In this document: positions 1 to 64,000 of the stretch, one piece after another
How positions within the stretch are numbered: position 1 is the stretch's first letter
Layout: the number at the start of each line of letters is the position of its first letter
Assembly (NCBI GenBank): GCA_028824415.1
Contig: JAPPDX010000129.1
Location: forward strand, 1-64,000
DNA length: 64,000 nt
DNA from: a bacterium
GTDB taxonomy: Bacteria > Actinomycetota > Acidimicrobiia > Acidimicrobiales > CATQHL01
Direction of reading: 5' to 3'
Made by a program: the position numbers and the translations under genes
The notes under the pieces: generated by a model
Seen by the model: the letters and a program-made list of their open reading frames with translations, nothing else
Databases searched by the model: none
Told to the model about the DNA's origin: nothing

Positions 1-836
1 ACGCCGAGACCCGCAAGAACGTGCTCCGCTACGACGAGGTGATGAACAACCAGCGGCGGGTCATCTACGAGATGCGGGGCCAGATCCTGGAGGGGGCGGA
101 GCTTCGTGACCAGGCCCTCGAGCACCTGCAGGGGGAGGTCGAGGAGATCGCCGCCGATCTGCCCGAGGATGAGCCGTGGGATCACCGCAGCATCCTCACG
201 ACCGCCGGGAACCTGTGGCCGACCGAGCTCACTCCCGAGGATCTCGCCGCCGAGCGGACGCCGGAGGCGCTGAGTGGCCGGTTGCTGGACGACGCCACCG
301 CGCTGTATGCCCGGCGGGAGTCCGAGATCGGCGCGGAGGTGATGCGCGGTCTCGAGCGCCAGGTGATGCTGCGGGTCATCGACCAGCACTGGCGCACTCA
401 CCTCTACGAGATGGACTACCTGAAGGAGGGCATCCACCTCCGGGCAGCCGGCCAGAAGGACCCGCTCAGCGAATGGCAGCGCGAGGGCTTCGAGATGTTC
501 GGTGACCTCACGCAGCGCATCAGGCGGGACTTCGTGCGCATGATCACCCACATCCAGGTGGTGAGACCCGAGACCGAGAGGGCCTCGGAGATGCGCAACG
601 TCACCTACACCGGCCCCACCGATCCCTCCGAGGAGCCCAGCGCACTGGCGCAGGCGGCGGCAGCGGCCGCCGGTGTGCCCTTGGCCGGCGCCAAGCCAGC
701 CGCCGCGCCGGCGGCGGCCGCGAAGCAGGCCGGGGGCACCGCAACGCTGGTGCGCAGCGCCGCGGAGAAGACCGGCCGCAACGCTCAGTGCCCGTGCGGC
801 TCGGGCAAGAAGTACAAGCTCTGCTGCGGTCGCTGA
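1..836 (+). CDS. secA: Protein translocase subunit SecA, C-terminal part (5' truncated by window edge)
   Basis: SecA is the ATPase motor that pushes preproteins through SecYEG. The reading frame is open from base 3 (AETRKNVLRYDEVMNNQR, the conserved SecA stretch after motor domain 2), so the M at base 21 in the ORF track is not the true start. About 278 residues remain, covering the helical scaffold and wing region. The tail is a low-complexity Ala/Pro linker followed by a SEC-C zinc motif, CPCGSGKKYKLCCG, which in SecA binds zinc and contacts SecB or ribosomes. The gene lies 76 bp upstream of prfB, as often in actinobacteria. Identity is seen directly in the sequence; only the N-terminal two thirds are missing. 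Confidence 0.97.
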   Translation, partial: AETRKNVLRYDEVMNNQRRVIYEMRGQILEGAELRDQALEHLQGEVEEIAADLPEDEPWDHRSILTTAGNLWPTELTPEDLAAERTPEALSGRLLDDATALYARRESEIGAEVMRGLERQVMLRVIDQHWRTHLYEMDYLKEGIHLRAAGQKDPLSEWQREGFEMFGDLTQRIRRDFVRMITHIQVVRPETERASEMRNVTYTGPTDPSEEPSALAQAAAAAAGVPLAGAKPAAAPAAAAKQAGGTATLVRSAAEKTGRNAQCPCGSGKKYKLCCGR

Positions 837-912
837 GCGACCGGAGGTCACTGACCATGTCCCGCTCCCGGCGCTCCCTCGCCGCCCGCCCCCGGGAGCT
901 TCCGGCGCGCCC

Positions 913-2034
913 GTGAACGAGGACTTCAGCGACGACCTGGCTGAACTGCACCGGCGCCTCGAGCAGTCCGAGCAGTATCTGGGCATCGCCGGCCTGCGCG
1001 CCCGCCGGCCGGCCCTGGAGGCCGAGGCGGCTCGCCCCGAACTCTGGGACGACCCCGAGCGGGCACGCTCCATCTCCCAGGAACTGGCGGCCGTCAACGA
1101 CGACATCGAGCGTTTCGAGCGTCTCGGCGCGCGCCTCGAGGACACCGACACCCTCTGGCAGCTGGCAACCGAACTCGACGATGATTCGGTGCTGGCGGAG
1201 ATCGCTGAGGCGGTCGCTTCCCTGCGGGCGGACTTCGACGCCCTGGAACTGCGCTCGCTGCTGGCCGGCACCTACGACGAGCGCGACGCCGTCTGCAGCA
1301 TCCAGTCCGGCGAGGGCGGCACCGACTCCCAGGACTGGGCGTCCATGCTGCTGCGCATGTACGGCCGCTGGGCCGAGCGGCGGGGCTTCTCCTTCGAGGT
1401 GGAGTCGGTGACCGAAGGCAAGGAGGCCGGAATCACCTCAGCGGAGTTCAGCGTCAAAGGGCGCCACGCCTACGGGTTGCTGCGCAGCGAGCACGGGATC
1501 CACCGCCTGGTGCGCATCTCGCCGTTCAACAAGGAGGGCAAGCGTCAGACGGCGTTCGCTTCGGTGAAGGTGGTTCCTTTCTTCCCGGAGATGGCCAAAG
1601 AGGTGCAGATCGACGAGACCGAGTTGCGGATCGACACCTACCGATCCTCGGGCGCCGGCGGCCAGCACGTCAACGTCACCGATTCAGCGGTGCGCATCAC
1701 CCACCTGCCGACGGGTCTGGTCACCTCCAGCCAGGCCCAGCGCAGCCAGCACCAGAACCGGGAACGCGCCATGCAGATGCTGGCGGCCAAGCTCCTGGAC
1801 CTCGAGCGCCGCAAGCGCGAGGACGAGGTGGCCGAGATCGCCGGCGCCGCCCAGCGCATGGGCTTCGGCAGCCAGATCCGCTCCTACGTGCTCTACCCGT
1901 ACCAGATGGTCAAGGACCTTCGCACCGAGCATTCCACCTCCAACCCCGAGGCCGTCCTCGACGGCGACATCGACGACTTCGTCGCCGCCTACCTGCGCTG
2001 GCGCCGGGCCCAGGAGGTCTCCGCCGGCTCCTGA
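913..2034 (+). CDS. prfB: Peptide chain release factor 2 (RF2)
   Basis: RF2 recognises UAA and UGA in the ribosomal A site and triggers peptidyl-tRNA hydrolysis. About 373 residues, normal for the family. The tripeptide anticodon SPF is seen in RISPFNKEGKRQTAF and the catalytic GGQ in SGAGGQHVNVT. The ORF track extends the frame upstream to 673, but that part overlaps secA in another frame; I chose the GTG at 913 because MNEDFSDDLAELHRRLEQ resembles family N-termini. There is no internal TGA, so the autoregulatory +1 frameshift known from many RF2 genes is absent. Because RF2 reads UGA, its level could influence UGA decoding at the selenoprotein gene near 54.3 kb; that link is inference. Confidence 0.95.
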   Translation: MNEDFSDDLAELHRRLEQSEQYLGIAGLRARRPALEAEAARPELWDDPERARSISQELAAVNDDIERFERLGARLEDTDTLWQLATELDDDSVLAEIAEAVASLRADFDALELRSLLAGTYDERDAVCSIQSGEGGTDSQDWASMLLRMYGRWAERRGFSFEVESVTEGKEAGITSAEFSVKGRHAYGLLRSEHGIHRLVRISPFNKEGKRQTAFASVKVVPFFPEMAKEVQIDETELRIDTYRSSGAGGQHVNVTDSAVRITHLPTGLVTSSQAQRSQHQNRERAMQMLAAKLLDLERRKREDEVAEIAGAAQRMGFGSQIRSYVLYPYQMVKDLRTEHSTSNPEAVLDGDIDDFVAAYLRWRRAQEVSAGS

Positions 2035-2063
2035 CCGCCTCGACCGCCGGAGTCGTGCACCCC

Positions 2064-4703
2064 TCAGGACCGCAGGGCGATGCCGTCGGGATCCCAGAGG
2101 CAGCGGTCGATGAGATGCGCGGGCCGCCGTACGCCCACGAGTTCGATCTCGAAGGCGGTGTCCTTGGTGGCAAGCGCCGCCGGCACGTAGCCGAGTGCCA
2201 CCGAGGTGTCGCTGTGATGGGCGTAGCCGCCGGAGGTGACCCAGCCCACCGGCCGGCCGTCGCACCAAATGGGTTCGTCACCGCTGGCATCGATGCCGTC
2301 GGGCCCGGTCGGGGTGTCGATCGTCCAGGTGCGCAGCGCCATCATGCCGTCGCCTGTCTCCTCGGTCGGATGCCGGCTACCCGACGAGCCGTACCTGGCG
2401 GCCAGGGCGGCGCGGCCCACGAAGTCGGATCCGTCGTCGTCTCCGCGGGTCATCCGGATGAAGCGGCCCAGCCCGGCCTCGAACGGGTCGTAGACGGGGC
2501 GGTACTCGCGAGCCCAACTCCCGAAGCCCTTCTCGAGGCGCAGCGAGTTGAGGGCATGGCTGCCGAACAGCGTCAGACCGTGCTCGTGGCCGCAATCGGC
2601 GAGAAGCTCGAAGACGTGGCGCTGGTAGCGGGCCGGCATCCACAACTCGTAGCCGAGCGCACCGGTATAGCTGAGCCGCACACACCACACCCGGGCCAGG
2701 CCGACTTCGATCTCGGCGATGCTCCCGAAGCGCATGGCCTCGCTGGAGATGTCAGCGTCGGTGGCCGCGGCCAGCAGTTCCCGCGACGCCGGTCCGGCGA
2801 TGGCCAGCCCGCAGGTCTCGAAGCCCAGGGTGCGGTAGGCAACCTCGGCGCTCCGTCGCCCGGCGCCGGAGTCCGAGGAGGCCCAGGCGGCCAGGTCGGC
2901 GTCGAACCAGCGCTCGTAGTACCGCTCGGCCACCCCGGAGCCGAAGATCACGAAGCGCTCGCCACCGGTCGCCGTGTTGGCTGTGGCGCCCCCGGTGGCG
3001 GTGTCAGCGGGGCCATCGCGCCGGCCGCCGGCTGCGGGCAGACAGGCGACCGTGAGATCGCCGGCGAGCTTGCCGGCGGCATTGCACATCGGGGCGAGGG
3101 ATATGCGGCCGGGCTCCGGCACCCGCGCCGCCACCAGGTGGTTCAGCCATTCCCGCGCCCCGGGTCCCTCGACCAGGAACTTGGCGAATCCCGAGGACTC
3201 CATGAGGCCGACACGGCGGCGCACGGCGCGGACCTCCTCGCGCACGTGCGGCCAGGCGTTGGAGCGCCCGAAGGTGACCTCCTCGACGGTGTCGGGCCGC
3301 GGCGCGTACCACAGCGGCACCTCGAGGCCGAATGTGTCGCCGAACACCGCACCCCTGGCGCGCAGCGTGTCGTGGACGGGTGTGGTGGCAAGCGGTCGCC
3401 CTTCCGGCAGGTACTCGTTCGGGAACCGGATGTTGAAGCGGCGGCGATAGTTCTCGGGCACCTTGCGTGCGACGTATGAGCGGGTCGCCCAGTCCCCGAA
3501 CCGGGCCACGTCCATGGCCCAGGAGTCGAAGCCCGGATCCCCGCGGGTCATCCAATTCGCCAGCGCCAGGCCTACGCCGCCGCCCTGGGACAGCCCCGCC
3601 ATCACCGCACAGGCCGACCAGAAGCCCCCCAGACCCCGTACGGGTCCCACCAACGGGTTCCCGTCGGGAGCGAACGTGAACGGGCCGTTGACCACCTGTG
3701 CGATCCCGGCATCGGCCAGCACCGGGAAGTGCTCGAACGCGATCTTCAACGATGGGGCGAGTCGGTCCAGGTCCGGCGCCAGCAGGCGCCGGTCGAAATC
3801 CCAGGGCGTCGAGGCCGGTTGCCACACCTTCGCCGCCTGCTCGTAGGTGCCCAGCAGCAGTCCCTGGCCCTCCTGCCGCAGGTAGATCTCGCCGCCGAAG
3901 TCGATCGCGTGGATCATCTCCTCGCCGGTGTTCTCGTTGTGGGCGATCACCTCGGGGATCGGCTCGGTCAGCACATACATGTGCTCCATGGCCAGCAGCG
4001 GCAGTTCCACCCCCACCATGCGCCCCACCTCGCGCGCCCAGAGCCCGGCCGCATTCACGACGTGCGGGGTCTCGATATACCCGTCGGTGGCGCCGGAGGA
4101 GCCGTCGCCGGCGAGGTCGCCCGCGGCGGTGTCGTACAGCCCGATCCGCCAGTCGCCCGCGGCGGTGCGCTCGATCGAGCGGGCCCAGGTGTGGCGGCGC
4201 ACCTGGGCACCTGTGGCGATGGCGCCTTTCACGTAGGCGTGGGTGACGCCGGCGGGGTCGACGTGGCCGTGGAGCGTGTCGGCCATCGCCCCGACGAAGT
4301 GACTGGGATCGACGATCGGCAGTCGCCGGGCCGCCTCGGCTGCGGAGATCATCTCGGTGTCGATGCCCAGGTACCGATTGCGGGCGTGAACCATCTTCAG
4401 CCAGTCGAGGCGCTCAGGCGTGTCCGCGAGGCTCACCCCGCCGGTGACGTGGATGCCGCAGTCCTGGCCCGAGGCGGTCTCGATCTCCCGGTACAACTCG
4501 ATGGTGTACTGCTGCAGCCTGGCGACGTCGGGGTCGGCGTTGAGGGCGTGCATGCCACCGGCGCTGTGCCACGTGGAGCCCGCGGTCAACTCCGAGCGCT
4601 CCAGGAGCACCACGTCGGTCCAGCCGGCTCTCGTGAGGTGGTAGAGCACGCTGGCGCCGACGACGCCGCCGCCGATGACGACGGCCCGGGCGTGATCGGT
4701 CAC
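2064..4703 (-). CDS. FAD-dependent dimethylglycine/sarcosine dehydrogenase with C-terminal GcvT (folate-binding) domain
   Basis: An 879-residue two-part enzyme. Residues 1 to about 400 form a DAO-type FAD domain: the dinucleotide motif GGGVVGAS is at residues 11-18, followed by ERSELTAGSTWHSAGG and NAAGLWAREVG as in the DMGDH/SARDH family. The second half (about 430-870) is a GcvT/aminomethyltransferase-like fold, which in this family binds tetrahydrofolate and captures the one-carbon unit. The likely reaction is oxidative N-demethylation of dimethylglycine or sarcosine. Its start overlaps the Rieske oxygenase stop by 4 bp (ATGA), indicating translational coupling. Position at the end of a betaine uptake and oxygenase operon supports the role. 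Dimethylglycine versus sarcosine cannot be separated by eye. Confidence 0.85.
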   Translation of the reverse strand: MTDHARAVVIGGGVVGASVLYHLTRAGWTDVVLLERSELTAGSTWHSAGGMHALNADPDVARLQQYTIELYREIETASGQDCGIHVTGGVSLADTPERLDWLKMVHARNRYLGIDTEMISAAEAARRLPIVDPSHFVGAMADTLHGHVDPAGVTHAYVKGAIATGAQVRRHTWARSIERTAAGDWRIGLYDTAAGDLAGDGSSGATDGYIETPHVVNAAGLWAREVGRMVGVELPLLAMEHMYVLTEPIPEVIAHNENTGEEMIHAIDFGGEIYLRQEGQGLLLGTYEQAAKVWQPASTPWDFDRRLLAPDLDRLAPSLKIAFEHFPVLADAGIAQVVNGPFTFAPDGNPLVGPVRGLGGFWSACAVMAGLSQGGGVGLALANWMTRGDPGFDSWAMDVARFGDWATRSYVARKVPENYRRRFNIRFPNEYLPEGRPLATTPVHDTLRARGAVFGDTFGLEVPLWYAPRPDTVEEVTFGRSNAWPHVREEVRAVRRRVGLMESSGFAKFLVEGPGAREWLNHLVAARVPEPGRISLAPMCNAAGKLAGDLTVACLPAAGGRRDGPADTATGGATANTATGGERFVIFGSGVAERYYERWFDADLAAWASSDSGAGRRSAEVAYRTLGFETCGLAIAGPASRELLAAATDADISSEAMRFGSIAEIEVGLARVWCVRLSYTGALGYELWMPARYQRHVFELLADCGHEHGLTLFGSHALNSLRLEKGFGSWAREYRPVYDPFEAGLGRFIRMTRGDDDGSDFVGRAALAARYGSSGSRHPTEETGDGMMALRTWTIDTPTGPDGIDASGDEPIWCDGRPVGWVTSGGYAHHSDTSVALGYVPAALATKDTAFEIELVGVRRPAHLIDRCLWDPDGIALRS

Positions 4704-6052
4704 GCCTGCTCCGAAGCGGCCGGCGCGGCAGGATTCTCGGCGAGGGCTTCGATCTGCGGCGGCGCCGGGTTCGGAGGAGTGCCGTAGCGGTCGGTGTCAC
4801 CGGGCTCGTCGCCCTGCGGGATTGCCAGATCGCTCATCGAGTCAAGCGTCATCAGGTCGGCCACCATCCTGTGGAACCGGTTGACCGGCTCCTCGAAGCG
4901 GGGTGCGAGCGGGCCCGGTGGTGCGCCGCCCCGGGTGACGCCCCGCTGGGCCCGCTCGCAGATGTCGATGTCCTCGTCGTTCACCTCGATCCAGAACCGG
5001 CGCGTGACCTCGAAGGCATCGACGACAGCAGTCGGCGGTGATGTCCCGGTCGCGGGCCCTGGCGGGAACAGGAACGTGCAGTGCTCGACCGTTCGGCCGG
5101 CCGCCAGCGGCTCCAGCAACACGATGAAGGTGTGGTTCGGGAGCGCGGACAGCAGCACGTTTGGGAAGAGGGTCACGAACCGGCCGCTGGTGGCGTCGGA
5201 CTCGTCCAGACCGGCGGCCGGCGGGAGTGTCAGCCAGTCGTCGCGTTGATCCCCGGAGACCGGCGTGGTGGTCTGGCCGCAATACATGCCGGGTCCCTGG
5301 TAGCGGTAATGGTCCTTCACCCGAGACACCTTGGCCAGCTCGGGGTGAACCCAGCCCAGGTGGTAGTACTCGGCGAAGTTCTCGGCCAGGAGCTTCCAGT
5401 TGGCGGCGACATCGAAGGTGCAAGCCGACATCGCCGGGGCCGCGGTGTCGCCCCCGTCGGCGAGTTCGGGGAGCGTGATCGGCCGCCACTTCTCCAGCCC
5501 GTAGCCGGCCATGCGCGCCGCCAGGTCGCCGAGCCAGGTTGCCAGCGGGGCCGTGTGATCGTCCAGGCAGGCGAACACGATCGGGCCCCACGTCTCGGTC
5601 CGCACGGGGATCAGTCCCCAGTCGGCCATGTCGAAGTCGTCCCGGGGGATGCTGTCGAACAGCGGCGCCGCCACGAGTCGGCCGTCTGTCCCGTATCCCC
5701 AGCGGTGGTAGGGACAGCGGATTGTGTTGCCGATGTCGCGGTCGGCCTCGGCCAGCTCGGTGCCCCGGTGACGGCAGGCGTTCAGGAAACCCCTGATCCC
5801 CGCGTCCGACCGGGTCAGCAGGATCGAACGACCGCCGACCGACCGCACCAGCAGGCGGCCGGGCCTGGCCAGCTCCCACGCCAGCGCCACCCCCACCCAG
5901 GCTCGGCCGAAGAGTCGCTGCTGTTCCGATTCGAAGAAGGCCTCGTCGGCATAGGTGGCTGGGTGCATGCCCATCGCCGAGCCGACGTCCCGCCGATTGT
6001 CCGTCCAGAACTGCGGCTCGATCCACGGCGGGATGGCTGTCGAGGGGGTCAT
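4700..6052 (-). CDS. Rieske non-heme iron oxygenase alpha subunit, probable glycine betaine monooxygenase (GbcA-like)
   Basis: A 450-residue ring-hydroxylating-type oxygenase. The Rieske 2Fe-2S ligands are C93 and H95 (CRHRG) and C113 and H116 (CPYH). The mononuclear iron site is visible as NFAEYYHLGWVHPEL (H231, H236), with a later Asp in NDEDIDICERA. The subfamily that demethylates quaternary amines (GbcA, carnitine CntA, stachydrine demethylase) has Glu before the first His ligand, as here (E228). Betaine transport genes upstream and the dimethylglycine dehydrogenase downstream make glycine betaine the best substrate guess; carnitine or proline betaine remain possible. No reductase component (GbcB type) lies in the window, so electrons must come from an unlinked partner. 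Confidence 0.82.
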   Translation of the reverse strand: MTPSTAIPPWIEPQFWTDNRRDVGSAMGMHPATYADEAFFESEQQRLFGRAWVGVALAWELARPGRLLVRSVGGRSILLTRSDAGIRGFLNACRHRGTELAEADRDIGNTIRCPYHRWGYGTDGRLVAAPLFDSIPRDDFDMADWGLIPVRTETWGPIVFACLDDHTAPLATWLGDLAARMAGYGLEKWRPITLPELADGGDTAAPAMSACTFDVAANWKLLAENFAEYYHLGWVHPELAKVSRVKDHYRYQGPGMYCGQTTTPVSGDQRDDWLTLPPAAGLDESDATSGRFVTLFPNVLLSALPNHTFIVLLEPLAAGRTVEHCTFLFPPGPATGTSPPTAVVDAFEVTRRFWIEVNDEDIDICERAQRGVTRGGAPPGPLAPRFEEPVNRFHRMVADLMTLDSMSDLAIPQGDEPGDTDRYGTPPNPAPPQIEALAENPAAPAASEQA

Positions 6053-6123
6053 CGCCAGGTTTTAGTTCCCGCGCCCACGTCGGCGGTCGCGGCGGACCGA
6101 CGCTGCGTCGGTGTGCACGCGGA

Positions 6124-6147
6124 AGGGCGGGCCTCCAGGCCCGCCCT
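6124..6147 (-). terminator. Intercistronic GC-rich hairpin after proX-like gene 1
   Basis: Perfect 11-bp inverted repeat AGGGCGGGCCT/AGGCCCGCCCT separated by 2 bp, between the stop of the proximal binding-protein gene and the Rieske oxygenase. No T-run follows on the minus strand, so it is more likely a partial terminator or mRNA-stabilising structure than a strong intrinsic terminator. It shares its GGGCGGGCC core with the hairpin at 8012-8051. Confidence 0.6.
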
Positions 6148-6198
6148 CCTAGCGGATTCTTCAGTTCAGCGTGGCGGGGCGCTGCCCGCGGTTCAGGC

Positions 6199-7914
6199 TC
6201 AGGCGGCGTCGCGAGCCGCGGTCAGCCACTCGTCCACCTGGGCACGGTTGGCCTCGATCCACTCGGCGGCGTGACGGTTGACATCGTCGGTGGTGTTCTC
6301 GCCGCCGTCGTAGCGCACGTTCTGCAACGCGATGTCGATCACGCTGAAGGTGACGCTCTCGAACAGTGAGCGGGCCGCCGGGTTGGCCGCCAGGAAGTCG
6401 TTGTTGGCAACGACCCGGATGTCCGCCGCGGCGAAGCCCGTGTAGCAGGGATCGTTGGTGCAGTACTCGGGGCCCAGAGCCGCAGGCGGGAAGTCGTTGA
6501 AGTCGAACCCGCTGACAGTCGACCCGTCGAGCACGTTCTCGTGCTCCACGGAGAGCCAGATGACGTTGTCGCCCGGGATCAGAACGGCGATGTAGCCGCT
6601 GGGTGACCAGGTGTAGATGATGACCGGATCACCGTCGGCGATCTTGGCGACGGCATCGGCGAACATGGCCTCGTAGCCGGCCCTCACGGCTTCGAGGTTG
6701 TCCCAGCCGTTGTACTCGATGGTCTCGGCGAAGATGTCGTCGCAGGTCCACCCGTCCGGGCAGACCAGAATCTGCACGACACCGTCCCCGGGGTTCGTGT
6801 CGGTGGCGTCGTAGAGGGCGATGAGTTCGGGATCATCGTTGATCTGGCCGACCGTCTTGATGCCGTACTCCTGGGCGATCTCCTTGTTGGTCAGGAGACC
6901 TTCGAGGCCGGCTGCGGGAATCTGCCAGCCGATGATCGTGACGTTCTCGTCCACGATGGAGCCATCGGCCAGTTCGGCCTGGAAGAACTTGAGGTGGCCG
7001 GGCATCCAGCCGTTGGCCCAGAAGTCCACCTCGCCCCTGCCGAGCGCCACGTAGAAAATGTCGTTCGCCAACTCGTTCTCGGCCGGCTCGCTGACGTCGT
7101 AGCCGAGTTCCTCGAGCAGGTGGTGGTAGATCGCTGCCTGCATGTAGCCGGTGGACCACGTGGCGCGGGCCTGAGTGACCGAGACACCTGCGCCCGGGTT
7201 CATGTAGGCCTCCATGGCGGCGGCCTCGGCCGCCTCTGCGGCTTCTTCCATCTCCTCGACCTGGGCTTGGGCCGAAGCCGCCTCCTCCTGGGCTGCGGCC
7301 GCCTCTGCTTGGGCTGCGGCGGCCTCCTCCTGGGCTGCAGCGGCCTCCTCCTGGGCTGCGGCCGCCTCTGCTTGGGCTGCGGCGGCCTCCTCCTGGGCTG
7401 CAGCGGCCTCCTCCTGGGCTGCGGTCGCCTCTGCTTGGGCTGCGGCGGCCTCCTCCTGGGCTGCACCGGCCTGCGCGCTGGCCGCCTCGGCGGCCGCTTG
7501 GGCGTCCGCCAGTGCCGCTTCGGCCTCGGCGATGGCGTCCGCGCTGCCCGAGGCCGTGGCCTGGGCCAACTCGGCGGCAGCCTGAGCCTCCGCCGCGGCT
7601 GCCGAAGCAGCGTCCGCTGCAGCCGCAGCGGCATCAGCCGTGGCCCCGGCTGCGGAAGCCTCCGCCTCCGCAGCGCCTGCCCGGGCGTCCGCCGCGTCGG
7701 CCCCGGCCTGGGCGCCCTCAGCGGCGGCCATCGCTGCAGAAGCGTCACCCGACGCCGCCGCCGCAGCGCTCGAAGCGGCCGCGGCGGCGTCCTGCGCCGC
7801 TGTGTCCTCGGCGCTGCACGCTGCGGCGACCAGAGCGAGGGCCGCGGCGAGCGCGATGCCCAGTGACGTGGGTTTCCGGTTGGCTGACGTGGGTTTCCGG
7901 TTGGCTGTTGTCAT
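6199..7914 (-). CDS. Glycine betaine/choline-type ABC transporter substrate-binding lipoprotein with long Ala-rich coiled-coil spacer (ProX/OpuAC-like, copy 1)
   Basis: A 571-residue binding protein. The N-terminus carries a 7-residue duplication (NRKPTSA/NRKPTSL), a hydrophobic segment and a lipobox LVAAAC (C33), so it should be a membrane-anchored lipoprotein. Residues about 35-235 are almost only Ala, Glu, Gln and Ser and end in nine heptads of the AAQEEAA type, predicting a rigid helical or coiled-coil stalk. The OpuAC-like domain starts near YMNPGAGVSVTQARATWSTGY and includes the Trp-rich VDFWANGWMPGH. Normal OpuAC/ProX proteins are about 300 residues. The start has GGGAGA upstream. It is a paralogue of the gene at 8098-9795, with conserved leader sequence as well. 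Confidence 0.88.
   Translation of the reverse strand: MTTANRKPTSANRKPTSLGIALAAALALVAAACSAEDTAAQDAAAAASSAAAAASGDASAAMAAAEGAQAGADAADARAGAAEAEASAAGATADAAAAAADAASAAAAEAQAAAELAQATASGSADAIAEAEAALADAQAAAEAASAQAGAAQEEAAAAQAEATAAQEEAAAAQEEAAAAQAEAAAAQEEAAAAQEEAAAAQAEAAAAQEEAASAQAQVEEMEEAAEAAEAAAMEAYMNPGAGVSVTQARATWSTGYMQAAIYHHLLEELGYDVSEPAENELANDIFYVALGRGEVDFWANGWMPGHLKFFQAELADGSIVDENVTIIGWQIPAAGLEGLLTNKEIAQEYGIKTVGQINDDPELIALYDATDTNPGDGVVQILVCPDGWTCDDIFAETIEYNGWDNLEAVRAGYEAMFADAVAKIADGDPVIIYTWSPSGYIAVLIPGDNVIWLSVEHENVLDGSTVSGFDFNDFPPAALGPEYCTNDPCYTGFAAADIRVVANNDFLAANPAARSLFESVTFSVIDIALQNVRYDGGENTTDDVNRHAAEWIEANRAQVDEWLTAARDAA
7279..7464. repeat. 21-bp heptad-coding tandem repeats with 63-bp higher-order periodicity in proX copy 1
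   Basis: Nine 21-bp units encode AAQEEAA or AAQAEAA heptads. Units alternate in a three-unit (63-bp) pattern, repeated about three times, showing that the array grew by block duplication. It codes for the stalk between lipid anchor and binding domain. Confidence 0.85.
7864..7905. repeat. Perfect 21-bp tandem duplication at the proX copy 1 start
   Basis: Two identical copies of tgacgtgggtttccggttggc, 7864-7884 and 7885-7905, inside the first codons of the gene. They add seven residues (NRKPTSA) to the positively charged n-region of the signal peptide without breaking the frame. The paralogue at 8098-9795 lacks the duplication, so it is recent. Confidence 0.9.
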
Positions 7915-8011
7915 CGTGAGATCTCCCTCTGAACGGCGATGTTCAAAGACAGATCCATCGCCGCTAGCCCGCTGATGCAGTCAGCCTAGGCAGATCGAAG
8001 AACGCTGGTCG

Positions 8012-8051
8012 AACGAGTAGGGGCGGGCCTTCCGGCCCGCCCCTACTCGTT
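8012..8051 (-). terminator. 18-bp perfect-stem hairpin between the two proX-like genes
   Basis: AACGAGTAGGGGCGGGCC pairs perfectly with its complement across a TTCC loop, directly after the stop of proX copy 2 on the minus strand. No clear U-tract follows. It could terminate part of the transcripts or protect the 3' end of the abundant binding-protein message. Confidence 0.7.
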
Positions 8052-8097
8052 GTCTCGGTTCAGTGTGGCGGGTTGTACCCGCCGGGTTCAGTCAGGC

Positions 8098-9795
8098 TCA
8101 GGCGGCGTCGCGGGCGGCGGCCAGCCACTCGTCGACCTGTGCCCGGTGGGCCTCGATCCACTCGGCGGCATGACGGTTCACGTCGTCGGTGGTGTTCTCG
8201 CCTCCGTCGTAGCGCACGTTCTGCAGCGCCACGTCGACCACGGAGATCTTGACGCTCTCGAAGAGCGACCGGGCCGCCGGGTTGGCGTTCAGGAACCGCG
8301 AGTTGGCCACGACCCTGATGTCGGCGGCAGGCCAGCCCGTGTAGCACGGGTCGCCGGTGCAGAACTCCGGACCCAGCGAGGCGGGCGGCAGGTCGTTGAA
8401 GTCGAACCCGTCCACCGTGGAGCCGTCGAGCACGTTCTCGGCGGTGCCCACCGAGACCCAGATGGCGTTGTCGCCGGGGATCAACTGGGTGAGGTACCCG
8501 CTGGGTGACCACGAGTAGGCGATGAACGGCTGGCCGTCCTCGAGGTTGGCGACGGCGTTGGCGAACATGGCCTCGTAGCCGGCGTGCACTGCCTCGAGGT
8601 TGTCCCAGCCGTTGAACTCGAAGGTCTGCGCGGCGATCTTGGCGCAGTTCCAGGAGTCGGGGCACGACCCGACCTGGATGACGCCGTCACCGGGCGTGAT
8701 GTCCGCGGCGTCATAGAGAGCCACGAGTTCGGGATCGTCGTTGATCTGCCCCAGCGTCGAGATGCCGTACTCCTCGGCAAGCGCCTTGTTGGTCAGGAAG
8801 CCCTCGAGACCCGCTGCTGCGAGCGACACGCCGACCAGTTCAATGTGGTCACCGATCAGCGAGCCGTCGGAGAGCTCGTCGTCCCAGAAGTTGAGGTGGT
8901 TCGGGATCCAGCCGTTCACCCAGAAGTCCACCTCGGACTCGGCGAGCGCCACGTGGAAGATGTCGTTGGCCAACTCGTTGTCGGCCGGCTCGCTGACGTC
9001 GTAGCCCAACTCCTCGAGCAGCGCGTTGTAGATGGCCGCCTGCATGTAGCCCGTCGACCAGGTTGCACGGGCCTGTGTCACCGAGACACCCGCGCCCGGG
9101 TTCATATAGGCCTCCATGGCGGCCGCCTCGGCCTCCGCGGCGGCTTCTTCCATCTCCTCGACCTGGGCTTGGGCCGACGCCGCCTCCTCCTGGGCTGCGG
9201 CGGCTTCTGCCTGGGCTGCGGCGGCCTCTTGCTGGGCTGCGGCGGCCTCTTGCTGGGCTGCGGCGGCCTCTTGCTGGGCTGCGGCGGCCTCTTGCTGGGC
9301 TGCGGCGGCCTCTTGCTGGGCTGCGGCGGCCTCTTGCTGGGCTGCGGCGGCCTCTTGCTGGGCTGCGGCTGCCTGTGCGCTGGCTGCCTCAGCGGCTGAT
9401 TGGGCGTCCGCCAGTGCCGCTTCGGCTTCGGCGATCGCCTCCGCGCTGCCCGAGGCCGTGGCCTGGGCCAGCTCTGCGGCTGCCTGCGCCTCCGCCGCCG
9501 CCGCAGCAGCAGCGTCCGCGGCGGCCGCCGCGGCATCCGCCGTGGCCCCGGCTGCCGAAGCCTCCGCCTCCGCGGCTGCCGCCCTGGCGTCCGCCGCGTC
9601 GGCGCCGGCCTGCGCGCCCTGGGCCGCGGCCATCGCAGACGCGGCGTCACCCGACGCCGACGACGCGGCGCTCGAGGCGGCCGCGGCGGCGTCCTGCGCC
9701 ACGGTGTCCTCGGCCGCGCACGATGCGGCGAGTAGCGCGAGAGTCGCAGCGAGCGCGACCCCGGCTGAAATCCATTTCCTGCTTGACGGTGTCAT
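8098..9795 (-). CDS. Glycine betaine/choline-type ABC transporter substrate-binding lipoprotein with heptad-repeat stalk (ProX/OpuAC-like, copy 2)
   Basis: A 565-residue paralogue of the neighbouring gene with the same architecture: signal peptide with lipobox LLAASC, Ala-rich region, nine heptads (seven nearly identical AAQQEAA units, then AAQAEAA and AAQEEAA), and the OpuAC-like ligand domain (VTQARATWSTGYMQAA, VDFWVNGWIPNH, NDDPELVALYD). The conserved Trp residues expected for a quaternary-amine cage are present. A good ribosome site (GGGGAGAT) precedes the ATG, and the 30 bp around the start match copy 1. It follows the permease gene by 71 bp. Two binding proteins on one permease suggest two ligand preferences, which is inference. 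Confidence 0.88.
   Translation of the reverse strand: MTPSSRKWISAGVALAATLALLAASCAAEDTVAQDAAAAASSAASSASGDAASAMAAAQGAQAGADAADARAAAAEAEASAAGATADAAAAAADAAAAAAAEAQAAAELAQATASGSAEAIAEAEAALADAQSAAEAASAQAAAAQQEAAAAQQEAAAAQQEAAAAQQEAAAAQQEAAAAQQEAAAAQQEAAAAQAEAAAAQEEAASAQAQVEEMEEAAAEAEAAAMEAYMNPGAGVSVTQARATWSTGYMQAAIYNALLEELGYDVSEPADNELANDIFHVALAESEVDFWVNGWIPNHLNFWDDELSDGSLIGDHIELVGVSLAAAGLEGFLTNKALAEEYGISTLGQINDDPELVALYDAADITPGDGVIQVGSCPDSWNCAKIAAQTFEFNGWDNLEAVHAGYEAMFANAVANLEDGQPFIAYSWSPSGYLTQLIPGDNAIWVSVGTAENVLDGSTVDGFDFNDLPPASLGPEFCTGDPCYTGWPAADIRVVANSRFLNANPAARSLFESVKISVVDVALQNVRYDGGENTTDDVNRHAAEWIEAHRAQVDEWLAAARDAA
9182..9369. repeat. 21-bp heptad-coding tandem repeats in proX copy 2
   Basis: Nine units; seven of them are nearly identical (ctgggctgcggcggcctcttg on the plus strand) and encode AAQQEAA. 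They are more homogeneous than the array in copy 1, which suggests recent slippage expansion or conversion. The total number of heptads is nevertheless the same in both genes. Confidence 0.88.
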
Positions 9796-9866
9796 GGTGA
9801 GATCTCCCCGTGAACGACGATGTCCGGTAAGGGTCCACCGTTATGGACCCGCTGGTCCGGCCGAGA

Positions 9867-11993
9867 CTAGTCGGCCACCTGTGCCGGAAGGTACGCGCCC
9901 CTGGCAGAATCGGAATCGGTGGCCTTCCCGTTCCCGATCTCCACGTAAACCTCGGCCCGGCGGAACTCGCCGAGCACCGAACGCGTCGTCATCAGGAGCA
10001 TCAGGCCGGCCATGAGGCACAGGAACGCACCAGCGCCGCTGACCAGCTTGGCATCGGCGACCCGCGTGAGACTGCCGATCCAGCCGAAGGCGATCACGGT
10101 CAGGCCCGCGGCGGCGCCGGCCGTCGCGGTGCTCCAGATCCACTTGCGTCGCTCGTCATGCCCGAACAGGCCCGAGGCCAGGAGCGCGCAGGCCACACCT
10201 GCGGCGGCGACGATGAGAGCCAGGTATCCGAACCCGGCCCCGCTGGAGTTGAACCCGTCTATGACGATCTTCTCGGTGCGCTGGGCCTGATTGATGAGTG
10301 CGGTCATCTGCAGGGTTGCCTCGGTGGCGTCGGCCCCTCCCGCCTCCGCCCGTTCCCGCAACTCTTGGATCTCGGCGGCCACCTCGGGTGAGATCACCGA
10401 TTCGGCACGCTCGTCGAAGGTCCAGCCGGAGAAGCCGGCGATGACCACGACGGCGGCCGCGGCGGCGACTCCCACGATCCGGCCGGTCGCCACCGTCCTG
10501 ACCAGTGGGCGTCGCGCCGTGAACGGGGCGGCGCGCAGCCAGAGTGTCGCGCCGATGGCTGCGACGGCGGTTCCGATGAGCGCCAACCAGACTCCGATGC
10601 CGTCGCTGTAGGCGGCGTTGCCACCGTGCGGTGTGGCCCACAGGTAGGCACCTGCGGCGACCACCCCGCCCAAGGCGAAGACCAAGGCGCCGTCGGCGCC
10701 GAGCCAGCGGGCGCCCCACCCGGGTCGGCGAAGGGTCACGAGGGTGGCGACAGCGATCAGCAGGCTGAGGACCAGGACCGTGTAGCCGTAGATCGAGCCG
10801 CCTTCGGCGGCCAGGCCGTTGAAGCTCTGCCCGGCCAGGTCCTGGTCGGCGAAGCGCCCGTAGCCGGAGATCAGCCCCGAGTCGGAACCCCAGGTGAGGA
10901 ACACCGAGACGATACCGAGGGCTGCTCCTGCAAGGGCCACCGTGGCACTGCGCCGCTCGGCTGCGCCGGCCGGAGAGGGCCTGGCCTCCGTTGCCGCGAC
11001 GGCCCCGATGGTGGCGGCCTGCGGGAGCAGAGCCTCGGGGTTGACGCGGTGCCTCCACGCCTTGCGGATGCGGGTCAGCAGATACTCCCCGTCGCTGGCC
11101 TCGGTCTGGGAGATGCGGTCGAGCACCACCGCCACGATGAACAGCGCCAGGCCCGACGAGGCGGCCTGCGCCGTGTCGAGATTCTGAACGGCCTGGAAGA
11201 CCGGACGCCCCAGACCGCCCGAGGCCATGATGGCGGCGATACCCAGCATGGAGATCGAGAGCAGCAGAGTCTGGTTGAGCCCGGTCATGATGGCCGGGCG
11301 GGCTAGGGGGAGCTGCACGTCGCGCAGCACGCGGCCCTCCGATGCGCCGTAAGCCCGGGCGGCCTCGACCACGTCGGAAGGCACCTGGCGGATGCCGAGG
11401 TTGGTGAGCCGGATCAGCGGTGGGAGGGCGAACACCATCGTCACCATCGTGGCGGGCTCCGCGCCGATGCCGAAGAAGAAGATGATCGGCAGCATGTAGA
11501 TGAACGGGTGCACCACCTGCATGGCGTCCAGAACGGGTCTGACGACGTTCCACACCCCGTCGAACCGGCCGCACAGGATTCCCAGGGGGATCCCGATGAT
11601 GGCGCAGAGCGCCACGGCGACGATGATGATCCCGAGGGTGATCACCGTCTCCTTCCAGTACTCGGTGCCGAGAATGCCGCACAGAGCCAGCGACAGCGCG
11701 ACCGAGACACCCACTCTCAGGGTTCGCGTGAACGTGCCGATGACCAGGAACACGGCGCATACGGCGATCCACGGCATGTCGGCGATCTCCCACCACGGGT
11801 GGTGCGCCGGGCCGTTGACGAAGTTGCGGAACAGGAACGTGAACGGCCACTCGAACACGTCCAGGACCGGGGCGAGGTTTTGGTCGATCCAGCTGACCAT
11901 CTGAGTGATCCACGACCCGAACGGAACGTCCCACTGGTCGAGCACACGGTTGTCGCCGACGCCGGGGTTCGTGGTCTGGGCGAGGATGCTCAC
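9867..11993 (-). CDS. proW: Glycine betaine/proline ABC transporter permease (ProW/OpuAB-like) with extra C-terminal membrane domain
   Basis: 708 residues. The first roughly 320 are a standard ProW permease: six or so membrane segments and the cytoplasmic EAA loop VVEAARAYGASEGRVLRDVQLPLA that docks on the ATPase. After a cytoplasmic stretch (EASDGEYLLTRIRKAWRHRV), a further roughly 370 residues contain several more hydrophobic segments, including SVFLTWGSDSGLISGYG and a helical insert VAAEIQELRERAEAGG. ProW/OpuAB proteins normally end near 280-350 residues, so the tail is an addition of unknown function, perhaps osmosensing or a docking site for the stalked binding proteins. The gene overlaps the ATPase gene by 4 bp (ATGA). 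Confidence 0.9.
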   Translation of the reverse strand: MSILAQTTNPGVGDNRVLDQWDVPFGSWITQMVSWIDQNLAPVLDVFEWPFTFLFRNFVNGPAHHPWWEIADMPWIAVCAVFLVIGTFTRTLRVGVSVALSLALCGILGTEYWKETVITLGIIIVAVALCAIIGIPLGILCGRFDGVWNVVRPVLDAMQVVHPFIYMLPIIFFFGIGAEPATMVTMVFALPPLIRLTNLGIRQVPSDVVEAARAYGASEGRVLRDVQLPLARPAIMTGLNQTLLLSISMLGIAAIMASGGLGRPVFQAVQNLDTAQAASSGLALFIVAVVLDRISQTEASDGEYLLTRIRKAWRHRVNPEALLPQAATIGAVAATEARPSPAGAAERRSATVALAGAALGIVSVFLTWGSDSGLISGYGRFADQDLAGQSFNGLAAEGGSIYGYTVLVLSLLIAVATLVTLRRPGWGARWLGADGALVFALGGVVAAGAYLWATPHGGNAAYSDGIGVWLALIGTAVAAIGATLWLRAAPFTARRPLVRTVATGRIVGVAAAAAVVVIAGFSGWTFDERAESVISPEVAAEIQELRERAEAGGADATEATLQMTALINQAQRTEKIVIDGFNSSGAGFGYLALIVAAAGVACALLASGLFGHDERRKWIWSTATAGAAAGLTVIAFGWIGSLTRVADAKLVSGAGAFLCLMAGLMLLMTTRSVLGEFRRAEVYVEIGNGKATDSDSARGAYLPAQVAD

Positions 11994-13258
11994 ATGTACA
12001 CCTCGCGCTCGAACTGCTCCGCCAGGCTCTCGACACGTCCCATCTCCTCCATGATGAGACGGGGATCGAGGTTGCCCGCCAGGGCTCCCGAGTCGTCACA
12101 GGCCGCGATCGGCAGTCCCTTTCCCGCCAGGGCGTACACCTCGTTGAGGGAGTTGTCGCAGGAGCAGGTGGCGAAGTCGGTCCGCAGCGCGGCGCCGACG
12201 TCGGTTGCGCCCTCACCGGCCGCACGCACCGCGTCGGCGGCGGTCAGCACGGCCACCGGGGCGCCGCGCTCGTCGACCACGAAGGCACCCGCCCGGTCGC
12301 CGATTTTCGCCAACGCCGCTTCCAGCGTGCTGCGGGCCGTCACCGGTGCCGGCGGGAGCATCACCTCGCTGACGAGGATCACGCGTCCCTGATCCACGTC
12401 CTGGACGAACTCAGCCACGTACCCGGTGGCCGGTTCGGTGAGGATCTCGGTGGGGGTGCCGACCTGCACGACGGCGCCGTCCTTCATGATGCAGACCCGG
12501 TCGCCGATGCGCAGCGCCTCGTTGAGGTCGTGGGTGATGAACAGGATCGTCTTCTGGAGTTCGCTCTGGATCTCCATCATCTCATCCTGCATCTGGCGGC
12601 GGATGAGCGGATCGAGCGCGCTGAAGGCCTCATCCATAAGCAGGATCTCGGGGTCCGATGCAAGGGCCCGGGCGAGACCGACCCGCTGCTGCATGCCGCC
12701 GGAGAGTTCCGCCGGCCTGTTGTAGGCGTAGGGTCCGAGCCCCACCAGCGACAGCGCCCGCATCGACGCCGCGTCCCGCTCGTCGCGGGCCACGCCCTGC
12801 ACCTTCAGCCCGTACCCCACGTTGTCGATGACGTTGCGGTGCGGGAAGAGCGCGAAGTGTTGGAACACCATGCCCATGTGCGTCCGCCTGAAGGCCTGCA
12901 ATTCGGTGCCGGCGAGTGCCTGCACGTCGGTGCCGGCGACGCTGATCGACCCGGCGGTGATGTCGATCAGCTTGTTCACCGTGCGCATGGCGGTGGACTT
13001 CCCCGAGCCGGAGAGCCCCATCACGACGAACACCTCGCCCCGTCGCACGCTGAAGCTGACATCGTCCAGGCCCACCACGTGGCCGGTCTCGGCCTGTACC
13101 TCGTCCTTGGACATCCCCGAGCGGAGCAGATCGAACGCCCGTCCCCGGGGCTGGGGGCCGAAGATCTTGTAGACGCCGTCGAGGACGATGATCTCCTCGG
13201 CGGTTGTGGGCATTGTCGCCGGTTCGCTCGCTGGTTGCGAGGGGTCACCCGGTGGCAC
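11990..13258 (-). CDS. proV: Glycine betaine/proline ABC transporter ATP-binding protein (ProV/OpuAA-like)
   Basis: 422 residues. An ATPase domain has Walker A GLSGSGKST, signature LSGGMQQRVGLARAL and Walker B ILLMDEAFSALD, and the ProV-type insert GMSKDEVQAETGHVVGLDDV near the N-terminus. The C-terminal region (about 290-410) looks like paired CBS modules (AFVVDERGAPVAVLTAADAV), which in OpuA sense ionic strength or nucleotides. It is the first gene of the minus-strand betaine operon and is divergent from ftsE with a 172-bp gap that should hold both promoters; I could not assign boxes. In this family the ATPase energises import of betaine, proline betaine or carnitine. Confidence 0.93.
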   Translation of the reverse strand: MPPGDPSQPASEPATMPTTAEEIIVLDGVYKIFGPQPRGRAFDLLRSGMSKDEVQAETGHVVGLDDVSFSVRRGEVFVVMGLSGSGKSTAMRTVNKLIDITAGSISVAGTDVQALAGTELQAFRRTHMGMVFQHFALFPHRNVIDNVGYGLKVQGVARDERDAASMRALSLVGLGPYAYNRPAELSGGMQQRVGLARALASDPEILLMDEAFSALDPLIRRQMQDEMMEIQSELQKTILFITHDLNEALRIGDRVCIMKDGAVVQVGTPTEILTEPATGYVAEFVQDVDQGRVILVSEVMLPPAPVTARSTLEAALAKIGDRAGAFVVDERGAPVAVLTAADAVRAAGEGATDVGAALRTDFATCSCDNSLNEVYALAGKGLPIAACDDSGALAGNLDPRLIMEEMGRVESLAEQFEREVYM

Positions 13259-13430
13259 GGCGGCATGCTAACCCAGGGGTTTGCCCGCGTCCGGGAGTGG
13301 GGCGGTTCCGCTGCCCTCCGCAGGGGCGGTGGTAGCGTGATCGGGCCGGCGAGGACCCGGCGAGGCGCGAGTCGGATTTAGTCGAATTGAGTCGGAGATT
13401 GGTGGGCGGAGTGCGGCAGGCCGGCATCTC

Positions 13431-14108
13431 ATGATCGAGTTGGATCAGGTCACCAAGATTTACAAGGGCGAGGTCCTCGCCCTCTACAGCGTCTCGTGCA
13501 AGATCAGCAAGGGCGAGTTCGCTTTCCTGGTGGGCCCGTCCGGGTCGGGGAAATCCACGTTCCTGAAGCTGCTGAACCGCCAGGAAACCGCTGACCAGGG
13601 CTCGGTCTGGATCGCCGGCAAAGAGGTCGGCGCTTTGCCCCGGTCCAGCGTTCCCAAGCTGCGCCGGCTGGTGGGCTGCATATTCCAGGACTTCAAGCTT
13701 CTGCCAAACCGGACCGTCTTCGAGAACGTGGCGTTCGCTCTGGAGGTCACCGGACGGACCCGCCAGCAGATCCGCAAGCAGGTTCCCTCCCTGCTGGAGT
13801 TGGTGGGGCTCTCCAAGAAGATGCACAGCTTCCCCCACGAACTCTCCGGAGGGGAACAGCAGCGCGTCTCCATCGCGCGTGCCTTCGTCAATCGCCCGCC
13901 GATCCTCCTGGCCGACGAGCCGACCGGCAATCTCGACAGCGACACCTCCAACGGGATCATGCGGCTGCTCGCCGAGATCAACAAGCGGGGCACCACCGTC
14001 GTGATGGCAACCCACGACCAGCACATCGTGAACGCGGCGCGCCGCCGGGTGCTGCGGTTGGACAGAGGCAGACTCACCGCCGACGACGCCCAGGGACGCT
14101 ACGCCTAG
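13431..14108 (+). CDS. ftsE: Cell division ATP-binding protein FtsE
   Basis: 225 residues, the family size. Walker A GPSGSGKST, the FtsE-typical CIFQDFKLLPNRTVFENVAFAL, signature LSGGEQQRVSIARAF and Walker B ILLADEPTGNLD are all intact. FtsE with FtsX recruits and activates peptidoglycan hydrolases at the septum. The ATG is preceded by only a weak purine stretch. Eight bp separate it from ftsX. In most actinobacteria ftsE follows prfB directly; here 11.4 kb of betaine genes lie between. Confidence 0.96.
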   Translation: MIELDQVTKIYKGEVLALYSVSCKISKGEFAFLVGPSGSGKSTFLKLLNRQETADQGSVWIAGKEVGALPRSSVPKLRRLVGCIFQDFKLLPNRTVFENVAFALEVTGRTRQQIRKQVPSLLELVGLSKKMHSFPHELSGGEQQRVSIARAFVNRPPILLADEPTGNLDSDTSNGIMRLLAEINKRGTTVVMATHDQHIVNAARRRVLRLDRGRLTADDAQGRYA

Positions 14109-14116
14109 CGCGCACC

Positions 14117-15010
14117 ATGGCGATCCCTCTCGGCTACATCTTCCGCGAGACGCGGGGCAACCTTCGCTGGAACGTCACCTTGTTCGCGGCCACGATCGTG
14201 GCCGTCTGGGTGTCGCTGACCCTGTTCGGATCCTCGCTGCTGATCCGCCAGGGAGTCGAGCAGGCTACGGGGCGCTGGCAGGGCGGCATCGAATTCATCG
14301 TGTTCATGAACGCCGACGCCAGCGAGGCCCAGCACGCCGCCATCCGGGGAGCCCTCGACGAGAACCCCGAGATCGGCGGCTACGACTACGTCGATCAGCA
14401 GGGCGCCTTCAACGAGTTCATCACCGAGTTCGCCGACCGTCCCGAACTGATAGAGAACGTCACGCCGGAGATCCTGCCCCCCTCCTACCGGGTGAAGCCC
14501 ACGGTCGGCGACGCGGATGTGATCGAGGCCCTGGCGGCGCAGTTCGACACGCGGCCCGGCGTGCGGCAGGTGACGCTGCCCGTGGAGGTCATCCGCACCC
14601 TCCAGCAGAACAGCCAGAAGGTCAGCGTGTTCGTGCTCGTCATCGCCATCGTGGTGCTGCTGGCCGCGCTGATGCTGATCGCCAACACCATCCGCACCGC
14701 CATCTTCGCGCGGCGCCAGGACATCGAGGTGATGAAGTTGGTGGGCGCCTCCAACTGGTACGTGCGATTGCCCTTCATGGTGGAGGGCACCATCCAGGGC
14801 CTGATCGGCGGGGCGCTGGCGATCCCGATGCTGTTCCTCATGAACAACCTCATGGCCGGGTTCGTGCAGGAGGACTACCTGGAGTTGCTGCGGTCATTGG
14901 TGGTCGACAGCGCAGTGGTGTGGAACACCTCGCTGCTCGTCACCGGCATCGGTGCGGCGGTCGGGGTGCTGGGCTCGCTCTTCGCGGTGGGGCGCTTCCT
15001 CGACGTCTAG
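14117..15010 (+). CDS. ftsX: Cell division protein FtsX
   Basis: 297 residues with the FtsX layout: a short cytoplasmic N-terminus ([11 protein letters not shown]), a first membrane helix, an extracellular domain of about 140 residues, then three more helices ending in [16 protein letters not shown]. The motif [23 protein letters not shown] is diagnostic for FtsX. It forms the membrane partner of FtsE and couples ATP hydrolysis to extracellular cell-wall hydrolases. The usual actinobacterial downstream neighbour smpB is absent; the repeat and the formaldehyde dehydrogenase gene occupy that position. Confidence 0.95.
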
Positions 15011-15020
15011 CGCGGCCGCC

Positions 15021-15102
15021 CGGTCGGGGTCCGGGGTGCCGTTTGCTCCCTCGGCTGGCGCAAGGCGTCGCAAATCGGCCCCCGGGCCCCCTCCCTCGAT
15101 TG
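15021..15102. repeat. 82-bp direct repeat, copy 1 (upstream of formaldehyde dehydrogenase)
   Basis: Non-coding sequence beginning cggtcggggtccggggtgcc and containing ctggcgcaaggcgtcgcaaa. It recurs at 16310-16391 in the same orientation with only a few differences. The two copies bracket one gene exactly, so they may mark an insertion or a dispersed repeat family. Confidence 0.85.
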
Positions 15103-15185
15103 GCGGTGGCGCCCGGTCGGGCCCGGTGGTGGCCTTGGGGCTAACCTGCGCGGACACCGAGAGTCGTTGCGGAGGGAGGCCCCCA

Positions 15186-16274
15186 ATGGTGCAGAGCGTG
15201 CGCGGCGTGATCGCCCGGTCGAAGGGCGAGCCGGTGGAGATGGAGACGATCCTGGTGCCCGATCCGGGGCCCGGCGAGGCTCTCGTGACGATCCAGGCCT
15301 GCGGGGTGTGCCACACCGATCTGCACTACCGCGAGGGCGCCATCAACGACGACTTCCCGTTCCTGCTGGGTCACGAGGCCGCAGGGATCGTGGAGGCCAC
15401 CGGGCCAGGCGTCGATGAGGTGGCACCCGGTGACTTCGTGATCATCAACTGGCGGGCCGTGTGCGGGCAGTGCAGGTCGTGCGCCCGGGGCCGCTCGCAG
15501 TACTGCTTCGCCACCCACAATGCGCAGCAGGCGATGACCCTCGCCGACGGCACGAAGTTGTCGCCGGCGCTGGGAATCGGGGCGTTCATCGAGAAGACAC
15601 TCGTCGCGGCGGGGCAGGCCACGAAGGTGTCGCCCGAGGCCAGCGCGGAAGCGGCCGGGCTGCTGGGCTGCGGCGTGATGGCCGGGCTCGGTGCGGCCAT
15701 GAACACCGGCGGCGTGGGCCGCGGCGACTCCGTGGCGGTGTTCGGCTGTGGTGGTGTGGGCGACGCCGCCATCGAGGGTGCCCGCCTGGCCGGGGCCTCC
15801 ACGATCATCGCCGTGGACATCGACGACCGCAAGCTGGAATGGGCGCGCCAATTCGGCGCCACCCACACCGTCAACAGCCGCGAGACCGACCCTGTGGAGG
15901 CCATAAAGGAACTCACCGGAGGCAATGGCGTGGACGTGGCCATCGAGGCCATCGGCCTTCCCGAGACCTACCGGCAGTGCTTCGAGGCGCGCGACCTGGC
16001 CGGCACGGTGGTACTGGTGGGCGTGCCGAACCCCACCGCCACCATCGAACTTCCCTTCATCGAGGTGTTCGGCCGCGGTGGCGCACTGAAGTCCTCCTGG
16101 TACGGCGACTGCCTGCCGAGCCGGGACTTCCCGATGCTCATCGACCTGTACCTGCAGGGGCGGCTGAACCTGGACGGCTTCGTCAGCGAGACCATCGCCC
16201 TCGACGAGGTGGAGGAGGCCTTCCACAAGATGGAGCGCGGCGAGGTGTTGCGGTCCGTCGTCGTCATGGACTGA
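15186..16274 (+). CDS. S-(hydroxymethyl)mycothiol dehydrogenase (mycothiol-dependent formaldehyde dehydrogenase)
   Basis: A 362-residue zinc-dependent class III alcohol dehydrogenase relative. Catalytic zinc region [17 protein letters not shown] and GHEAAG, structural zinc cysteines in [15 protein letters not shown], and the nucleotide motif GCGGVG. From memory the N-terminus ([14 protein letters not shown]) and the NWRAVCGQC block closely match mycobacterial MscR/AdhE2, which oxidises the formaldehyde-mycothiol adduct to an S-formyl product. The ATG at 15186 is chosen because GGAGGGAGG sits just upstream; the longer ORF-track start overlaps ftsX. Demethylation of betaine by the nearby operon would produce formaldehyde, giving a reason for its location. 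Confidence 0.88.
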
Positions 16275-16309
16275 ATCGCGGAGGCCCGGCCGGGGGTTCG
16301 GCGCTTGTC

Positions 16310-16391
16310 CGGTCGGGGGCCGGGGTGCCGTTTGCTCCTTCGGCTGGCGCAAGGCGTCGCAAATCGGCCCCCCGGCCCCCTCCCTCGGTTG
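16310..16391. repeat. 82-bp direct repeat, copy 2 (downstream of formaldehyde dehydrogenase)
   Basis: Near-identical to 15021-15102, same orientation, starting cggtcgggggccggggtgcc. Differences are a few substitutions and one small shift in the C/G run. It ends just before the CoA-transferase start. Confidence 0.85.
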
Positions 16392-16420
16392 TCGGCGCGG
16401 CCGCCCGATCGGGGGTTGGC

Positions 16421-17638
16421 GTGGCGCACGGTGATGCGGTCGACGTGATCGGCCAGCTGGCGCGGCCGCTTGAGGGGGTTCGCGTTCTGGAGTTTGGTGC
16501 GCTCGTGGCGGCGCCGTATTGCGGGATGCTGCTGGCTGATCTGGGTGCGGAGGTCGTCAAGATCGAGCCCCCGGAGGGGGACATGGCGCGGCGCTTCCCG
16601 CCGTTCGTGGCGGGGGAGAGCGCCTTCTTCATGTCCGTGAACCGCCGGAAGCGGAGCGTCGCCCTGGATCTCAAGCAGCCCGAGGCGTTGTCCTGGGTGC
16701 AGGAGATGGCCAAGCGGACCGACGTTGTGCTGCACAACTATCGAGTTGGCGTCGCCGAACGGATCGGCGTCGGCTACGAGGAACTCAGGGCTCTGAACGC
16801 CGGGTTGGTCTACTGCGCGATCTCCGGATTCGGTCCGACCGGCCCGATGGCGCACCGCCCCGCCATCGATCTGTTGTTCCAGGCCGAGTCGGGGATGATG
16901 GCGATCACCGGTGAGCGGGACGGCCCGCCGGTGAAGGTCGGGACGAACGCCGCGGATGTCTACGCCGCGACCACGGCGGCGACCTGCATCAATGCCGCGC
17001 TGGTCGAAAGGGCCCGCACGGGGCTGGGCCGGCGCGTCGACGTGTCGCTGAGAGACGCATTCCTGGCGCTGCAGGCCTGCTGGTTCACGAGCTTCCTGGC
17101 CACCGGGACCCAGCCCTCGCGCCTCGGCGCCGGGTCGCCGTTCACCGCCCCGACCGATGTCTTCCCGACCAGGGACGATTGCATCGTCCTCGCTGTCGTC
17201 AACAGCAAGCACTGGCGGATCCTCTGCGACGTGTTGGGTCTCGACCGCCTCGTCGACGACTGCCGCTTCGGGGACAACGAAGCACGCGTCGCGCACGCGG
17301 CCGAGCTTCGCGAGCTCGTCTCGGCGGTGCTCGTCACGCGCTCGACGGAGCAGTGGATCGAGCTGTTCGACGAGGCCGGGATCCCGGCGGGGCGGGTGTA
17401 CGACTACCGGCAGGTCGTCGCCGATGAGCAGATCCGTCACAACGAGATGGTGCTCTCGTTCGATCACCCGACCGCCGGAACGGTGATGACGCAGGGGGTT
17501 CCGTTCTGGCTGGACGGCGAGAAGAACCCGGATCCGTCGCCGTCACCCACGCTCGGCCAGCACACGCGCCAAGTGCTGATCGAGTCGGGTTGCCCGCCAG
17601 AGGTAGCCGACGCTCTCGCCGGCGCCGGCAAGTCCTGA
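16421..17638 (+). CDS. CaiB/BaiF family (class III) CoA-transferase
   Basis: About 405 residues, typical length. Family features: LEGVRVLEFGALVAAPYCGMLLADLGAEVVKIEPP at the start, VNRRKRSVALDLK, ISGFGPTGP, and GRRVDVSLRDAF. These enzymes move CoA between carboxylic acids through an aspartyl-CoA intermediate. The start is uncertain: GTG at 16421 or GTG at 16445; the ORF-track start far upstream overlaps the dehydrogenase gene in another frame. It opens a plus-strand group with a crotonase, a CoA ligase and SDRs, which suggests activation of an organic acid as its CoA ester. The specific acid is unknown. Confidence 0.9.
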   Translation: MAHGDAVDVIGQLARPLEGVRVLEFGALVAAPYCGMLLADLGAEVVKIEPPEGDMARRFPPFVAGESAFFMSVNRRKRSVALDLKQPEALSWVQEMAKRTDVVLHNYRVGVAERIGVGYEELRALNAGLVYCAISGFGPTGPMAHRPAIDLLFQAESGMMAITGERDGPPVKVGTNAADVYAATTAATCINAALVERARTGLGRRVDVSLRDAFLALQACWFTSFLATGTQPSRLGAGSPFTAPTDVFPTRDDCIVLAVVNSKHWRILCDVLGLDRLVDDCRFGDNEARVAHAAELRELVSAVLVTRSTEQWIELFDEAGIPAGRVYDYRQVVADEQIRHNEMVLSFDHPTAGTVMTQGVPFWLDGEKNPDPSPSPTLGQHTRQVLIESGCPPEVADALAGAGKS

Positions 17639-17705
17639 GACGGCCTGCGTCAACTCGTAGATTCAACCAGCGGACGGCGCCGCACACCCACAAGGAGCAA
17701 CCGAG

Positions 17706-18500
17706 TTGGAACACGGTGAACTGCATGACGTTCTCTACGAGGTGGACGACGGATTGGCGTGGATCACGATCAATCGGCCCGAGCGCCTCAACGCCTTCCG
17801 GGGGCGCACGATCGACGAACTCATCCACTGCTTCAAGCTGGCGTGGGGCGACCCCGCCGTCGGTGTCATCGCGCTCACGGGTGCGGGGGAGCGGGCCTTC
17901 TGCGTCGGCGGCGACCAGAAGCAGCGCCTCGAGAGCGGCGACTACGGGCCCAGCGAGTACGGCGTCTTCCAGGACGAGTACCTGCAACGCCTGATCCGAG
18001 ACATCCCCAAGCCGGTGATCGCGGCGGTGAACGGGTACGCCATCGGTGGTGGCCAGGTGTTGCACGTCGTGTGCGATTTGAGCATCGCAGCCGACCACGC
18101 CGTCTTCGGCCAGGCCGGGCCCCGCGTCGGATCCTTCGACGCCGGATTCGGAACGGCCTACTTGGCCCGCCACGTGGGCGTTCGCCGTGCCCGCGAGATC
18201 TGGTACCTGTGCCGGCGCTACAGCGCCGCGGTGATGCTCGAGTGGGGCCTCGTCAATGCGGTGGTGCCGATGTCGGAGCTGCGTGAGGAAGTTCGCAAGT
18301 GGGCCGACGAGATGCTTGCACTGTCTCCGGCGGCCCTGAAGTTCGTCAAACACTCCTTCAACGCCGACACCGAATCGATCGCAGGCATCTCGGCCGTGGC
18401 ATTCGACGGCTTGGCGGCATTCGTGAACTCCGAAGAGGCCCAGGAGGGGGTCAGAGCCTTCAACGAGAAGCGCGATCCCGACTTCGGTCAGTTCCGTTGA
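17706..18500 (+). CDS. Enoyl-CoA hydratase/isomerase family protein, BadI/MenB-like
   Basis: 264 residues. Crotonase fold with the oxyanion-hole segments GERAFCVGGDQ and GYAIGGGQVL. The stretch FGQAGPRVGSFDAGFGTAYLAR and REIWYLCRRYSA is characteristic of the MenB/BadI branch rather than ordinary hydratases. BadI (2-ketocyclohexanecarboxyl-CoA hydrolase) opens alicyclic rings; MenB closes one in menaquinone synthesis. No other men genes are nearby, while CoA ligase, CoA-transferase and SDR genes are, so ring opening is favoured by context. The start is TTG, supported by AAGGAG upstream at a normal distance. Confidence 0.8.
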   Translation: MEHGELHDVLYEVDDGLAWITINRPERLNAFRGRTIDELIHCFKLAWGDPAVGVIALTGAGERAFCVGGDQKQRLESGDYGPSEYGVFQDEYLQRLIRDIPKPVIAAVNGYAIGGGQVLHVVCDLSIAADHAVFGQAGPRVGSFDAGFGTAYLARHVGVRRAREIWYLCRRYSAAVMLEWGLVNAVVPMSELREEVRKWADEMLALSPAALKFVKHSFNADTESIAGISAVAFDGLAAFVNSEEAQEGVRAFNEKRDPDFGQFR

Positions 18501-18556
18501 GAGATCGGCGGCGGGTGTTCGGCCGACCCGGCGAGGTGCGAGAGTTGGTGTGACGA

Positions 18557-19882
18557 GTGGTGCCGGACGTCTACGACGAGATCGAGACGCTGCCGCGAGC
18601 GGAACTCGCGGCTTTGCACGAGGACCTGTTCGCCGATCACCTCGACTACGTGATGGCCCACTCGGCGTTCTACCGGCAGAAGTTCGGCGCCGCGGCCACG
18701 GGTGTCGATTCGCTCGATCGGCTGATCGACCTGCCGTTCACCACGAAGGACGAGGTGAGGGAGAGCCTTCTCGCAAGGCCGCCGCTGGGTCTGCACGCGG
18801 CCGCGCCGCTCACCTCGGTCGTGCAGATCCAGTCCTCGTCGGGCACGACCGGCATGCCGACCTTCGTGGCTGCGACCGCCGAGGACATCCGGACCTGGAA
18901 CTCGATGGGTGCGCGGGTGTTCTACGCCAACGGGTTCCGGCCGCGCGACTGGGTCATGCACGCCTATGCGATGGGTCGCGGTTTCGTGGGCGGGCTCGTG
19001 AACGTCGAGCACCTGCGGCATCTCGGCTGCTGCGTGATACCCCTCGGTGCCGAGGCCGGCACCGAGCGGCTGCTGGGGGCCATCGACCACCTGCAGCCGG
19101 TGGCGATGTGCGGCACGCCGTCGATGGTGTCGCATCTCGGCACCGCCGCGCCCGACGTCCTCGGGAAACCGGCGAGCGAGCTCTCGGTCCGGAAAATCTC
19201 CGTGGGCGGCGAGCCCGGCGCCGGCGAGCCCGCCATCCGTGCGCAGATGGAGGCGCTCTGGGCAGCCGAGGTGCGCGACATGATGGGTGGCGCGGACTTC
19301 GGGAGCACGTACTGGGCGGAGTGCGATGAGAAGGACGGGATGCACCTCTGCTCGCAGGGTGCGCTGCACGTCGAGATCATCGATCCAGCGACGCTCGAGT
19401 CGCTCCCCATCGAGGAGGGCACGACCGGCGAGCTCGTCTACACCACGTTGGCTCGGCGCGCCACGCCGCTGATCCGCTACCGGATGGGCGACCTGGTCAC
19501 GGTCTCGGCGATGGGCTGCCGGTGTGGCCGGACCGGCTACCGCATCAAGGCTCACGGCCGCACCGACGACATGCTGATCGTCCGGGGTGTCAACGTATTC
19601 CCTGCGGCCATCAAGGAGGTCGTCGTGGGGATGCGACCCGCCACCACGGGCTACTTGAAGATCGACCTCGACTTCCCGGGCCACAGCACCTCTGATCCTC
19701 TCAAGCTGCGCGTCGAAGTGGCGGGGCGGGACACCGGCGCGTTCCCGAGCCTGGCGGTGGATATCGAGCACCGGATCCAGAGCATGCTGTCGGTCAGGAC
19801 GATCGTGTCGCTGGTGTCCGAGGGCGCCATCGAGCGACCGGGAGTGCAGAAGGAGAGGCTGGTCGAGCGCGATGCCGGCTGA
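18557..19882 (+). CDS. Phenylacetate-CoA ligase-like AMP-forming enzyme (PaaK family)
   Basis: 441 residues, matching PaaK length. The N-terminus (DHLDYVMAHSAFYRQKFG and LPFTTKDEVRE) is PaaK-like; the P-loop is SSSGTTGMPTF and the C-terminal hinge region GRTDDMLIVRGVNVFP. It should adenylate a carboxylic acid and load CoA. It also has a cysteine cluster around MGCRCGRTGYR, seen in part of this family. The start is GTG at 18557. It sits 56 bp after the crotonase gene and 15 bp before the next small gene, in one apparent operon. Substrate could be an aryl or alicyclic acid. Confidence 0.86.
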   Translation: MVPDVYDEIETLPRAELAALHEDLFADHLDYVMAHSAFYRQKFGAAATGVDSLDRLIDLPFTTKDEVRESLLARPPLGLHAAAPLTSVVQIQSSSGTTGMPTFVAATAEDIRTWNSMGARVFYANGFRPRDWVMHAYAMGRGFVGGLVNVEHLRHLGCCVIPLGAEAGTERLLGAIDHLQPVAMCGTPSMVSHLGTAAPDVLGKPASELSVRKISVGGEPGAGEPAIRAQMEALWAAEVRDMMGGADFGSTYWAECDEKDGMHLCSQGALHVEIIDPATLESLPIEEGTTGELVYTTLARRATPLIRYRMGDLVTVSAMGCRCGRTGYRIKAHGRTDDMLIVRGVNVFPAAIKEVVVGMRPATTGYLKIDLDFPGHSTSDPLKLRVEVAGRDTGAFPSLAVDIEHRIQSMLSVRTIVSLVSEGAIERPGVQKERLVERDAG

Positions 19883-19897
19883 GGGTGGGGGACCGAC

Positions 19898-20338
19898 GTG
19901 AGAGTCCTGCGACTGGATGACTCGACGAGCTGGCTCGGCGACATGCTGTCCCACGGCGGTGGCGAGGGAGCCGTGCTCGCCGCCTGCGACCCTCCTGCCG
20001 ACTGGTCCGCCGTGGAGGAGCGACTCGTCGACGCCTTTCACGTCGCACGCGAGTGCGTGGCGCAGGGGGCGCCGCTCGTCTACGTCGTGCACTCCGAGGA
20101 CGTGCGTGGCACGAGGTCGGCGCTCGCGAGCGCACTTGCCACCGCACTGATCGGTTGCGCCAGGGCGGTGGCGTACGAATTCCAGCGTGATGGGGCCGCC
20201 GCGAACGTCGTGGCGCTGCCAACCGATGCGGACCGTCCGGGTGCGGCACGGGTCATCGGGAACCTGCTCGCGGACCCGGTGCTTACCGGTGAGCTGCTGG
20301 ACCTCGGGAGCGCCAAGCTGGGGAAGCTCCAGCCGTGA
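19898..20338 (+). CDS. Small protein resembling the C-terminal half of a short-chain dehydrogenase, catalytically degenerate
   Basis: 146 residues. The middle (SALASALATALIGCARAVAYEFQRDGAAANVVALP) resembles the helix and strand after the YxxxK site of SDR proteins, but the GxxxGxG cofactor motif, the catalytic Ser and the Tyr-x-x-x-Lys are missing. It overlaps the full SDR gene by four bases (GTGA), so the pair is translationally coupled and could form a heteromer with an inactive subunit. It may instead be a decayed SDR. The frame is intact with actinobacterial codon use, so I call it a gene. Confidence 0.6.
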   Translation: MRVLRLDDSTSWLGDMLSHGGGEGAVLAACDPPADWSAVEERLVDAFHVARECVAQGAPLVYVVHSEDVRGTRSALASALATALIGCARAVAYEFQRDGAAANVVALPTDADRPGAARVIGNLLADPVLTGELLDLGSAKLGKLQP

Positions 20339-21036
20339 GTCTTTCCGTCGTCACCGGCGCCGCACGCGGGATCGGCCTCGAGATCGCCCTCCGGCTATCG
20401 GCCGACGGCCATGAGCTGCTCCTCGTCGACATCGCGCCGGCTGTGGAGGCCGCTGCGGCCGAACTCGGCGCCGATTCGGTCTGCGCCGACGTGACGGCGC
20501 CGTCGGGCCTCGAAGCCATTGCCGCGACGGTCAAGGACAGGGGTGACGGGGTTCGATCGATCATCAACAACGCCGGAATCACGCGCGATGCGCGCCTCAC
20601 GAAGATGGCCGAGTCCGACTTCCGTGCCGTGCTCCGGGTCAACCTCGGCGCCGCGTACGCGCTGGTCGATCGACTGCGCGGCGAACTGATCGACGGCAGT
20701 TCGATCACCTCGATGAGCTCCCGCGCACATCTCGGCACGTTCGGGCAGATCAACTACGTGGCCTCCAAGGCCGGGTTGGTGGGCTTGACGCGCGCCCTCG
20801 CGCGGGAGCTCGCCCCCCGGACACGGGTCAATGCCGTCGCCCCGGGCTTCACCGACACCGAGATGACGAGGGCGGTGCCCGAAGCGGTTCGAGACCGGAT
20901 CGTGCCGGCGATACCCATGAAGCGGTCCGGCGAGCCGCCCGAGATCGCAGAGGTCGTCGCCTTCCTCACGTCGCCGGCGGCCTCCTATGTCACCGGCCAG
21001 GTCGTCTTCGTCTGTGGCGGACGCGGCATCGTGTGA
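20335..21036 (+). CDS. Short-chain dehydrogenase/reductase (FabG/BadH-like)
   Basis: 233 residues, classical SDR. Cofactor motif TGAARGIG, NNAG at the end of strand four, active site Ser in SSRAHLG and YVASK, and the C-terminal GQVVFVCGGRGIV seen in FabG-type enzymes. It likely interconverts a hydroxyacyl and ketoacyl thioester with NAD(P). Next to a BadI-like hydrolase it could act as 2-hydroxycyclohexanecarboxyl-CoA dehydrogenase (BadH role), an inference from gene order. The GTG start is inside the stop of the preceding gene. Confidence 0.87.
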   Translation: MSLSVVTGAARGIGLEIALRLSADGHELLLVDIAPAVEAAAAELGADSVCADVTAPSGLEAIAATVKDRGDGVRSIINNAGITRDARLTKMAESDFRAVLRVNLGAAYALVDRLRGELIDGSSITSMSSRAHLGTFGQINYVASKAGLVGLTRALARELAPRTRVNAVAPGFTDTEMTRAVPEAVRDRIVPAIPMKRSGEPPEIAEVVAFLTSPAASYVTGQVVFVCGGRGIV

Positions 21037-21133
21037 CCCTGCGGCAGCGTCTTGACTCGGCACCTCGACGGCGTGTGCAGCGAGGGCGCCAAGTAGGGTG
21101 GCTCGAGGGATCAGTGGCACAGGGGGTGCAGGG

Positions 21134-22045
21134 ATGACGTCGATCGTTCGGTTCGTTGACTCCGCTGCCGGGGTGGCGCGGCCCGGGGTGCTGGATGACG
21201 ATGGGGTTCACCCGATCGAGAGTGTCGACACGCTCGCGGCGTTGCTGCACCACTCGGCGGCCGAGATCCGTGATCAGGTCGAGGCCGCGCTCGGGAACCC
21301 GGCGGTCGACGGCGTGCCGCGGCTGTTGAGCCCGATCGACGGGGACACACCGGTCTGGGGGGCGGGCGTCACCTACCGGGTCTCGCAGGAGGCGCGCATC
21401 GAGGAGAGCGGGGACGAGGACGTCTACATCCGGGTGTACAACGCCGAGCGTCCGGAGCTGTTCCTGAAGTGTGTGGCGCACGAGGTCGTCACCGACGGCG
21501 AGCCGGTCGGGCGGCGCCCGGACTCCGACAACGACACGCCGGAGCCCGAACTGGCGCTCATGCTGAACACCGCCGGCGAGATCGTGGCCTACGGCGTGTG
21601 CAACGACATGTGCGCCCGTGCCATCGAGGGCGAGAACCCCCTGTACATCCCGCAGGCCAAGATCTTTGCCGCGTCCTGCGTGCTGGCGCCGGAGATGCGT
21701 CCCGCCTGGGAGGTGCCCGACCCCTACGACCTGACGATCAGGTTGCGGCTCAGCCGCGGTGCCGACGTCCTGTTCCGCGGGTCCACCTCCACCTCGGAGT
21801 TGGCGCGCACGCTCGAGGAGTTGGTGGACTGCCTGTTCTGCGCCACGGCCTTCCCCGACGGGGTCGTGCTGTCCACCGGCACGTGCCTGGTTCCGCCGCT
21901 GGAGATGCCGAGCGAGGTGGGCGACATCATCGAGATCGCCATCGACGACGTCGGCAGCATGCGCAACGTCGTTACCTCCACCGACGACATCAAACCCTGG
22001 ATGCACCGCCGCCACGCCGATCCGCTCGCCGCCTACGACGGCTGA
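21134..22045 (+). CDS. Fumarylacetoacetate hydrolase (FAH) family protein
   Basis: About 303 residues. A C-terminal FAH fold with metal-binding acidic motif DNDTPEPELAL, then YGVCNDMCARAIEGENPLYIPQAKIFA and TGTCLVPPLEMPSEVGD. The N-terminal domain is of the kind seen in sugar-acid dehydratases (2-keto-3-deoxy acid dehydratase branch) as well as hydrolases. The ATG at 21134 with GCAGGG ahead is preferred over the ORF-track start. It probably cleaves or dehydrates a ketoacid. Its TGA abuts the TCA of the convergent permease gene with no spacer. Confidence 0.85.
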   Translation: MTSIVRFVDSAAGVARPGVLDDDGVHPIESVDTLAALLHHSAAEIRDQVEAALGNPAVDGVPRLLSPIDGDTPVWGAGVTYRVSQEARIEESGDEDVYIRVYNAERPELFLKCVAHEVVTDGEPVGRRPDSDNDTPEPELALMLNTAGEIVAYGVCNDMCARAIEGENPLYIPQAKIFAASCVLAPEMRPAWEVPDPYDLTIRLRLSRGADVLFRGSTSTSELARTLEELVDCLFCATAFPDGVVLSTGTCLVPPLEMPSEVGDIIEIAIDDVGSMRNVVTSTDDIKPWMHRRHADPLAAYDG

Positions 22046-22762
22046 TCAGATCAACTGGCCGATGATGAGGGCCACGCCGCCGGCGAGGGCGACGCTGAGG
22101 ACGGCCGGGCGGAACCACGCCCGGTCCAGGAACGGCCGCACCAGCCGCGAGATGGCGAGCCCGATGAACATCCCCGGCACCAGGTAGCCGATCAGCCTGA
22201 GCTCGTGCAGGCCGAAGTTGTCTCGCGCCACCAGCAACCCGATGCCCACCCCGCCCACGATGCCGATGTACACCGAGGAGGTGGACCTAAGCACGGGGGG
22301 GCGCATCTCGCTGAAGCAGATCCCCAGGGGCGCACCGGGCAGCGCCGCGGCGATGGCCCCGAAACTGCAGGTCAGCCCCCCGGCGATCTCCGTGCGGCGG
22401 GTCTGGCGCAGGCGGAATCCGGCGAGTAGGACCAGCGCAGAGCCGGCGACCAGCGCCCCGATCAGAATCGTCCGGATCGTCTCGGGTACGAGTTCCAGGA
22501 CCGCGAACCCAGCTGCCAGGCCGAACGGGAGTCCCCAGAGCGCGTGCCTGACCGCTCGCCAGTCGATGTGCCTGCCCTCCACGATGATGTGCCGGATCCC
22601 GATGATCTGACCGACGATCAGCAGCGGTCCCGGGATGAACGCGGGGTCGATGGCGACCAGTGCCGGGGCGGCCACCAGCGACAACCCCACGCCGACCGAG
22701 CCCTGCACGATGGCGCCGCCGGCCACCGCGGCGATAGCGAGAACCAGCTCGACGGCACTCAA
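22046..22762 (-). CDS. TauE/SafE family membrane transporter
   Basis: 238 residues, almost all in about eight hydrophobic segments, with the duplicated TauE pattern (GAIVQGSVGVGLSLVAAPALVAIDP in the first half and TCSFGAIAAALPGAPLG in the second). The family exports sulfite, sulfoacetate or other organic anions. The start overlaps the Rieske ferredoxin stop by 4 bp, so it is the last gene of the molybdenum-hydroxylase operon. It could export the product of that enzyme or a sulfur oxyanion; the choline sulfatase 11 kb away also releases sulfate, but no direct tie is shown. Confidence 0.85.
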   Translation of the reverse strand: MSAVELVLAIAAVAGGAIVQGSVGVGLSLVAAPALVAIDPAFIPGPLLIVGQIIGIRHIIVEGRHIDWRAVRHALWGLPFGLAAGFAVLELVPETIRTILIGALVAGSALVLLAGFRLRQTRRTEIAGGLTCSFGAIAAALPGAPLGICFSEMRPPVLRSTSSVYIGIVGGVGIGLLVARDNFGLHELRLIGYLVPGMFIGLAISRLVRPFLDRAWFRPAVLSVALAGGVALIIGQLI

Positions 22763-23208
22763 GGGTTATGCCTTGGAGCGCGCCTGACGAGGATCTCCCC
22801 GGCCACCTCCCGGCACGGGTGGACCTCGATGTCGCCCTTGCGGTCGCGGCGGCCGTCGAGGTTCTCCTTCCAGCCACGGCCGTCGGTACCGAACGTCCAG
22901 AAGTGTGTGAGGCAGACGAGTTCCTCGCCGGCCACCGCTCCGGCGTCGCCCAGGTGTGACCACTGGTGCGGGCAACGCGCCTCCATCACGCACGGAACCC
23001 CGCTCTCGGTGCGCCAGACGACCACGTCGGCTCCGTCGAGGATTGCCTCGGTCACCTCGCCGCGCGGCACTGCATCGGCGGTCGCGACCGCCACCCAGGA
23101 GCCCGCCGCGTCGTCGGTGCCCCGAGAGTCGGCGGGAGGGTCGACTTCCGCCGGCGCTGCTGGATCGTCCGGTCCGGTTGAGGCCGCGCCGGATCCGTCG
23201 ACAGTCAT
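22759..23208 (-). CDS. Stand-alone Rieske 2Fe-2S ferredoxin
   Basis: 149 residues. The cluster ligands are CPHQWSHLGD and, 16 residues after the first His, CLTHFWTF. The first 35 residues are a Pro/Asp/Ala-rich tail. The ORF-track protein of 270 residues extends upstream into the dehydrogenase gene in another frame; the ATG at 23208 overlaps that gene's stop by 4 bp (ATGA). Ferredoxins of this type feed or drain electrons for oxygenases. Here the coupling to a xanthine-dehydrogenase-type enzyme is unusual and suggests it carries electrons for the Mo protein. Confidence 0.85.
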   Translation of the reverse strand: MTVDGSGAASTGPDDPAAPAEVDPPADSRGTDDAAGSWVAVATADAVPRGEVTEAILDGADVVVWRTESGVPCVMEARCPHQWSHLGDAGAVAGEELVCLTHFWTFGTDGRGWKENLDGRRDRKGDIEVHPCREVAGEILVRRAPRHNP

Positions 23209-25583
23209 CCCGCTGCCTCGAGAATCGCCGTCCTGATGCGGTGCGGTGACAGCGGCCCGTCGGTCAAGCGCACCCCGAGCGGCGCCAGAGCGTCGGCCAC
23301 GGCGTTGAAGACGCACGGAACCGACCCGATCGCCCCGCCCTCCCCGGTGCCCTTGTGGCCGCCCGGGCTGTCGGAGAGGGTGACGATGTGGCCGAACTCG
23401 AACGAAGGGACCTCCGCCGCGCTCGGCACCAGGTAGTCGGCGAAGGTGGTGGTCAGGGGGTTGCCGTCGGCGTCGTAGGAGACCTCCTCCAGCAGCGCCC
23501 CACCGATGCCCTGCGCCACGCCTCCTGCGATCTGACCCTTCACCACCATCGGGTTGATCATCGCGCCGCAATCCTCGCTCACGGCGTAGCGCAGCAGCCG
23601 GACCTCGCCGGTGGCGATGTCAACCTCGCATGTGCATGCGTGCGCCGCGTTGGAGTAGGTCACCGGCGGCGCCTTGAAGCGGGCAGTGTGCTCGAGGCCG
23701 CCGCTGATGTCGTCGGGCAGCGCGTCCGGTCGCATGTAGGCAGCCTGCGCCACCTCGGCGACGGTCATCCGCCGCGCCGGTGTGCCGCGCACCGCCACGG
23801 CGCCGCCGCCGAGGTCCAGGTCGTCGGGCGAGGCCTCCATCAATTCGGCGGCGATTCGCAGCAGCTTCGCCCGCACGCCCGCCGATGCGGCCCGCGCCGC
23901 GCCACCGGCGATGACCGCCGAGCGGCTGCCGCCGGTGCCGAAGCCGTAGGGCGTGCCATGGCCCTGGTGGAAGCGCACATTGCCGGGGTGCACGCCCAAT
24001 GCGTCGGCAACGATCTGCGCAATCGTCGTCTCGAGGCTCTGCCCATGGCTGCCCGTGCCCGCGTAGACGTTCACCGAGCCGTCCGGCTCGACGCGCACCG
24101 TCGCCCCCTCGGTGGCCAGCGCGCCGAACCCGATTGCCGAGGGCTCCACATAGACCGCGACGCCGATGCCGGGCAGCGAGCCGGCTCCCGGAGCCCGCTC
24201 ACCGGGGGCCAGCGAGGCCCCCACCGTCGCCCGGACCTCCCGCTGTGTGGCGCGGAAACCGTCGTAGTCGATCATCTCCGCGACCTGATCGAGACACTCG
24301 GCGGGGGAGATGCGGTCGTAGGTGAGGCCGGTCGCCGTGTTGTGCGGCAGGTCCTCGGCGCGCAGCACGTTGCGCCGGCGAAGTTCCAGCGGGTCGATCT
24401 CGAGTCGGCGGGCCAGCATGTCCACGATCAGTTCCCTGGCCACGCTCTCGATCTGCCACGGCCCCCGGTAGGCCCCCCGCCCGCAGGTGTTGGTGTAGAC
24501 GGTGGCCGTGCGCCAGCCGACGCTGCCGATCCGGTAGGGGCCGGGCAGGTGGACGCATGCCATCCTGCCGTTGCCGGGGTTGCCGCCGTTGGAGTACGCC
24601 CCGTTGTCCTCCAGGTGGTCGATGGTGGCCGCCACGAAGCGCCCATCGGCGGTCGCGCCGAGGCTGACATCGGCGCGGTCGCGTCGTGCGTGGTTGGATG
24701 ACGTGAGGTTCTCGCTGCGTCCCTCGATCCAGCGCATGGGCCGGCCGAGACGCCGCGCGCACACCATGACCGCGAACTCCTCGCGGCCCAGGAAGACCTT
24801 CTGGCCGAACCCGCCGCCGACGTCACCCATGTGCACGCGCACCTGGTGCACGGCGAGGCCGAGGGTGCGAGCGGCGGCCAGCGCCGTCTCGTGCGGGCTC
24901 TGGGTGGAGATCCACACATCGAGCGTCTCGTCGAAGGCGCGCCACTCCGCCAGCAGGCCGCGGGTCTCCATGGGGGCGTTTGCCTGGCGATTCTGGGTGA
25001 TTACGGCACGCACCGAGGTGTCGGCGCCGGCCATGGCCTCGTCGACGGTGGTCGGCCACGCCTCCGCCGAGTTCGAGACGTTCGACCCCAACTCCGGGTG
25101 GACCAGGTTGTTGTTTTCTGCGGCGGTCTCGAAGTCCAGCACCGGTGTCTGGTCCTCGTAGTCGATCTCGACCAGTTCGAGAGCGTCGGCGACCACCGCG
25201 GGACTCACGGCCACGACCACCGCCACGGGGTCGCCGACGAAGCGCACGTCACCGTCGGCCAGCAGGTGATCCGGCGGGCCGCCCCCGCCAGGGAGCACCA
25301 GCGAGCCGCGCAACGAGCCCACGTCCGGATTCAGGTCGGCGGCGGTCCACACCGCCCACACCCCGTCGAGGGCGGCGGCGGCTTTGATATCGAGCCGGGT
25401 GATCCGGGCTCGCGCCCGGGTGCTGCGCGCGAAGGCCACGTGCCCGGTTCCTGGCGGCACGAGGTTGGCGACGTAGCGGCCGCGACCGGTGAGCAGCCGC
25501 GGATCCTCCAGGCGGGCGACCGACTGGCCCACGTAACGCGCCGCGGGCGGGGCACCGACGGAGGGACCGGACGAACCGCTCAC
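23205..25583 (-). CDS. Xanthine dehydrogenase-family molybdopterin-binding subunit (large subunit 2)
   Basis: 792 residues, full length. N-terminal domain VGQSVARLEDPRLLTGRGRYV, Moco region GDVGGGFGQKVF, the active-site loop GAYRGPWQIE, the second Moco motif GTGGSRSAVIAGGA and the catalytic Glu in GTGEGGAIGS. The loop is not AYRCSFR, so it is not a form I CO dehydrogenase. Substrate is unknown; family members hydroxylate purines, N-heterocycles, aldehydes or aromatics. It follows the other large subunit by 77 bp and overlaps the Rieske gene. The M and S subunits are shared or serve only one of the two. Confidence 0.9.
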   Translation of the reverse strand: MSGSSGPSVGAPPAARYVGQSVARLEDPRLLTGRGRYVANLVPPGTGHVAFARSTRARARITRLDIKAAAALDGVWAVWTAADLNPDVGSLRGSLVLPGGGGPPDHLLADGDVRFVGDPVAVVVAVSPAVVADALELVEIDYEDQTPVLDFETAAENNNLVHPELGSNVSNSAEAWPTTVDEAMAGADTSVRAVITQNRQANAPMETRGLLAEWRAFDETLDVWISTQSPHETALAAARTLGLAVHQVRVHMGDVGGGFGQKVFLGREEFAVMVCARRLGRPMRWIEGRSENLTSSNHARRDRADVSLGATADGRFVAATIDHLEDNGAYSNGGNPGNGRMACVHLPGPYRIGSVGWRTATVYTNTCGRGAYRGPWQIESVARELIVDMLARRLEIDPLELRRRNVLRAEDLPHNTATGLTYDRISPAECLDQVAEMIDYDGFRATQREVRATVGASLAPGERAPGAGSLPGIGVAVYVEPSAIGFGALATEGATVRVEPDGSVNVYAGTGSHGQSLETTIAQIVADALGVHPGNVRFHQGHGTPYGFGTGGSRSAVIAGGAARAASAGVRAKLLRIAAELMEASPDDLDLGGGAVAVRGTPARRMTVAEVAQAAYMRPDALPDDISGGLEHTARFKAPPVTYSNAAHACTCEVDIATGEVRLLRYAVSEDCGAMINPMVVKGQIAGGVAQGIGGALLEEVSYDADGNPLTTTFADYLVPSAAEVPSFEFGHIVTLSDSPGGHKGTGEGGAIGSVPCVFNAVADALAPLGVRLTDGPLSPHRIRTAILEAAG

Positions 25584-25660
25584 GGGCGCGAGGCCGAAGC
25601 GCAGGAGTCGGGCGCGCCGGCGTTCAAGACGTCGAGGAGATCGGTGGTGACTGCCGCGGC

Positions 25661-28078
25661 TCAGTCCTTGGCGTCGACCATCTCCACGATGCGTTCGGGG
25701 GTGGCGGGGAGGCGCCGGATGCGGATGCCCAGGGCGTCGTCGATGGCGGCGCAGATGGCCGAAGGTGCCATCATGCGGCCGGCCTCACCGCCGCCCTTGA
25801 CACCGTAGGGCGTGTAGGGGCTGGGGGTCTCGTTGTGGCCCACCCGCAGCGTCGGCGAGTCCAGCGCGGAGGGGATGAGGTACTCGGCGAAGGAGGGGGT
25901 GCGCAGCACGCCGTCCTCGTCGTAGAGGAACTCCTCGAAGAGGGTGCTGCCGAGTCCCTGCACGGTGCCGCCGATGACCTGCCCGCCCACCGAGCGGGGA
26001 TTCACGACGGTGCCGCAGTCGTGGACGGCGGTGTAATCCAGGAACTCCACCCGCCCGGTCTCGGGGTCGACCTCCACGACGACGACGTGGCTGGCGTGGC
26101 CGACGAACGGGTAGAAGACCCCCAGGTTGGTCCGCTCGGGGTTGGGCATGGTGGTGTAGGGGTGGTCCTGGACGTGGCTGGCCTCCAGGCCGGTTTCGAT
26201 CTCCTCGGGCAGGGAGTGCTTGAACATGTGCGCCGCCAGCGCGATCTCGGCGAGTTCCTTGCGCTGGTCGGGGCTGCCTCGCACCGCGAAGCCACCGTCC
26301 TCCCAGACCAAGTCGTCCTCGTTGGCCTCAAGCAGGTGGGCGGCGATCTTGGCCGCCTTGGCCCGGATGCTCTGGGCGGCGCCCTCCACCGCGCCGCCCA
26401 CCATGATCGTGAAGCGGCTGCCGCCCGGCCCGGTGGCCGGCATGCCCTGGTTGGAGCCGGCGTAGACCACCGAGACGTCCTCGGGCTTGACGCCCAACTC
26501 CTCGGCCGCGAACTGCGCCACCATCGTCTCGGGACTGTTGCCCCAGGAGGCATTCGAGTACAGCGTGGCGGTCACCGCGCCCATCGCGTCCACCTTCAGC
26601 GTCACACTCTCGGGGGCGCTGGTGACCGGCGCGGCCACGGGCTCGTCGAACCAGAACCAGAACTCGGTGGCGCTGAAGACGCTGCGCTCCTGGCAGGTGC
26701 ACACCCCGATGCCGATGTGGCGGCCCTCGGCGCGCATCTCGGCCTGGCGTTTGCGCCAACCCTTGTAGTCCGAGAGTTCCATCGTCTTCTTCAGCACGGC
26801 CTCGTAGTCGCCGCTGTCGTAGACGTTGCCGGTGGGGATGAAGTAGGGGAACTGGTCGGGCTGGATGAAGTTCATGCGCCGGATCTCGAAGGGATCCATG
26901 TCCAACTCGGCGGCCATGAGGTCCACCATGCGCTCGAGGATCCAGTTGCCGACCTCGGAGCCGAAGCCCCGGTAGGCGCCCTGCTGGCACTTGTTGGTGA
27001 GCACGGCGGTGAGGTCGTAGCCGATGCTGCTCATGCGGTAGGGGCCCACGGCCTGGGCGAGGGAGTTGCCGTGCTGGCCGACGCCGAACTGGATGTAGGC
27101 GCCGTAGTTGTCGACCACCTTGTAGCGGGTGCTCAGCAGCGTGCCGTCGGACTTTGCGGCCAGTTCCACCTCGTAATAGCGGTCCGAGCCGTGGTGGTCG
27201 CCGTTGGCGATGTTGTCGAGGCGGTCCTGCATGAACTTCACCGGCCGGCCCGTGACGCGGGCCATCATCGCGGCGATCGTGGCCGTCTTGACCTCGAAGA
27301 ACTTGGCGCCGAAGCTCCCGCCCGACGGGTGGGGTTGCAGGTCCAGCTTGTTGCTGGGCACCCGCAGCGTGTTGGCCAACAGGAACAGGAAGTGTGTGAA
27401 CGACATGGAGTTCACGTGGATGGTCATCATCCCGGTTGCGGAGTCGTAGTCGGCCACCGCGCCGACGGTCTCCAGCGGCTGGCCGCCAGAGCGGCCCCAC
27501 CACAGCGTGTCGCGCACGATCACATCGGCGGCGGCGAAATCACCGTCCACGTCGCCGAACGCGAACTTCCGGTGGAAGGGGACGTTGGACTCCAGGGCCT
27601 CGTGGATCAGCGGCGCGTCGTCGGTGAGGGCGGCGAGCATGTCGGTGAGCGGCTCCAACGGCTCGTACTCCACCTCGATGAGCTCGGCGGCGTCCTCGGC
27701 GATCGCCCGGGAGGTGGCGGCCACCACGGCCACGCCCTCGCCCATGTAGCGCACCTTGTCCACCGCCAGGCAGTACCAGGTGTGTTTGTCCGGCGACGGC
27801 CCGAAGTCGGGCATGGGGTTGACGTGGTCTGTGACGTTCTCGCTGGTGACGATGGCAACCACGCCGGGCACGGCCTCGGCGGCGGAGGTGTCGATGCTGA
27901 GGATCTTGGCGTGGGCCATGGTGCTGCGCGCCACGGCCACCTCCAGCATGTTCGGCACCTCGTAGTCGTCGATGTAGTTGCCGCGGCCTCGCAGGAACTT
28001 CGGGTCCTCCACCCGGGGGATCGACTTGCCGACCCACTCCAGGTGCTCGGGGTGCTGGCGTACTTCGGGGACGGTCAT
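25661..28078 (-). CDS. Xanthine dehydrogenase-family molybdopterin-binding subunit (large subunit 1)
   Basis: 805 residues. WVGKSIPRVEDPKFLRGRG at the N-terminus, Moco contact HPSGGSFGAKFF, active-site loop GAYRGFGSEVGN, GPGGSRFTIMVGGA and the terminal Glu motif VKGGGEAGRMM. It is clearly diverged from large subunit 2, so they are not a recent duplication. One base separates it from the small subunit gene, the normal M-S-L order of this family. Again not a form I CoxL. The enzyme should be a cytoplasmic molybdenum hydroxylase with substrate unassigned. Confidence 0.9.
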   Translation of the reverse strand: MTVPEVRQHPEHLEWVGKSIPRVEDPKFLRGRGNYIDDYEVPNMLEVAVARSTMAHAKILSIDTSAAEAVPGVVAIVTSENVTDHVNPMPDFGPSPDKHTWYCLAVDKVRYMGEGVAVVAATSRAIAEDAAELIEVEYEPLEPLTDMLAALTDDAPLIHEALESNVPFHRKFAFGDVDGDFAAADVIVRDTLWWGRSGGQPLETVGAVADYDSATGMMTIHVNSMSFTHFLFLLANTLRVPSNKLDLQPHPSGGSFGAKFFEVKTATIAAMMARVTGRPVKFMQDRLDNIANGDHHGSDRYYEVELAAKSDGTLLSTRYKVVDNYGAYIQFGVGQHGNSLAQAVGPYRMSSIGYDLTAVLTNKCQQGAYRGFGSEVGNWILERMVDLMAAELDMDPFEIRRMNFIQPDQFPYFIPTGNVYDSGDYEAVLKKTMELSDYKGWRKRQAEMRAEGRHIGIGVCTCQERSVFSATEFWFWFDEPVAAPVTSAPESVTLKVDAMGAVTATLYSNASWGNSPETMVAQFAAEELGVKPEDVSVVYAGSNQGMPATGPGGSRFTIMVGGAVEGAAQSIRAKAAKIAAHLLEANEDDLVWEDGGFAVRGSPDQRKELAEIALAAHMFKHSLPEEIETGLEASHVQDHPYTTMPNPERTNLGVFYPFVGHASHVVVVEVDPETGRVEFLDYTAVHDCGTVVNPRSVGGQVIGGTVQGLGSTLFEEFLYDEDGVLRTPSFAEYLIPSALDSPTLRVGHNETPSPYTPYGVKGGGEAGRMMAPSAICAAIDDALGIRIRRLPATPERIVEMVDAKD

Positions 28079-28079
28079 G

Positions 28080-28562
28080 TCAGCCCTCCTCTGCGCGCAT
28101 CTCGGCGGCGGCGTCCAGGACGGCGTCGACGATGTACTGGTAGCCGGTGCAGCGGCACATGTTGCTGGAGATCCCCTCCCGAGCCTCCTCGGCGGTGAGG
28201 TTGGGGTTGTCGTTGATGAGTTCCAGGCTCCGCAGCAGCATGCCGGGTGTGCAGAACCCGCACTGCAGGCCCTGGTGGCGCCGGAACGCCTCCTGGAGGG
28301 GATGCATCTCGGCGCCGGGAGCGAGGCTCTCGACGGTCTGGATTTCGGCGCCGTCGGCCTGGACGGCGAACATGATGCACGACCGCACGCTGCGGCCGCC
28401 GATCAGTACCGTGCAGGCCCCGCAGGCGCCCTGCTCGCAGCCGATGTGCGTTCCCACCAAGCCCACGTCGTGGCGCAGGAAGTCCGCCAGGCTGCGCCGT
28501 GACTCCACGCTGGCCGATGTCGCGGCGCCGTTGATCGTCACGGTGATGTCGTGAGTGCTCAT
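28080..28562 (-). CDS. Molybdenum hydroxylase 2Fe-2S subunit (CoxS/XdhC-like small subunit)
   Basis: 160 residues, standard length. Plant-type ferredoxin cluster CEQGACGACTVLIGGRSVRSC and the second, helical cluster CGFCTPGML with MCRCTGYQ. It passes electrons from the Mo centre to the FAD subunit. The start overlaps the FAD-subunit gene stop by 4 bp and the stop is one base from the next start, so M-S-L are tightly coupled. Confidence 0.95.
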   Translation of the reverse strand: MSTHDITVTINGAATSASVESRRSLADFLRHDVGLVGTHIGCEQGACGACTVLIGGRSVRSCIMFAVQADGAEIQTVESLAPGAEMHPLQEAFRRHQGLQCGFCTPGMLLRSLELINDNPNLTAEEAREGISSNMCRCTGYQYIVDAVLDAAAEMRAEEG

Positions 28563-29431
28563 GTCGCTCCTCCCGCACGCTCGGCGGCTGTCGTCAGTGC
28601 GCGCCGGGTGAGGACCCGGGCGAGTTTCTTGCGGTAGGCGCCCGAGCCGAAGGAGTCCGACAGCGGCTCGATGCCGGCTGCGGCCGCCTCCGCCGCCCCC
28701 GCGAAGACCTCCGCCCCCGGCGCGGACCCCACCAGGATCGCTTCGGCCTCCGGGCGGCGCAGCGGCACCTCCGCCACCCCTCCCAACACCACCGACGCCC
28801 GGTCAATGGTGCCGGCGTCGACGTGGACCATCACAGCCGCGAGGGCGATCGGCCAGCTCTCCTTGGTAACGCTGAACTCCAAGAAACCGTGACCGGTGCC
28901 CGACGGCCAGGCGTCCACCGTCACGCCGGTGACCAGCTCGCCCTCCTCCAGAGCCGTCGTGAAGTAGCCCTCGAAGAAGTCCTCCGAGGAGATCTCCCGC
29001 GTCCCGCCGGCGCCCTGGGCGGTAACCGTGCCGCCCTGGGCCTTGAACGCGGCGGGCATCTCCGCGCTCGGATCGGCATGGGCGATGCTGCCCACCACCG
29101 TGCCCTGATGGCGCACCGGCACCTGGCCCGCATTCGAGATCGCATCCGCCAGGACCGGCGCAGCCGCCAGCGTCTCCGCATGCAACTCCACAGTCCGCTG
29201 GCGGGCGGCCGCGCCCACGTGCAGGCCGGCCCCGTTGGCTCCGATGCCTGCCAGATCCGGCGCGTGGGTGATGTCCACCAGGAAGCCCGGCGCCGCCAGG
29301 CGCAGATTCATCAACGGGATCAGACTCTGACCTCCCGCCAGGATCCGCGCATCGAAACCCAACTCACCCAGCAGCGCCGCCGCCTCCGTGGCCGATCCCG
29401 CCCGGTGATACTCGAAAGGTGGCGACTTCAT
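28559..29431 (-). CDS. Molybdenum hydroxylase FAD-binding subunit (CoxM-like medium subunit)
   Basis: About 290 residues. FAD-binding motifs ARILAGGQSLIPLMNLRLA and the second loop TVVGSIAHADPSAEMPA (family consensus TxGGNxxxADPxxxxP, here VVGSI), followed by the CO-dehydrogenase flavoprotein C-terminal domain. The ATG at 29431 follows GGGAGGG; the ORF-track start 57 bp upstream adds residues without homology. First gene of the M-S-L-L-Rieske-TauE run, 111 bp after the response regulator gene, with which it may be co-transcribed. Confidence 0.92.
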   Translation of the reverse strand: MKSPPFEYHRAGSATEAAALLGELGFDARILAGGQSLIPLMNLRLAAPGFLVDITHAPDLAGIGANGAGLHVGAAARQRTVELHAETLAAAPVLADAISNAGQVPVRHQGTVVGSIAHADPSAEMPAAFKAQGGTVTAQGAGGTREISSEDFFEGYFTTALEEGELVTGVTVDAWPSGTGHGFLEFSVTKESWPIALAAVMVHVDAGTIDRASVVLGGVAEVPLRRPEAEAILVGSAPGAEVFAGAAEAAAAGIEPLSDSFGSGAYRKKLARVLTRRALTTAAERAGGAT

Positions 29432-29542
29432 AGGCCCTCCCTGGAGATGCTGATCCGGAAGGTAGTTCGTGAAGCACTCACGCGCCACGACGGAATCGGC
29501 ACGCCTTTGCCCCCAACCAGGGCCCGCGGCACTGGTGATCGG

Positions 29543-30178
29543 CTAGAGGAGACGCAGGTGGCGTGCCTTGGCGAGGGCCTCGATGCGGTTGCGGGCCTGC
29601 AGCTTCTGCAGCAGCGACTGCACGTAGCTGCGCACCGTGTTCTCGGCCAGGTGCAACTCCTCGGCGATCTCCTTGCTGGTGCGGCCGAGCGCCATCACGC
29701 ACAGCACTTCGTATTCGCGCAGGGTCAGCGAGGTACCGGATCCGTTGCGCCCGGGAAGATTCTGCGCCCGCTCGGAGGGGAGGTCGGTGAGCGAGGGATC
29801 CACGAAGACGTTGCCCGCCAGGACAGCCCGTAGAGCCTCGACGAGGTCGCGGGTCCCCTTGAGCACGATGCCGGTGGCGCCGGCGTTGAGGCACGCCCGC
29901 AGCGGCTCGGGATCGTCGAAGGCGGTGTGGATCACGACCCGCGCCGTGGGCGAGACCGACAGCAGCGAGCGGCAGAGTGGCGGCGCCAGGTGTTCGCCCA
30001 GCTTCAGGTCCAGGATCACGATGTCGGGCTGCAACCGTCGCGCCATGTCCTCAGCGCTCACGGGGTCGGCGGCCTCGCCCACCAGTTGCAGGTCGACGGT
30101 TTCCGCCAGGATCCTGCGAACGCCGTCGATCACGACGGGATGGTCGTCCACGACCAGGACGCGGGCTCGCTCGGTCAT
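29543..30178 (-). CDS. LuxR/NarL-type response regulator
   Basis: About 211 residues. Receiver domain VLVVDDHPVVIDGVRRIL with the phospho-acceptor Asp in VILDLKLG and the conserved Lys in VLKGTRD, then an HTH LuxR domain LTLREYEVLCVMALGRTSKEIAEELHLAENTVRSYVQSLLQKL. The start MTERARV at 30178 has GAGGAAGGG ahead; the ORF-track start 15 bp upstream lies in the kinase stop region. It pairs with the histidine kinase gene directly upstream and likely controls the amidase and molybdenum hydroxylase genes on both sides, an inference from position. Confidence 0.92.
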   Translation of the reverse strand: MTERARVLVVDDHPVVIDGVRRILAETVDLQLVGEAADPVSAEDMARRLQPDIVILDLKLGEHLAPPLCRSLLSVSPTARVVIHTAFDDPEPLRACLNAGATGIVLKGTRDLVEALRAVLAGNVFVDPSLTDLPSERAQNLPGRNGSGTSLTLREYEVLCVMALGRTSKEIAEELHLAENTVRSYVQSLLQKLQARNRIEALAKARHLRLL

Positions 30179-30185
30179 CCCTTCC

Positions 30186-31355
30186 TCAGGCATCGGCGGG
30201 CTCGCATGGCACCGTCATGCGCAGCGTCGTGCCGCCGTCCTCGTTGGCGCTGAGTTCGAGGACGCCGCCGAGGTGCTCGACCCTTCCCAGCAGCGACGTG
30301 AGACCCCAGTTGTGCTCGCCGCGGGGGATGGCGGTCAGTTCGAAGTCCTCGGGGAGGCCCTGGCCGTCGTCCTGCACGACGAGGGTCACGCGTCCCTCGG
30401 TGAAGTGCAGCGTCACGACCACCATGTTGGCTTCGGCGTGCTGCTGGATGTTGAAGAGCGCCTGGCGGACGCCGGCCACGAGGGCCGTCTCGACCCGCGG
30501 CGGTAGCGCACGTGCCGTGCCGCGCACGACGAGGTGGGTCGCCAGCCCGGCACGCGACTCCAGGTCGGCCAGCTCGCGCCGCAGTGCGACGGGAACCGTC
30601 TCATGGCTCTCCGACGGCGCCAGGGCCTCGAACGCCTCGCGCATGCGGCGCGTCGCCAGCCGGGCCTGCTCCTCGATGTGCAGGGCGCTCTGGGCCATGG
30701 GGCCGTCCGCCGTGGATCGAGCCATCTGCGCGGCCGCCACGCCGATGCTGAACAGCAACTGGCCCACGTCGTCATGCAGGTTGGAGGCAATGCGCAGCCG
30801 CTCGGCGTGGACCTGCTCGGAGAGGGCCCGGGAGGCCCTCATGGTGAGCGACATCATGGGTGCCAGGTCCACCGCGGTGGCCGCCAGGAGCGTCATGGCG
30901 CGGTCGCCCAGCGAGCCCACCATGCGGGTCGCCCCGTAGAGCACGCCGAGCACGTCGCCGTCGTGCACCACGGGGACGGCGATCATCCCGCCGATGCCCT
31001 CGCCGCGCACGATGTCGGCGAACTCCTGAGAGATGCGCGGGTCGTTGAGGTAGTCGTCCACGGCGATGGGGCGGCGTTCCATCAGGGCGCGGCCGCCGAG
31101 GCCCTGCCCGGTGGAGATGCGCACGCCGCGGAAGCGTTGGGTGCGCTCGCCGTTGACGCCGAGCATCGCCAGAAGGCCCGGGTCCTCGTGCACGGCCACC
31201 GACGCCAGCGGCACGCCCAGCAGCCGATCGATCTCGCGGGCCGCCTGCTGGGCGAACGCCTCGTTGTCGAGGAAGCCGCCGAGGCGGCGGGTGCTCTCGG
31301 CGATGCGGCGCCGGTCGGCGGAATCTGTGAGGCCCTTCATCGCCAACTCAGCCAC
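30186..31355 (-). CDS. GAF-domain sensor histidine kinase (NarL-partner type, HisKA_3)
   Basis: 389 residues with no obvious membrane helix or signal peptide. Residues about 30-165 form a GAF sensor domain. A HisKA_3 dimerisation helix follows (H194 in RLRIASNLHDDVGQLLFSIGV), then a HATPase_c domain with N-box FNIQQHAEAN, G1 box DDGQGLP and GLTSLLGRVEHLGG. A soluble kinase would sense a cytoplasmic ligand, perhaps the amide or its product. The start codon touches the stop of the amidase gene, and the stop overlaps the regulator region, so the three form one unit. Confidence 0.92.
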   Translation of the reverse strand: MAELAMKGLTDSADRRRIAESTRRLGGFLDNEAFAQQAAREIDRLLGVPLASVAVHEDPGLLAMLGVNGERTQRFRGVRISTGQGLGGRALMERRPIAVDDYLNDPRISQEFADIVRGEGIGGMIAVPVVHDGDVLGVLYGATRMVGSLGDRAMTLLAATAVDLAPMMSLTMRASRALSEQVHAERLRIASNLHDDVGQLLFSIGVAAAQMARSTADGPMAQSALHIEEQARLATRRMREAFEALAPSESHETVPVALRRELADLESRAGLATHLVVRGTARALPPRVETALVAGVRQALFNIQQHAEANMVVVTLHFTEGRVTLVVQDDGQGLPEDFELTAIPRGEHNWGLTSLLGRVEHLGGVLELSANEDGGTTLRMTVPCEPADA

Positions 31356-32903
31356 CTATTCCTGCGGCGGCGCTGAGCGCGCCGGGGGACTCGGGAACCC
31401 GCCGACGAGCGACTCGTAGGTCTTGGCCGCCGCCAGGGCGGTCGTCTCGTCCCAGTAGCGGGCCACGAAGCTCATCCCCACCGGCAGCCCGTCGCTGAGG
31501 CCCGCCGGTACGTTGATGACCGGGTGCCCGGTGACCGAGCACGGCAAGGTGTTGGGCACCATCTCCAGTGCCCGTGCCACGTAGTCGGCGATCGAGCAGT
31601 CCTCGGGGGGCAAGGCGGTGGGCATCATGGGAAGCGTCGGGTAGCAGAGCACATCGCAGCTCTCCAGAGCCCGGTCGTACGCCTGGTTGATCAGCGGACG
31701 CACGTTCTGCGCCTTGGCGTAGCTGGCCCCACCGTGGAGGTTCAGCATGTACTGCCCGAAGAGGGCCACGTACTTGACGGAGTGGGAGACCGCGTCGCCG
31801 TGGCGTCGCCAACCCGCCGCGAAGGCCTCCATGATCTCGGGGTTGTACCGGCCACGGTGGTTCAGGCCGTAGCCGTTGCCGCGCAGCATCTGCCAGGCCC
31901 CTCCCTCGGTCGCGATCACGCTCCAGACCGCTGGTGCCCAGAGATGCTCGGGAAGGGATATCTCCCGCACCTCGGCGCCGGCCGACTCCAGGCGCGCCAG
32001 AGCGCCGCGCACCGTGTCGTCCACCGCCGCGTCGCTGATCGGGTGGCCGAATCCTTCGGTCACCACGCCGATGCGCAGACTCGCCGGCTCGCGGTCGAGC
32101 CCCGCGGTGTAGTCCACCCCCGACGGTGCCGACAATTGGCGTTGGTCCGCCCCGTCGGGTCCGGCAATGGCCGTCAGCAGCAGCGCCACGTCATCGACGG
32201 TGCGAGCGAGCGGCCCGAGATGGTCGAACGTGTACTCGATGGGGAAGGCCCCCGTATACGGCACGAGGCCGTAGCTGGCTTTGATCCCGACGATGCCCGA
32301 CCAGCCGGCCGGCATGCGCACCGAGCCTCCCTGGTCACCGGCGATGGCCATGTCCACCTCGCCGGTGGCCACCAGCACGGCACTGCCGCACGACGAGCCG
32401 CCGGCGGAACGGGTGGGGTCCCAGGGGTTGCGCACCGGGCCGGTGGCGGCGGTATGGCTCCCGCCGGAGAAGCACAGGTCCTCGCAGACCGCCTTGCCGG
32501 CGATCTCGCCGCCCGCCTCCAGGATGCGCCGTACCACGCTGGCATCGCTGCGGGGCACGAACCCCTCCAGGGTCGCCGAGCCGTTCATCATCGGCACGCC
32601 CGCCACGTCGACGTTGTCCTTGATGGCGATTCGCTTGCCTGCCAGGAGGCCCTCGTCGCGCTCGCGCACGGCGCAGCGCCGGTACCACGCACCGAGGGGG
32701 TTGTCGCCGGGCTCGGGCCGCCAGGAGTGGCGCTCGGGAATCGCCGGCGCCTGCTGCTGATAGAGGTCCTCCACGGTGTCATAGGCCGCCAGCGCGCCCA
32801 CCACCAGCTCCCGGTAGGCGGCCAAGTCGGCCTCGCTCGGAGACAGTCCGAAGCCGGCGGCGATGGCCCCCAACTCGTCGGTGCTCGGAACCGGTACCCC
32901 CAT
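31356..32903 (-). CDS. Amidase signature (AS) family amidase
   Basis: 515 residues. Catalytic triad Ser-cisSer-Lys is visible: K95 in IAIKDNVDVAGVP, the cis-Ser in the Gly/Ser motif SAGGSSCGSA (around 170), and the nucleophile S194 in GDQGGSVRMPAG. This arrangement is as in nitrile-pathway and plant-type amidases such as acetamidase. No signal peptide, so it is cytoplasmic. It hydrolyses a carboxamide to acid and ammonia. It heads the amidase-kinase-regulator unit that precedes the molybdenum hydroxylase genes, and is divergent from choline sulfatase with a 143-bp gap. Confidence 0.93.
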   Translation of the reverse strand: MGVPVPSTDELGAIAAGFGLSPSEADLAAYRELVVGALAAYDTVEDLYQQQAPAIPERHSWRPEPGDNPLGAWYRRCAVRERDEGLLAGKRIAIKDNVDVAGVPMMNGSATLEGFVPRSDASVVRRILEAGGEIAGKAVCEDLCFSGGSHTAATGPVRNPWDPTRSAGGSSCGSAVLVATGEVDMAIAGDQGGSVRMPAGWSGIVGIKASYGLVPYTGAFPIEYTFDHLGPLARTVDDVALLLTAIAGPDGADQRQLSAPSGVDYTAGLDREPASLRIGVVTEGFGHPISDAAVDDTVRGALARLESAGAEVREISLPEHLWAPAVWSVIATEGGAWQMLRGNGYGLNHRGRYNPEIMEAFAAGWRRHGDAVSHSVKYVALFGQYMLNLHGGASYAKAQNVRPLINQAYDRALESCDVLCYPTLPMMPTALPPEDCSIADYVARALEMVPNTLPCSVTGHPVINVPAGLSDGLPVGMSFVARYWDETTALAAAKTYESLVGGFPSPPARSAPPQE

Positions 32904-33046
32904 GGTGCCTCCTCGGCGAGACGTCGCTGCCCGTAACCTACGACGCCCCGCCGCGCCGGTGTTACCCGCGTTTGCAGGTACTTAGCGTCGGCGCGCCCGG
33001 CGCGCCGACCGTTCGCCGAAACAGGCGCGGTGTACTGTCGATTCCG

Positions 33047-34552
33047 ATGGCGCGGCCCAACGTCCTCCTGGTGATGGCGGATCAGCTGGCGCCGCACTTC
33101 ACGGGCACCTACGGCCATCCCCTCGTGCGCACGCCCTCCCTGGATGCGCTCGCCGCGCGCGGAACGCGCTTCGACGCGGCCTACTGCGCCTCGCCGCTGT
33201 GCGCACCGTCCCGGTTCTCCATGCTGGCGGGGCGGCCGCCCACCGAGATCGGCGCCTGGGACAACGCCGCGGAGTTCCCGGCCTCGGTGCCGACATTCGT
33301 GCACCACCTCCGCCTCGCCGGCTACCGCACGGTGCTCTCGGGGAAGATGCACTTCGTGGGGCCCGATCAGCTTCACGGCTTCGAGGAGCGCCTCACCACC
33401 GACATCTATCCCGCCGACTTCGCCTGGACCCCCAACTGGGACGCTTCCGGGGTGCGGATCGGCAAGTGGTACCACAACATGGACAGCCTCGCCGAGGCCG
33501 GCCAGGCGCTGGCCACCTACCAGATCGACTATGACGAGGAGGTGGGCCAGGCGGCGGTGCGGCAGGTCTACGACCTGGCCCGCCACGGCGACGGGCGGCC
33601 GTTCCTGCTGGTGGCGTCGTTCATCCACCCCCACGATCCCTACGTGGCCCGCCCGGAGTGGTGGGACCTCTACGACCACGACGCCATCGACCTGCCCGAG
33701 GCTCCACCGGAGGCGTCGGAGCCCCACGTACGGCGCATCCGCCGCGGCATCGAGGCCGACACCGTGGGTTACAACGAGGCGCAGTGCCGCAACGCCCGCC
33801 ACGGCTACTACGCCAACACCAGCTACTTCGACTCGTGGCTGGGGCGGCTAACAGCCGCGCTGGCCGAGGTGGGCGAGTTGGACCGCACCGTGGTCATCGC
33901 CACCAGCGACCACGGTGACATGCTCGGCGACCGGGGCACCTGGTTCAAGATGTGCTTCTACGAGCGGTCGGCGCGGGTCCCGCTCGTGGTGGCCGGCCCC
34001 GACGTGGCCAACCGCAGCGTCGGCAACGCCTGCTCGCTACTGGACCTCTTCCCGACCCTGCTGGACATCGCCGGCGCCGGCGAGAAACCCTCGGTCCCGG
34101 TTGCCGGACGCAGCCTCTGGCCCAGCGCCACCGGCGGCGAGGACCCCGTCGACGAGACCGTCGGCGAGTACACCGCCGAAATGACGTCACACCCGATGTT
34201 CATGATCCGCCGCGGACGCCACAAGTACATCGCCTGCGAGACCGATCCACCCCTGCTGTACGACGTGGAGGCCGACCCGCTGGAACGCGACAACCTGGCC
34301 GCCGATCCGGCCCACGCCTCCCTGGCGGCGGGCTTCGCTGCCGAAGTGGCCGAACGCTGGGACGGCGCCGCCATCAGGGAGGCGGTGCTGGCCTCCCAGC
34401 GCGCCCGCCGGGTGCTGCACGAGGCCATGGGTGCCGGCAGCCGGCACCCATGGGACTATGCCCCGGCGCGCGACGCGGCCAACGAGTACGTCCGCAACCA
34501 CCTGGACTGGGCCGAGGCCGGCCCCCGCAGCCGCTTCCCGCCGCTCGGCTGA
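33047..34552 (+). CDS. betC: Choline sulfatase (BetC)
   Basis: 501 residues, the BetC size. Type I sulfatase: metal ligands in NVLLVMADQLAPHFTGTYG, the formylglycine site CAPSR (C52), and TSDHGDMLGDRG. The long stretch EFPASVPTFVHHLRLAGYRTV, SGKMHFVGPDQLHGFEER and TTDIYPADFAWTPNWD is characteristic of choline-O-sulfate hydrolases. The reaction gives choline and sulfate, with no signal peptide seen, so it is cytoplasmic. ATG at 33047 chosen over the ORF-track start since PNVLLVMAD is the canonical N-terminus. It supplies choline as a precursor to the betaine degraded by the 2-13 kb operon, though choline oxidation genes are not in this window. Confidence 0.92.
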   Translation: MARPNVLLVMADQLAPHFTGTYGHPLVRTPSLDALAARGTRFDAAYCASPLCAPSRFSMLAGRPPTEIGAWDNAAEFPASVPTFVHHLRLAGYRTVLSGKMHFVGPDQLHGFEERLTTDIYPADFAWTPNWDASGVRIGKWYHNMDSLAEAGQALATYQIDYDEEVGQAAVRQVYDLARHGDGRPFLLVASFIHPHDPYVARPEWWDLYDHDAIDLPEAPPEASEPHVRRIRRGIEADTVGYNEAQCRNARHGYYANTSYFDSWLGRLTAALAEVGELDRTVVIATSDHGDMLGDRGTWFKMCFYERSARVPLVVAGPDVANRSVGNACSLLDLFPTLLDIAGAGEKPSVPVAGRSLWPSATGGEDPVDETVGEYTAEMTSHPMFMIRRGRHKYIACETDPPLLYDVEADPLERDNLAADPAHASLAAGFAAEVAERWDGAAIREAVLASQRARRVLHEAMGAGSRHPWDYAPARDAANEYVRNHLDWAEAGPRSRFPPLG

Positions 34553-35185
34553 GTCCGAGCGTCCCCCGAGGCCGCCTCGATCGGCCAACCCTCTTCAACG
34601 ACCGCCGGTGGGCTTGAGGAACCGAATCGGGCGCTGGGTATCCGCCAAGAATCTCAGTGTGGCTGAGTGTTGTTCCGGCGGGATCTCGGGACCGGCTACA
34701 GGGAGGCCAGGTAGTCGGTGTCGTCGCGTACCTGCTCGAAGTGCTGCAGGCCGAGGCGATGGTTCCAGAGACGCCGGTCCGGAATCCGCAGCGGTTCACG
34801 CGGAGAATCTGGGGTCCACCAACTCGCGGTCTCGATCGTCTTGCCGACACGCACCGCCTCCTCGATCGCCGGGGGAGCCGAACAGTTCGCGGGCGCGGTG
34901 GTATGTGTTCTGGTAGTCGACGAACACGGCAACGCGGCGATCAGGGACTGAGGTCACAAAACTAGTAACCCCGCCATGCCCGGCAAAGCCGGCCAGGCGG
35001 GGAGGAATACAACGGACTATAGCGCTCCACACTGCAATCGCAAGTTGCTTGACCACGCTCGATGGCCGAGCGTGGTTCGATTGCCTGGCGAGGGGACCCA
35101 CCAGAGCCGCTGCAAGTCCCAGTGAGGTCCAGGGCGTCGAGCCCCGGTTCCTCCTGCGCTGGGGCTGCTGCGGCTTGTCGCTGTC
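34553..35185. other. 633-bp stretch without an intact gene
   Basis: Holds the NYN-domain remnant described separately (34696-34957). In the rest I see no convincing ORF, tRNA, or strong hairpin. Codon periodicity looks weak compared with the flanks. Confidence 0.6.
34696..34957 (-). pseudogene. Remnant of a NYN/PIN-like domain gene, frameshifted and shortened
   Basis: Starting at a GTG at 34957 the frame reads VTSVPDRRVAVFVDYQNTYHRARELFGSPGD, which is typical of the N-terminus of NYN (LabA-like) nucleases, with the first metal-binding Asp. The frame then turns into nonsense and stops at 34796. The neighbouring frame continues with GKTIETASWWTPDSPRE and RLWNHRLGLQHFEQVRDDTDYLASL, resembling the end of such a protein. 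The central part with the other acidic residues is missing. I read this as an internally deleted, frameshifted pseudogene; a sequencing error could account for the shift but not for the short length. Confidence 0.45.
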
Positions 35186-35380
35186 GTGAACCACCTCCGG
35201 GTGGCGGTGGGCCTTGGTTTCGTCGTTCTGTTCACGGCGGCGATAGCGGCGCGCATCGTCGACGCCGAGGACGACAGGGAGCACGAGCAGTTACTGCGCA
35301 AGCTGGACGAGCAGCGGGCCAAGAACGAGGAGATCAAGGCACAGCTGCGCGAGCTGACCGAGCAGATCAGGCGCCTCTGA
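35186..35380 (+). CDS. Small hypothetical protein: one membrane helix plus coiled coil
   Basis: 64 residues from a GTG start. Residues 5-23 (RVAVGLGFVVLFTAAIAAR) form one hydrophobic helix, and 27-64 are a charged, heptad-like helix rich in Glu, Lys, Leu and Arg. The composition is protein-like rather than random. No clear ribosome-binding site is visible, and I do not recognise a family. It could be a small membrane-tethered scaffold. Confidence 0.5.
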   Translation: MNHLRVAVGLGFVVLFTAAIAARIVDAEDDREHEQLLRKLDEQRAKNEEIKAQLRELTEQIRRL

Positions 35381-35425
35381 GCAGGCCCCGAAGAGGAGTG
35401 CCCAGCGGCGTACGGCGGCGGCCGG

Positions 35426-37042
35426 TCAGCGGTTGCGGAGCTCGACGCGGCGGATCTTGCCCGAGACGGTCTTGGGAAGCTCGGTGGCGAATTCGATGCG
35501 GCGGGGGTACTTGTAGGGCGCGGTTGTGGCCTTGACGTGCTCCTGCAGTTCGCTGATCAGGCCCTCGCCGGGCTCGAAGCCCGCCGCGAGCACCACGAAC
35601 GCCTTGACGATCTGGCCCCGGATCTCGTCGGGGACGCCGACCACCGCGGCCTCGGCGACGGCGGGATGCTCCAGCAGTGCCGACTCCACCTCGAAAGGGC
35701 CGATGCGGTAGGCCGCCGAGAGGATCACGTCGTCGGCCCGCCCTACGAACCAGAAGTAGCCGTCGGCGTCGCGGATGCCCCGGTCGCCGGTGACGTACCA
35801 GCCGCCCCGGTGCGCCTCGGCGTTGCGCTCGGGGTCCCGCCAGTACTCCTTGAACAGTCCCACCGGCCTAGTGGGTTCCACGCGCACGGCGATGTCGCCC
35901 TCGGTGCCGTCGGGCGCCACACCCCCCGATCCGTCGATGATCGCCACGTCGAAACCGGGCAGTGCGAGGCCCATCGAACCGGCCCGCACCGGAATGCCGG
36001 GCAGGTTCGCCACGACGGCCACCGTCTCGGTCTGGCCGTAGCCGTCGTGGATCACCGTCCCGGTGGCCTCCTGCCACACCTTGATGACCTCGGGGTTGAG
36101 CGGCTCGCCCGCGGACGTGCAGTGCCGCAGGCTCGAGAAGTCGTAGGCCCTCAGGTCCATCTGGGCGAAGGCCCGGTACAGCGTCGGCGGCACGCAGAAC
36201 GTGGTGACGCCCTGCTCGGCGATGATGCGCAGCATCCGATCCAGGTCGGGCTTGCCGACGATGTTCCACATCACGACCGTCGCGCCGACACGCCACTGCC
36301 CGAACAGCTTGCCCCAGGCGGCTTTGCCCCAGCCCGTGTCGGACACCGTCCAGTGCACGTCCTCGGCGCGCAGGCCCTGCCAGAACCTGGCGGTGACGTC
36401 ATGGCCGATGCCGTAGGAGGCGTGCGTGTGCAGAACCATCTTGGGGAGCGACACGGTGCCCGAGGTGAAGTAGATGAGCATCGGATCGTCTGCGGCGGTG
36501 TCGTGGACCGGCGGTGTTGTGGTGGCACTGGCGACGGCGGCGTCGAGGTCGACCCAGCCCGACGAGGACCCGCCGACGAGGAGGCGCCGGGACGCTCCCG
36601 GACAGTCGGGAAGGGCGGCGCCGACGGCGACCGCACCGGTGGTGTCGGTCACGACCGTCGTCGCATCGGCCAGGTTCACCCGGTAGGCCACGTCGCGGGC
36701 GCTGAGTTGCATGGTGCCGGGCATCGGGATGGCGCCCAGGTGAAGGCAGCCGAGCAGCACGTCATACCACTGGACGATCCTCGGCAGCATCAGGAACACC
36801 CGGTCGCCGGCGCCCACGCCCGCCTCGGCCAGCACCGCCGCGGTCGAGGCGACTCGGGAGGTGATCGTCGCGAAGTCGTAGCGCTCGGCGGTCCGCCCGT
36901 CCGGCTCCACCGCCACCAGCGCCAGATCCCCGGGATGGGTCTCCGCCCGGTCGTACAGCACGTCACCGACGTAGTTGAAGCGGTCGGGAACTTCGAGGCG
37001 GAAGTTCCGGCGGAGTTCCTCGTACTCGGCGTGTGTGGGCAT
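35426..37042 (-). CDS. AMP-forming acyl-CoA synthetase, medium-chain/benzoate-type (ACSM-like)
   Basis: 538 residues. Adenylation motifs: P-loop variant YFTSGTVSLPKMVLHTH, DGYGQTE, TGDRG, and the C-terminal Lys in LPKTVSGKIRR. The segment HWTVSDTGWGKAAWG is characteristic of the ACSM (butyrate/medium-chain) group. It activates a carboxylic acid to the CoA thioester. Last gene of the minus-strand transporter-catabolic run, 82 bp after the acyl-CoA dehydrogenase. With two ligases in one cluster, they may act on different steps or substrates. Confidence 0.9.
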   Translation of the reverse strand: MPTHAEYEELRRNFRLEVPDRFNYVGDVLYDRAETHPGDLALVAVEPDGRTAERYDFATITSRVASTAAVLAEAGVGAGDRVFLMLPRIVQWYDVLLGCLHLGAIPMPGTMQLSARDVAYRVNLADATTVVTDTTGAVAVGAALPDCPGASRRLLVGGSSSGWVDLDAAVASATTTPPVHDTAADDPMLIYFTSGTVSLPKMVLHTHASYGIGHDVTARFWQGLRAEDVHWTVSDTGWGKAAWGKLFGQWRVGATVVMWNIVGKPDLDRMLRIIAEQGVTTFCVPPTLYRAFAQMDLRAYDFSSLRHCTSAGEPLNPEVIKVWQEATGTVIHDGYGQTETVAVVANLPGIPVRAGSMGLALPGFDVAIIDGSGGVAPDGTEGDIAVRVEPTRPVGLFKEYWRDPERNAEAHRGGWYVTGDRGIRDADGYFWFVGRADDVILSAAYRIGPFEVESALLEHPAVAEAAVVGVPDEIRGQIVKAFVVLAAGFEPGEGLISELQEHVKATTAPYKYPRRIEFATELPKTVSGKIRRVELRNR

Positions 37043-37124
37043 GGTCCCCGTCCTGGGCCGGGCTGTTCGGCCGGAAACTGTACGTCGTGTCCCGGGGCGG
37101 CAGTCGATGCCGTTCTGTCCGGCC

Positions 37125-38267
37125 TCAGACCGGCAGACCGTGCTCCCGGCTAATCACGAGGCGCTGGATCTCGCTGGTGCCCTCGCCGATCTCGAGGATC
37201 TTGGCGTCGCGGTAGAAGCGGCTCACGGGGCTCTCGTCCATGAAGCCGTAGCCGCCGAAGACCTGGGTGGCCTCGCGGGCTGCGGTCACGGCCGCCTCGC
37301 TGGCCGCCAGCTTGGCGATCGCCGCCGCCCGGCGGTACGGCCTCCCCTCGTCGTAGAGGCGCGCCGCCTCGTAGGTCGCCAAGCGGGACGTCTCCAGCGC
37401 CACCGCCATGTCGGCGCACTTGAAGGCGATGGCCTGGTGGGCGCCGATGGGCTTGCCGAAGGCGTTGCGCTCGGAGGCATACGAGAGACACTCGTCGAGG
37501 CACCCGGCGATGAGCCCGACCGCGAGGGCGGCGAAAGCGATGCGCCCGGCGTCGAGGGTCCGCAGGAACTGCTGGACGCCTTGGCCCCGCTCGCCCAGCA
37601 GGCAGTCCGCCGGCACCGCGCAATCGTCGAACGTCAAGCCGTGGGTGTCCGAGGCGTGCCAACCCAGCTTGCGGTAGGGAGGTTCCACACCGAAGCCGGG
37701 GGTGCCCGACGGCACGATGATGTTGGAGATCTCCTCCGGTCCGGTCCGGGCGGTGACGGTGACGAGGCTCGTGATCGGTGTGCCGGAGTTGGTGATGAAC
37801 GCCTTGGTCCCGTTCAGCACCCATTCCTCGCCGCCGGCGCCGTCACGGAGTGCGGCGCGGGTCTCGGTGGCGAAGGCGTCCGAGCCACCCCCGGGCTCGG
37901 TCAGCCCGAATCCCGACAGCGCCCGACCCGCGACCAGATCGGGAAGCCAGCGCTCCTTCTGGGCCTCGGTCCCGTGGCGGTTGATCGGCTCGGCGCCGAG
38001 TGTGCCCACCTCCAACGTGACACCGAGCGATTGGTCGACCCGCCCGATCTCCTCGATGACCAGGCACACCGTCGTCAGGCCGGCCCCGGCGCCGCCCCAG
38101 CGCTCGGGGAACGCCAGCCCGAACAGACCCAGGTCGCCCATCTCGAGGACCACGTCGGTGGGGAAGGTGTGCTCGCGGTCCCAGGTCTCGGCATGGGGTG
38201 CGATGCGCTGCAGGGCGAAGTCGCGGACAACGGTCCGGAACTCCTCCTGTTCGGGTGTGAACTGCAT
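37125..38267 (-). CDS. Acyl-CoA dehydrogenase
   Basis: 380 residues, family size. FAD and substrate motifs: GFGLTEPGGGSDAFATETRA, KAFITNSGTPITSLVTV, QVFGGYGFMDESPVSRFYRDAKILEIGEGTSEIQR with the catalytic Glu in GEGT. It oxidises an acyl-CoA to the enoyl-CoA, passing electrons to ETF. It lies between the two ligase genes in the same orientation, supporting a beta-oxidation-like route for the acid activated by them. Confidence 0.95.
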   Translation of the reverse strand: MQFTPEQEEFRTVVRDFALQRIAPHAETWDREHTFPTDVVLEMGDLGLFGLAFPERWGGAGAGLTTVCLVIEEIGRVDQSLGVTLEVGTLGAEPINRHGTEAQKERWLPDLVAGRALSGFGLTEPGGGSDAFATETRAALRDGAGGEEWVLNGTKAFITNSGTPITSLVTVTARTGPEEISNIIVPSGTPGFGVEPPYRKLGWHASDTHGLTFDDCAVPADCLLGERGQGVQQFLRTLDAGRIAFAALAVGLIAGCLDECLSYASERNAFGKPIGAHQAIAFKCADMAVALETSRLATYEAARLYDEGRPYRRAAAIAKLAASEAAVTAAREATQVFGGYGFMDESPVSRFYRDAKILEIGEGTSEIQRLVISREHGLPV

Positions 38268-38317
38268 GTCCTTGTCCTACGTCTCTCCTGATCGGCAGCT
38301 GTATCGGTTGGTGACCC

Positions 38318-38371
38318 TGGATTCCGGCCCAAGATCGAGTCCAGGGCCGGCTCTTCGTCGGAATGACGGGT
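38318..38371. repeat. Dispersed palindromic repeat, long variant (TGGATTCCGGC...GGAATGACG)
   Basis: Starts tggattccggc and ends gtcggaatgacggg, with an internal spacer longer than in the other two copies (41703-41728 and 53961-53987). It lies in the 115-bp gap between the acyl-CoA dehydrogenase and ligase genes, where it could form a transcript hairpin. Confidence 0.7.
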
Positions 38372-38382
38372 TGGAACGGTGC

Positions 38383-40035
38383 TCAGGCGTGCTCGGTTCT
38401 GGCGGCGTCGTGCAGCCCCAGTTCGGTGATGGCCGTCTCCCGCATGCGGAACTTCTGGATCTTCCCGGTCACGGTCATGGGGAAGTCCTGGGTGAACTTG
38501 ACGTAGCGGGGGATCTTGTAGTGGGCGATGCGGCCGCGGCAGAACTCGCGGATGTCCTCGGCCGTGGTGGCGGTCTCGTGGCGCAGCTTCACCCAGGCCA
38601 TCAGCTCCTCGCCGTAGCGCTCGTCGGGCACCCCGATCACCGACACATCCGCGATGTTGGGGTGGGTGAAGAGGAACTCCTCCACCTCGCGGGGATAGAT
38701 GTTCTCGCCGCCGCGGATCACCAGGTCCTTGATGCGCCCGACGATGTTGAGGTAACCCTCGCTGTCCATGACCGCCAGGTCGCCGGTGTGCATCCAGCCG
38801 TCGTCGTCGATCACCTCGGCGGTGCGTTCGGGATCGTTCCAGTACCCCTGCATCACCGAGTAGCCGCGGGTCAGCAGCTCACCCGGTGTACCCCGGGGGA
38901 CGCAGCGTTGCGTCTCGGGATCGATGACCTGGATCTCCACGTGGGGGTGCACCCTTCCCACGGTGGTGACACGGGACTCGACGGAGTCGTCGTGGGTGCT
39001 CTGGGTGGACACTGGGGAGGTCTCGGTCATGCCGTAGCAGATTGTCACCTCGTCCATGTGCATGTCGCTGACGACGCGCTTCATGACCTCCACCGGACAG
39101 GGTGAGCCCGCCATGATCCCGGTGCGGAGGCTGGACAGGTCGTAGGCGGGGAAGTCCTCGTGCCCCAGCAGGGAGATGAACATGGTCGGCACGCCGTAGA
39201 GGCTGGTGCAGCGCTCGGCCTCGCAGGTCTCCAGCACGGCGGTGGGGCCGAAGCCGGCGGAGGGGATGACCATGCAGGCACCGTGGGTGGTGCAGGCCAG
39301 GTTGCCGAGCACCATCCCGAAGCAGTGGTAGAAGGGCACCGGGATGCAGACCCGGTCGGCGGGGGTGTAGCGGCAGCGCTCCCCGACGAAGAACCCGTTG
39401 TTCAGGATGTTGCGGTGGGTCAGCGTGGCGCCCTTCGGGAAGCCGGTCGTGCCGCTGGTGTACTGGATGTTGATGGGGTCCGCGGCGCTGAGGCCGGCGG
39501 CCCGGCGGCGCAGCTCCTCGGCGCTCACGCCGGCGGCCCGCTCCAGCAGTTCGGCCCAGTCGCCGGCGCCCAGGTGCTCGTCGTCCAGCCAGATCACCCG
39601 CCCGGTGGGGACCCGGTCGGCGACTTCGGCGTAGAGGGCCTCGTAGTCCGAGGTGGCATGGCTGCGGGCCGACACCAGCAGCGACACTCCCGACTGGCAG
39701 AGCGCGTACTCCAGCTCGGAGGTGCGGTAGGCCGGGTTGATGTTCACGAGGATGGCGCCGATAGCAGCCGTGGCGTACTGGACCAGCACCCACTCGGCCC
39801 GGTTGGGGCTCCAGATTCCCACCCGGTCACCCTGCTGGACGCCCAGCGCCACAAGTCCGCGGGCCACCTCGTCGGTGGCCGCCAGGAACTCGCCGTAGTT
39901 GTAGCGCAGCCCCTGATGGCACGAGACGAGAGCGTCAGCGCCGGGATGGGCATGCGCCGTGGCGACCAGGTTGTCGTAGATGGTGTCGGTGAGGAGCGCC
40001 GGAGTGGTCTCGCCTGCGGCGCGGGATTCAGTCAT
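38383..40035 (-). CDS. AMP-forming acyl-CoA synthetase (FadD-like)
   Basis: 550 residues. P-loop [62 protein letters not shown] and the catalytic Lys in [14 protein letters not shown]. This is the fatty-acyl/short-branched acyl-CoA synthetase type. It is 58 bp downstream of the transporter ATPase gene livF, so uptake and activation are likely co-expressed. Acyl chain specificity cannot be inferred. Confidence 0.93.
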
Positions 40036-40093
40036 GCGCGGCTCTCCTTTCCTCCGTAGTCTCCGGCCACCTCACCGGCCGGCTGCGTCCTCC

Positions 40094-40798
40094 TCATATG
40101 GCCATGTAGCGGCGCTGCAGATCGCGGTCTGCGGCCAACTCGGCGGTATCGACGGTTGCAACCAACTCGCCCTTCACCATCACGTGGGCCCGCTCCGCCA
40201 GGCGTGCGGCAAAGTCGAGGTTCTGCTCCACGAGCACCAGTGTGATGTGCCGGTCGGCGCGGACCCGCGCGAGCACGTCGGCGATCTCGTCCAGGATCGA
40301 GGGTTGGATTCCTTCTGAGGGCTCGTCCAGCAGCAGCAGGCGAGGCTCGTTGGCCAGCGCCCGCGCCAGCGCCAGGAGTTGCTGCTGCCCGCCGCTGAGG
40401 CTGGCGCCCTTGCTGTTCGCCTTGGCGCCCAGCGTGGGGAATTCCTCCAGCAGCCGCTCCACCGTTGCTGTTGCCACCGCCGGCTGCTGCGCCGCCGGAC
40501 CCACGCGCAGGTTCTCCCGCACCGTCAGGCCGCCGAAGATGCCGCGACCTTGAGGTACGTGGCTCACGCCCAGGCGCGCCCGCCGGAACGCCGGCAGCGA
40601 TGAGACGTCATTGCCGTCGAAGGTGATGTGGCCGCGCTGCAGCGGGATCAGCCCGGCGATGCAGCGCATCAGGGTGGACTTGCCCACACCGTTGCGCCCG
40701 AGCACGGCGGTGCACTCACCTGCCTCGACCTCCAGCGCAACGTCCTGCAGCACCCGGGTCGAGCCGTAGCCGGCCTGCACCTCAGCCAGGCTCAGCAT
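40094..40798 (-). CDS. Branched-chain amino acid/urea-type ABC transporter ATP-binding protein (LivF/UrtE-like)
   Basis: 234 residues. Walker A GRNGVGKSTLM, SHVPQGRGIFGGLTVRENL, signature LSGGQQQLLALARAL and Walker B LLLLDEPSEGIQPSI. The EGIQPS form of the D-loop region is common in UrtE of urea/amide transporters. It overlaps the LivM-LivG fusion gene by 17 bp. It is one of two ATPases of a HAAT-family importer. Confidence 0.93.
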   Translation of the reverse strand: MLSLAEVQAGYGSTRVLQDVALEVEAGECTAVLGRNGVGKSTLMRCIAGLIPLQRGHITFDGNDVSSLPAFRRARLGVSHVPQGRGIFGGLTVRENLRVGPAAQQPAVATATVERLLEEFPTLGAKANSKGASLSGGQQQLLALARALANEPRLLLLDEPSEGIQPSILDEIADVLARVRADRHITLVLVEQNLDFAARLAERAHVMVKGELVATVDTAELAADRDLQRRYMAI

Positions 40799-42758
40799 CG
40801 CCCCTCCCGGCCGGCTGGCCCGTGCCGCCCGGCTGCTCGGCGCCGCGGCCCAGGTAGATGTTCAGCACCCGCTCGTCGCGACTCAACTCGTCGAAGCTCC
40901 CCTGGGTGAACAGCTCGCCCATGTGCAGCACCGTGATGGGTGCATCGAGGCGTCGCACGAACTCCATGTCGTGCTCCACCACCACGACGGTGGCGTGGCC
41001 TGCCAGCCGCGCGATGAGCTGTTCGGTCTGCTCTGTCTCGTCGCGGGTCATGCCGGCAGTCGGCTCGTCGAGGAGGATCACCGAGGGCTCTGTGGCGAGC
41101 ACCATGCCGATCTCCAGCCACTGCAACTGCCCGTGCGCGAGCGAGCCCGCCGGTGAGGTCACGGCCCCGGTGAGTCCCAGCCGGGCGAGGATCTGCCCGG
41201 CTCGCCGGTGTGCCGCCTCGCGGTCGCCGCAGGCGGCGTAGGCGGCCAGCCAGAGGTTCTCGAGGGTTGTCAGAGCGCCGTAGACGCTGGGGACCTGCAT
41301 CTTTATTCCCAGGCCTAGGCGTGCCCGCCGGTGCGGTCCCAGCCGGGTGATGTCCTCACCGTTCAGGAGGATGGACCCTGCGGTGACCGGGTGATGGCCG
41401 GTCAGCAGCCCGAACAGGGTGCTCTTGCCCGCGCCGTTCGGCCCGATGATGCACGAAGCCTGGCGCGCCGCGAACTGCAGCGTCACGTCCGCCAGAGCGG
41501 TCACGCCGCCGAACCGCTTCGACACCCCGCGGACCTCCAGGAGCGCCCCGGCGCCAGCCGCTTCGACGGGCGCGTCGATGTCGGTGTCGATCCCGAGTGC
41601 GACTGCTTCCTCGAAGTCGCCGCCGAGTTGCGCATCGCTCCCGTGGTCGCTGCTGATCACCGAGACCGCGTCCGCGGGCTCAAGCCGGTCCCGGCCTGGC
41701 CTGGATTCCGGCTTCCGCCGGAATGACGAGCCGGGGTCCGCGGCCGCTACGGCGGGTCGCAGGCGATCCCGCCACAGGCGGCCCAGAGTGGGGATCACAC
41801 CGCCGCGCAACCCGAGAACGATGAGGATCAGCAGGGCGCCCACCACGATGGCCTCACGGTCGCCGCTGGGGCCGCCGAGCGCCGAGGAGAGCCCCTCCAC
41901 GACCACGACGCCCACGAATGCACCCCCGACGGAGAAGCGCCCGCCCACCAACGTCCAGATCACCACCAGGGCGGCGGGCTTCAGCGAGAACACGGTGGGG
42001 CTCATGAAGCGGCCCCAAGCCGCGTAGAGGCCGCCGGCCAGCCCGGCGATGGCGCCACCCAGGGTGAACACCCACAGCTTGTGGCGACGCACGTCGTAGC
42101 CCAGGAGGCTGCTGCGCGTCTCGTTCTCGCGCACCGCCGCGGCGACGCGTCCGAATGGCCGCCGCCCGGCGAACCGCAGCGCCAACGCCAGAACCAGTGC
42201 CACGCAGGTGCATACGGCGAAAAACTGCACTCGCGTCAGCGTCGCGGGATCACCGCCCGGCCACCGGTAGGTGATGCGGGGGATGCGTGTCATGCCGTTG
42301 TAGCCGCCGAGGACGGCGTCGCCGATGCGGTAGGCCGAGCCGGCGGTGCTGTTGACGATGGCGAACAGCACGAGCGCCGTGGCCAGCGTCGCGATCGCCA
42401 CGTAGACGTTGGAGAGATTGCCGTAGAACATGAAGTAGCCCAGGGCGGCGGCGAAGATGGCCCCGGCCACGGCGGCCACGACGAGCGCCGAGAGGGTCTC
42501 GCCGGTGCGCTCGGCGATGTTCAGGGCGAACACCCCGTAGGTGTAGCCGCCGATCCCGTACACCGCCGCCTGGCCGAAGCTGAAAATGCCGCAGTAGCCC
42601 CACACCAGCACCAGCGACAGCGCCAGGATCACCTGGATGGCCCAGAGCGTCCACTCGAAGGCCGTGAAGTCCGCCACCAGGTTGCCTACCAGCACCAGCA
42701 CGCCGCCGGCCACGGTGGCGACCGTCAGATCCCCCAGACCCGCCGAGCGCGAGTTCAT
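40782..42758 (-). CDS. Fused permease-ATPase of a HAAT-type ABC transporter (LivM/UrtC + LivG/UrtD)
   Basis: About 658 residues. Residues 1-320 are a LivM-type permease (VWGYCGIFSFGQAAVYGIGGY, AAVRENETRSSLLGYD). Residues about 400-640 are a LivG-type ATPase (GPNGAGKST, SLAHGQLQWLEIGMVLA, ILLDEPTAGMTRDE; the signature is AHGQ instead of SGGQ, as in many UrtD proteins). The linker includes SSFRRKPESR, encoded by a dispersed palindromic repeat. The true ATG is at 42758, overlapping livH by 4 bp; the ORF-track extension upstream is a livH shadow. LivM-LivG fusions occur occasionally, but the repeat-derived linker is unusual. Confidence 0.9.
   Translation of the reverse strand: MNSRSAGLGDLTVATVAGGVLVLVGNLVADFTAFEWTLWAIQVILALSLVLVWGYCGIFSFGQAAVYGIGGYTYGVFALNIAERTGETLSALVVAAVAGAIFAAALGYFMFYGNLSNVYVAIATLATALVLFAIVNSTAGSAYRIGDAVLGGYNGMTRIPRITYRWPGGDPATLTRVQFFAVCTCVALVLALALRFAGRRPFGRVAAAVRENETRSSLLGYDVRRHKLWVFTLGGAIAGLAGGLYAAWGRFMSPTVFSLKPAALVVIWTLVGGRFSVGGAFVGVVVVEGLSSALGGPSGDREAIVVGALLILIVLGLRGGVIPTLGRLWRDRLRPAVAAADPGSSFRRKPESRPGRDRLEPADAVSVISSDHGSDAQLGGDFEEAVALGIDTDIDAPVEAAGAGALLEVRGVSKRFGGVTALADVTLQFAARQASCIIGPNGAGKSTLFGLLTGHHPVTAGSILLNGEDITRLGPHRRARLGLGIKMQVPSVYGALTTLENLWLAAYAACGDREAAHRRAGQILARLGLTGAVTSPAGSLAHGQLQWLEIGMVLATEPSVILLDEPTAGMTRDETEQTEQLIARLAGHATVVVVEHDMEFVRRLDAPITVLHMGELFTQGSFDELSRDERVLNIYLGRGAEQPGGTGQPAGRGDAEPG
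41703..41728. repeat. Dispersed palindromic repeat inside the LivM-LivG linker
   Basis: ATTCCGGC-TTCC-GCCGGAAT, followed by GACG. On the coding (minus) strand it reads through as SSFRRKPESR, a peptide I know from repeat-derived inserts in other bacteria. It matches the copy at 53961-53987 in inverted orientation with one difference in the loop. Confidence 0.85.
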
Positions 42759-43627
42759 ACCAGTCCTCCCCGCCGGCGGCCGCCTGTGAGGCCCTGGGGG
42801 AGGAAGCGCAGGATCACGATGGCGGCCACCAGCAGCATGGCCTGGCCGATGACCGGCGTATAGCCGCGGCTCACCAGGTTCTCCACGGTGCCCAGCGCCG
42901 TGCTGGCACCGACGGTGCCGGCGAGGAAGGCGGGACCGCCCACGATGACGGCCATGAACGACCGGGCCACGTACAACTGGCCCATCGTCGGGATCACCCC
43001 CACCACCGGTGCCAGCACGGCCCCCGCGGCACCCGCCAGGCCGGCGCCGTAGGCGAAAGTCCACGTCGCCACCCGGCGGGTGTTCACGCCCAGGCCAGCG
43101 GCCATGTCGGGATTCTGGGCGGCGGCCCGCGTCAGCAGCCCGTAGCGGGTGCGTCGCATCACCAGCCAGGTCAGCGCCGCCAGCGTCCAGGCCACCCCGA
43201 TCAGCACCAGGTTGTAGGTCGACATGGAGTAGTCGCCCACGCCAAAGCTGCTCAGCGGGGTGGGGATGCCCTCGGTGACCGATCCGTAGATGAGATCGGC
43301 GAGCTGCACGAGGATCAGAGACAACCCCCAGGTGGCCAGCATGGTGTCGGCGGGACGCTCGTAGAGGTGGCGGATCAGCGTCAGTTCCACCACGAGTCCG
43401 AAAGCGGCGGTGACCGCCACGGCGATCAGGATGGCTCCCCAGAGGCCGACGCCGGCCCGCGTCGCGGTGAGGGTGGCGAAGGCTCCGAACATGATGAACT
43501 CGCCGTGGGCGAGGTTGATCACCCGCCGCAGCCCGAACACCACTGCCAGACCCAGCGACACCAGCAGCAGGACCGAGACGGTCGTCATCAGCGAGAACCA
43601 GGCGTTGAACACCCCGTCTGCAGTCAT
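42755..43627 (-). CDS. HAAT-type ABC transporter permease (LivH/UrtB-like)
   Basis: 290 residues, eight or so membrane segments. Family motifs VVFGLRRVINLAHGEFIMFGAF and the cytoplasmic loop RAAAQNPDMAAGLGVNTRRV. It pairs with the LivM half of the fusion to form the channel. Stop and start overlap the fusion gene by 4 bp. It lies 121 bp after the binding-protein gene, with a hairpin in the gap. Confidence 0.93.
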   Translation of the reverse strand: MTADGVFNAWFSLMTTVSVLLLVSLGLAVVFGLRRVINLAHGEFIMFGAFATLTATRAGVGLWGAILIAVAVTAAFGLVVELTLIRHLYERPADTMLATWGLSLILVQLADLIYGSVTEGIPTPLSSFGVGDYSMSTYNLVLIGVAWTLAALTWLVMRRTRYGLLTRAAAQNPDMAAGLGVNTRRVATWTFAYGAGLAGAAGAVLAPVVGVIPTMGQLYVARSFMAVIVGGPAFLAGTVGASTALGTVENLVSRGYTPVIGQAMLLVAAIVILRFLPQGLTGGRRRGGLV

Positions 43628-43669
43628 TGCTGCGATGACCTCATCGTGTCACGCTCACCGCAGGCGCAT

Positions 43670-43696
43670 GCGGGGGGCGCGGGCCGAGCCCCCCGC
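43670..43696 (-). terminator. Intercistronic GC hairpin after the HAAT binding-protein gene
   Basis: Nine-bp inverted repeat GCGGGGGGC/GCCCCCCGC with a 9-nt loop between the binding-protein stop and livH. No U-tract follows. Same position relative to a binding-protein gene as the hairpins at 6124 and 8012. Confidence 0.55.
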
Positions 43697-43748
43697 CTCG
43701 CCGGTGGCCAGACGGGGGTTCGGCCCGAGGGGAACGGCTCGGCGTGGC

Positions 43749-45191
43749 TCAGGGGGTGAACTGCTGGTTGACGTCGGGGTTGTTGACCAGGTCGCACTGC
43801 TGCTGCTCGAACTCGGGGCCGACCGCCTCGTAGGTGCGGATCATTTCGAATCCGTTGGCGCCGTCGGTGACGGCGATGCGGATCGGCACCGTCACGTGGT
43901 GGGCCGCGCCGTCCATCACGACCAGGCCGCGGGGGCTCACGAAGGTGGCGCCCCTCTGCAACTCGGCGATCACCGCTTCGCGGTCGGTGGTGCCGGCTCG
44001 CTCGACCGCCTCGGCCCACATGTGCCAGCCGTCCCAGGTGTCCACGGCCAAGTCGGTTATGTAGGGGTAGTCACTGCCGTAGGCGTCCTGCCAGGCCGCC
44101 ACGAAGGCGGCGTTCTCGGGCGTGTCCAGTTCCTGGTAGTACGAGTAGGCCACGTAGAGGTTCTCCTGGGCGGCGGGCTCGAGGGCGATGTGCTCGTTGC
44201 CCACGCCGAAGGTCGTGGACACGATCGTCATCTCCTCTGCCAGGCCGCTGGCGGCGAACTGGCTGTAGAAGGAGATGTGGGCGCCGCCCACCAGGAAGCT
44301 GAAGATCACGTCGGGATCGGCGTCCTGGATGGCGCTCAGCGTGGTGCCGAACTCACTGACGTCCAGCGGGAAGAAGTCGGTGGCCAGGATCTCGGCCCCC
44401 ACCGTGGGTGCGTACTCCTCGGCCCAGTCGGCGGAGATCTGCCCGTAGTTGTAGTCGGCGGCCAGGACGTAGACCCGGGGACCGATGTGCTCCACCGCCC
44501 AGCGCAGCAGCGGCTCCACCTGCTGGGTGGGCACGGTGCCGGTCACGAATGTGTTGATGTCGCAGACCCCGCCCTCGTACAGGACGTTGTAGAAGTACAG
44601 CATCTCGGCGTCGTCGAACACCGGGCGGATCGCCTCGCGGGAGGCGCTGGTGATGCCGCCCTGCACAACCGCCAGATCCATCGAGGCCAGTCGCTCGGCG
44701 CCGCTTATGTACTCGTTCTGGTCCGACTTGGAGTCCACCTCCACCAACTCCAGCGGTCGGCCCAGCAGGCCGCCGCTGGCGTTGATGTGGTCGATTGCCA
44801 GGCGGGTGGCGTCCACCATCGGCGTGCCGTAGATGTTGAGTGGTCCGGTCTCGTCCAGGATGCTGCCCACCCTGATCGGCTCGCCGGCGGCGGGTTCGGC
44901 GGGCGCGGGTGCCGGGGGCGCAGGTTCCGGTTCGGCGGGCGCAGGCGGCGGAGGCTCCGGGGCCGCCTCCGGTTCGGCGGGCGGCGCCGGTGGCGGTTCG
45001 GGTTCGGCCGCCACCGGTGCGGGGGCGGGCGGTGGTGTCGCGGCCGGCTCGTCGTCGCCGTCGCTGCATGCCGCCCCCAGCAGAGCCACGGCGCAGAGGG
45101 CAACGGCGACGAACTTCAGACGGCCGGACAGGAGGCCGAAGCGGCTCGGCGAGCGGAATCGGGTTGGTTGGGATCGAGCATTGTCGGTCAT
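43749..45191 (-). CDS. HAAT-type ABC transporter substrate-binding lipoprotein (AmiC/UrtA-like)
   Basis: 480 residues. Signal peptide with lipobox LLGAAC (C42), then about 55 residues of Pro/Ala/Glu repeats as a flexible tether, then a type I periplasmic-binding fold from IRVGSILDETGPLNIYG. Segments GGITSASREAIRPVF, FYNVLYEGGVCDINTFVTGTVPTQQ and ADYNYGQISADWAEEY are typical of the urea/short-chain amide binding (UrtA/AmiC/FmdD) branch rather than leucine binding. The ATG at 45191 is chosen over the ORF-track start, which runs into the divergent carboxylase gene. First gene of the transporter operon. Confidence 0.9.
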   Translation of the reverse strand: MTDNARSQPTRFRSPSRFGLLSGRLKFVAVALCAVALLGAACSDGDDEPAATPPPAPAPVAAEPEPPPAPPAEPEAAPEPPPPAPAEPEPAPPAPAPAEPAAGEPIRVGSILDETGPLNIYGTPMVDATRLAIDHINASGGLLGRPLELVEVDSKSDQNEYISGAERLASMDLAVVQGGITSASREAIRPVFDDAEMLYFYNVLYEGGVCDINTFVTGTVPTQQVEPLLRWAVEHIGPRVYVLAADYNYGQISADWAEEYAPTVGAEILATDFFPLDVSEFGTTLSAIQDADPDVIFSFLVGGAHISFYSQFAASGLAEEMTIVSTTFGVGNEHIALEPAAQENLYVAYSYYQELDTPENAAFVAAWQDAYGSDYPYITDLAVDTWDGWHMWAEAVERAGTTDREAVIAELQRGATFVSPRGLVVMDGAAHHVTVPIRIAVTDGANGFEMIRTYEAVGPEFEQQQCDLVNNPDVNQQFTP

Positions 45192-45386
45192 GGTCCTCTC
45201 CCCGGACGATGTGCCTGGCACGGCGATCGGATCGCCGCACGAGGACCGGTGCGGTCCCCGCGTTCGGCATTCGACCAGCCCGCCAGGGTGTCTCGACACC
45301 CCCATTTGCAGGTTTCTTGCCGATTCGCCACCGAGACGGTCCAGGCCCGGGGTGCAGCCGTAGGCTGAATCCGTGCGGGGGATGCG

Positions 45387-46913
45387 ATGAGCGACGTGGG
45401 TCGACGGTTGGCGGAGGCGCGGGCCGCCACCGAGGGTCCCACCGAGGCGGGCGCCGTCAGGCTGTCCCGCCAGAACAAGCTGTACGTGCGGGATCGCTTG
45501 GCGCTGCTCTTCGATCCCGACACGTTCGTGGAGGACGCCCTCTTGGCCAATGCGACCGCCGGCGGCCTGCCCGCCGACGGAGTGATTACTGGCCGTGGCC
45601 TCGTGGAGGGCCGCCCCGCGGTGGCCGTCGCCAACGATCCGACGGTGAAGGCCGGCTCGTGGGGCGCCCGCACCGTGGAGAAGATCATCCGCGCCACCGA
45701 GGTCGCCTTGGCCAACGAGCTGCCGGTCTTCTGGCTGGTCGACTCCGCCGGCGCCCGTATCACCGACCAGGTGGAGCTTTTCCCGGGCCGGCGTGGCGCG
45801 GGGCGCATCTTTCACAATCAGGTGAGGCTGTCGGGCCGGGTGCCGCAGATCTGCTGCCTCTTCGGGCCGTCGGCTGCGGGCGGGGCCTACATCCCGGCGT
45901 TCTGTGACGTGGTGTTCATGGTGGAGGCCAACGCCTCCATGTACCTGGGGTCGCCGCGCATGGCCGAGGTGGTCATCGGCGAGGTGGTGTCGCTGGAGGA
46001 GATGGGCGGCGCTCGCATGCACGCCACCGTCTCGGGCTGCGGCGACAACCTTTTCGCCGACGACGAGTCGGCCATCGAGGCCGCCCGGGCGTGGTTCTCC
46101 TACCTGCCCACCTGCTGGCGCGAGCCCCCGCCTCCGGCGCAGCCCGTGTCGCCGTCACGTGTTCTGGACGGCTCGGCCATTCCCGCCGAGGCCACCCAGG
46201 GCTACGACATGCGCCGGGTCATCGACGGGCTCGTCGACGCCGGCAGCTTCTTCGAGCTGAAGCCCGATTTCGCCCCCGAGCTGATCGTGGGACTGGCCCG
46301 TCTTGACGGCAACTCGGTGGGGATCCTGGCCAACAACCCGGCTGTCAAGGGCGGGGTGCTGTTCAGCGACTCCGCCGACAAGGCGGCGCGGTTCATCTGG
46401 CTGTGCGATGCCTTCAACGTGGCGCTGGTGTACCTGTGCGACGTGCCCGGGTTCATGATCGGCACCGAGGTGGAGCGCGGCGGCATCATCCGACACGGCG
46501 CCAAGATGATCACCGCCGTCTCCGAGGCCACGGTGCCGCAGGTCTCGGTCATCGTGCGCAAGGCCTACGGCGCGGGCTTGTACGCCATGTGCGGTCCCGC
46601 CTTCGATCCCGACGCCTGCCTGGCGCTGCCGAGCGCCTCCATCGCCGTGATGGGCCCCGAGGCCGCGGTCAACGCCGTCTTCGCCAACAAGATCGCCGCC
46701 ATTACCGATCCGGCCGAGCGGGAGGCCTACGTCGCCGCCCAGCGTGAGGCCTACGAGGCCGACGTCGACCTGCTGCGCCTGGCCTCGGACCTGGTCATCG
46801 ACGCGGTCGTCAAACCCCAGGACCTGCGCGACGAGGTCATCCGGCGCCTGGCTCTCGCCGCCGGCAAGGACCGCCACTTCTCCCACCGCCACCACGGCAT
46901 CCCCCCGGTCTGA
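45387..46913 (+). CDS. Acyl-CoA carboxylase carboxyltransferase subunit (propionyl/methylcrotonyl-CoA carboxylase beta type)
   Basis: 508 residues. Both halves of the carboxyltransferase fold are present: N-half DSAGARITDQVELFPGRRGAGRIFHNQV and CCLFGPSAAGGAYIPAFCD, C-half NNPAVKGGVLFSDSADKAARFI, CDVPGFMIGTEVERGGIIRHGAKM and KAYGAGLYAMCG. It transfers a carboxyl group from biotin to an acyl-CoA. No biotin carboxylase or biotin carrier gene is in the window, so the holoenzyme must use unlinked subunits. It is divergent from the ABC transporter operon with 195 bp between. Its last 63 bp recur at 50651-50712. Confidence 0.92.
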   Translation: MSDVGRRLAEARAATEGPTEAGAVRLSRQNKLYVRDRLALLFDPDTFVEDALLANATAGGLPADGVITGRGLVEGRPAVAVANDPTVKAGSWGARTVEKIIRATEVALANELPVFWLVDSAGARITDQVELFPGRRGAGRIFHNQVRLSGRVPQICCLFGPSAAGGAYIPAFCDVVFMVEANASMYLGSPRMAEVVIGEVVSLEEMGGARMHATVSGCGDNLFADDESAIEAARAWFSYLPTCWREPPPPAQPVSPSRVLDGSAIPAEATQGYDMRRVIDGLVDAGSFFELKPDFAPELIVGLARLDGNSVGILANNPAVKGGVLFSDSADKAARFIWLCDAFNVALVYLCDVPGFMIGTEVERGGIIRHGAKMITAVSEATVPQVSVIVRKAYGAGLYAMCGPAFDPDACLALPSASIAVMGPEAAVNAVFANKIAAITDPAEREAYVAAQREAYEADVDLLRLASDLVIDAVVKPQDLRDEVIRRLALAAGKDRHFSHRHHGIPPV

Positions 46914-47069
46914 GAGATCGGCCCGGCCGTCCGTTGTCGGCATTCGAGTTCCGGGCGGCGAACGTGCCAGCCGGGGATGCTCGCGTGCGGTGCTCCAGCC
47001 GATCTCGGGCCGCCCGGCGGCGGTGGTGTCGGATTCGGGTCCCGTCCTTGTGGGCTCGGTCCCGACGAG

Positions 47070-50000
47070 CTAGCTGTTGCCGGCGGACGCGGGCTCGGCG
47101 TTTCGGGTGATGGTGACGGTGTGGGTCTCGTCGGTCGCCGATTCCAGGGTGACGGTGTAGCCGCGGGTGGTGATGCTCTGGCCCTCGGTCAGGATCGGGT
47201 AGGAGTCCAGCCGTCCGTTGCCGGTGTCAGCGGCCAGCCTGATCGGCAGCAGACCTGAATCCTGCGCCCCATCCACGATGTACACCAGAACGCCCTCGGC
47301 GGCCAGGCCGGGGAGTTTGGCACGGGCTCCGTTTGTCCAGTGGAAGTCCCAACCGGCGTCGTAGCCGATGCGGCGCCTGCTCTCGATGACGAGCATCTCG
47401 GTGTCGGATAGCGGTATCGCTGCCATGGCGGGTCCGTCGCCCGGGGCGGCGACGGGCGTCAAGCTGACCGACGTCTCCGGATGCCTGATGCAGCGGATCT
47501 GCGTCTCGTCGAGCCAGCCAAGCAGCCAGCGACTCCACGCCAGCATCTCACGAGCGGTGATTGCGTCGCTGTGTTGAGTAGACGTCGCGCCGTTGGCGTG
47601 GCGCACGATGTACGCGAGTCGCGGGTCGCGCACATCAGTGAGGAAACTGCCCCCGAATCCCATGGGCCCGAAGACTGCTACCGCCCAGACTTTGCCCGGC
47701 GGCGCCTCGGGCAACTGGCGGACGCTGCTGTCGTATAGGTGTCCGTAGAAGTAGTAGTCCGCAAGTCCGAAGTTGTGAAGAAGCTCGTGCGCGGCGACCT
47801 TGCCCCACTGGACCGGCGGACGCGGACGATCCTGGACGGGGAAGGCGTTGATCCGGGTGAGCGCGGGCACGACTCCTTCCCGGGTCGTGGCGGCCCAGCC
47901 TGCGTCACCGCCGCTGAAGTGCGAACTCGGCATGACGAACATCACCGAGTCGATCGCGCTGAAGTCGAAATCTGCGTCGGCGAGCCTTACCGCCATTTCC
48001 GCGAGGGATCGCTGCGCCTCGCCCGTTAGACCCTCGCCAAACTCGGGCGGGCTGTAGTCCGCTCTGAGCCAGCGATGCAGCGGCACGAACTCGATGTCGA
48101 GCTTCCCGTAGCTCGAGGCCTTCAGATATTGCTCCACGACCGGCAGGCCGATCCCTGCTTCGCGTGCGGTCGTGTGAGACGCCGCGGCGTGTGGGAAGTC
48201 TACGAAAAGCACTGCTACCCGCACGGTGCCGTGGGCAGGGAGGGCCCACGGCGGCAGGGGGAAGCCCGCGGTGGTCTGGCTAGTTCCGTGGGGTTTGCAT
48301 GCGTCGGGATCGGCGCTGGTCACGATGGTGACACCGGGCGGTGTGGCCGCCATGGGGGTGAAGTGCCAGCAGGCGATGGTGCCGTTGGTGCGCAGTCCAC
48401 AGACGTGCCGGTTGCCTGCGGTGACCGCGCTGAAACTCCCCGCCGGAGGGCGGGCCAATCCGCCGTTGTAACCCCAGCAGTTGATGGTGGCATCGGTTCT
48501 CAGCCCGCACGAGTACCAAGGGCCCACGGTCACCGAGCTGAACTCTCCGACCGGCGGCGTGCTCTGGCCGTGCCAGTCGGCGCCCCAGCAGGCAACGGTG
48601 GAGTCAACTCGCACGCCGCACGAGTGATCGTTGCCGACCGCCACCGACGTGAAGTAACCCCGGGGTGCTCTGGCCCGGCCGTGGGCGTCGTTCCCCCAGC
48701 AGGCCACAGTGCCATCGTCACGAACGCCACACGAATACAGCACGCCGGCGGCCACCGACGCGAACTCTCCTTCGGGGACGTCGAGCTGGCCGTGCTCGTT
48801 GTCGCCCCAGCAGGTGACGGTGCCACCACCGCCGAGGGCGCACGAGTGAAGCCAGCCCGCGCTGACGGCGCGATACTGCCCGTCGGGAGGGTTGGCCTGG
48901 CCGTGGGAGTTGTCGCCCCAGCACGCGAGCGTGGCGTCGCCGCGCAGTCCACAGGAGTGCCACGTTCCGGCCGAGACCCTGCTGAACTGTCCAGACGGAG
49001 CGCTGGTCCGTCCCGACTTCTGATTCCCCCAACACTCGATGGTGCTGTCGCTGCGCCGCGCGCACGTGTGCTGCGTCCCTGCGTCCAACTCGCTGAAGAG
49101 CCCATCGGGAGCCGCCGTTGGACGACGTGAGTTGCCCCAGCAGGCAATCGCACCATCGGCGCGCAAGCCGCAGCTGTGCAGGCCGCCCGCTGCAACGCTC
49201 TCGAACGCTCCGTCAGGCGCGTTGGCCTGGTCGTAGTGGTTGTCGCCCCAACAGGCGACCGTAGCGTCGCGACGCACACCGCAGGAGTGCCAGATGCCGC
49301 CGCTAACTGCGATGAACTCTCCGCTTGGCGCGCCGGACTGGCCGGTTGAGTCGGCTCCCCAGCAGGTGAGGGCACCGTCGCCGTCGAGTGCGCAGGAGTG
49401 GTGGTCGCCGGAAGCGACGGCACTGAACACGCCGCCGGGCGCCTCCGTTTGACCGTACGTGTTGTCGCCCCAGCAGGTGATGGTGCCGTCGACGCGCAGC
49501 CCACACGAATGCACCACGCCGGCGCTCACCCCGGCGTACGTCCCAGCGGGCACGAGCCCCTGCCCGGAGCCGTTGCTGCCCCAGCAGACCACGCGGTTGT
49601 TCGTGGCGACGGCGCACGAGTGATACGCGCCCGCGGTGATCGAGTGGAAGTACCCGACGGGGGCATTGGTCTGTTGGTGGGTTCTGTCGCCCCAGCAGAC
49701 AATGGTCGAGTCCAGCTTCAGGCCGCAGGTATGGCGGGCCCCGGCCGCGAGGGCGCTGAACTCTCCGGGGGGAGCGTCAGCCTGTCTCCAGCCGTTCTCG
49801 CCCCAGCAAGTGACGCCGCCGTCGCGACGCACCCCGCACGAGTGATAGAAGCCCGCCGCTATCCCGGAGTAGACGGTGGTGGTGCTCGTCGTTGCCGCGG
49901 TGCCATCGGCTGCCACCCTAAGCCTCAGCGGTGAGCTGCGGAGCCATCGGCCGATGTCGGCGTCAGGGGGCAACAAGCGCACCCTTGGGAGGATTCGTTC

Positions 50001-50393
50001 GCTCCAGGAGTCTCTGGTCAAGCGCTGCTCGACCCCGAACTCGACCCTGCCGTCGTCGAGCCTGCGGGCCGCGATCCGCAGCGTCGTCCCGGGGTCCCTC
50101 ACGTCGACTGCCAGCGGGGAGCTGCGGAGCCATCGGCCGACGTCGGCGTCGGCAGGGAAGAAGCGCAGTCTCGGGAGGATTCGCTCGCTCCAGGAGTCGC
50201 CGCTCAGGCGCCGCTCGACCCCGAACTCGACCCTGCCGCTGTCGAGCCTCCGCGCCACGATGCGTACGTCGGCATCCGCGCCCGACGGATCAGCCGCTTG
50301 TTGCTCCTGACCAGTCGCAACCGCCGCGACGGTGCCGACGCCGAGGACAGCGAGCAGCGCCGCCACCGCGACTCGGACCAGCGCCACTCTCAT
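47070..50393 (-). CDS. Secreted RCC1-repeat protein fused to a C-terminal M6-like zinc metalloprotease
   Basis: About 1107 residues. A signal-type N-terminus (MRVALVRVAVAALLAVLGVGTVAAV), then two copies of a roughly 55-residue module (VRIVARRLDSGRVEFGVERRL to FFPADADVGRWLRSSPL), then 14 RCC1-like repeats of about 37 residues, each with two Cys (HSCGLR...CWGDN), enough for two seven-bladed propellers. The C-terminal third has the metalloprotease motif HELLHNFG followed by DYY, and ends with a beta-rich part. Likely exported; the propeller may bind carbohydrate or protein and the protease act on it, but substrates are unknown. ATG at 50393 is chosen as it directly begins the signal peptide. Confidence 0.85.
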   Translation of the reverse strand: MRVALVRVAVAALLAVLGVGTVAAVATGQEQQAADPSGADADVRIVARRLDSGRVEFGVERRLSGDSWSERILPRLRFFPADADVGRWLRSSPLAVDVRDPGTTLRIAARRLDDGRVEFGVEQRLTRDSWSERILPRVRLLPPDADIGRWLRSSPLRLRVAADGTAATTSTTTVYSGIAAGFYHSCGVRRDGGVTCWGENGWRQADAPPGEFSALAAGARHTCGLKLDSTIVCWGDRTHQQTNAPVGYFHSITAGAYHSCAVATNNRVVCWGSNGSGQGLVPAGTYAGVSAGVVHSCGLRVDGTITCWGDNTYGQTEAPGGVFSAVASGDHHSCALDGDGALTCWGADSTGQSGAPSGEFIAVSGGIWHSCGVRRDATVACWGDNHYDQANAPDGAFESVAAGGLHSCGLRADGAIACWGNSRRPTAAPDGLFSELDAGTQHTCARRSDSTIECWGNQKSGRTSAPSGQFSRVSAGTWHSCGLRGDATLACWGDNSHGQANPPDGQYRAVSAGWLHSCALGGGGTVTCWGDNEHGQLDVPEGEFASVAAGVLYSCGVRDDGTVACWGNDAHGRARAPRGYFTSVAVGNDHSCGVRVDSTVACWGADWHGQSTPPVGEFSSVTVGPWYSCGLRTDATINCWGYNGGLARPPAGSFSAVTAGNRHVCGLRTNGTIACWHFTPMAATPPGVTIVTSADPDACKPHGTSQTTAGFPLPPWALPAHGTVRVAVLFVDFPHAAASHTTAREAGIGLPVVEQYLKASSYGKLDIEFVPLHRWLRADYSPPEFGEGLTGEAQRSLAEMAVRLADADFDFSAIDSVMFVMPSSHFSGGDAGWAATTREGVVPALTRINAFPVQDRPRPPVQWGKVAAHELLHNFGLADYYFYGHLYDSSVRQLPEAPPGKVWAVAVFGPMGFGGSFLTDVRDPRLAYIVRHANGATSTQHSDAITAREMLAWSRWLLGWLDETQIRCIRHPETSVSLTPVAAPGDGPAMAAIPLSDTEMLVIESRRRIGYDAGWDFHWTNGARAKLPGLAAEGVLVYIVDGAQDSGLLPIRLAADTGNGRLDSYPILTEGQSITTRGYTVTLESATDETHTVTITRNAEPASAGNS

Positions 50394-50771
50394 GCAGCGT
50401 CTCGGCTCCGGGCCAACTCGGCCCCCTTCTCCTGCCCGCACGACCCGGTCAGAGTCTGCGGGCCGCGTCCTGCTGGCTGGCTGCCACAGACGCGAGGCTC
50501 TCGATGCTCAGCGCCACGATGACACCGCCACGCCGACCTGCGCGAGTCGACGCATCACGTCAGATCCCCTCGCTCCCTGTTCCTTGCCGGGCTTCGTCGA
50601 TACCTTCGGACCAAGTCCGGCCACAATAGTTGTGACGATTCCGCATGCGGGCTCTCGCCGCCGGCGGGACCGCCATTTCTCCCACCGCCACCACGGCATC
50701 CCCCTGGTCTGAACGTCCCCCTGGTCGATTCCCGAGAGGAGTGGTCGGGAACGGCGCGAGCGATCAGCCGG
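50394..50771. other. 378-bp spacer between the two RCC1-repeat genes
   Basis: Contains the stranded 3' fragment of the carboxyltransferase gene (50651-50712) and otherwise no gene or strong hairpin that I can see. It should carry the promoter or leader of the metalloprotease gene, but no boxes are assignable. Confidence 0.6.
50651..50712 (+). pseudogene. Duplicated 3' end of the acyl-CoA carboxyltransferase gene
   Basis: 62 bp matching 46851-46913 with about four substitutions and a one-base deletion, up to and including the TGA stop. The encoded tail (RHFSHRHHGIPLV) matches the true C-terminus (RHFSHRHHGIPPV). Only the terminal fragment is present, so it is a non-functional relic of duplication or insertion around the metalloprotease gene. 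Confidence 0.9.
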
Positions 50772-52892
50772 TCAGGGGCGTACGAACTGCACGCCGTTGG
50801 GCGGGGCGATCACGGTCGAGCGGCCCCAGCAATCGACGGTGCCGCCGGGGCGCAGGCCACAGGAGTGGTCCAGGGACGCCGTGATGGCGATGAACGTCCC
50901 GACCGGCGCGTCCGACTGGCCGTTGTCGTTGGTTCCCCAACAGGACACCGTGGCGTCGGTCCGGAGTCCGCATGTGTGGGTGCCGCCGGCTGCCAGCGCG
51001 GTGAACGTCCCGCTCGGTGCGTCCGTCTGCCCGTGGGTGTTCAAGCCCCAGCAGGCAACCGTACGGTCGGTGCGGATCCCGCAGGTGTGAACGGTCCCCG
51101 CAACGACCGCGCTGAAAGTCTCCCTCGGGGGTTTAGCACTGCCGTTGCGGTCGAGTCCCCAGCAACCGACGGTCCCGGCGCGGCGGAGCGCGCACGAGTG
51201 CAGGTGACCGGCGGCGACGGCGGTCGCGTCGCGGATCGAGCCCGAGGAGGCCTGGTGCATCGAGTTGCTGCCCCAGCAGACGACCGAGCCACTGGTGCGA
51301 ACGCCGCAGGTGTGCCGGCCTCCGGCCGAGATTGCCGTGAAACGCCCGCCGGGCGCGTCCGCCTGCCGGGTGTCGTTCATCCCCCAGCAGGCGACGGTGC
51401 CGTCCGTACCGAGCGCGCAGAGGTGGCTGCCGCCGGCGGTGATGGCGGTGAACTGCCCGCGCGGCGCGTCCGTCTGGCCGTGGGCGTTGTTGCCCCAGCA
51501 GGCAATTGTGCGGTCGGGGCGCAGCCCGCACGTCTGGAAGTAGCCGGCCGCGAGCGTCGTGAACTCCCCGCCCGGGTCCTCTGCGCGCTGCATCACGTCG
51601 TACCCCCAGCACTCGACGGTGCCGTTGGGGCGCAGACCGCACGAGTGATTGCCGCCGGAGGCCACCGATGTGAACTGCCCTCCGGGCGGGTCCGTCTCAC
51701 CGGCGGCGTTATGGCCCCAGCAGGCAACCGTTCCGTTGGTCCGGATCCCGCACGAGTGAAAGCTCCCCGTGCTGACGGCGCGGAACGTCCCGTCAGGTGC
51801 ATCCGTCTGGCCGAACGGGAACTGCAGGAGGTTGCCGGCGCAGGCGACGGTCCGGTCGGCGCGGATGACACACGCATGGAAGACGCCGACGGAGACCGCT
51901 CGGTATTGACCGTCGAACTCCTCGAGTTCAGCGAGCGAGAGGCCCCAACAGTCGATCGTCCGATCTCGGCGCAGGCCGCACGAGGGTGTCGGACCGACGT
52001 CGATCTGCCTGAACTCACCGTCCGGGATGAAGGCACCCACCTCGCCCCAGCATCGGACCGCGCCGCTCGTGCGCAGCCCGCAGGTCTGGTTGTGGGCGGC
52101 CGTGATGGTGCTGAACCGACCTGATTGCGCCGACGCCTGACCGTGGTCGTTCCTGCCCCAGCAGGCCACCGTGCGGTCGGCTCGGATGGCGCACCCGTGC
52201 CCGTTGCCGGCGGCGACGGCGGTGAAGGTGCCGTCAGGGGGATCTTCCCTCTCCTCGCCGGTCGAGCCCCAGCATTCGATGCCGCCACCGGTGGTCAGCC
52301 CGCACGAGTAGCCGGATCCGGCGGCGATGGCGGTGAACCTCACCGCCGGTGTCGTGGCTGGCACGGGCTGCGATTCCCACACCGTCAGCGGTGTGCTGAC
52401 CAGCCAGCGCCCCACCCGGGTGGCGGCGGGGAAGAAGCGCTGCCTCGGCAACAACCGCTCGCCCCAGGAGCCGTCGGACTCGCGGCGCTGGAGCGCGAAC
52501 TCGATGCGGTTGTCGGCATCGCGCCGCGCCACGATGCGCACCTCGACATCGCCGACGGGTGCCTCGTCCGCCGCGGTCTCCAGACTCAGCGACAGCGGCG
52601 TGCTGACCAGCCAGTGCCCCACACGCGACTCCGCTGGGAAGAAACGACGGGTGGGCAGAAGCCGCTCGCCCCAGGAGTCGTCCGGCTGCTGTTGCTGCAG
52701 CGCGAACTCCGTGCGCCCGTCGGCGATGCGCTGCGCTGTGATGCGGACCGTGATTTCCGGCTGCTCGGCGCGGGCGTCCTCCTGTGCTCCGACGGCGGAG
52801 GGCATGGCCGCGATCGCTGCAACGGCGAGCAGCGCCACGACTGCCCGCCAAACGAGGCGAGCGCCGCGCCTGGTCCCCCGTGGTGTCGCCAT
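50772..52892 (-). CDS. Secreted RCC1-repeat protein (propeller only, no protease domain)
   Basis: 706 residues. Signal peptide (VVALLAVAAIAAMPSAVGAQ), two copies of the same roughly 55-residue module as in the neighbour (VRITAQRIADGRTEFALQQQQ to FFPAESRVGHWLVSTPL), then 14 RCC1-like repeats with paired Cys (HSCGLRPNGTVECWG). It ends right after repeat 14 (PPNGVQFVRP). A paralogue of the metalloprotease fusion that lacks the catalytic part; they lie in tandem on the minus strand. The regular Cys pairs suggest disulfide-stabilised blades outside the cell. Function unknown; binding is more likely than catalysis. Confidence 0.85.
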   Translation of the reverse strand: MATPRGTRRGARLVWRAVVALLAVAAIAAMPSAVGAQEDARAEQPEITVRITAQRIADGRTEFALQQQQPDDSWGERLLPTRRFFPAESRVGHWLVSTPLSLSLETAADEAPVGDVEVRIVARRDADNRIEFALQRRESDGSWGERLLPRQRFFPAATRVGRWLVSTPLTVWESQPVPATTPAVRFTAIAAGSGYSCGLTTGGGIECWGSTGEEREDPPDGTFTAVAAGNGHGCAIRADRTVACWGRNDHGQASAQSGRFSTITAAHNQTCGLRTSGAVRCWGEVGAFIPDGEFRQIDVGPTPSCGLRRDRTIDCWGLSLAELEEFDGQYRAVSVGVFHACVIRADRTVACAGNLLQFPFGQTDAPDGTFRAVSTGSFHSCGIRTNGTVACWGHNAAGETDPPGGQFTSVASGGNHSCGLRPNGTVECWGYDVMQRAEDPGGEFTTLAAGYFQTCGLRPDRTIACWGNNAHGQTDAPRGQFTAITAGGSHLCALGTDGTVACWGMNDTRQADAPGGRFTAISAGGRHTCGVRTSGSVVCWGSNSMHQASSGSIRDATAVAAGHLHSCALRRAGTVGCWGLDRNGSAKPPRETFSAVVAGTVHTCGIRTDRTVACWGLNTHGQTDAPSGTFTALAAGGTHTCGLRTDATVSCWGTNDNGQSDAPVGTFIAITASLDHSCGLRPGGTVDCWGRSTVIAPPNGVQFVRP

Positions 52893-53088
52893 CCCGGCCC
52901 CTCTCTAGTCTCCACGCGCGGCGCTGACCTCGCAGTCGTGCTCTCGGCGCCGGCCGGTGCCGCTTCCTCACATCATGCCTCAGCCGAGACGCATGATCGA
53001 AAGGCGACCGGTTCACGTGGGCGCAGGCCGACCGAGTTGGCTGTCCGATCCGATTGCCGGGGTTGACCGCTGGGAATATTCTCGGTCC

Positions 53089-53934
53089 ATGGGCGCGGAC
53101 GTGGGCCTCGACGTGCTGGAGACCGCGGGGTCCGACGCGCCGGCGGCCGAGCCGCGCAAGAGGGTCAAGGCCAAGGACTACGAGCGGGAGTTGGCGCGCC
53201 TGCAGGAGGAACTGGTGCGCCTGCAGCGCTGGATTCGCCATGAGGGGCTCAAGGTGGTGGTCATCTTCGAGGGCCGCGACGCAGCCGGCAAGGGTGGGGT
53301 CATCAAGAGGATCACCGAGCGGCTGAACCCGCGGGTGGCGCGAGTGGTGGCGTTGGGGACGCCCAGCGACCGGGAGAAGACCCAGTGGTGGTTCCAGCGT
53401 TACGTCGAGGAGTTGCCTGCGGCGGGGGAGATGGTGCTCTTCGACCGCAGTTGGTACAACCGGGGCCTCGTGGAGCCCGTCATGGGGTTCTGCACCGAGG
53501 AGGAGTACCACGAGTTCCTGCGTTCGTGCCCGGAGTTCGAGCGGATGCTCGTGCGGTCGGGGATCATCCTGATCAAGTACTGGTTCTCGGTCAGCGACGC
53601 CGAGCAGGAGCGGCGGTTCCAGAGCCGGATCGCGGATCCGCTCAAGCGCTGGAAGCTGTCGCCCATGGACGTGCAGGGTCGGGCCCGGTGGGTGGACTTC
53701 TCCAAGGCCAAGGACACCCTGTTCGCCCACACCGACATCAAGCAGGCGCCGTGGTACGTAGTCAACGCCGACTCCAAGAAGGCGGCCCGGCTGAACTGCA
53801 TCTCGCACCTGCTGTCGCTGATCCCCTACGAGGACGTCCCGTGGGAGGAGGTCGAGGTGCCCGAGCGCCAGCAGCGGGTCGGCTACGTGCGGCCGCCTAT
53901 GTCGGACCAGACGTTCGTCCCCGAGATCTACTGA
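53089..53934 (+). CDS. ppk2: Polyphosphate kinase 2 (PPK2 family)
   Basis: 281 residues, the single-domain PPK2 size. Walker A EGRDAAGKGG (61-70), lid and Walker B region LFDRSWYNRGLVEPVMGFC, and the helical DPLKRWKLSPMD with APWYVVNADSKKAAR. PPK2 enzymes phosphorylate nucleotides from polyphosphate or the reverse. The ATG at 53089 is chosen because it gives a normal N-terminus; the longer ORF-track start has no homology. It is divergent from the RCC1 gene with a 196-bp gap. NDP versus NMP preference is not assigned. Confidence 0.94.
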   Translation: MGADVGLDVLETAGSDAPAAEPRKRVKAKDYERELARLQEELVRLQRWIRHEGLKVVVIFEGRDAAGKGGVIKRITERLNPRVARVVALGTPSDREKTQWWFQRYVEELPAAGEMVLFDRSWYNRGLVEPVMGFCTEEEYHEFLRSCPEFERMLVRSGIILIKYWFSVSDAEQERRFQSRIADPLKRWKLSPMDVQGRARWVDFSKAKDTLFAHTDIKQAPWYVVNADSKKAARLNCISHLLSLIPYEDVPWEEVEVPERQQRVGYVRPPMSDQTFVPEIY

Positions 53935-53960
53935 AGGCCGAGTCCGGCCCCCGTCGTTCC

Positions 53961-53987
53961 GTCATTCCGGCGGAGGCCGGAATCCAC
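53961..53987. repeat. Dispersed palindromic repeat, intergenic copy (inverted)
   Basis: CGTCATTCCGGC-GGAG-GCCGGAATCCA, eight-bp perfect stem, between the convergent ppk2 and UGSC genes. Reverse complement of the copy in the LivM-LivG linker but for one loop base. It could act as a bidirectional terminator here. Confidence 0.85.
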
Positions 53988-54022
53988 GATCCAGCAACTC
54001 CGGCTGAACCTGCGTCGAGCGT

Positions 54023-54550
54023 TCAGGGTTCCCTAGCCGGCTCCGTCAACGTCCGGACCAGGTCGTCGAAGGCGGCGTCGGCGATGGCGACCATCTCCTC
54101 GTCGGTGCGGTCCTGGATGGGGTGGCGGGTGAATACCGTGGCGGCGTCGAAGCCGAGCGCCTCGGATTGCGCGCTGGCCGCCGAGGCGAAGTGCTCGGAC
54201 AACACGAACACGGCCGGTGTGCCGCGGCGCTCCAAGTCGCTGACGTCGTGCACACTGCACGACACGCAGGATCCTCAATCGGCCAGAGCCTCGATCACCG
54301 CATCGCACGTCGCGGCGATCTCGTGGCGCAGGTCCGCCGGGGCGGGCTTGGTGTAGGCGGGCTTGGTGTACCGGCGCACCGTGGCGCCGAGGTCGGTGAG
54401 GTGTTCGCCGATCCGGTCGAGGAACAGGTTGCCCCGGGGTTTGGAGATGTCGAGCAGCCCGACGGTGCGTCCCACCAGTGACTCGGGTCGGGCCGCCTGC
54501 TGCCGATCGGTCGGGGCGCGCTCGGCGGTTGGGTCCAGGACGGTGGTCAT
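54023..54550 (-). CDS. UGSC family selenoprotein (in-frame TGA read as selenocysteine)
   Basis: The ORF track splits this gene in two: 54275-54550 and 54023-54265. Both are in one frame, separated only by TGA GGA TCC TGC, giving ALAD-U-GSC-VSCSVHD with Sec at position 92 of about 175 residues. UGSC followed by a conserved SVHD is the hallmark of a named selenoprotein family. The N-half (LVGRTVGLLDISKPRGNLFLDRIGEHL) and the C-half (RRGTPAVFVLSEHF) also fit. A hairpin lies 11 nt after the TGA. The family is presumed to have a thiol/selenol redox role, but the reaction is not established to my knowledge. No selA, selB, selC or selD is in the window. A nonsense mutation is the alternative, but motif conservation past the TGA argues against it. 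Confidence 0.88.
54245..54263 (-). promoter_or_regulatory. Putative bacterial SECIS hairpin of the UGSC gene
   Basis: On the coding strand GUCGUGCA-GUG-UGCACGAC, an 8-bp perfect stem with a three-base loop containing GU, starting 11 nt after the UGA. From memory, the E. coli fdhF SECIS upper stem also begins 11 nt after its UGA and has an apical GU. It has no bulged U that I can see. SelB binding is therefore plausible, not proven. Confidence 0.6.
54341..54370. repeat. Perfect 15-bp tandem duplication in the UGSC gene
   Basis: Two identical copies of ggcgggcttggtgta, encoding YTKPA-YTKPA upstream of the Sec site. In frame, so probably tolerated in a loop. Confidence 0.85.
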
Positions 54551-54590
54551 TGCGCAGCCTCCTGACGGTGGGGGAGCGGCGGGTCGGTTC

Positions 54591-56081
54591 TCACGGGACT
54601 ATCTCGCGGGTGACGGGGTCACTGCCGCGGGGACCGTTGACCCAGCCGGCCATGATCCCGGTGAACGGTCCTGCGGGACCGCCGGCGTGGACGACGAGCA
54701 GACCCCCGGGTCGGAACTTGCCGATACGCCGCCCGGCGGCTTCAGGCGGGAGACCGGCTTCGATGCCCCCCGAACCGGCGAGCAGCTCGTCGCCGTCGAC
54801 CATCAACTCCTCGCTGAGTTCGGCCATGAAGCGGTCCCTGCTCCAGCCCGCATCGGCGAAGCGGGCCATGTGCTCGGGCGGGATGACGAGCATCCCGTCC
54901 AGGGCCATCATCACCCGGGGCGACGCCGTCGCCCGCAGCGCCAGCGCCAGGTGCTTGGTGAGTGACTCGGGGCTGCGGGAACGCTCGTCGAAGAGGACCC
55001 GGGGCGACTCGCCGGCGAATGCGGTGACCGTGGACTGGTCGCGCCGCCAGCCGCGGCTCTCTGCCAGTGACGTCCACGGAGAGGAGTCCTCGGCCTCGGC
55101 GATGCAGAAACCAACCTTGGCCGGTGAGCCGAGGGTGGCACGGTCGGCACCGCCGGGACGCCCGCCGCCGACGTTGCGGACCACCAGTTGGGTGGCCCGG
55201 CCGATCGTCGAGTTCGCCCGGTTGCCCTGGCCGAGCGCGTTGATGCCGGTGTTCATGCCGATGCGCTTCGCCACGGGACCGTTGATGATGAGGACCGGCC
55301 CCACGCTCATGGTGGTTGCCAGAACGCCGTGCATGTTGAACTCGTCGGTGCAGACCGCTTCCACGGCGGCGATCACAACCGGCAGGTACTCCGGCCGGCA
55401 ACCGGCCATGACGGCGTTGACGGCAACCTTCTCGACGGTGCATTCGGCGAGGTCGGGCGGCACGACGGCCACGACGTCGTCGGGACGCCGGGTTGTGCCC
55501 GCCAGCATCCGCAGCACCCGCTCGGCGGTCGGAGGCACAACCGGCAGCCCGTCGGACCAGCCTCGGTCCCACATCGCCTCCCAGGGGTCCTCCCGGGAGG
55601 CTAACTCGACGCGTCGGCTGCGGAGCCCCGAACCGTCGAAGCGTGCCGCCAACCGGTCCGCGTGCGCCGGGTCGACGCTCAGGGAGCCACAGCCCGGGCG
55701 ATGGGCGGGAAGGCCCTCGCCCAGGCCGTCGACGCCCGACAGTTGCTCCCAGTCCTCGCGTGACCAGCCTTCGGTGCGCCCGGTCTCGGCGCGGCCTGTG
55801 ACCCGCAGCAGCGTGGGTACCGTCTCGATCCCGTTGTGCCAGGAGAGGGCCAGGTCATCGTCGTGCAGGACCCAGTCGGCGCCGGCCGGGAACGCCGGAT
55901 CGTCCTGCGTGATGACCGTCAGGCCAGCTCGCTCCTGCAGGTCCTCCAGCACCGGGACGACAAGCTCGCACGTCGGGCAGTCGCGCTTGACGACCACCAC
56001 CAGCCCCTCTGGCAGAGGCGGGTTCAAGCCGTCTCCCTCGCGCTCGGCGTGGCGATGAGGCCCATCGGCCAAGTCTCGCAT
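54591..56081 (-). CDS. Thioredoxin-like domain fused to an uncharacterised domain, UGSC operon partner
   Basis: About 496 residues. Residues 25-110 look thioredoxin-like: VVVVKRDCPTCELVVPVLEDL with a CPTC redox pair, later VPTLLRVTG containing the cis-Pro typical of the fold. From about 170 a larger domain begins (WEAMWDRGWSDGLPVVPPT), with CRPEYLPVVIAAVEAVC, INGPVAKRIGMNTGINALGQG and ATQLVVRNVGGG, that I cannot assign to a described function. It is 40 bp upstream of the selenoprotein gene. A dithiol protein beside a selenol protein suggests a redox relay. The start at 56081 has only a weak ribosome site; the long upstream ORF-track extension overlaps the ABM gene and is rejected. Confidence 0.75.
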   Translation of the reverse strand: MRDLADGPHRHAEREGDGLNPPLPEGLVVVVKRDCPTCELVVPVLEDLQERAGLTVITQDDPAFPAGADWVLHDDDLALSWHNGIETVPTLLRVTGRAETGRTEGWSREDWEQLSGVDGLGEGLPAHRPGCGSLSVDPAHADRLAARFDGSGLRSRRVELASREDPWEAMWDRGWSDGLPVVPPTAERVLRMLAGTTRRPDDVVAVVPPDLAECTVEKVAVNAVMAGCRPEYLPVVIAAVEAVCTDEFNMHGVLATTMSVGPVLIINGPVAKRIGMNTGINALGQGNRANSTIGRATQLVVRNVGGGRPGGADRATLGSPAKVGFCIAEAEDSSPWTSLAESRGWRRDQSTVTAFAGESPRVLFDERSRSPESLTKHLALALRATASPRVMMALDGMLVIPPEHMARFADAGWSRDRFMAELSEELMVDGDELLAGSGGIEAGLPPEAAGRRIGKFRPGGLLVVHAGGPAGPFTGIMAGWVNGPRGSDPVTREIVP

Positions 56082-56136
56082 TCGTGACAGCGCCTCGCGC
56101 TGACGGCAGGGCCCGCCGGGATCTCGACGGGCGGGC

Positions 56137-56460
56137 TCAGTCGACGGTGAGCTCGCCCATTTGCGACCACCCGCTCGCGCCTTCGATCGTGGTGTTGATG
56201 ATGCGCGGGGTCTCGGCGAGCGCCTGGGGCATGTCCGCCATGGCCTGCCTGAAGTGGTCGCTGTTGACGTGTGGCCCCGCGCCGTCGGGCTCGAACGCTT
56301 CGACCAGGATGAACTCGTTCGGGTCGTCGACGCTGCGCGACCAGTCGAAGAAGAGGTTGCCGGACTCGGCGCGGGTGGCCTCGGTGAAATCACCCACCAG
56401 GTCGAGCCACCGCTCGGTCCACTCCGGCTTCGTCTTGAACCGCACGACGATGAAAATCAT
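56137..56460 (-). CDS. Antibiotic biosynthesis monooxygenase (ABM) domain protein
   Basis: 107 residues, the single ABM-domain size. Pattern MIFIVVRFKTKPEWTERW, TRAESGNLFFDWSRS, EFILVEAFEPDGAGPHVNSDHFRQAM typical of the dimeric ferredoxin-like ABM fold (YgiN and HmoB relatives). Members act as cofactor-free quinol monooxygenases, heme degraders or simple binding proteins. It lies 19 bp after the bicupin gene and 55 bp before the thioredoxin fusion gene in the selenoprotein operon. Whether it is catalytic is unknown. Confidence 0.85.
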   Translation of the reverse strand: MIFIVVRFKTKPEWTERWLDLVGDFTEATRAESGNLFFDWSRSVDDPNEFILVEAFEPDGAGPHVNSDHFRQAMADMPQALAETPRIINTTIEGASGWSQMGELTVD

Positions 56461-56479
56461 GGTCGGATCCTAAGCGGGT

Positions 56480-57565
56480 TCAGCCGGTTGAGGCTGCGGT
56501 GTGACTCCCCAGCGGCGACCAGGCCAACACGGAGGCATCCGAGTCGAACACGTTGGCGACCAGGGGGTGACCGGCATCCGCGGCCGCGGCCTTGTACTGC
56601 ATCCAGGACATGACGGCGCTGATGGGGGTGCCCGGGCCGTCGTCGAACTGGATCGGGCCGTAGATGTTCGCCGTGTAGATGAGGTCCTCGTCGCCGAGGC
56701 GCCGGGTGGAGTCGTGGCGGGCGCCGGCCGGCTCGTAGAACCAGACGCCCCTCCCGTAGCCCTCCGGAGGTCCGGCCCGGTAGCCGATCCGCCCGCTGAG
56801 CACCATGAAGTCCGCTGCGCCGAGGTGGTGGTGCGGCCCGGCGACGCCGTTGTGGCGGAAGATCATCGACACGTGACCGGTCTCCTCGCTCACCCGCAGG
56901 ATCTTGCGGCCGAAGTCGGGGTTCGCCGGGACGGGGGAGAACTCCATGGCCCGTGTGTCGACGAAGTGTGGGTCGGTGGTGTCGGCGTCGGCTGCGGTCT
57001 CCTCGGCTGCCAGCAGCAGCCGCGCCGCCTCGTCGTCGGCGATTGCCAGTGGCACCGCGGCGGTGGGGAACGGGCGCGGCCGCATGCACTCGGCGAGCGT
57101 GTTCGGCACCAGCGTGAGCCCGGCGTGGCGCGCCGCGGCCTGGACGTCGAGGCTCGTGAGCACAGAGGCCACGCTCTGGCTGTCGGTCTCGAGGAACGCC
57201 ACCGGCCCGTGAAGGTTCATCAGCAGCTCGGTCTCGGCCTCGACGGAAAGACCCTCGATGCGGGAATTCGCCGGGATGTACCCCCACGTTCCGGTCTCGA
57301 GGATCGCGCCCAGCGGCTCCTGCGTGTGGCGCATGCGTCCCGACAGCACCAGCAGATCGGCCGCGCCGAGGTGCACCAGCGGCCCGAGCGAGGTTCCGGC
57401 ATCGAGCCCGACCACGGCGGAGATCATGCCGGTCTCTCCACTGGCTCGCAGAGGCTTTAGTCGCGGGCCGGGGGCCTGAGGGATGCGCAGCCAGGGCAGC
57501 GCGTTGGTGTCGACACCGCCCTCGATACCGGCGGGATCGAAATCAGGGTTGTAGCGGTCGTTCAA
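56480..57565 (-). CDS. Bicupin protein with two ChrR-like cupin domains
   Basis: 361 residues with two similar halves. First: SLGPLVHLGAADLLVLSGRMRH, with only one His of the metal site. Second: GPHHHLGAADFMVLSGRIGYRAGPP and WFYEPAGARHDST, with three consecutive His and a later His, a likely mononuclear metal site. The closest pattern I know is the ChrR-type cupin found in acetylacetone or dihydroxyacetophenone dioxygenases. The likely situation is one metal-bearing and one degenerate cupin. First gene of the selenoprotein operon; a dioxygenase or lyase role on a small organic molecule is inferred only. Confidence 0.75.
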   Translation of the reverse strand: MNDRYNPDFDPAGIEGGVDTNALPWLRIPQAPGPRLKPLRASGETGMISAVVGLDAGTSLGPLVHLGAADLLVLSGRMRHTQEPLGAILETGTWGYIPANSRIEGLSVEAETELLMNLHGPVAFLETDSQSVASVLTSLDVQAAARHAGLTLVPNTLAECMRPRPFPTAAVPLAIADDEAARLLLAAEETAADADTTDPHFVDTRAMEFSPVPANPDFGRKILRVSEETGHVSMIFRHNGVAGPHHHLGAADFMVLSGRIGYRAGPPEGYGRGVWFYEPAGARHDSTRRLGDEDLIYTANIYGPIQFDDGPGTPISAVMSWMQYKAAAADAGHPLVANVFDSDASVLAWSPLGSHTAASTG

Positions 57566-57601
57566 GTGACTCCTCGCGTCTGTGGGGCCCGTTGCACTGC
57601 T

Positions 57602-59332
57602 CTAGCCGGCCCGCGGTTCGGGTAGGTCCGGCACCGTCTCGCTGTACAGCCAGGACTCGACGACGTTGACGGCCTCGGGTCCGGCGAACTCGTCGACGAT
57701 CCCCAGGAACTCCTCGGTGTTCGTGGTGCCGCCTGCCGAGCGGTCGTAGTGGGCTCCCAGGATGGCGAAGAACATCTCGTCGCCGGTGAGCAGGTGCAGC
57801 GCGTGCAGCGTCATGGCGCCTCGGAAGTACACCGACGGCCCAAAGAGCTCTCCGGGGCTGATTCCCTTGGGCGGTGTCGCCGCGAAGAAGGGGAGCTGCG
57901 CGTGCAACTGCTGCATGTTCAACTCGAAGTCCATGCCGTGGTGCTCGGCGTCGAACATGAGATGCAGGTAGGTGGCGAAGCCCTCGTTGAGCCAGATGTC
58001 CCCCCAATCCTCCAGGGCCACCGAGTTGCCCAGCCACTGGTGAGCGGCCTCGTGGGCGATGATGTCCGGGCTGAGGACGTGGCGCCCGTGTATGGACAAT
58101 GTCTGGTTCTCGAGGGCGAACTCGAACTCGACCGGAACCACGATCGTGCCGTACGCGCCGAACGGGTAGGGGCCGAGCAACTCCTCGAGGAAACCGATCG
58201 CGTCGGCGGTCACCGCCAGGGCCTCACCGATGTCCGGCGCCGCGTCCCGGGGAACGTAGTCACGCAGCAGCGGACCCGCCGGATCCAGCCGGCCGTGCTC
58301 GACGCGCTCGAAATCACCGATGTAGACGGCGGCCAGGTACGTGGCCATCGGGTCGTCCATCCGCCACGTGGTGGTGGTGCGGCCGTCCGTCGTCGTCTCG
58401 TCGACCAGCAGTCCGCTGGCGGCGGCCGTCGTCGTTGCAGGCACGGTGATGCGGAACTCGAACGTGGCCTTGTCGGACGGATGGTTGTTGGACGGGTACC
58501 AGGTCATCGCTCCCGATGGCTGGTTGATTGTGTAGATCGCGCCGCCCTGTGAATGCCAGCCGAGAGTCGTGAACGGCACGCCCGGATCGTCGATCGGTTC
58601 GGGCGTCCCCGAGTAGGAAACACCGACGGAGAACTCCTGGCCGTCAACCAGAGCGAGTGCCGGCCGGACGGTCAGTTCCGTTCCGGAACGGGAGAACTCG
58701 GCGGCGATCCCGTCGACGGTCACGTCGTGCACTTCGAGACCGGACAGGTCGAGGTTGAACGCCGACATGTCCTGTGTGGCCTGTGCTGTGACCGATGTCC
58801 GCGCCGAGATGGCATTCGCCGCGGGATCCACGTCGAGAACGATGCTGTAGTGGAGCACGTCATAGCCCGCGTTGCCGAGCAGGGGGTAGAGGCTGTCTCC
58901 CAGGCCTTCTGCAGCGACCCCCTCGATGGCCGGCTCGGGCGGAGAGACCGTCGGGGTTCCGGCGTCTGTCTCCGGTTCGACAGGAGTGCCGGCTGATTCT
59001 GTACCCGCCGCCGCGTCTGTTGTGGTTGGTGTCTGAACCGCCGTTGATGTCGTCGGGGGTGCGGCGGTCGTGGATGTCGTGGGGGTTGGGGCGTTTGCGG
59101 TCGTCGTCGAGGTTGCGGTGGAGGTCGTTGTCGTCGGCGCGTCCGGTGGGGTGGTGGCGGAACGCGCGGGCGTTGTGGTGGTCGTGGTCGGGACGGCCGG
59201 AGGAGTGGTCGTGGTCGGGGTGGCCGCTCCGGTCGTCGTGGGGGGAGGTCCTGCCGGGTCGCCGGTTGTGCTACCGCAGGCGGCTGCGATGATCGCTGCC
59301 GCCGCCAGCACGGGCAGCAGGATCCGGGGCAT
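57602..59332 (-). CDS. M1 family zinc aminopeptidase, lipoprotein
   Basis: 576 residues. Lipobox IIAAAC near residue 19, then about 100 residues of Thr/Pro-rich linker likely to be surface exposed, then an M1 peptidase: ALENQTLSIHG (exopeptidase motif variant), HEAAHQWLGN and the third ligand in WLNEGFATYLH. It lacks the long C-terminal helical domain of classical PepN and is in the short class. It should cleave N-terminal residues or short peptides outside the membrane. Its first 62 bp overlap the end of the upstream gene. Confidence 0.92.
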   Translation of the reverse strand: MPRILLPVLAAAAIIAAACGSTTGDPAGPPPTTTGAATPTTTTPPAVPTTTTTTPARSATTPPDAPTTTTSTATSTTTANAPTPTTSTTAAPPTTSTAVQTPTTTDAAAGTESAGTPVEPETDAGTPTVSPPEPAIEGVAAEGLGDSLYPLLGNAGYDVLHYSIVLDVDPAANAISARTSVTAQATQDMSAFNLDLSGLEVHDVTVDGIAAEFSRSGTELTVRPALALVDGQEFSVGVSYSGTPEPIDDPGVPFTTLGWHSQGGAIYTINQPSGAMTWYPSNNHPSDKATFEFRITVPATTTAAASGLLVDETTTDGRTTTTWRMDDPMATYLAAVYIGDFERVEHGRLDPAGPLLRDYVPRDAAPDIGEALAVTADAIGFLEELLGPYPFGAYGTIVVPVEFEFALENQTLSIHGRHVLSPDIIAHEAAHQWLGNSVALEDWGDIWLNEGFATYLHLMFDAEHHGMDFELNMQQLHAQLPFFAATPPKGISPGELFGPSVYFRGAMTLHALHLLTGDEMFFAILGAHYDRSAGGTTNTEEFLGIVDEFAGPEAVNVVESWLYSETVPDLPEPRAG

Positions 59333-59795
59333 GGCTGCAGGATACGAGGGGTGACTCGAACACCTCTTGTGCCTCTCGCGACCCGTTGCCGGCGGCGACT
59401 CGTGCCGGCCGACCCTCAGTCCGGGATCGCTGCCGCAAGCGCCTGACGGCCGCGTAGAGCAGCCACACCAGGCACCACGCCACCACGGCGACCAGCAGGA
59501 TCGTCTCGTCGCCGGGCCGAAGCCCGGTGGCCCCGAACGGTTCCACGAAGTACCGGGAGACGAAGCCTCCCCGGTAAGGCGTCTCGCCCGCCAGGCGCCA
59601 GAAGTGCTTCTCCCAGACTGTCAGTGGGCAGGGCTGGCCGGCGAGGTTGATCGCGGCGGTCGGCGCCGCCACCAGCAGGTACCACCGCATCAGCCGGGGC
59701 CTGCGTGCCGCAGGCGGCGCGCCCACGATGAGGAAGACGATCCCCAGCCCGTGCGCGAGCGCGATCGCGACCGCCAGTGCCGCCCAGGCCCCCAC
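59271..59795 (-). CDS. DUF2784-like small membrane protein
   Basis: 174 residues with three or four hydrophobic segments (LAVAIALAHGLGIVFLIVG, YLLVAAPTAAINLAG, LLVAVVAWCLVWLLYAAV). The stretch CPLTVWEKHFWRLAGETPYRGGFVSRYF matches what I remember of DUF2784 (CPLTxxEnxlR...GYxGGFIxHY). Function unknown. The last 60 residues are hydrophilic and extend into the M1 gene in another frame, so the true end may have shifted during evolution. Confidence 0.75.
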   Translation of the reverse strand: MGAWAALAVAIALAHGLGIVFLIVGAPPAARRPRLMRWYLLVAAPTAAINLAGQPCPLTVWEKHFWRLAGETPYRGGFVSRYFVEPFGATGLRPGDETILLVAVVAWCLVWLLYAAVRRLRQRSRTEGRPARVAAGNGSREAQEVFESPLVSCSHAPDPAARAGGGSDHRSRLR

Positions 59796-60010
59796 GGCCT
59801 CAAACTACCGCGGTCTTGCCGGGTGGAGAGCGGTGTTCGCCGCGGCGACGCAGGAGACCACCGCCCAAGAGGGCCGCGAGTCCGGCTCCGAGGGTCTCCC
59901 GGTGGCTTGACACGTCGACCAGGAAGTAGTCATGTCTGGGATGCGGGAGGGCAGTCCCCGGGGAACATGCCACCGCCGTCCTCCCAGGTGAATCCGGAGA
60001 GAGGTCACCC

Positions 60011-61231
60011 ATGAGCAGCAGTCCTGATCCGAAGACGGTCGTCATCATCGGCGCGCTGGACACGAAGGGCGCGGAGTTCGCCTTCGTCAAGCGGCTCATC
60101 GAATCCGAAGGCGTGGACACTCTTGTGGTCGACTTCGGGACCATGGGTGAGCCCGCCCTGGAGCCTGACGTCACACGGGCCGAGGTCGCCGCGGCGGCGG
60201 ACGGCGACGTCTCCTATTTCGCCTCGGGCGAGCACAAGGACGAGGCGATGCAGACCATGGTCGCCGGCCTGGCGGTCGTGGTCCGCCGGCTCTACGACGA
60301 GGGACGGCTCGGCGGCATCATCGGCATGGGCGGCACCGGCGGCACCTCCATCGCCACGACGGGGATGCGCACACTGCCCGTGGGTGTGCCCAAGGTGATG
60401 GTGTCGACGGTGGCCGGCGGCGATGTCAGCGCCTACGCGGGCACCAGGGACATCACCTTCATCCCGTCGATCGTGGACGTGGCCGGGATCAACAGCATCA
60501 GCCGGGCCATCTACGCCAACGCCGCCGGCGCGATCGCCGGCATGGTGCGCCTGGAGCGGCCGCCGGCCGGCGAGGAGCGCCCGCTGGTCACCGCGTCGAT
60601 GTTCGGCAATACCACGACCTGCGTGGAGCGCGCCCGCGGCGTCGTGGAGAGGGGCGGCTTCGAGGTCCTGGTGTTCCACGCCACCGGCATCGGAGGCAGG
60701 ACCATGGAGGCCTTGATAGCTGACGGCTACATCGCCGGCTCTCTCGACATCACCACGACCGAGTTGGCCGATTACGTGTGCGGAGGCGTCTTCGACGCGG
60801 GGCCGGAGCGCTGCAAGGCCGCCTCCGGCGCGGGCATCCCGGCGGTCGTCGTTCCCGGGTGTGTCGACATGGCCAACTTCGACGCCATCGAGACCGTCCC
60901 CGAGCGCTACCAGGGGCGGAACCTGTACCAGTGGAACCCGAATGTCACCCTGCTGCGCACCGATGTGGTCGAGAACGTCCGGATCGGCGAGATCATCGCC
61001 GCCGCCGTCAACCTGGCCACGGCTCCGACCGCTGTGCTGTTGCCCATGCGGGGTGTTTCGATGCTGGACAGCGAAGGTGAGCGGTTCTGGGACCCCGAGG
61101 CGGACCAGGCGTGCTTCGACGCCATCCGCAGCGGCCTCCGGGGGGACATCGCCGTCCATGAGGTGGACCACAACATCAACGATCCCGAGTTTGCCGACAT
61201 TGCAGCCAACATGCTGCTGGAAATGTTGTGA
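60011..61231 (+). CDS. Tm-1-like ATP-binding domain protein (UPF0261)
   Basis: 406 residues. N-terminal KTVVIIGALDTKGAEFAFVKRLIE, GIIGMGGTGGTSIATTGMR, SAYAGTRDITFIPSIVDVAGIN, and C-terminal PGCVDMANF with GVSMLDSEGERFWDPEAD are typical of the family whose plant member is tomato resistance protein Tm-1. The bacterial function is not established. GAGAGAGG-like purines precede the ATG. It forms a plus-strand pair with the TIM-barrel gene 25 bp downstream; the two are often adjacent or fused, indicating joint action. Confidence 0.9.
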   Translation: MSSSPDPKTVVIIGALDTKGAEFAFVKRLIESEGVDTLVVDFGTMGEPALEPDVTRAEVAAAADGDVSYFASGEHKDEAMQTMVAGLAVVVRRLYDEGRLGGIIGMGGTGGTSIATTGMRTLPVGVPKVMVSTVAGGDVSAYAGTRDITFIPSIVDVAGINSISRAIYANAAGAIAGMVRLERPPAGEERPLVTASMFGNTTTCVERARGVVERGGFEVLVFHATGIGGRTMEALIADGYIAGSLDITTTELADYVCGGVFDAGPERCKAASGAGIPAVVVPGCVDMANFDAIETVPERYQGRNLYQWNPNVTLLRTDVVENVRIGEIIAAAVNLATAPTAVLLPMRGVSMLDSEGERFWDPEADQACFDAIRSGLRGDIAVHEVDHNINDPEFADIAANMLLEML

Positions 61232-61256
61232 GACCTGAGCGGAGAGGAGCGGGTCA

Positions 61257-62087
61257 GTGGCACTAACACGTAGCGAGATCCTCCGGCGCGTGCGCGCGGA
61301 GGTCGCCGCCGGCCGGCCCGTGGTGGGCTGCGGCGCCGGAACCGGCATCTCCGCCAAGTGCGCCGAGGCGGGCGGGGCGGACCTCATCATCATCTACAAC
61401 TCCGGGCGCTACCGGATGGCCGGCCGCGGCTCGCTGGCCGGTCTCATGCCTTATGGCGACGCCAATGGAATCGTCGTCGAGATGGCCGCCGAGGTGCTTC
61501 CGGTGGTGAGCGACACGCCGGTCCTGGCAGGGGTCTGTGGTACCGATCCGTTCCGCCTCATGCCGGTGTTCCTGAAGCAGCTGGCCGAGATCGGCTTCTC
61601 GGGCGTCCAGAACTTCCCGACGGTGGGACTCATCGACGGCTCGTTCAGGAGCAATCTGGAAGGCACCGGGATGGGCTACGGCAAGGAGGTCGACGCCATC
61701 CATCAGGCACACCTGCTGGACATGTTCACCTCCCCGTATGTCTTCGACGAGACCCAGGCGGTGCTGATGGCCGAGGCGGGCGCCGACATGCTGGTGGCCC
61801 ACGTGGGGCTCACGACATCGGGCAGCATCGGCGCCACGGACGCCATGACCCTCGACCAGGCCATCGAGACCGTTGAGGCGATCGCCGGTGCCGGCCGCGG
61901 GGTCCGCGACGACCTCTTGGTGATCTGTCACGGCGGGCCCTTCGACGAGCCGGCGAACGTGGGCGAGGCGCTGGCGAGGCTTCCCGGAAGCGTGGGGTTC
62001 TTCGGCGCCTCCAGCATCGAACGTTTGCCCACCGAGCGCGCCATCACCGATCAGGTGAGGTCGTTCAAGGCCCTCGAACTGGCCTGA
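61257..62087 (+). CDS. Phosphoenolpyruvate hydrolase-like TIM-barrel protein (Tm-1 partner)
   Basis: 276 residues. [71 protein letters not shown] and [11 protein letters not shown] are typical of the PEP mutase-related TIM barrels annotated as phosphoenolpyruvate hydrolase family. Actual substrate unknown. GTG start at 61257 follows GGAGAGGAGCGGG. It is the second gene of an operon with the Tm-1-like protein and possibly the serine hydrolase downstream. Confidence 0.88.
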
Positions 62088-62280
62088 TCAGCGCCGTGCC
62101 GGACCCGTCGCAGGGCGTGACGGGGTCGGTGTTTCCCGGTCATCGGGACCGCGGCGGCGCGACGCGGCTCTCTTGGTTGCGATGCGGTGGGCGGGCGCGG
62201 ATCCAAGTGGAGTGGACGGGAAGGGGCGCGTGGTGCCAGAGTTGGCCGAACACCTGGGAATCGCTGAGAGGAGAGATGCG

Positions 62281-63504
62281 ATGGGTGATCTCAATTCGGC
62301 CGCGGATGCGGTATTGGACGGTGCTGTCTCGGGGTCGCCGCGCGTCCCCGGCGTCGCTGCGGTCGCCACCGACCGCGACGGCGTCATCTATGCCGGCGCC
62401 CGGGGTGAGCGCGTTCTGGGGGGAGACCCCTTCACCACCGACACGGTGGTAGCGATCTTCTCGACGACAAAGGCCATCGGCGGCACCGCCTGCCTGCAAC
62501 TGGTCGAGCAGGGCGACCTGGACCTGGACGCCCCGGCGAAGGAGTACGTGCCGCGGATCGGCGGCCTCGAAGTGCTCGAGGGCTTCGACGACGACGGGAC
62601 GCCGAGATTGCGCCCGCCCCGCAGCGACGTCACGACGCGCCAACTGCTGTGTCATACGGCCGGACTCACCTACGACTTCTTCAACGAGACGTACACGCGG
62701 CTGGCGAACGAGCAGGGCCAGCCCTGGGTGGTGGACGCCTCCTACGCCTCCATCGAGACGCCGCTGCTGTTCGACCCGGGCGAGCAGTGGGAGTACGGCT
62801 CCAACATCGACTGGGCCGGCCTGGTGGTGGAGGGCATCACCGGCCAGCGGTTGGGCGAGGTCTTCGAGGACAGGATCCTGGGCCCGCTGGGGATGGATTC
62901 GACCGCCTTCTCGATGACTCCGTCGATGCGTGAGCGCTTGGCGACGATTCACGCTCGCGAGGACGCCGACGGCTCGCTGATCCCGCTGGCGGGCGTGGAG
63001 TTGCCGCCCGACCCCGAGGTTCACATGGCCGGCCACGGCCTCTACGGCACGGCGGAGGACTACGCCAAGTTCATCCGCATGTGGCTCAACGACGGGGCCG
63101 GCCCCGATGGCGAGCAGATCCTGCGACCCGAGACCGTCGAGATGGCGGCGCAGAACCAGCTGCCCGACGGCATGTTCATCAAGATGCTGCCCGGCGTCGG
63201 AGCCACCGAGGTGGCCAAGACGGTCCTCCCCATCTCGAACCCGCGCCTGTCCAACGACGCCGAGTTCTTCCCGGGCATGCCGAAGACGTGGGCGTTGACA
63301 TTCATGATCAACGAGGAGCCTGCCCCCACCGGCCGGCCGGCGGGGGCGCTGGCATGGGCGGGTCTGGCCAACCTGTACTACTGGATCGACCGGGCCAACG
63401 GGGTGGGCGGCTTCTGGGCGACTCAGATCTTCCCCTTCGTCGACCCCACGTCGGTGGGCGGGTTCCTCGACTTCGAGAAGGCGGTCTACGACAACGCCAC
63501 CTAG
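62281..63504 (+). CDS. Class C beta-lactamase-related serine hydrolase
   Basis: 407 residues. Nucleophile motif STTK (S61-K64) in [12 protein letters not shown], second motif YGSN in WEYGSNIDW, and LLCHTAGL as in EstB/esterase and D-aminopeptidase relatives. No signal peptide, so it is probably a cytoplasmic esterase or amidase rather than a drug-degrading enzyme. The ATG at 62281 follows GAGAGGAGAG; the ORF-track start 108 bp upstream lacks family sequence. It lies 193 bp after the TIM-barrel gene. Confidence 0.88.
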
Positions 63505-63608
63505 ACCGGCGCCCTCCACAAAGGCAGGACGCGAGGGCGGTCCCGGCTCGATCCCGGGAACGCCCGTGGGCTCAGGTGCCGCCCTGGGTTCGTGTCATGG
63601 GCCGCTCG

Positions 63609-64000
63609 TCAGCCCGCAGCCAGCGCGGCCTCGATCAACGGATCGATCTTGTCACGGTTGTCGGCGATCCACTCGGCGGCCGCGACTGCGATCTCCGCGT
63701 CGGTGTCGGCGCCCGCATCGATGGCGACGGCCTGGACGGCCACAGCCAGAGCATCCAACTCGAAGTTCTCGAGCAACGACGCGGCGGCCGGATTGGCGGC
63801 CAGGAACTCCTTGTTGGCGGCGACGACGATGTCCGACGGTGTGAACATCGTCGTGCAGGGATCGTTCGTGCAGGCGTTGCCCACGGCGGAGACCCCGTCC
63901 TGGTCCTCGAGGGTCTGGTTGGGCTCGACGGCGAGCCACAGCACGTCGCGGCCCGGCACGAGCTTGCCGACGAAAGCTGTGGGCGTCCACACGTACTGCA
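63609..64000 (-). CDS. Betaine-type ABC substrate-binding protein, C-terminal part (5' end outside window)
   Basis: About 130 residues remain. WTPTAFVGKLVPGRDVLWLAVE, NDPCTTMFTPSDIVVAANKEFLAANPAAASLLENFEL and AAEWIADNRDKIDPLIEAAL align by eye with the C-terminal lobe of the two binding proteins at 6.2-9.8 kb (WSPSGY, TNDPCYTGFAAADIRVVANNDFLAANPAARSLFESV). Diverged, so it is an older paralogue. Open to the window edge on the minus strand; the rest of its transporter should lie beyond 64 kb. Confidence 0.85.
   Translation of the reverse strand, partial: QYVWTPTAFVGKLVPGRDVLWLAVEPNQTLEDQDGVSAVGNACTNDPCTTMFTPSDIVVAANKEFLAANPAAASLLENFELDALAVAVQAVAIDAGADTDAEIAVAAAEWIADNRDKIDPLIEAALAAG

What the first reader, a model, noticed from the sequence alone, without database searches (positions are those of the whole stretch)
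47070..50393. RCC1 double propeller fused to an M6-like metalloprotease
Fourteen repeats, two duplicated N-terminal modules and a HELLHNFG protease in one exported protein. Each blade carries two Cys, fitting disulfide-locked extracellular propellers. RCC1 repeats are best known from eukaryotic proteins and some effectors, so an interaction with another cell is possible.
Basis: partly seen in the sequence, partly recalled or inferred. Interest (0 to 1): 0.65.

Follow-up and report, generated by a model that had tools for sequence, protein, structure and literature searches.

The report
Propeller-guided, surface-type metalloprotease family
The window encodes an exported protein in which two disulfide-type seven-bladed propellers (a likely grabbing tool) sit in front of a zinc protease; it belongs to a bacterial family in which the probable cell-surface anchor and the propeller have each been swapped for unrelated parts that probably do the same job.

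Summary
The ORF at 50393..47070 (minus strand) encodes a signal peptide, two ~56-aa modules, 14 RCC1 blades (each C-x9-CW) and a C-terminal M6-like zincin with HELLHNFGLAD. Blade counts across 48 RCC1 proteins cluster on 7, 14, 21 and 28, so 14 blades most likely form two seven-bladed propellers. The zincin misses the curated M6 cut-off (49 against 110.8 bits) but is clearly homologous to M6 proteins (profile-profile E=6e-45). The fusion is not a one-off. Two sister species keep it at the same locus (dN/dS ~0.3), and RCC1+M6 occurs in at least nine genomes of three families of the order. A fourth family carries the same zincin behind an unrelated PD40 propeller and CWB2 wall-binding repeats; others carry SLH repeats. 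A second zincin family, absent from Pfam and NCBIfam, sits behind seven RCC1 blades in the same genus. Recurring plan: anchor, propeller, metalloprotease. Best reading: a protease held at the producer's own surface, aimed by its propellers. That the modules are anchors is inferred from position; the substrate is unknown. RCC1 propellers also occur in free-living bacteria, so host interaction does not follow, though it is not excluded.

The parts
47070..50393 (-). RCC1 double propeller + M6-like protease gene (ATG start; a GTG 48 nt upstream extends the ORF to 50441)
50310..50393 (-). predicted Sec-type signal peptide (MRVALVRVAVAALLAVLGVGTVAAVATG); no lipobox
   Evidence: read from the sequence; no signal-peptide program was available
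50100..50267 (-). N-terminal module 1 (A1 family, 56 aa)
49914..50081 (-). N-terminal module 2 (A1 family), 86% DNA identity to module 1
49101..49874 (-). propeller 1: RCC1 blades 1-7, each C-x9-CW
48333..49100 (-). propeller 2: RCC1 blades 8-14, each C-x9-CW
47103..48296 (-). M6-like zincin domain (residues 716-1113)
47757..47789 (-). zinc/catalytic motif HELLHNFGLAD (HExxHxxGxxD)
   Evidence: motif meaning from PMC3890501
50772..52892 (-). tandem paralogue: signal peptide + 2 A1 modules + 14 RCC1 blades, no protease
46868..46913 (+). 46-nt 3' end of the acyl-CoA carboxylase gene, first copy
50667..50712 (+). second copy of the 46-nt carboxylase 3' end (96%), between the two RCC1 genes: likely scar of a local duplication

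Best explanation
It is a Sec-exported, propeller-guided zinc protease that most likely works at or near the outer surface of the cell that makes it. The two N-terminal modules attach it to the envelope. The two disulfide-stabilised seven-bladed RCC1 propellers bind one or more target proteins or polymers through the loops of their faces. The M6-like zincin then cleaves what is held, or proteins next to it. Shown by computation: the domain order, blade count and Cys pairs, homology to M6, an intact HExxHxxGxxD motif, conserved synteny and purifying selection, and the repeated anchor-propeller-zincin plan with swapped parts. Inferred: that the A1 modules are anchors, that the propellers choose the substrate, that the zincin is active, and where it acts. 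The substrate is unknown.
For: Domain order and motifs. Blade counts in multiples of seven. The zincin is M6-like: profile-profile probability 100%, E=5.8e-45, against stand-alone proteins of the phylum of which one is shown to pass the TIGR03296 cut-off, with the Met-turn Met aligned; a weak Foldseek match to metzincins including the M6 structure 4yu5. Orthologues in G003 and G005 lie in the same carboxylase-PPK2 slot with dN/dS 0.31-0.34 in both propeller and protease. Part swapping: CWB2x3+PD40+M6 in family f59, SLH+RCC1+M6 in f35, SLH+RCC1+HELAHVYD zincin in G042, A1 modules in our genus. A1 modules also sit on an amidase and a substrate-binding protein of the same genome, as a general envelope module would. 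Closest solved propeller: BLIP-II, a secreted RCC1-type propeller that binds its target proteins at picomolar to femtomolar affinity (PMC6121496). The blade positions just before the conserved His (-2, -1) differ strongly between blades yet vary less between orthologues, as a fixed binding face would.
Against: The G003 and G005 orthologues have no A1, SLH or CWB2 part, so anchoring is not universal. Some relatives have modules + M6 without a propeller (L087, L084 12412-15057), so the propeller is not needed in every member. A1 has no detectable relation to a known wall-binding domain. Both structure models are of low confidence (mean pLDDT 61 and 53). No activity, localisation or target is known.
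Confidence: 0.55

Rival explanations
1. A freely secreted scavenging protease: the propellers only stabilise the enzyme or tether it loosely to particles or polymers, and it feeds the cell by degrading bulk protein.
For: Orthologues without any N-terminal anchor; RCC1 propellers are common in proteins of environmental bacteria, one of them annotated as a cutinase in Rhodococcus qingshengii from oil-contaminated water.
Against: The repeated presence of SLH, CWB2 or A1 parts in the same place and conserved blade-specific positions argue for a held and selective enzyme.
Confidence: 0.22
2. A contact protein aimed at another organism (an animal host, protist or competitor): the propellers bind a foreign surface protein and the protease cuts it.
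For: Very large, variable RCC1 repertoire in the genome (150 repeats scored); cadherin-like parts on another RCC1 protein of this genome; known RCC1 effectors in Legionella (from general knowledge; the review PMC7542358 was found but not read).
Against: No delivery signal other than Sec was seen; surface-anchor parts in relatives; RCC1 propellers are equally at home in bacteria from soil, water and sediment. Habitat of the carriers is unknown here.
Confidence: 0.13
3. An envelope-maintenance (sheddase or processing) protease acting on the cell's own surface proteins, many of which carry the same RCC1 and A1 parts.
For: The genome makes about 18 RCC1 proteins and about 25 A1-module proteins as potential own substrates; the adjacent paralogue 50772-52892 has the same modules and propellers without the protease.
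Against: No processing motif was identified; the protease family also exists where A1 modules do not.
Confidence: 0.1

Closest known systems
M6 family / immune inhibitor A type metallopeptidases (TIGR03296)
   Same: HExxHxxGxxD motif, Met-turn Met and GW(L) motif aligned, clear profile-profile homology to proteins of the phylum of which one is shown to score above the cut-off; exported
   Different: Scores well under the curated cut-off (49.2 against 110.8 bits); a divergent order-level subfamily that is usually fused behind a propeller and anchor
[quoted passage not shown]
   Same: Best solved relative of the propeller by sequence (1jtd_B, E=1.7e-29); secreted bacterial RCC1-type seven-bladed propeller with three-stranded blades and very tight protein binding (PMC6121496)
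   Different: Single propeller, no Cys pairs in the aligned blades, no protease; an inhibitor rather than a substrate-capturing part
Plant CRINKLY4/ACR4 receptor ectodomain
   Same: Extracellular RCC1-type seven-bladed propeller with a Cys pair in each blade, C(X~10)CWG (PMC4617170); 7a0j matched at E=1.6e-25
   Different: Spacing here is C-x9-CW; receptor kinase, no protease; almost certainly not orthologous
CWB2-PD40-M6 proteins of family f59 in the same order (e.g. L086, L204, L210)
   Same: Same zincin (45-48% identity for L086) behind a beta-propeller and an N-terminal surface part
   Different: Propeller is PD40/TolB-like and the anchor is CWB2, both unrelated in sequence to RCC1 and A1
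RCC1-cutinase protein of Rhodococcus qingshengii (WP_081559475.1)
   Same: RCC1 repeats near the N-terminus of a protein annotated as a hydrolase
   Different: Annotated as an esterase-type enzyme, not a protease; single record, not studied further

Membership tests
RCC1_2 repeat (PF13540) | Curated gathering score | tested here: met
   283.5 bits against 22, 14 stretches
RCC1-type seven-bladed propeller | Blades in closed sets of seven | tested here: inconclusive
   14 blades here and 35 of 48 related proteins at exact multiples of 7 support it; closure itself was not seen, as the model is of low confidence
CRINKLY4-type Cys-paired RCC1 blades | Two Cys per blade followed by WG | tested here: met
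   14/14 blades C-x9-CW, WG in 13 of 14; spacing is one shorter than C(X~10)CWG
CRINKLY4-type Cys-paired RCC1 blades | Disulfide bond within each blade | not testable with these tools
   needs a structure or mass spectrometry
M6 metallopeptidase domain (TIGR03296) | Curated NCBIfam cut-off of 110.8 bits | tested here: not met
   49.2 bits; relatives 26 to 73 bits
M6 metallopeptidase, broad sense (clan MA(M)) | Homology to proteins that pass the M6 cut-off | tested here: met
   hhalign probability 100%, E=5.8e-45 against A4, whose first member scores 174.5 bits
M6 metallopeptidase, broad sense (clan MA(M)) | HExxHxxGxxD and Met-turn Met | tested here: met
   HELLHNFGLAD; FGPM aligned with WDIM
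M6 metallopeptidase, broad sense (clan MA(M)) | Metzincin fold | tested here: inconclusive
   Foldseek probability near 1 to metzincins but E >= 3e-3, on a model of mean pLDDT 61
M6 metallopeptidase, broad sense (clan MA(M)) | Proteolytic activity | not testable with these tools
   needs an assay
Cell-wall anchor (SLH PF00395 or CWB2 PF04122) | Pfam match of the N-terminal modules | tested here: not met
   no Pfam or NCBIfam match over the A1 modules; only the position is equivalent
Injected RCC1 effector | Delivery by a host-directed secretion system | not tested
   only a Sec-type signal was seen by eye; no search for secretion systems was made

The most novel reading that the evidence does not exclude
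The order has a general platform of surface-held proteases built as anchor + propeller + zincin, in which the propeller is an exchangeable aiming cassette (RCC1 or PD40) used with two unrelated zincin families, one of them (HELAHVYD) new; the A1 module is a new, near genus-specific wall-binding domain; and the large RCC1 repertoire diversifies to recognise proteins of other cells.
Probability: 0.2. Interest if true: 0.72.

Novelty: new variant of a known kind. Interest (0 to 1): 0.5.

Why it matters
Single fused proteins are easy to dismiss. Here the same plan recurs with non-homologous parts: three kinds of N-terminal surface part, two kinds of propeller and two kinds of zincin. Such replacement suggests a shared function (hold at the surface, grasp, cut) and turns a hypothetical protein into a testable family. 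It also gives a lead to a possible new envelope-binding module and to a zincin-like family absent from Pfam and NCBIfam, and shows that Cys-paired CRINKLY4-like propellers are an ordinary bacterial tool rather than a eukaryotic signature.

Tried and rejected
Relation of the A1 module to the double N-terminal module of the Dehalococcoidia RCC1 protein L033: looked alike by eye, hhalign probability 0.5%, rejected. Phage origin: the RCC1 query found no relatives in viral contigs; M6-like relatives there are stand-alone proteins, 24-26% identical. Structure of the M6 domain alone: poorer than the full-length run (mean pLDDT 53), so not used. Flanking 46-nt repeat as a mobile-element end: only two copies in the genome, both the carboxylase gene end; read as a duplication scar. 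Literature on RCC1 proteins of sponge symbionts: nothing direct found; Robbins et al. 2021 (PMC8163846) does not mention RCC1 in its main text. The idea that L033 comes from a sponge rests on memory of the bin name and was not confirmed.

Full report
OBSERVATION. The gene is real and as described. Pfam finds RCC1_2 at E=8.6e-87 in 14 stretches. All 14 blades carry two Cys in C-x9-CW, so the 28 blade Cys are all paired; the only other Cys in the mature chain, Cys715 and Cys984, flank and lie in the protease domain, and the second is invariant among its homologues. Two 56-aa modules (A1) precede the blades, 75% identical in protein and 86% in DNA, so their doubling is recent. NCBIfam finds TIGR03296 (M6) at E=6.6e-13 but below its cut-off.

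PROPELLERS. Over 48 RCC1 proteins collected from this genome, its order and L033, blade counts are 7 (11 proteins), 14 (18), 21 (3) and 28 (3), with few others; 35 of 48 are exact multiples of seven, p about 7e-20 against one in seven if they were independent, which they are not fully. L033 has 14 blades, a linker, then 14 blades. So 14 blades most likely make two closed seven-bladed propellers. The full-length AlphaFold2 model shows 14 three-stranded repeats but is too weak (mean pLDDT 61, pTM 0.39) to show closure. By sequence the closest solved structures are BLIP-II (E=1.7e-29) and the plant receptor ACR4 (E=1.6e-25). BLIP-II binds its targets at picomolar to femtomolar affinity (PMC6121496); the CRINKLY4 family has C(X~10)CWG in each blade, proposed to be disulfide-bonded outside the cell (PMC4617170).

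PROTEASE. An alignment of eight homologous domains (A3) compared with four stand-alone proteins of the phylum (A4), of which the first scores 174.5 bits to TIGR03296, gives probability 100% and E=5.8e-45 over 318 columns, with HExxH and the Met-turn Met aligned. Foldseek on the weak model ranks metzincins (ADAM, snake-venom type) first and includes the M6 structure 4yu5, E-values 3e-3 and worse. M6 is in clan MA(M) (PMC3890501). It is therefore called M6-like here and not filed as a TIGR03296 member.

LOCUS AND SELECTION. In two other species of the genus (G003, G005) the same slot between the acyl-CoA carboxylase and PPK2 genes holds one RCC1+M6 gene, without A1 modules. (The names of these two neighbours are from inspection of the sequences, not a family search.) In the window the slot holds two RCC1 genes: the protease fusion, and an upstream paralogue without protease (50772-52892). 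A 46-nt copy of the carboxylase 3' end lies between them and occurs nowhere else in the genome, which fits a local duplication. dN/dS is 0.31-0.34 in both the propeller and the protease part: both are under purifying selection. Blade positions -2 and -1 before the conserved His differ strongly between blades (entropy 3.2 and 2.8 bits) but are unchanged between the three orthologues in 7 and 10 of 14 blades.

FAMILY. In 99 relatives the domain was found in 5 genomes. A profile search of 397 genomes of the order found 30. The close members (E below 1e-100) lie in four families: f1 (ours), f35, f36 and f59. Of those read, ten proteins in nine genomes of f1, f35 and f36 are RCC1+M6 with 7 or about 14 blades; about fifteen in f59 are PD40 propeller + M6, most with CWB2 repeats; the rest lack a propeller (A1+M6, CWB2+M6, SLH+OpuAC+M6). 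N-terminal surface parts are A1 in our genus, SLH in f35, CWB2 in f59. The tree groups the window protein with its two orthologues, then with A1+M6 of G003 and RCC1+M6 of f36 (98/89), so the RCC1+M6 fusion is probably older than the genus, while A1 looks like a genus-level addition. In 397 genomes of the phylum, matches outside our genome are weak and those read in full are stand-alone. The f59 set includes paralogues with broken motifs.

SECOND, PARALLEL FAMILY. Four tandem genes on contig C41 (L036) have seven RCC1 blades followed by a 240-aa domain with HELAHVYD and a conserved E-x-x-A-D; three of the four have A1 modules. No Pfam or NCBIfam family matches this domain, nor any solved structure convincingly. 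It was found in our genus and in G042 only, among 60 relatives. All nine full-length proteins read have seven blades; in G042 the N-terminal part is SLH, with no A1 detected. So propeller + zincin arose at least twice, each with alternative anchors. That this second domain is a protease is inferred from its motif alone.

A1 MODULE. 44 matches in this genome; present in all eight genomes of the genus, weaker in the one other genus of the family sampled, absent from the other 90 relatives. It sits mostly in pairs after the signal peptide of RCC1 proteins, zincins, an Amidase_3 protein and a substrate-binding protein. That it stands where relatives have SLH or CWB2 is the argument for an envelope-binding role; it has not been shown.

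HOST QUESTION. RCC1_2 occurs in 42 of 99 genomes of the order and RCC1 propellers in plasmid-encoded proteins of Deinococcus, Acidovorax, Hymenobacter, Paenibacillus, Rhodococcus and others, several of them from soil, water or sediment, one annotated as a cutinase. RCC1 is thus no marker of host contact.

VERDICT. A real, conserved and modular protein family; most likely a surface-associated protease with propellers as the binding part (0.55). New as an architecture and as a set of interchangeable parts, built from known folds apart from A1 and the HELAHVYD domain, whose folds are unknown.

Noticed in passing
L036:2705-13261 (own genome contig C41): Four tandem genes: seven RCC1 blades + a ~240-aa HELAHVYD zincin-like domain with no Pfam or NCBIfam match; same family in G001, G003, G004, G005 and, with SLH, in G042 (L170).
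   Followed up: yes
window 49914-50267 and 52377-52748; 44 matches in the genome: A1 module: ~56 aa, near genus-restricted, tandem, on many exported proteins; three near-identical copies in L036:7440-9896.
   Followed up: partly
L090:1022-2707, L091:892-2586: A1 modules fused to an N-acetylmuramoyl-L-alanine amidase (Amidase_3) and to a periplasmic-type binding protein (Peripla_BP_6).
   Followed up: partly
L089:1006-2844 and 2924-4708: Two tandem proteins with A1 pairs at the C-terminus behind a long N-terminal region; Pfam gave no match for either.
   Followed up: no
L205:4292-7615, L212:8877-12359, L215:712-3195: M6-like paralogues of family f59 in which the zinc motif is absent or has HQ in place of HE: probably inactive relatives kept beside active ones.
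   Followed up: no
L211:987-4010: SLH + OpuAC (glycine-betaine-type substrate-binding domain) + M6-like zincin in one protein: the propeller position is taken by a binding domain of another kind.
   Followed up: partly
L033:5539-9264: Dehalococcoidia MAG protein with 14 + 14 Cys-paired RCC1 blades and two N-terminal modules of a different, unrelated-looking type.
   Followed up: partly
window 46868-46913 and 50667-50712: 46-nt direct repeat (96%) of the carboxylase gene end around the protease gene; only two copies in the genome.
   Followed up: yes
L221:2342-4876 (Rhodococcus qingshengii plasmid): RCC1 repeats in a protein annotated as cutinase: possibly another RCC1 propeller + secreted hydrolase, in a bacterium from oil-contaminated water.
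   Followed up: partly
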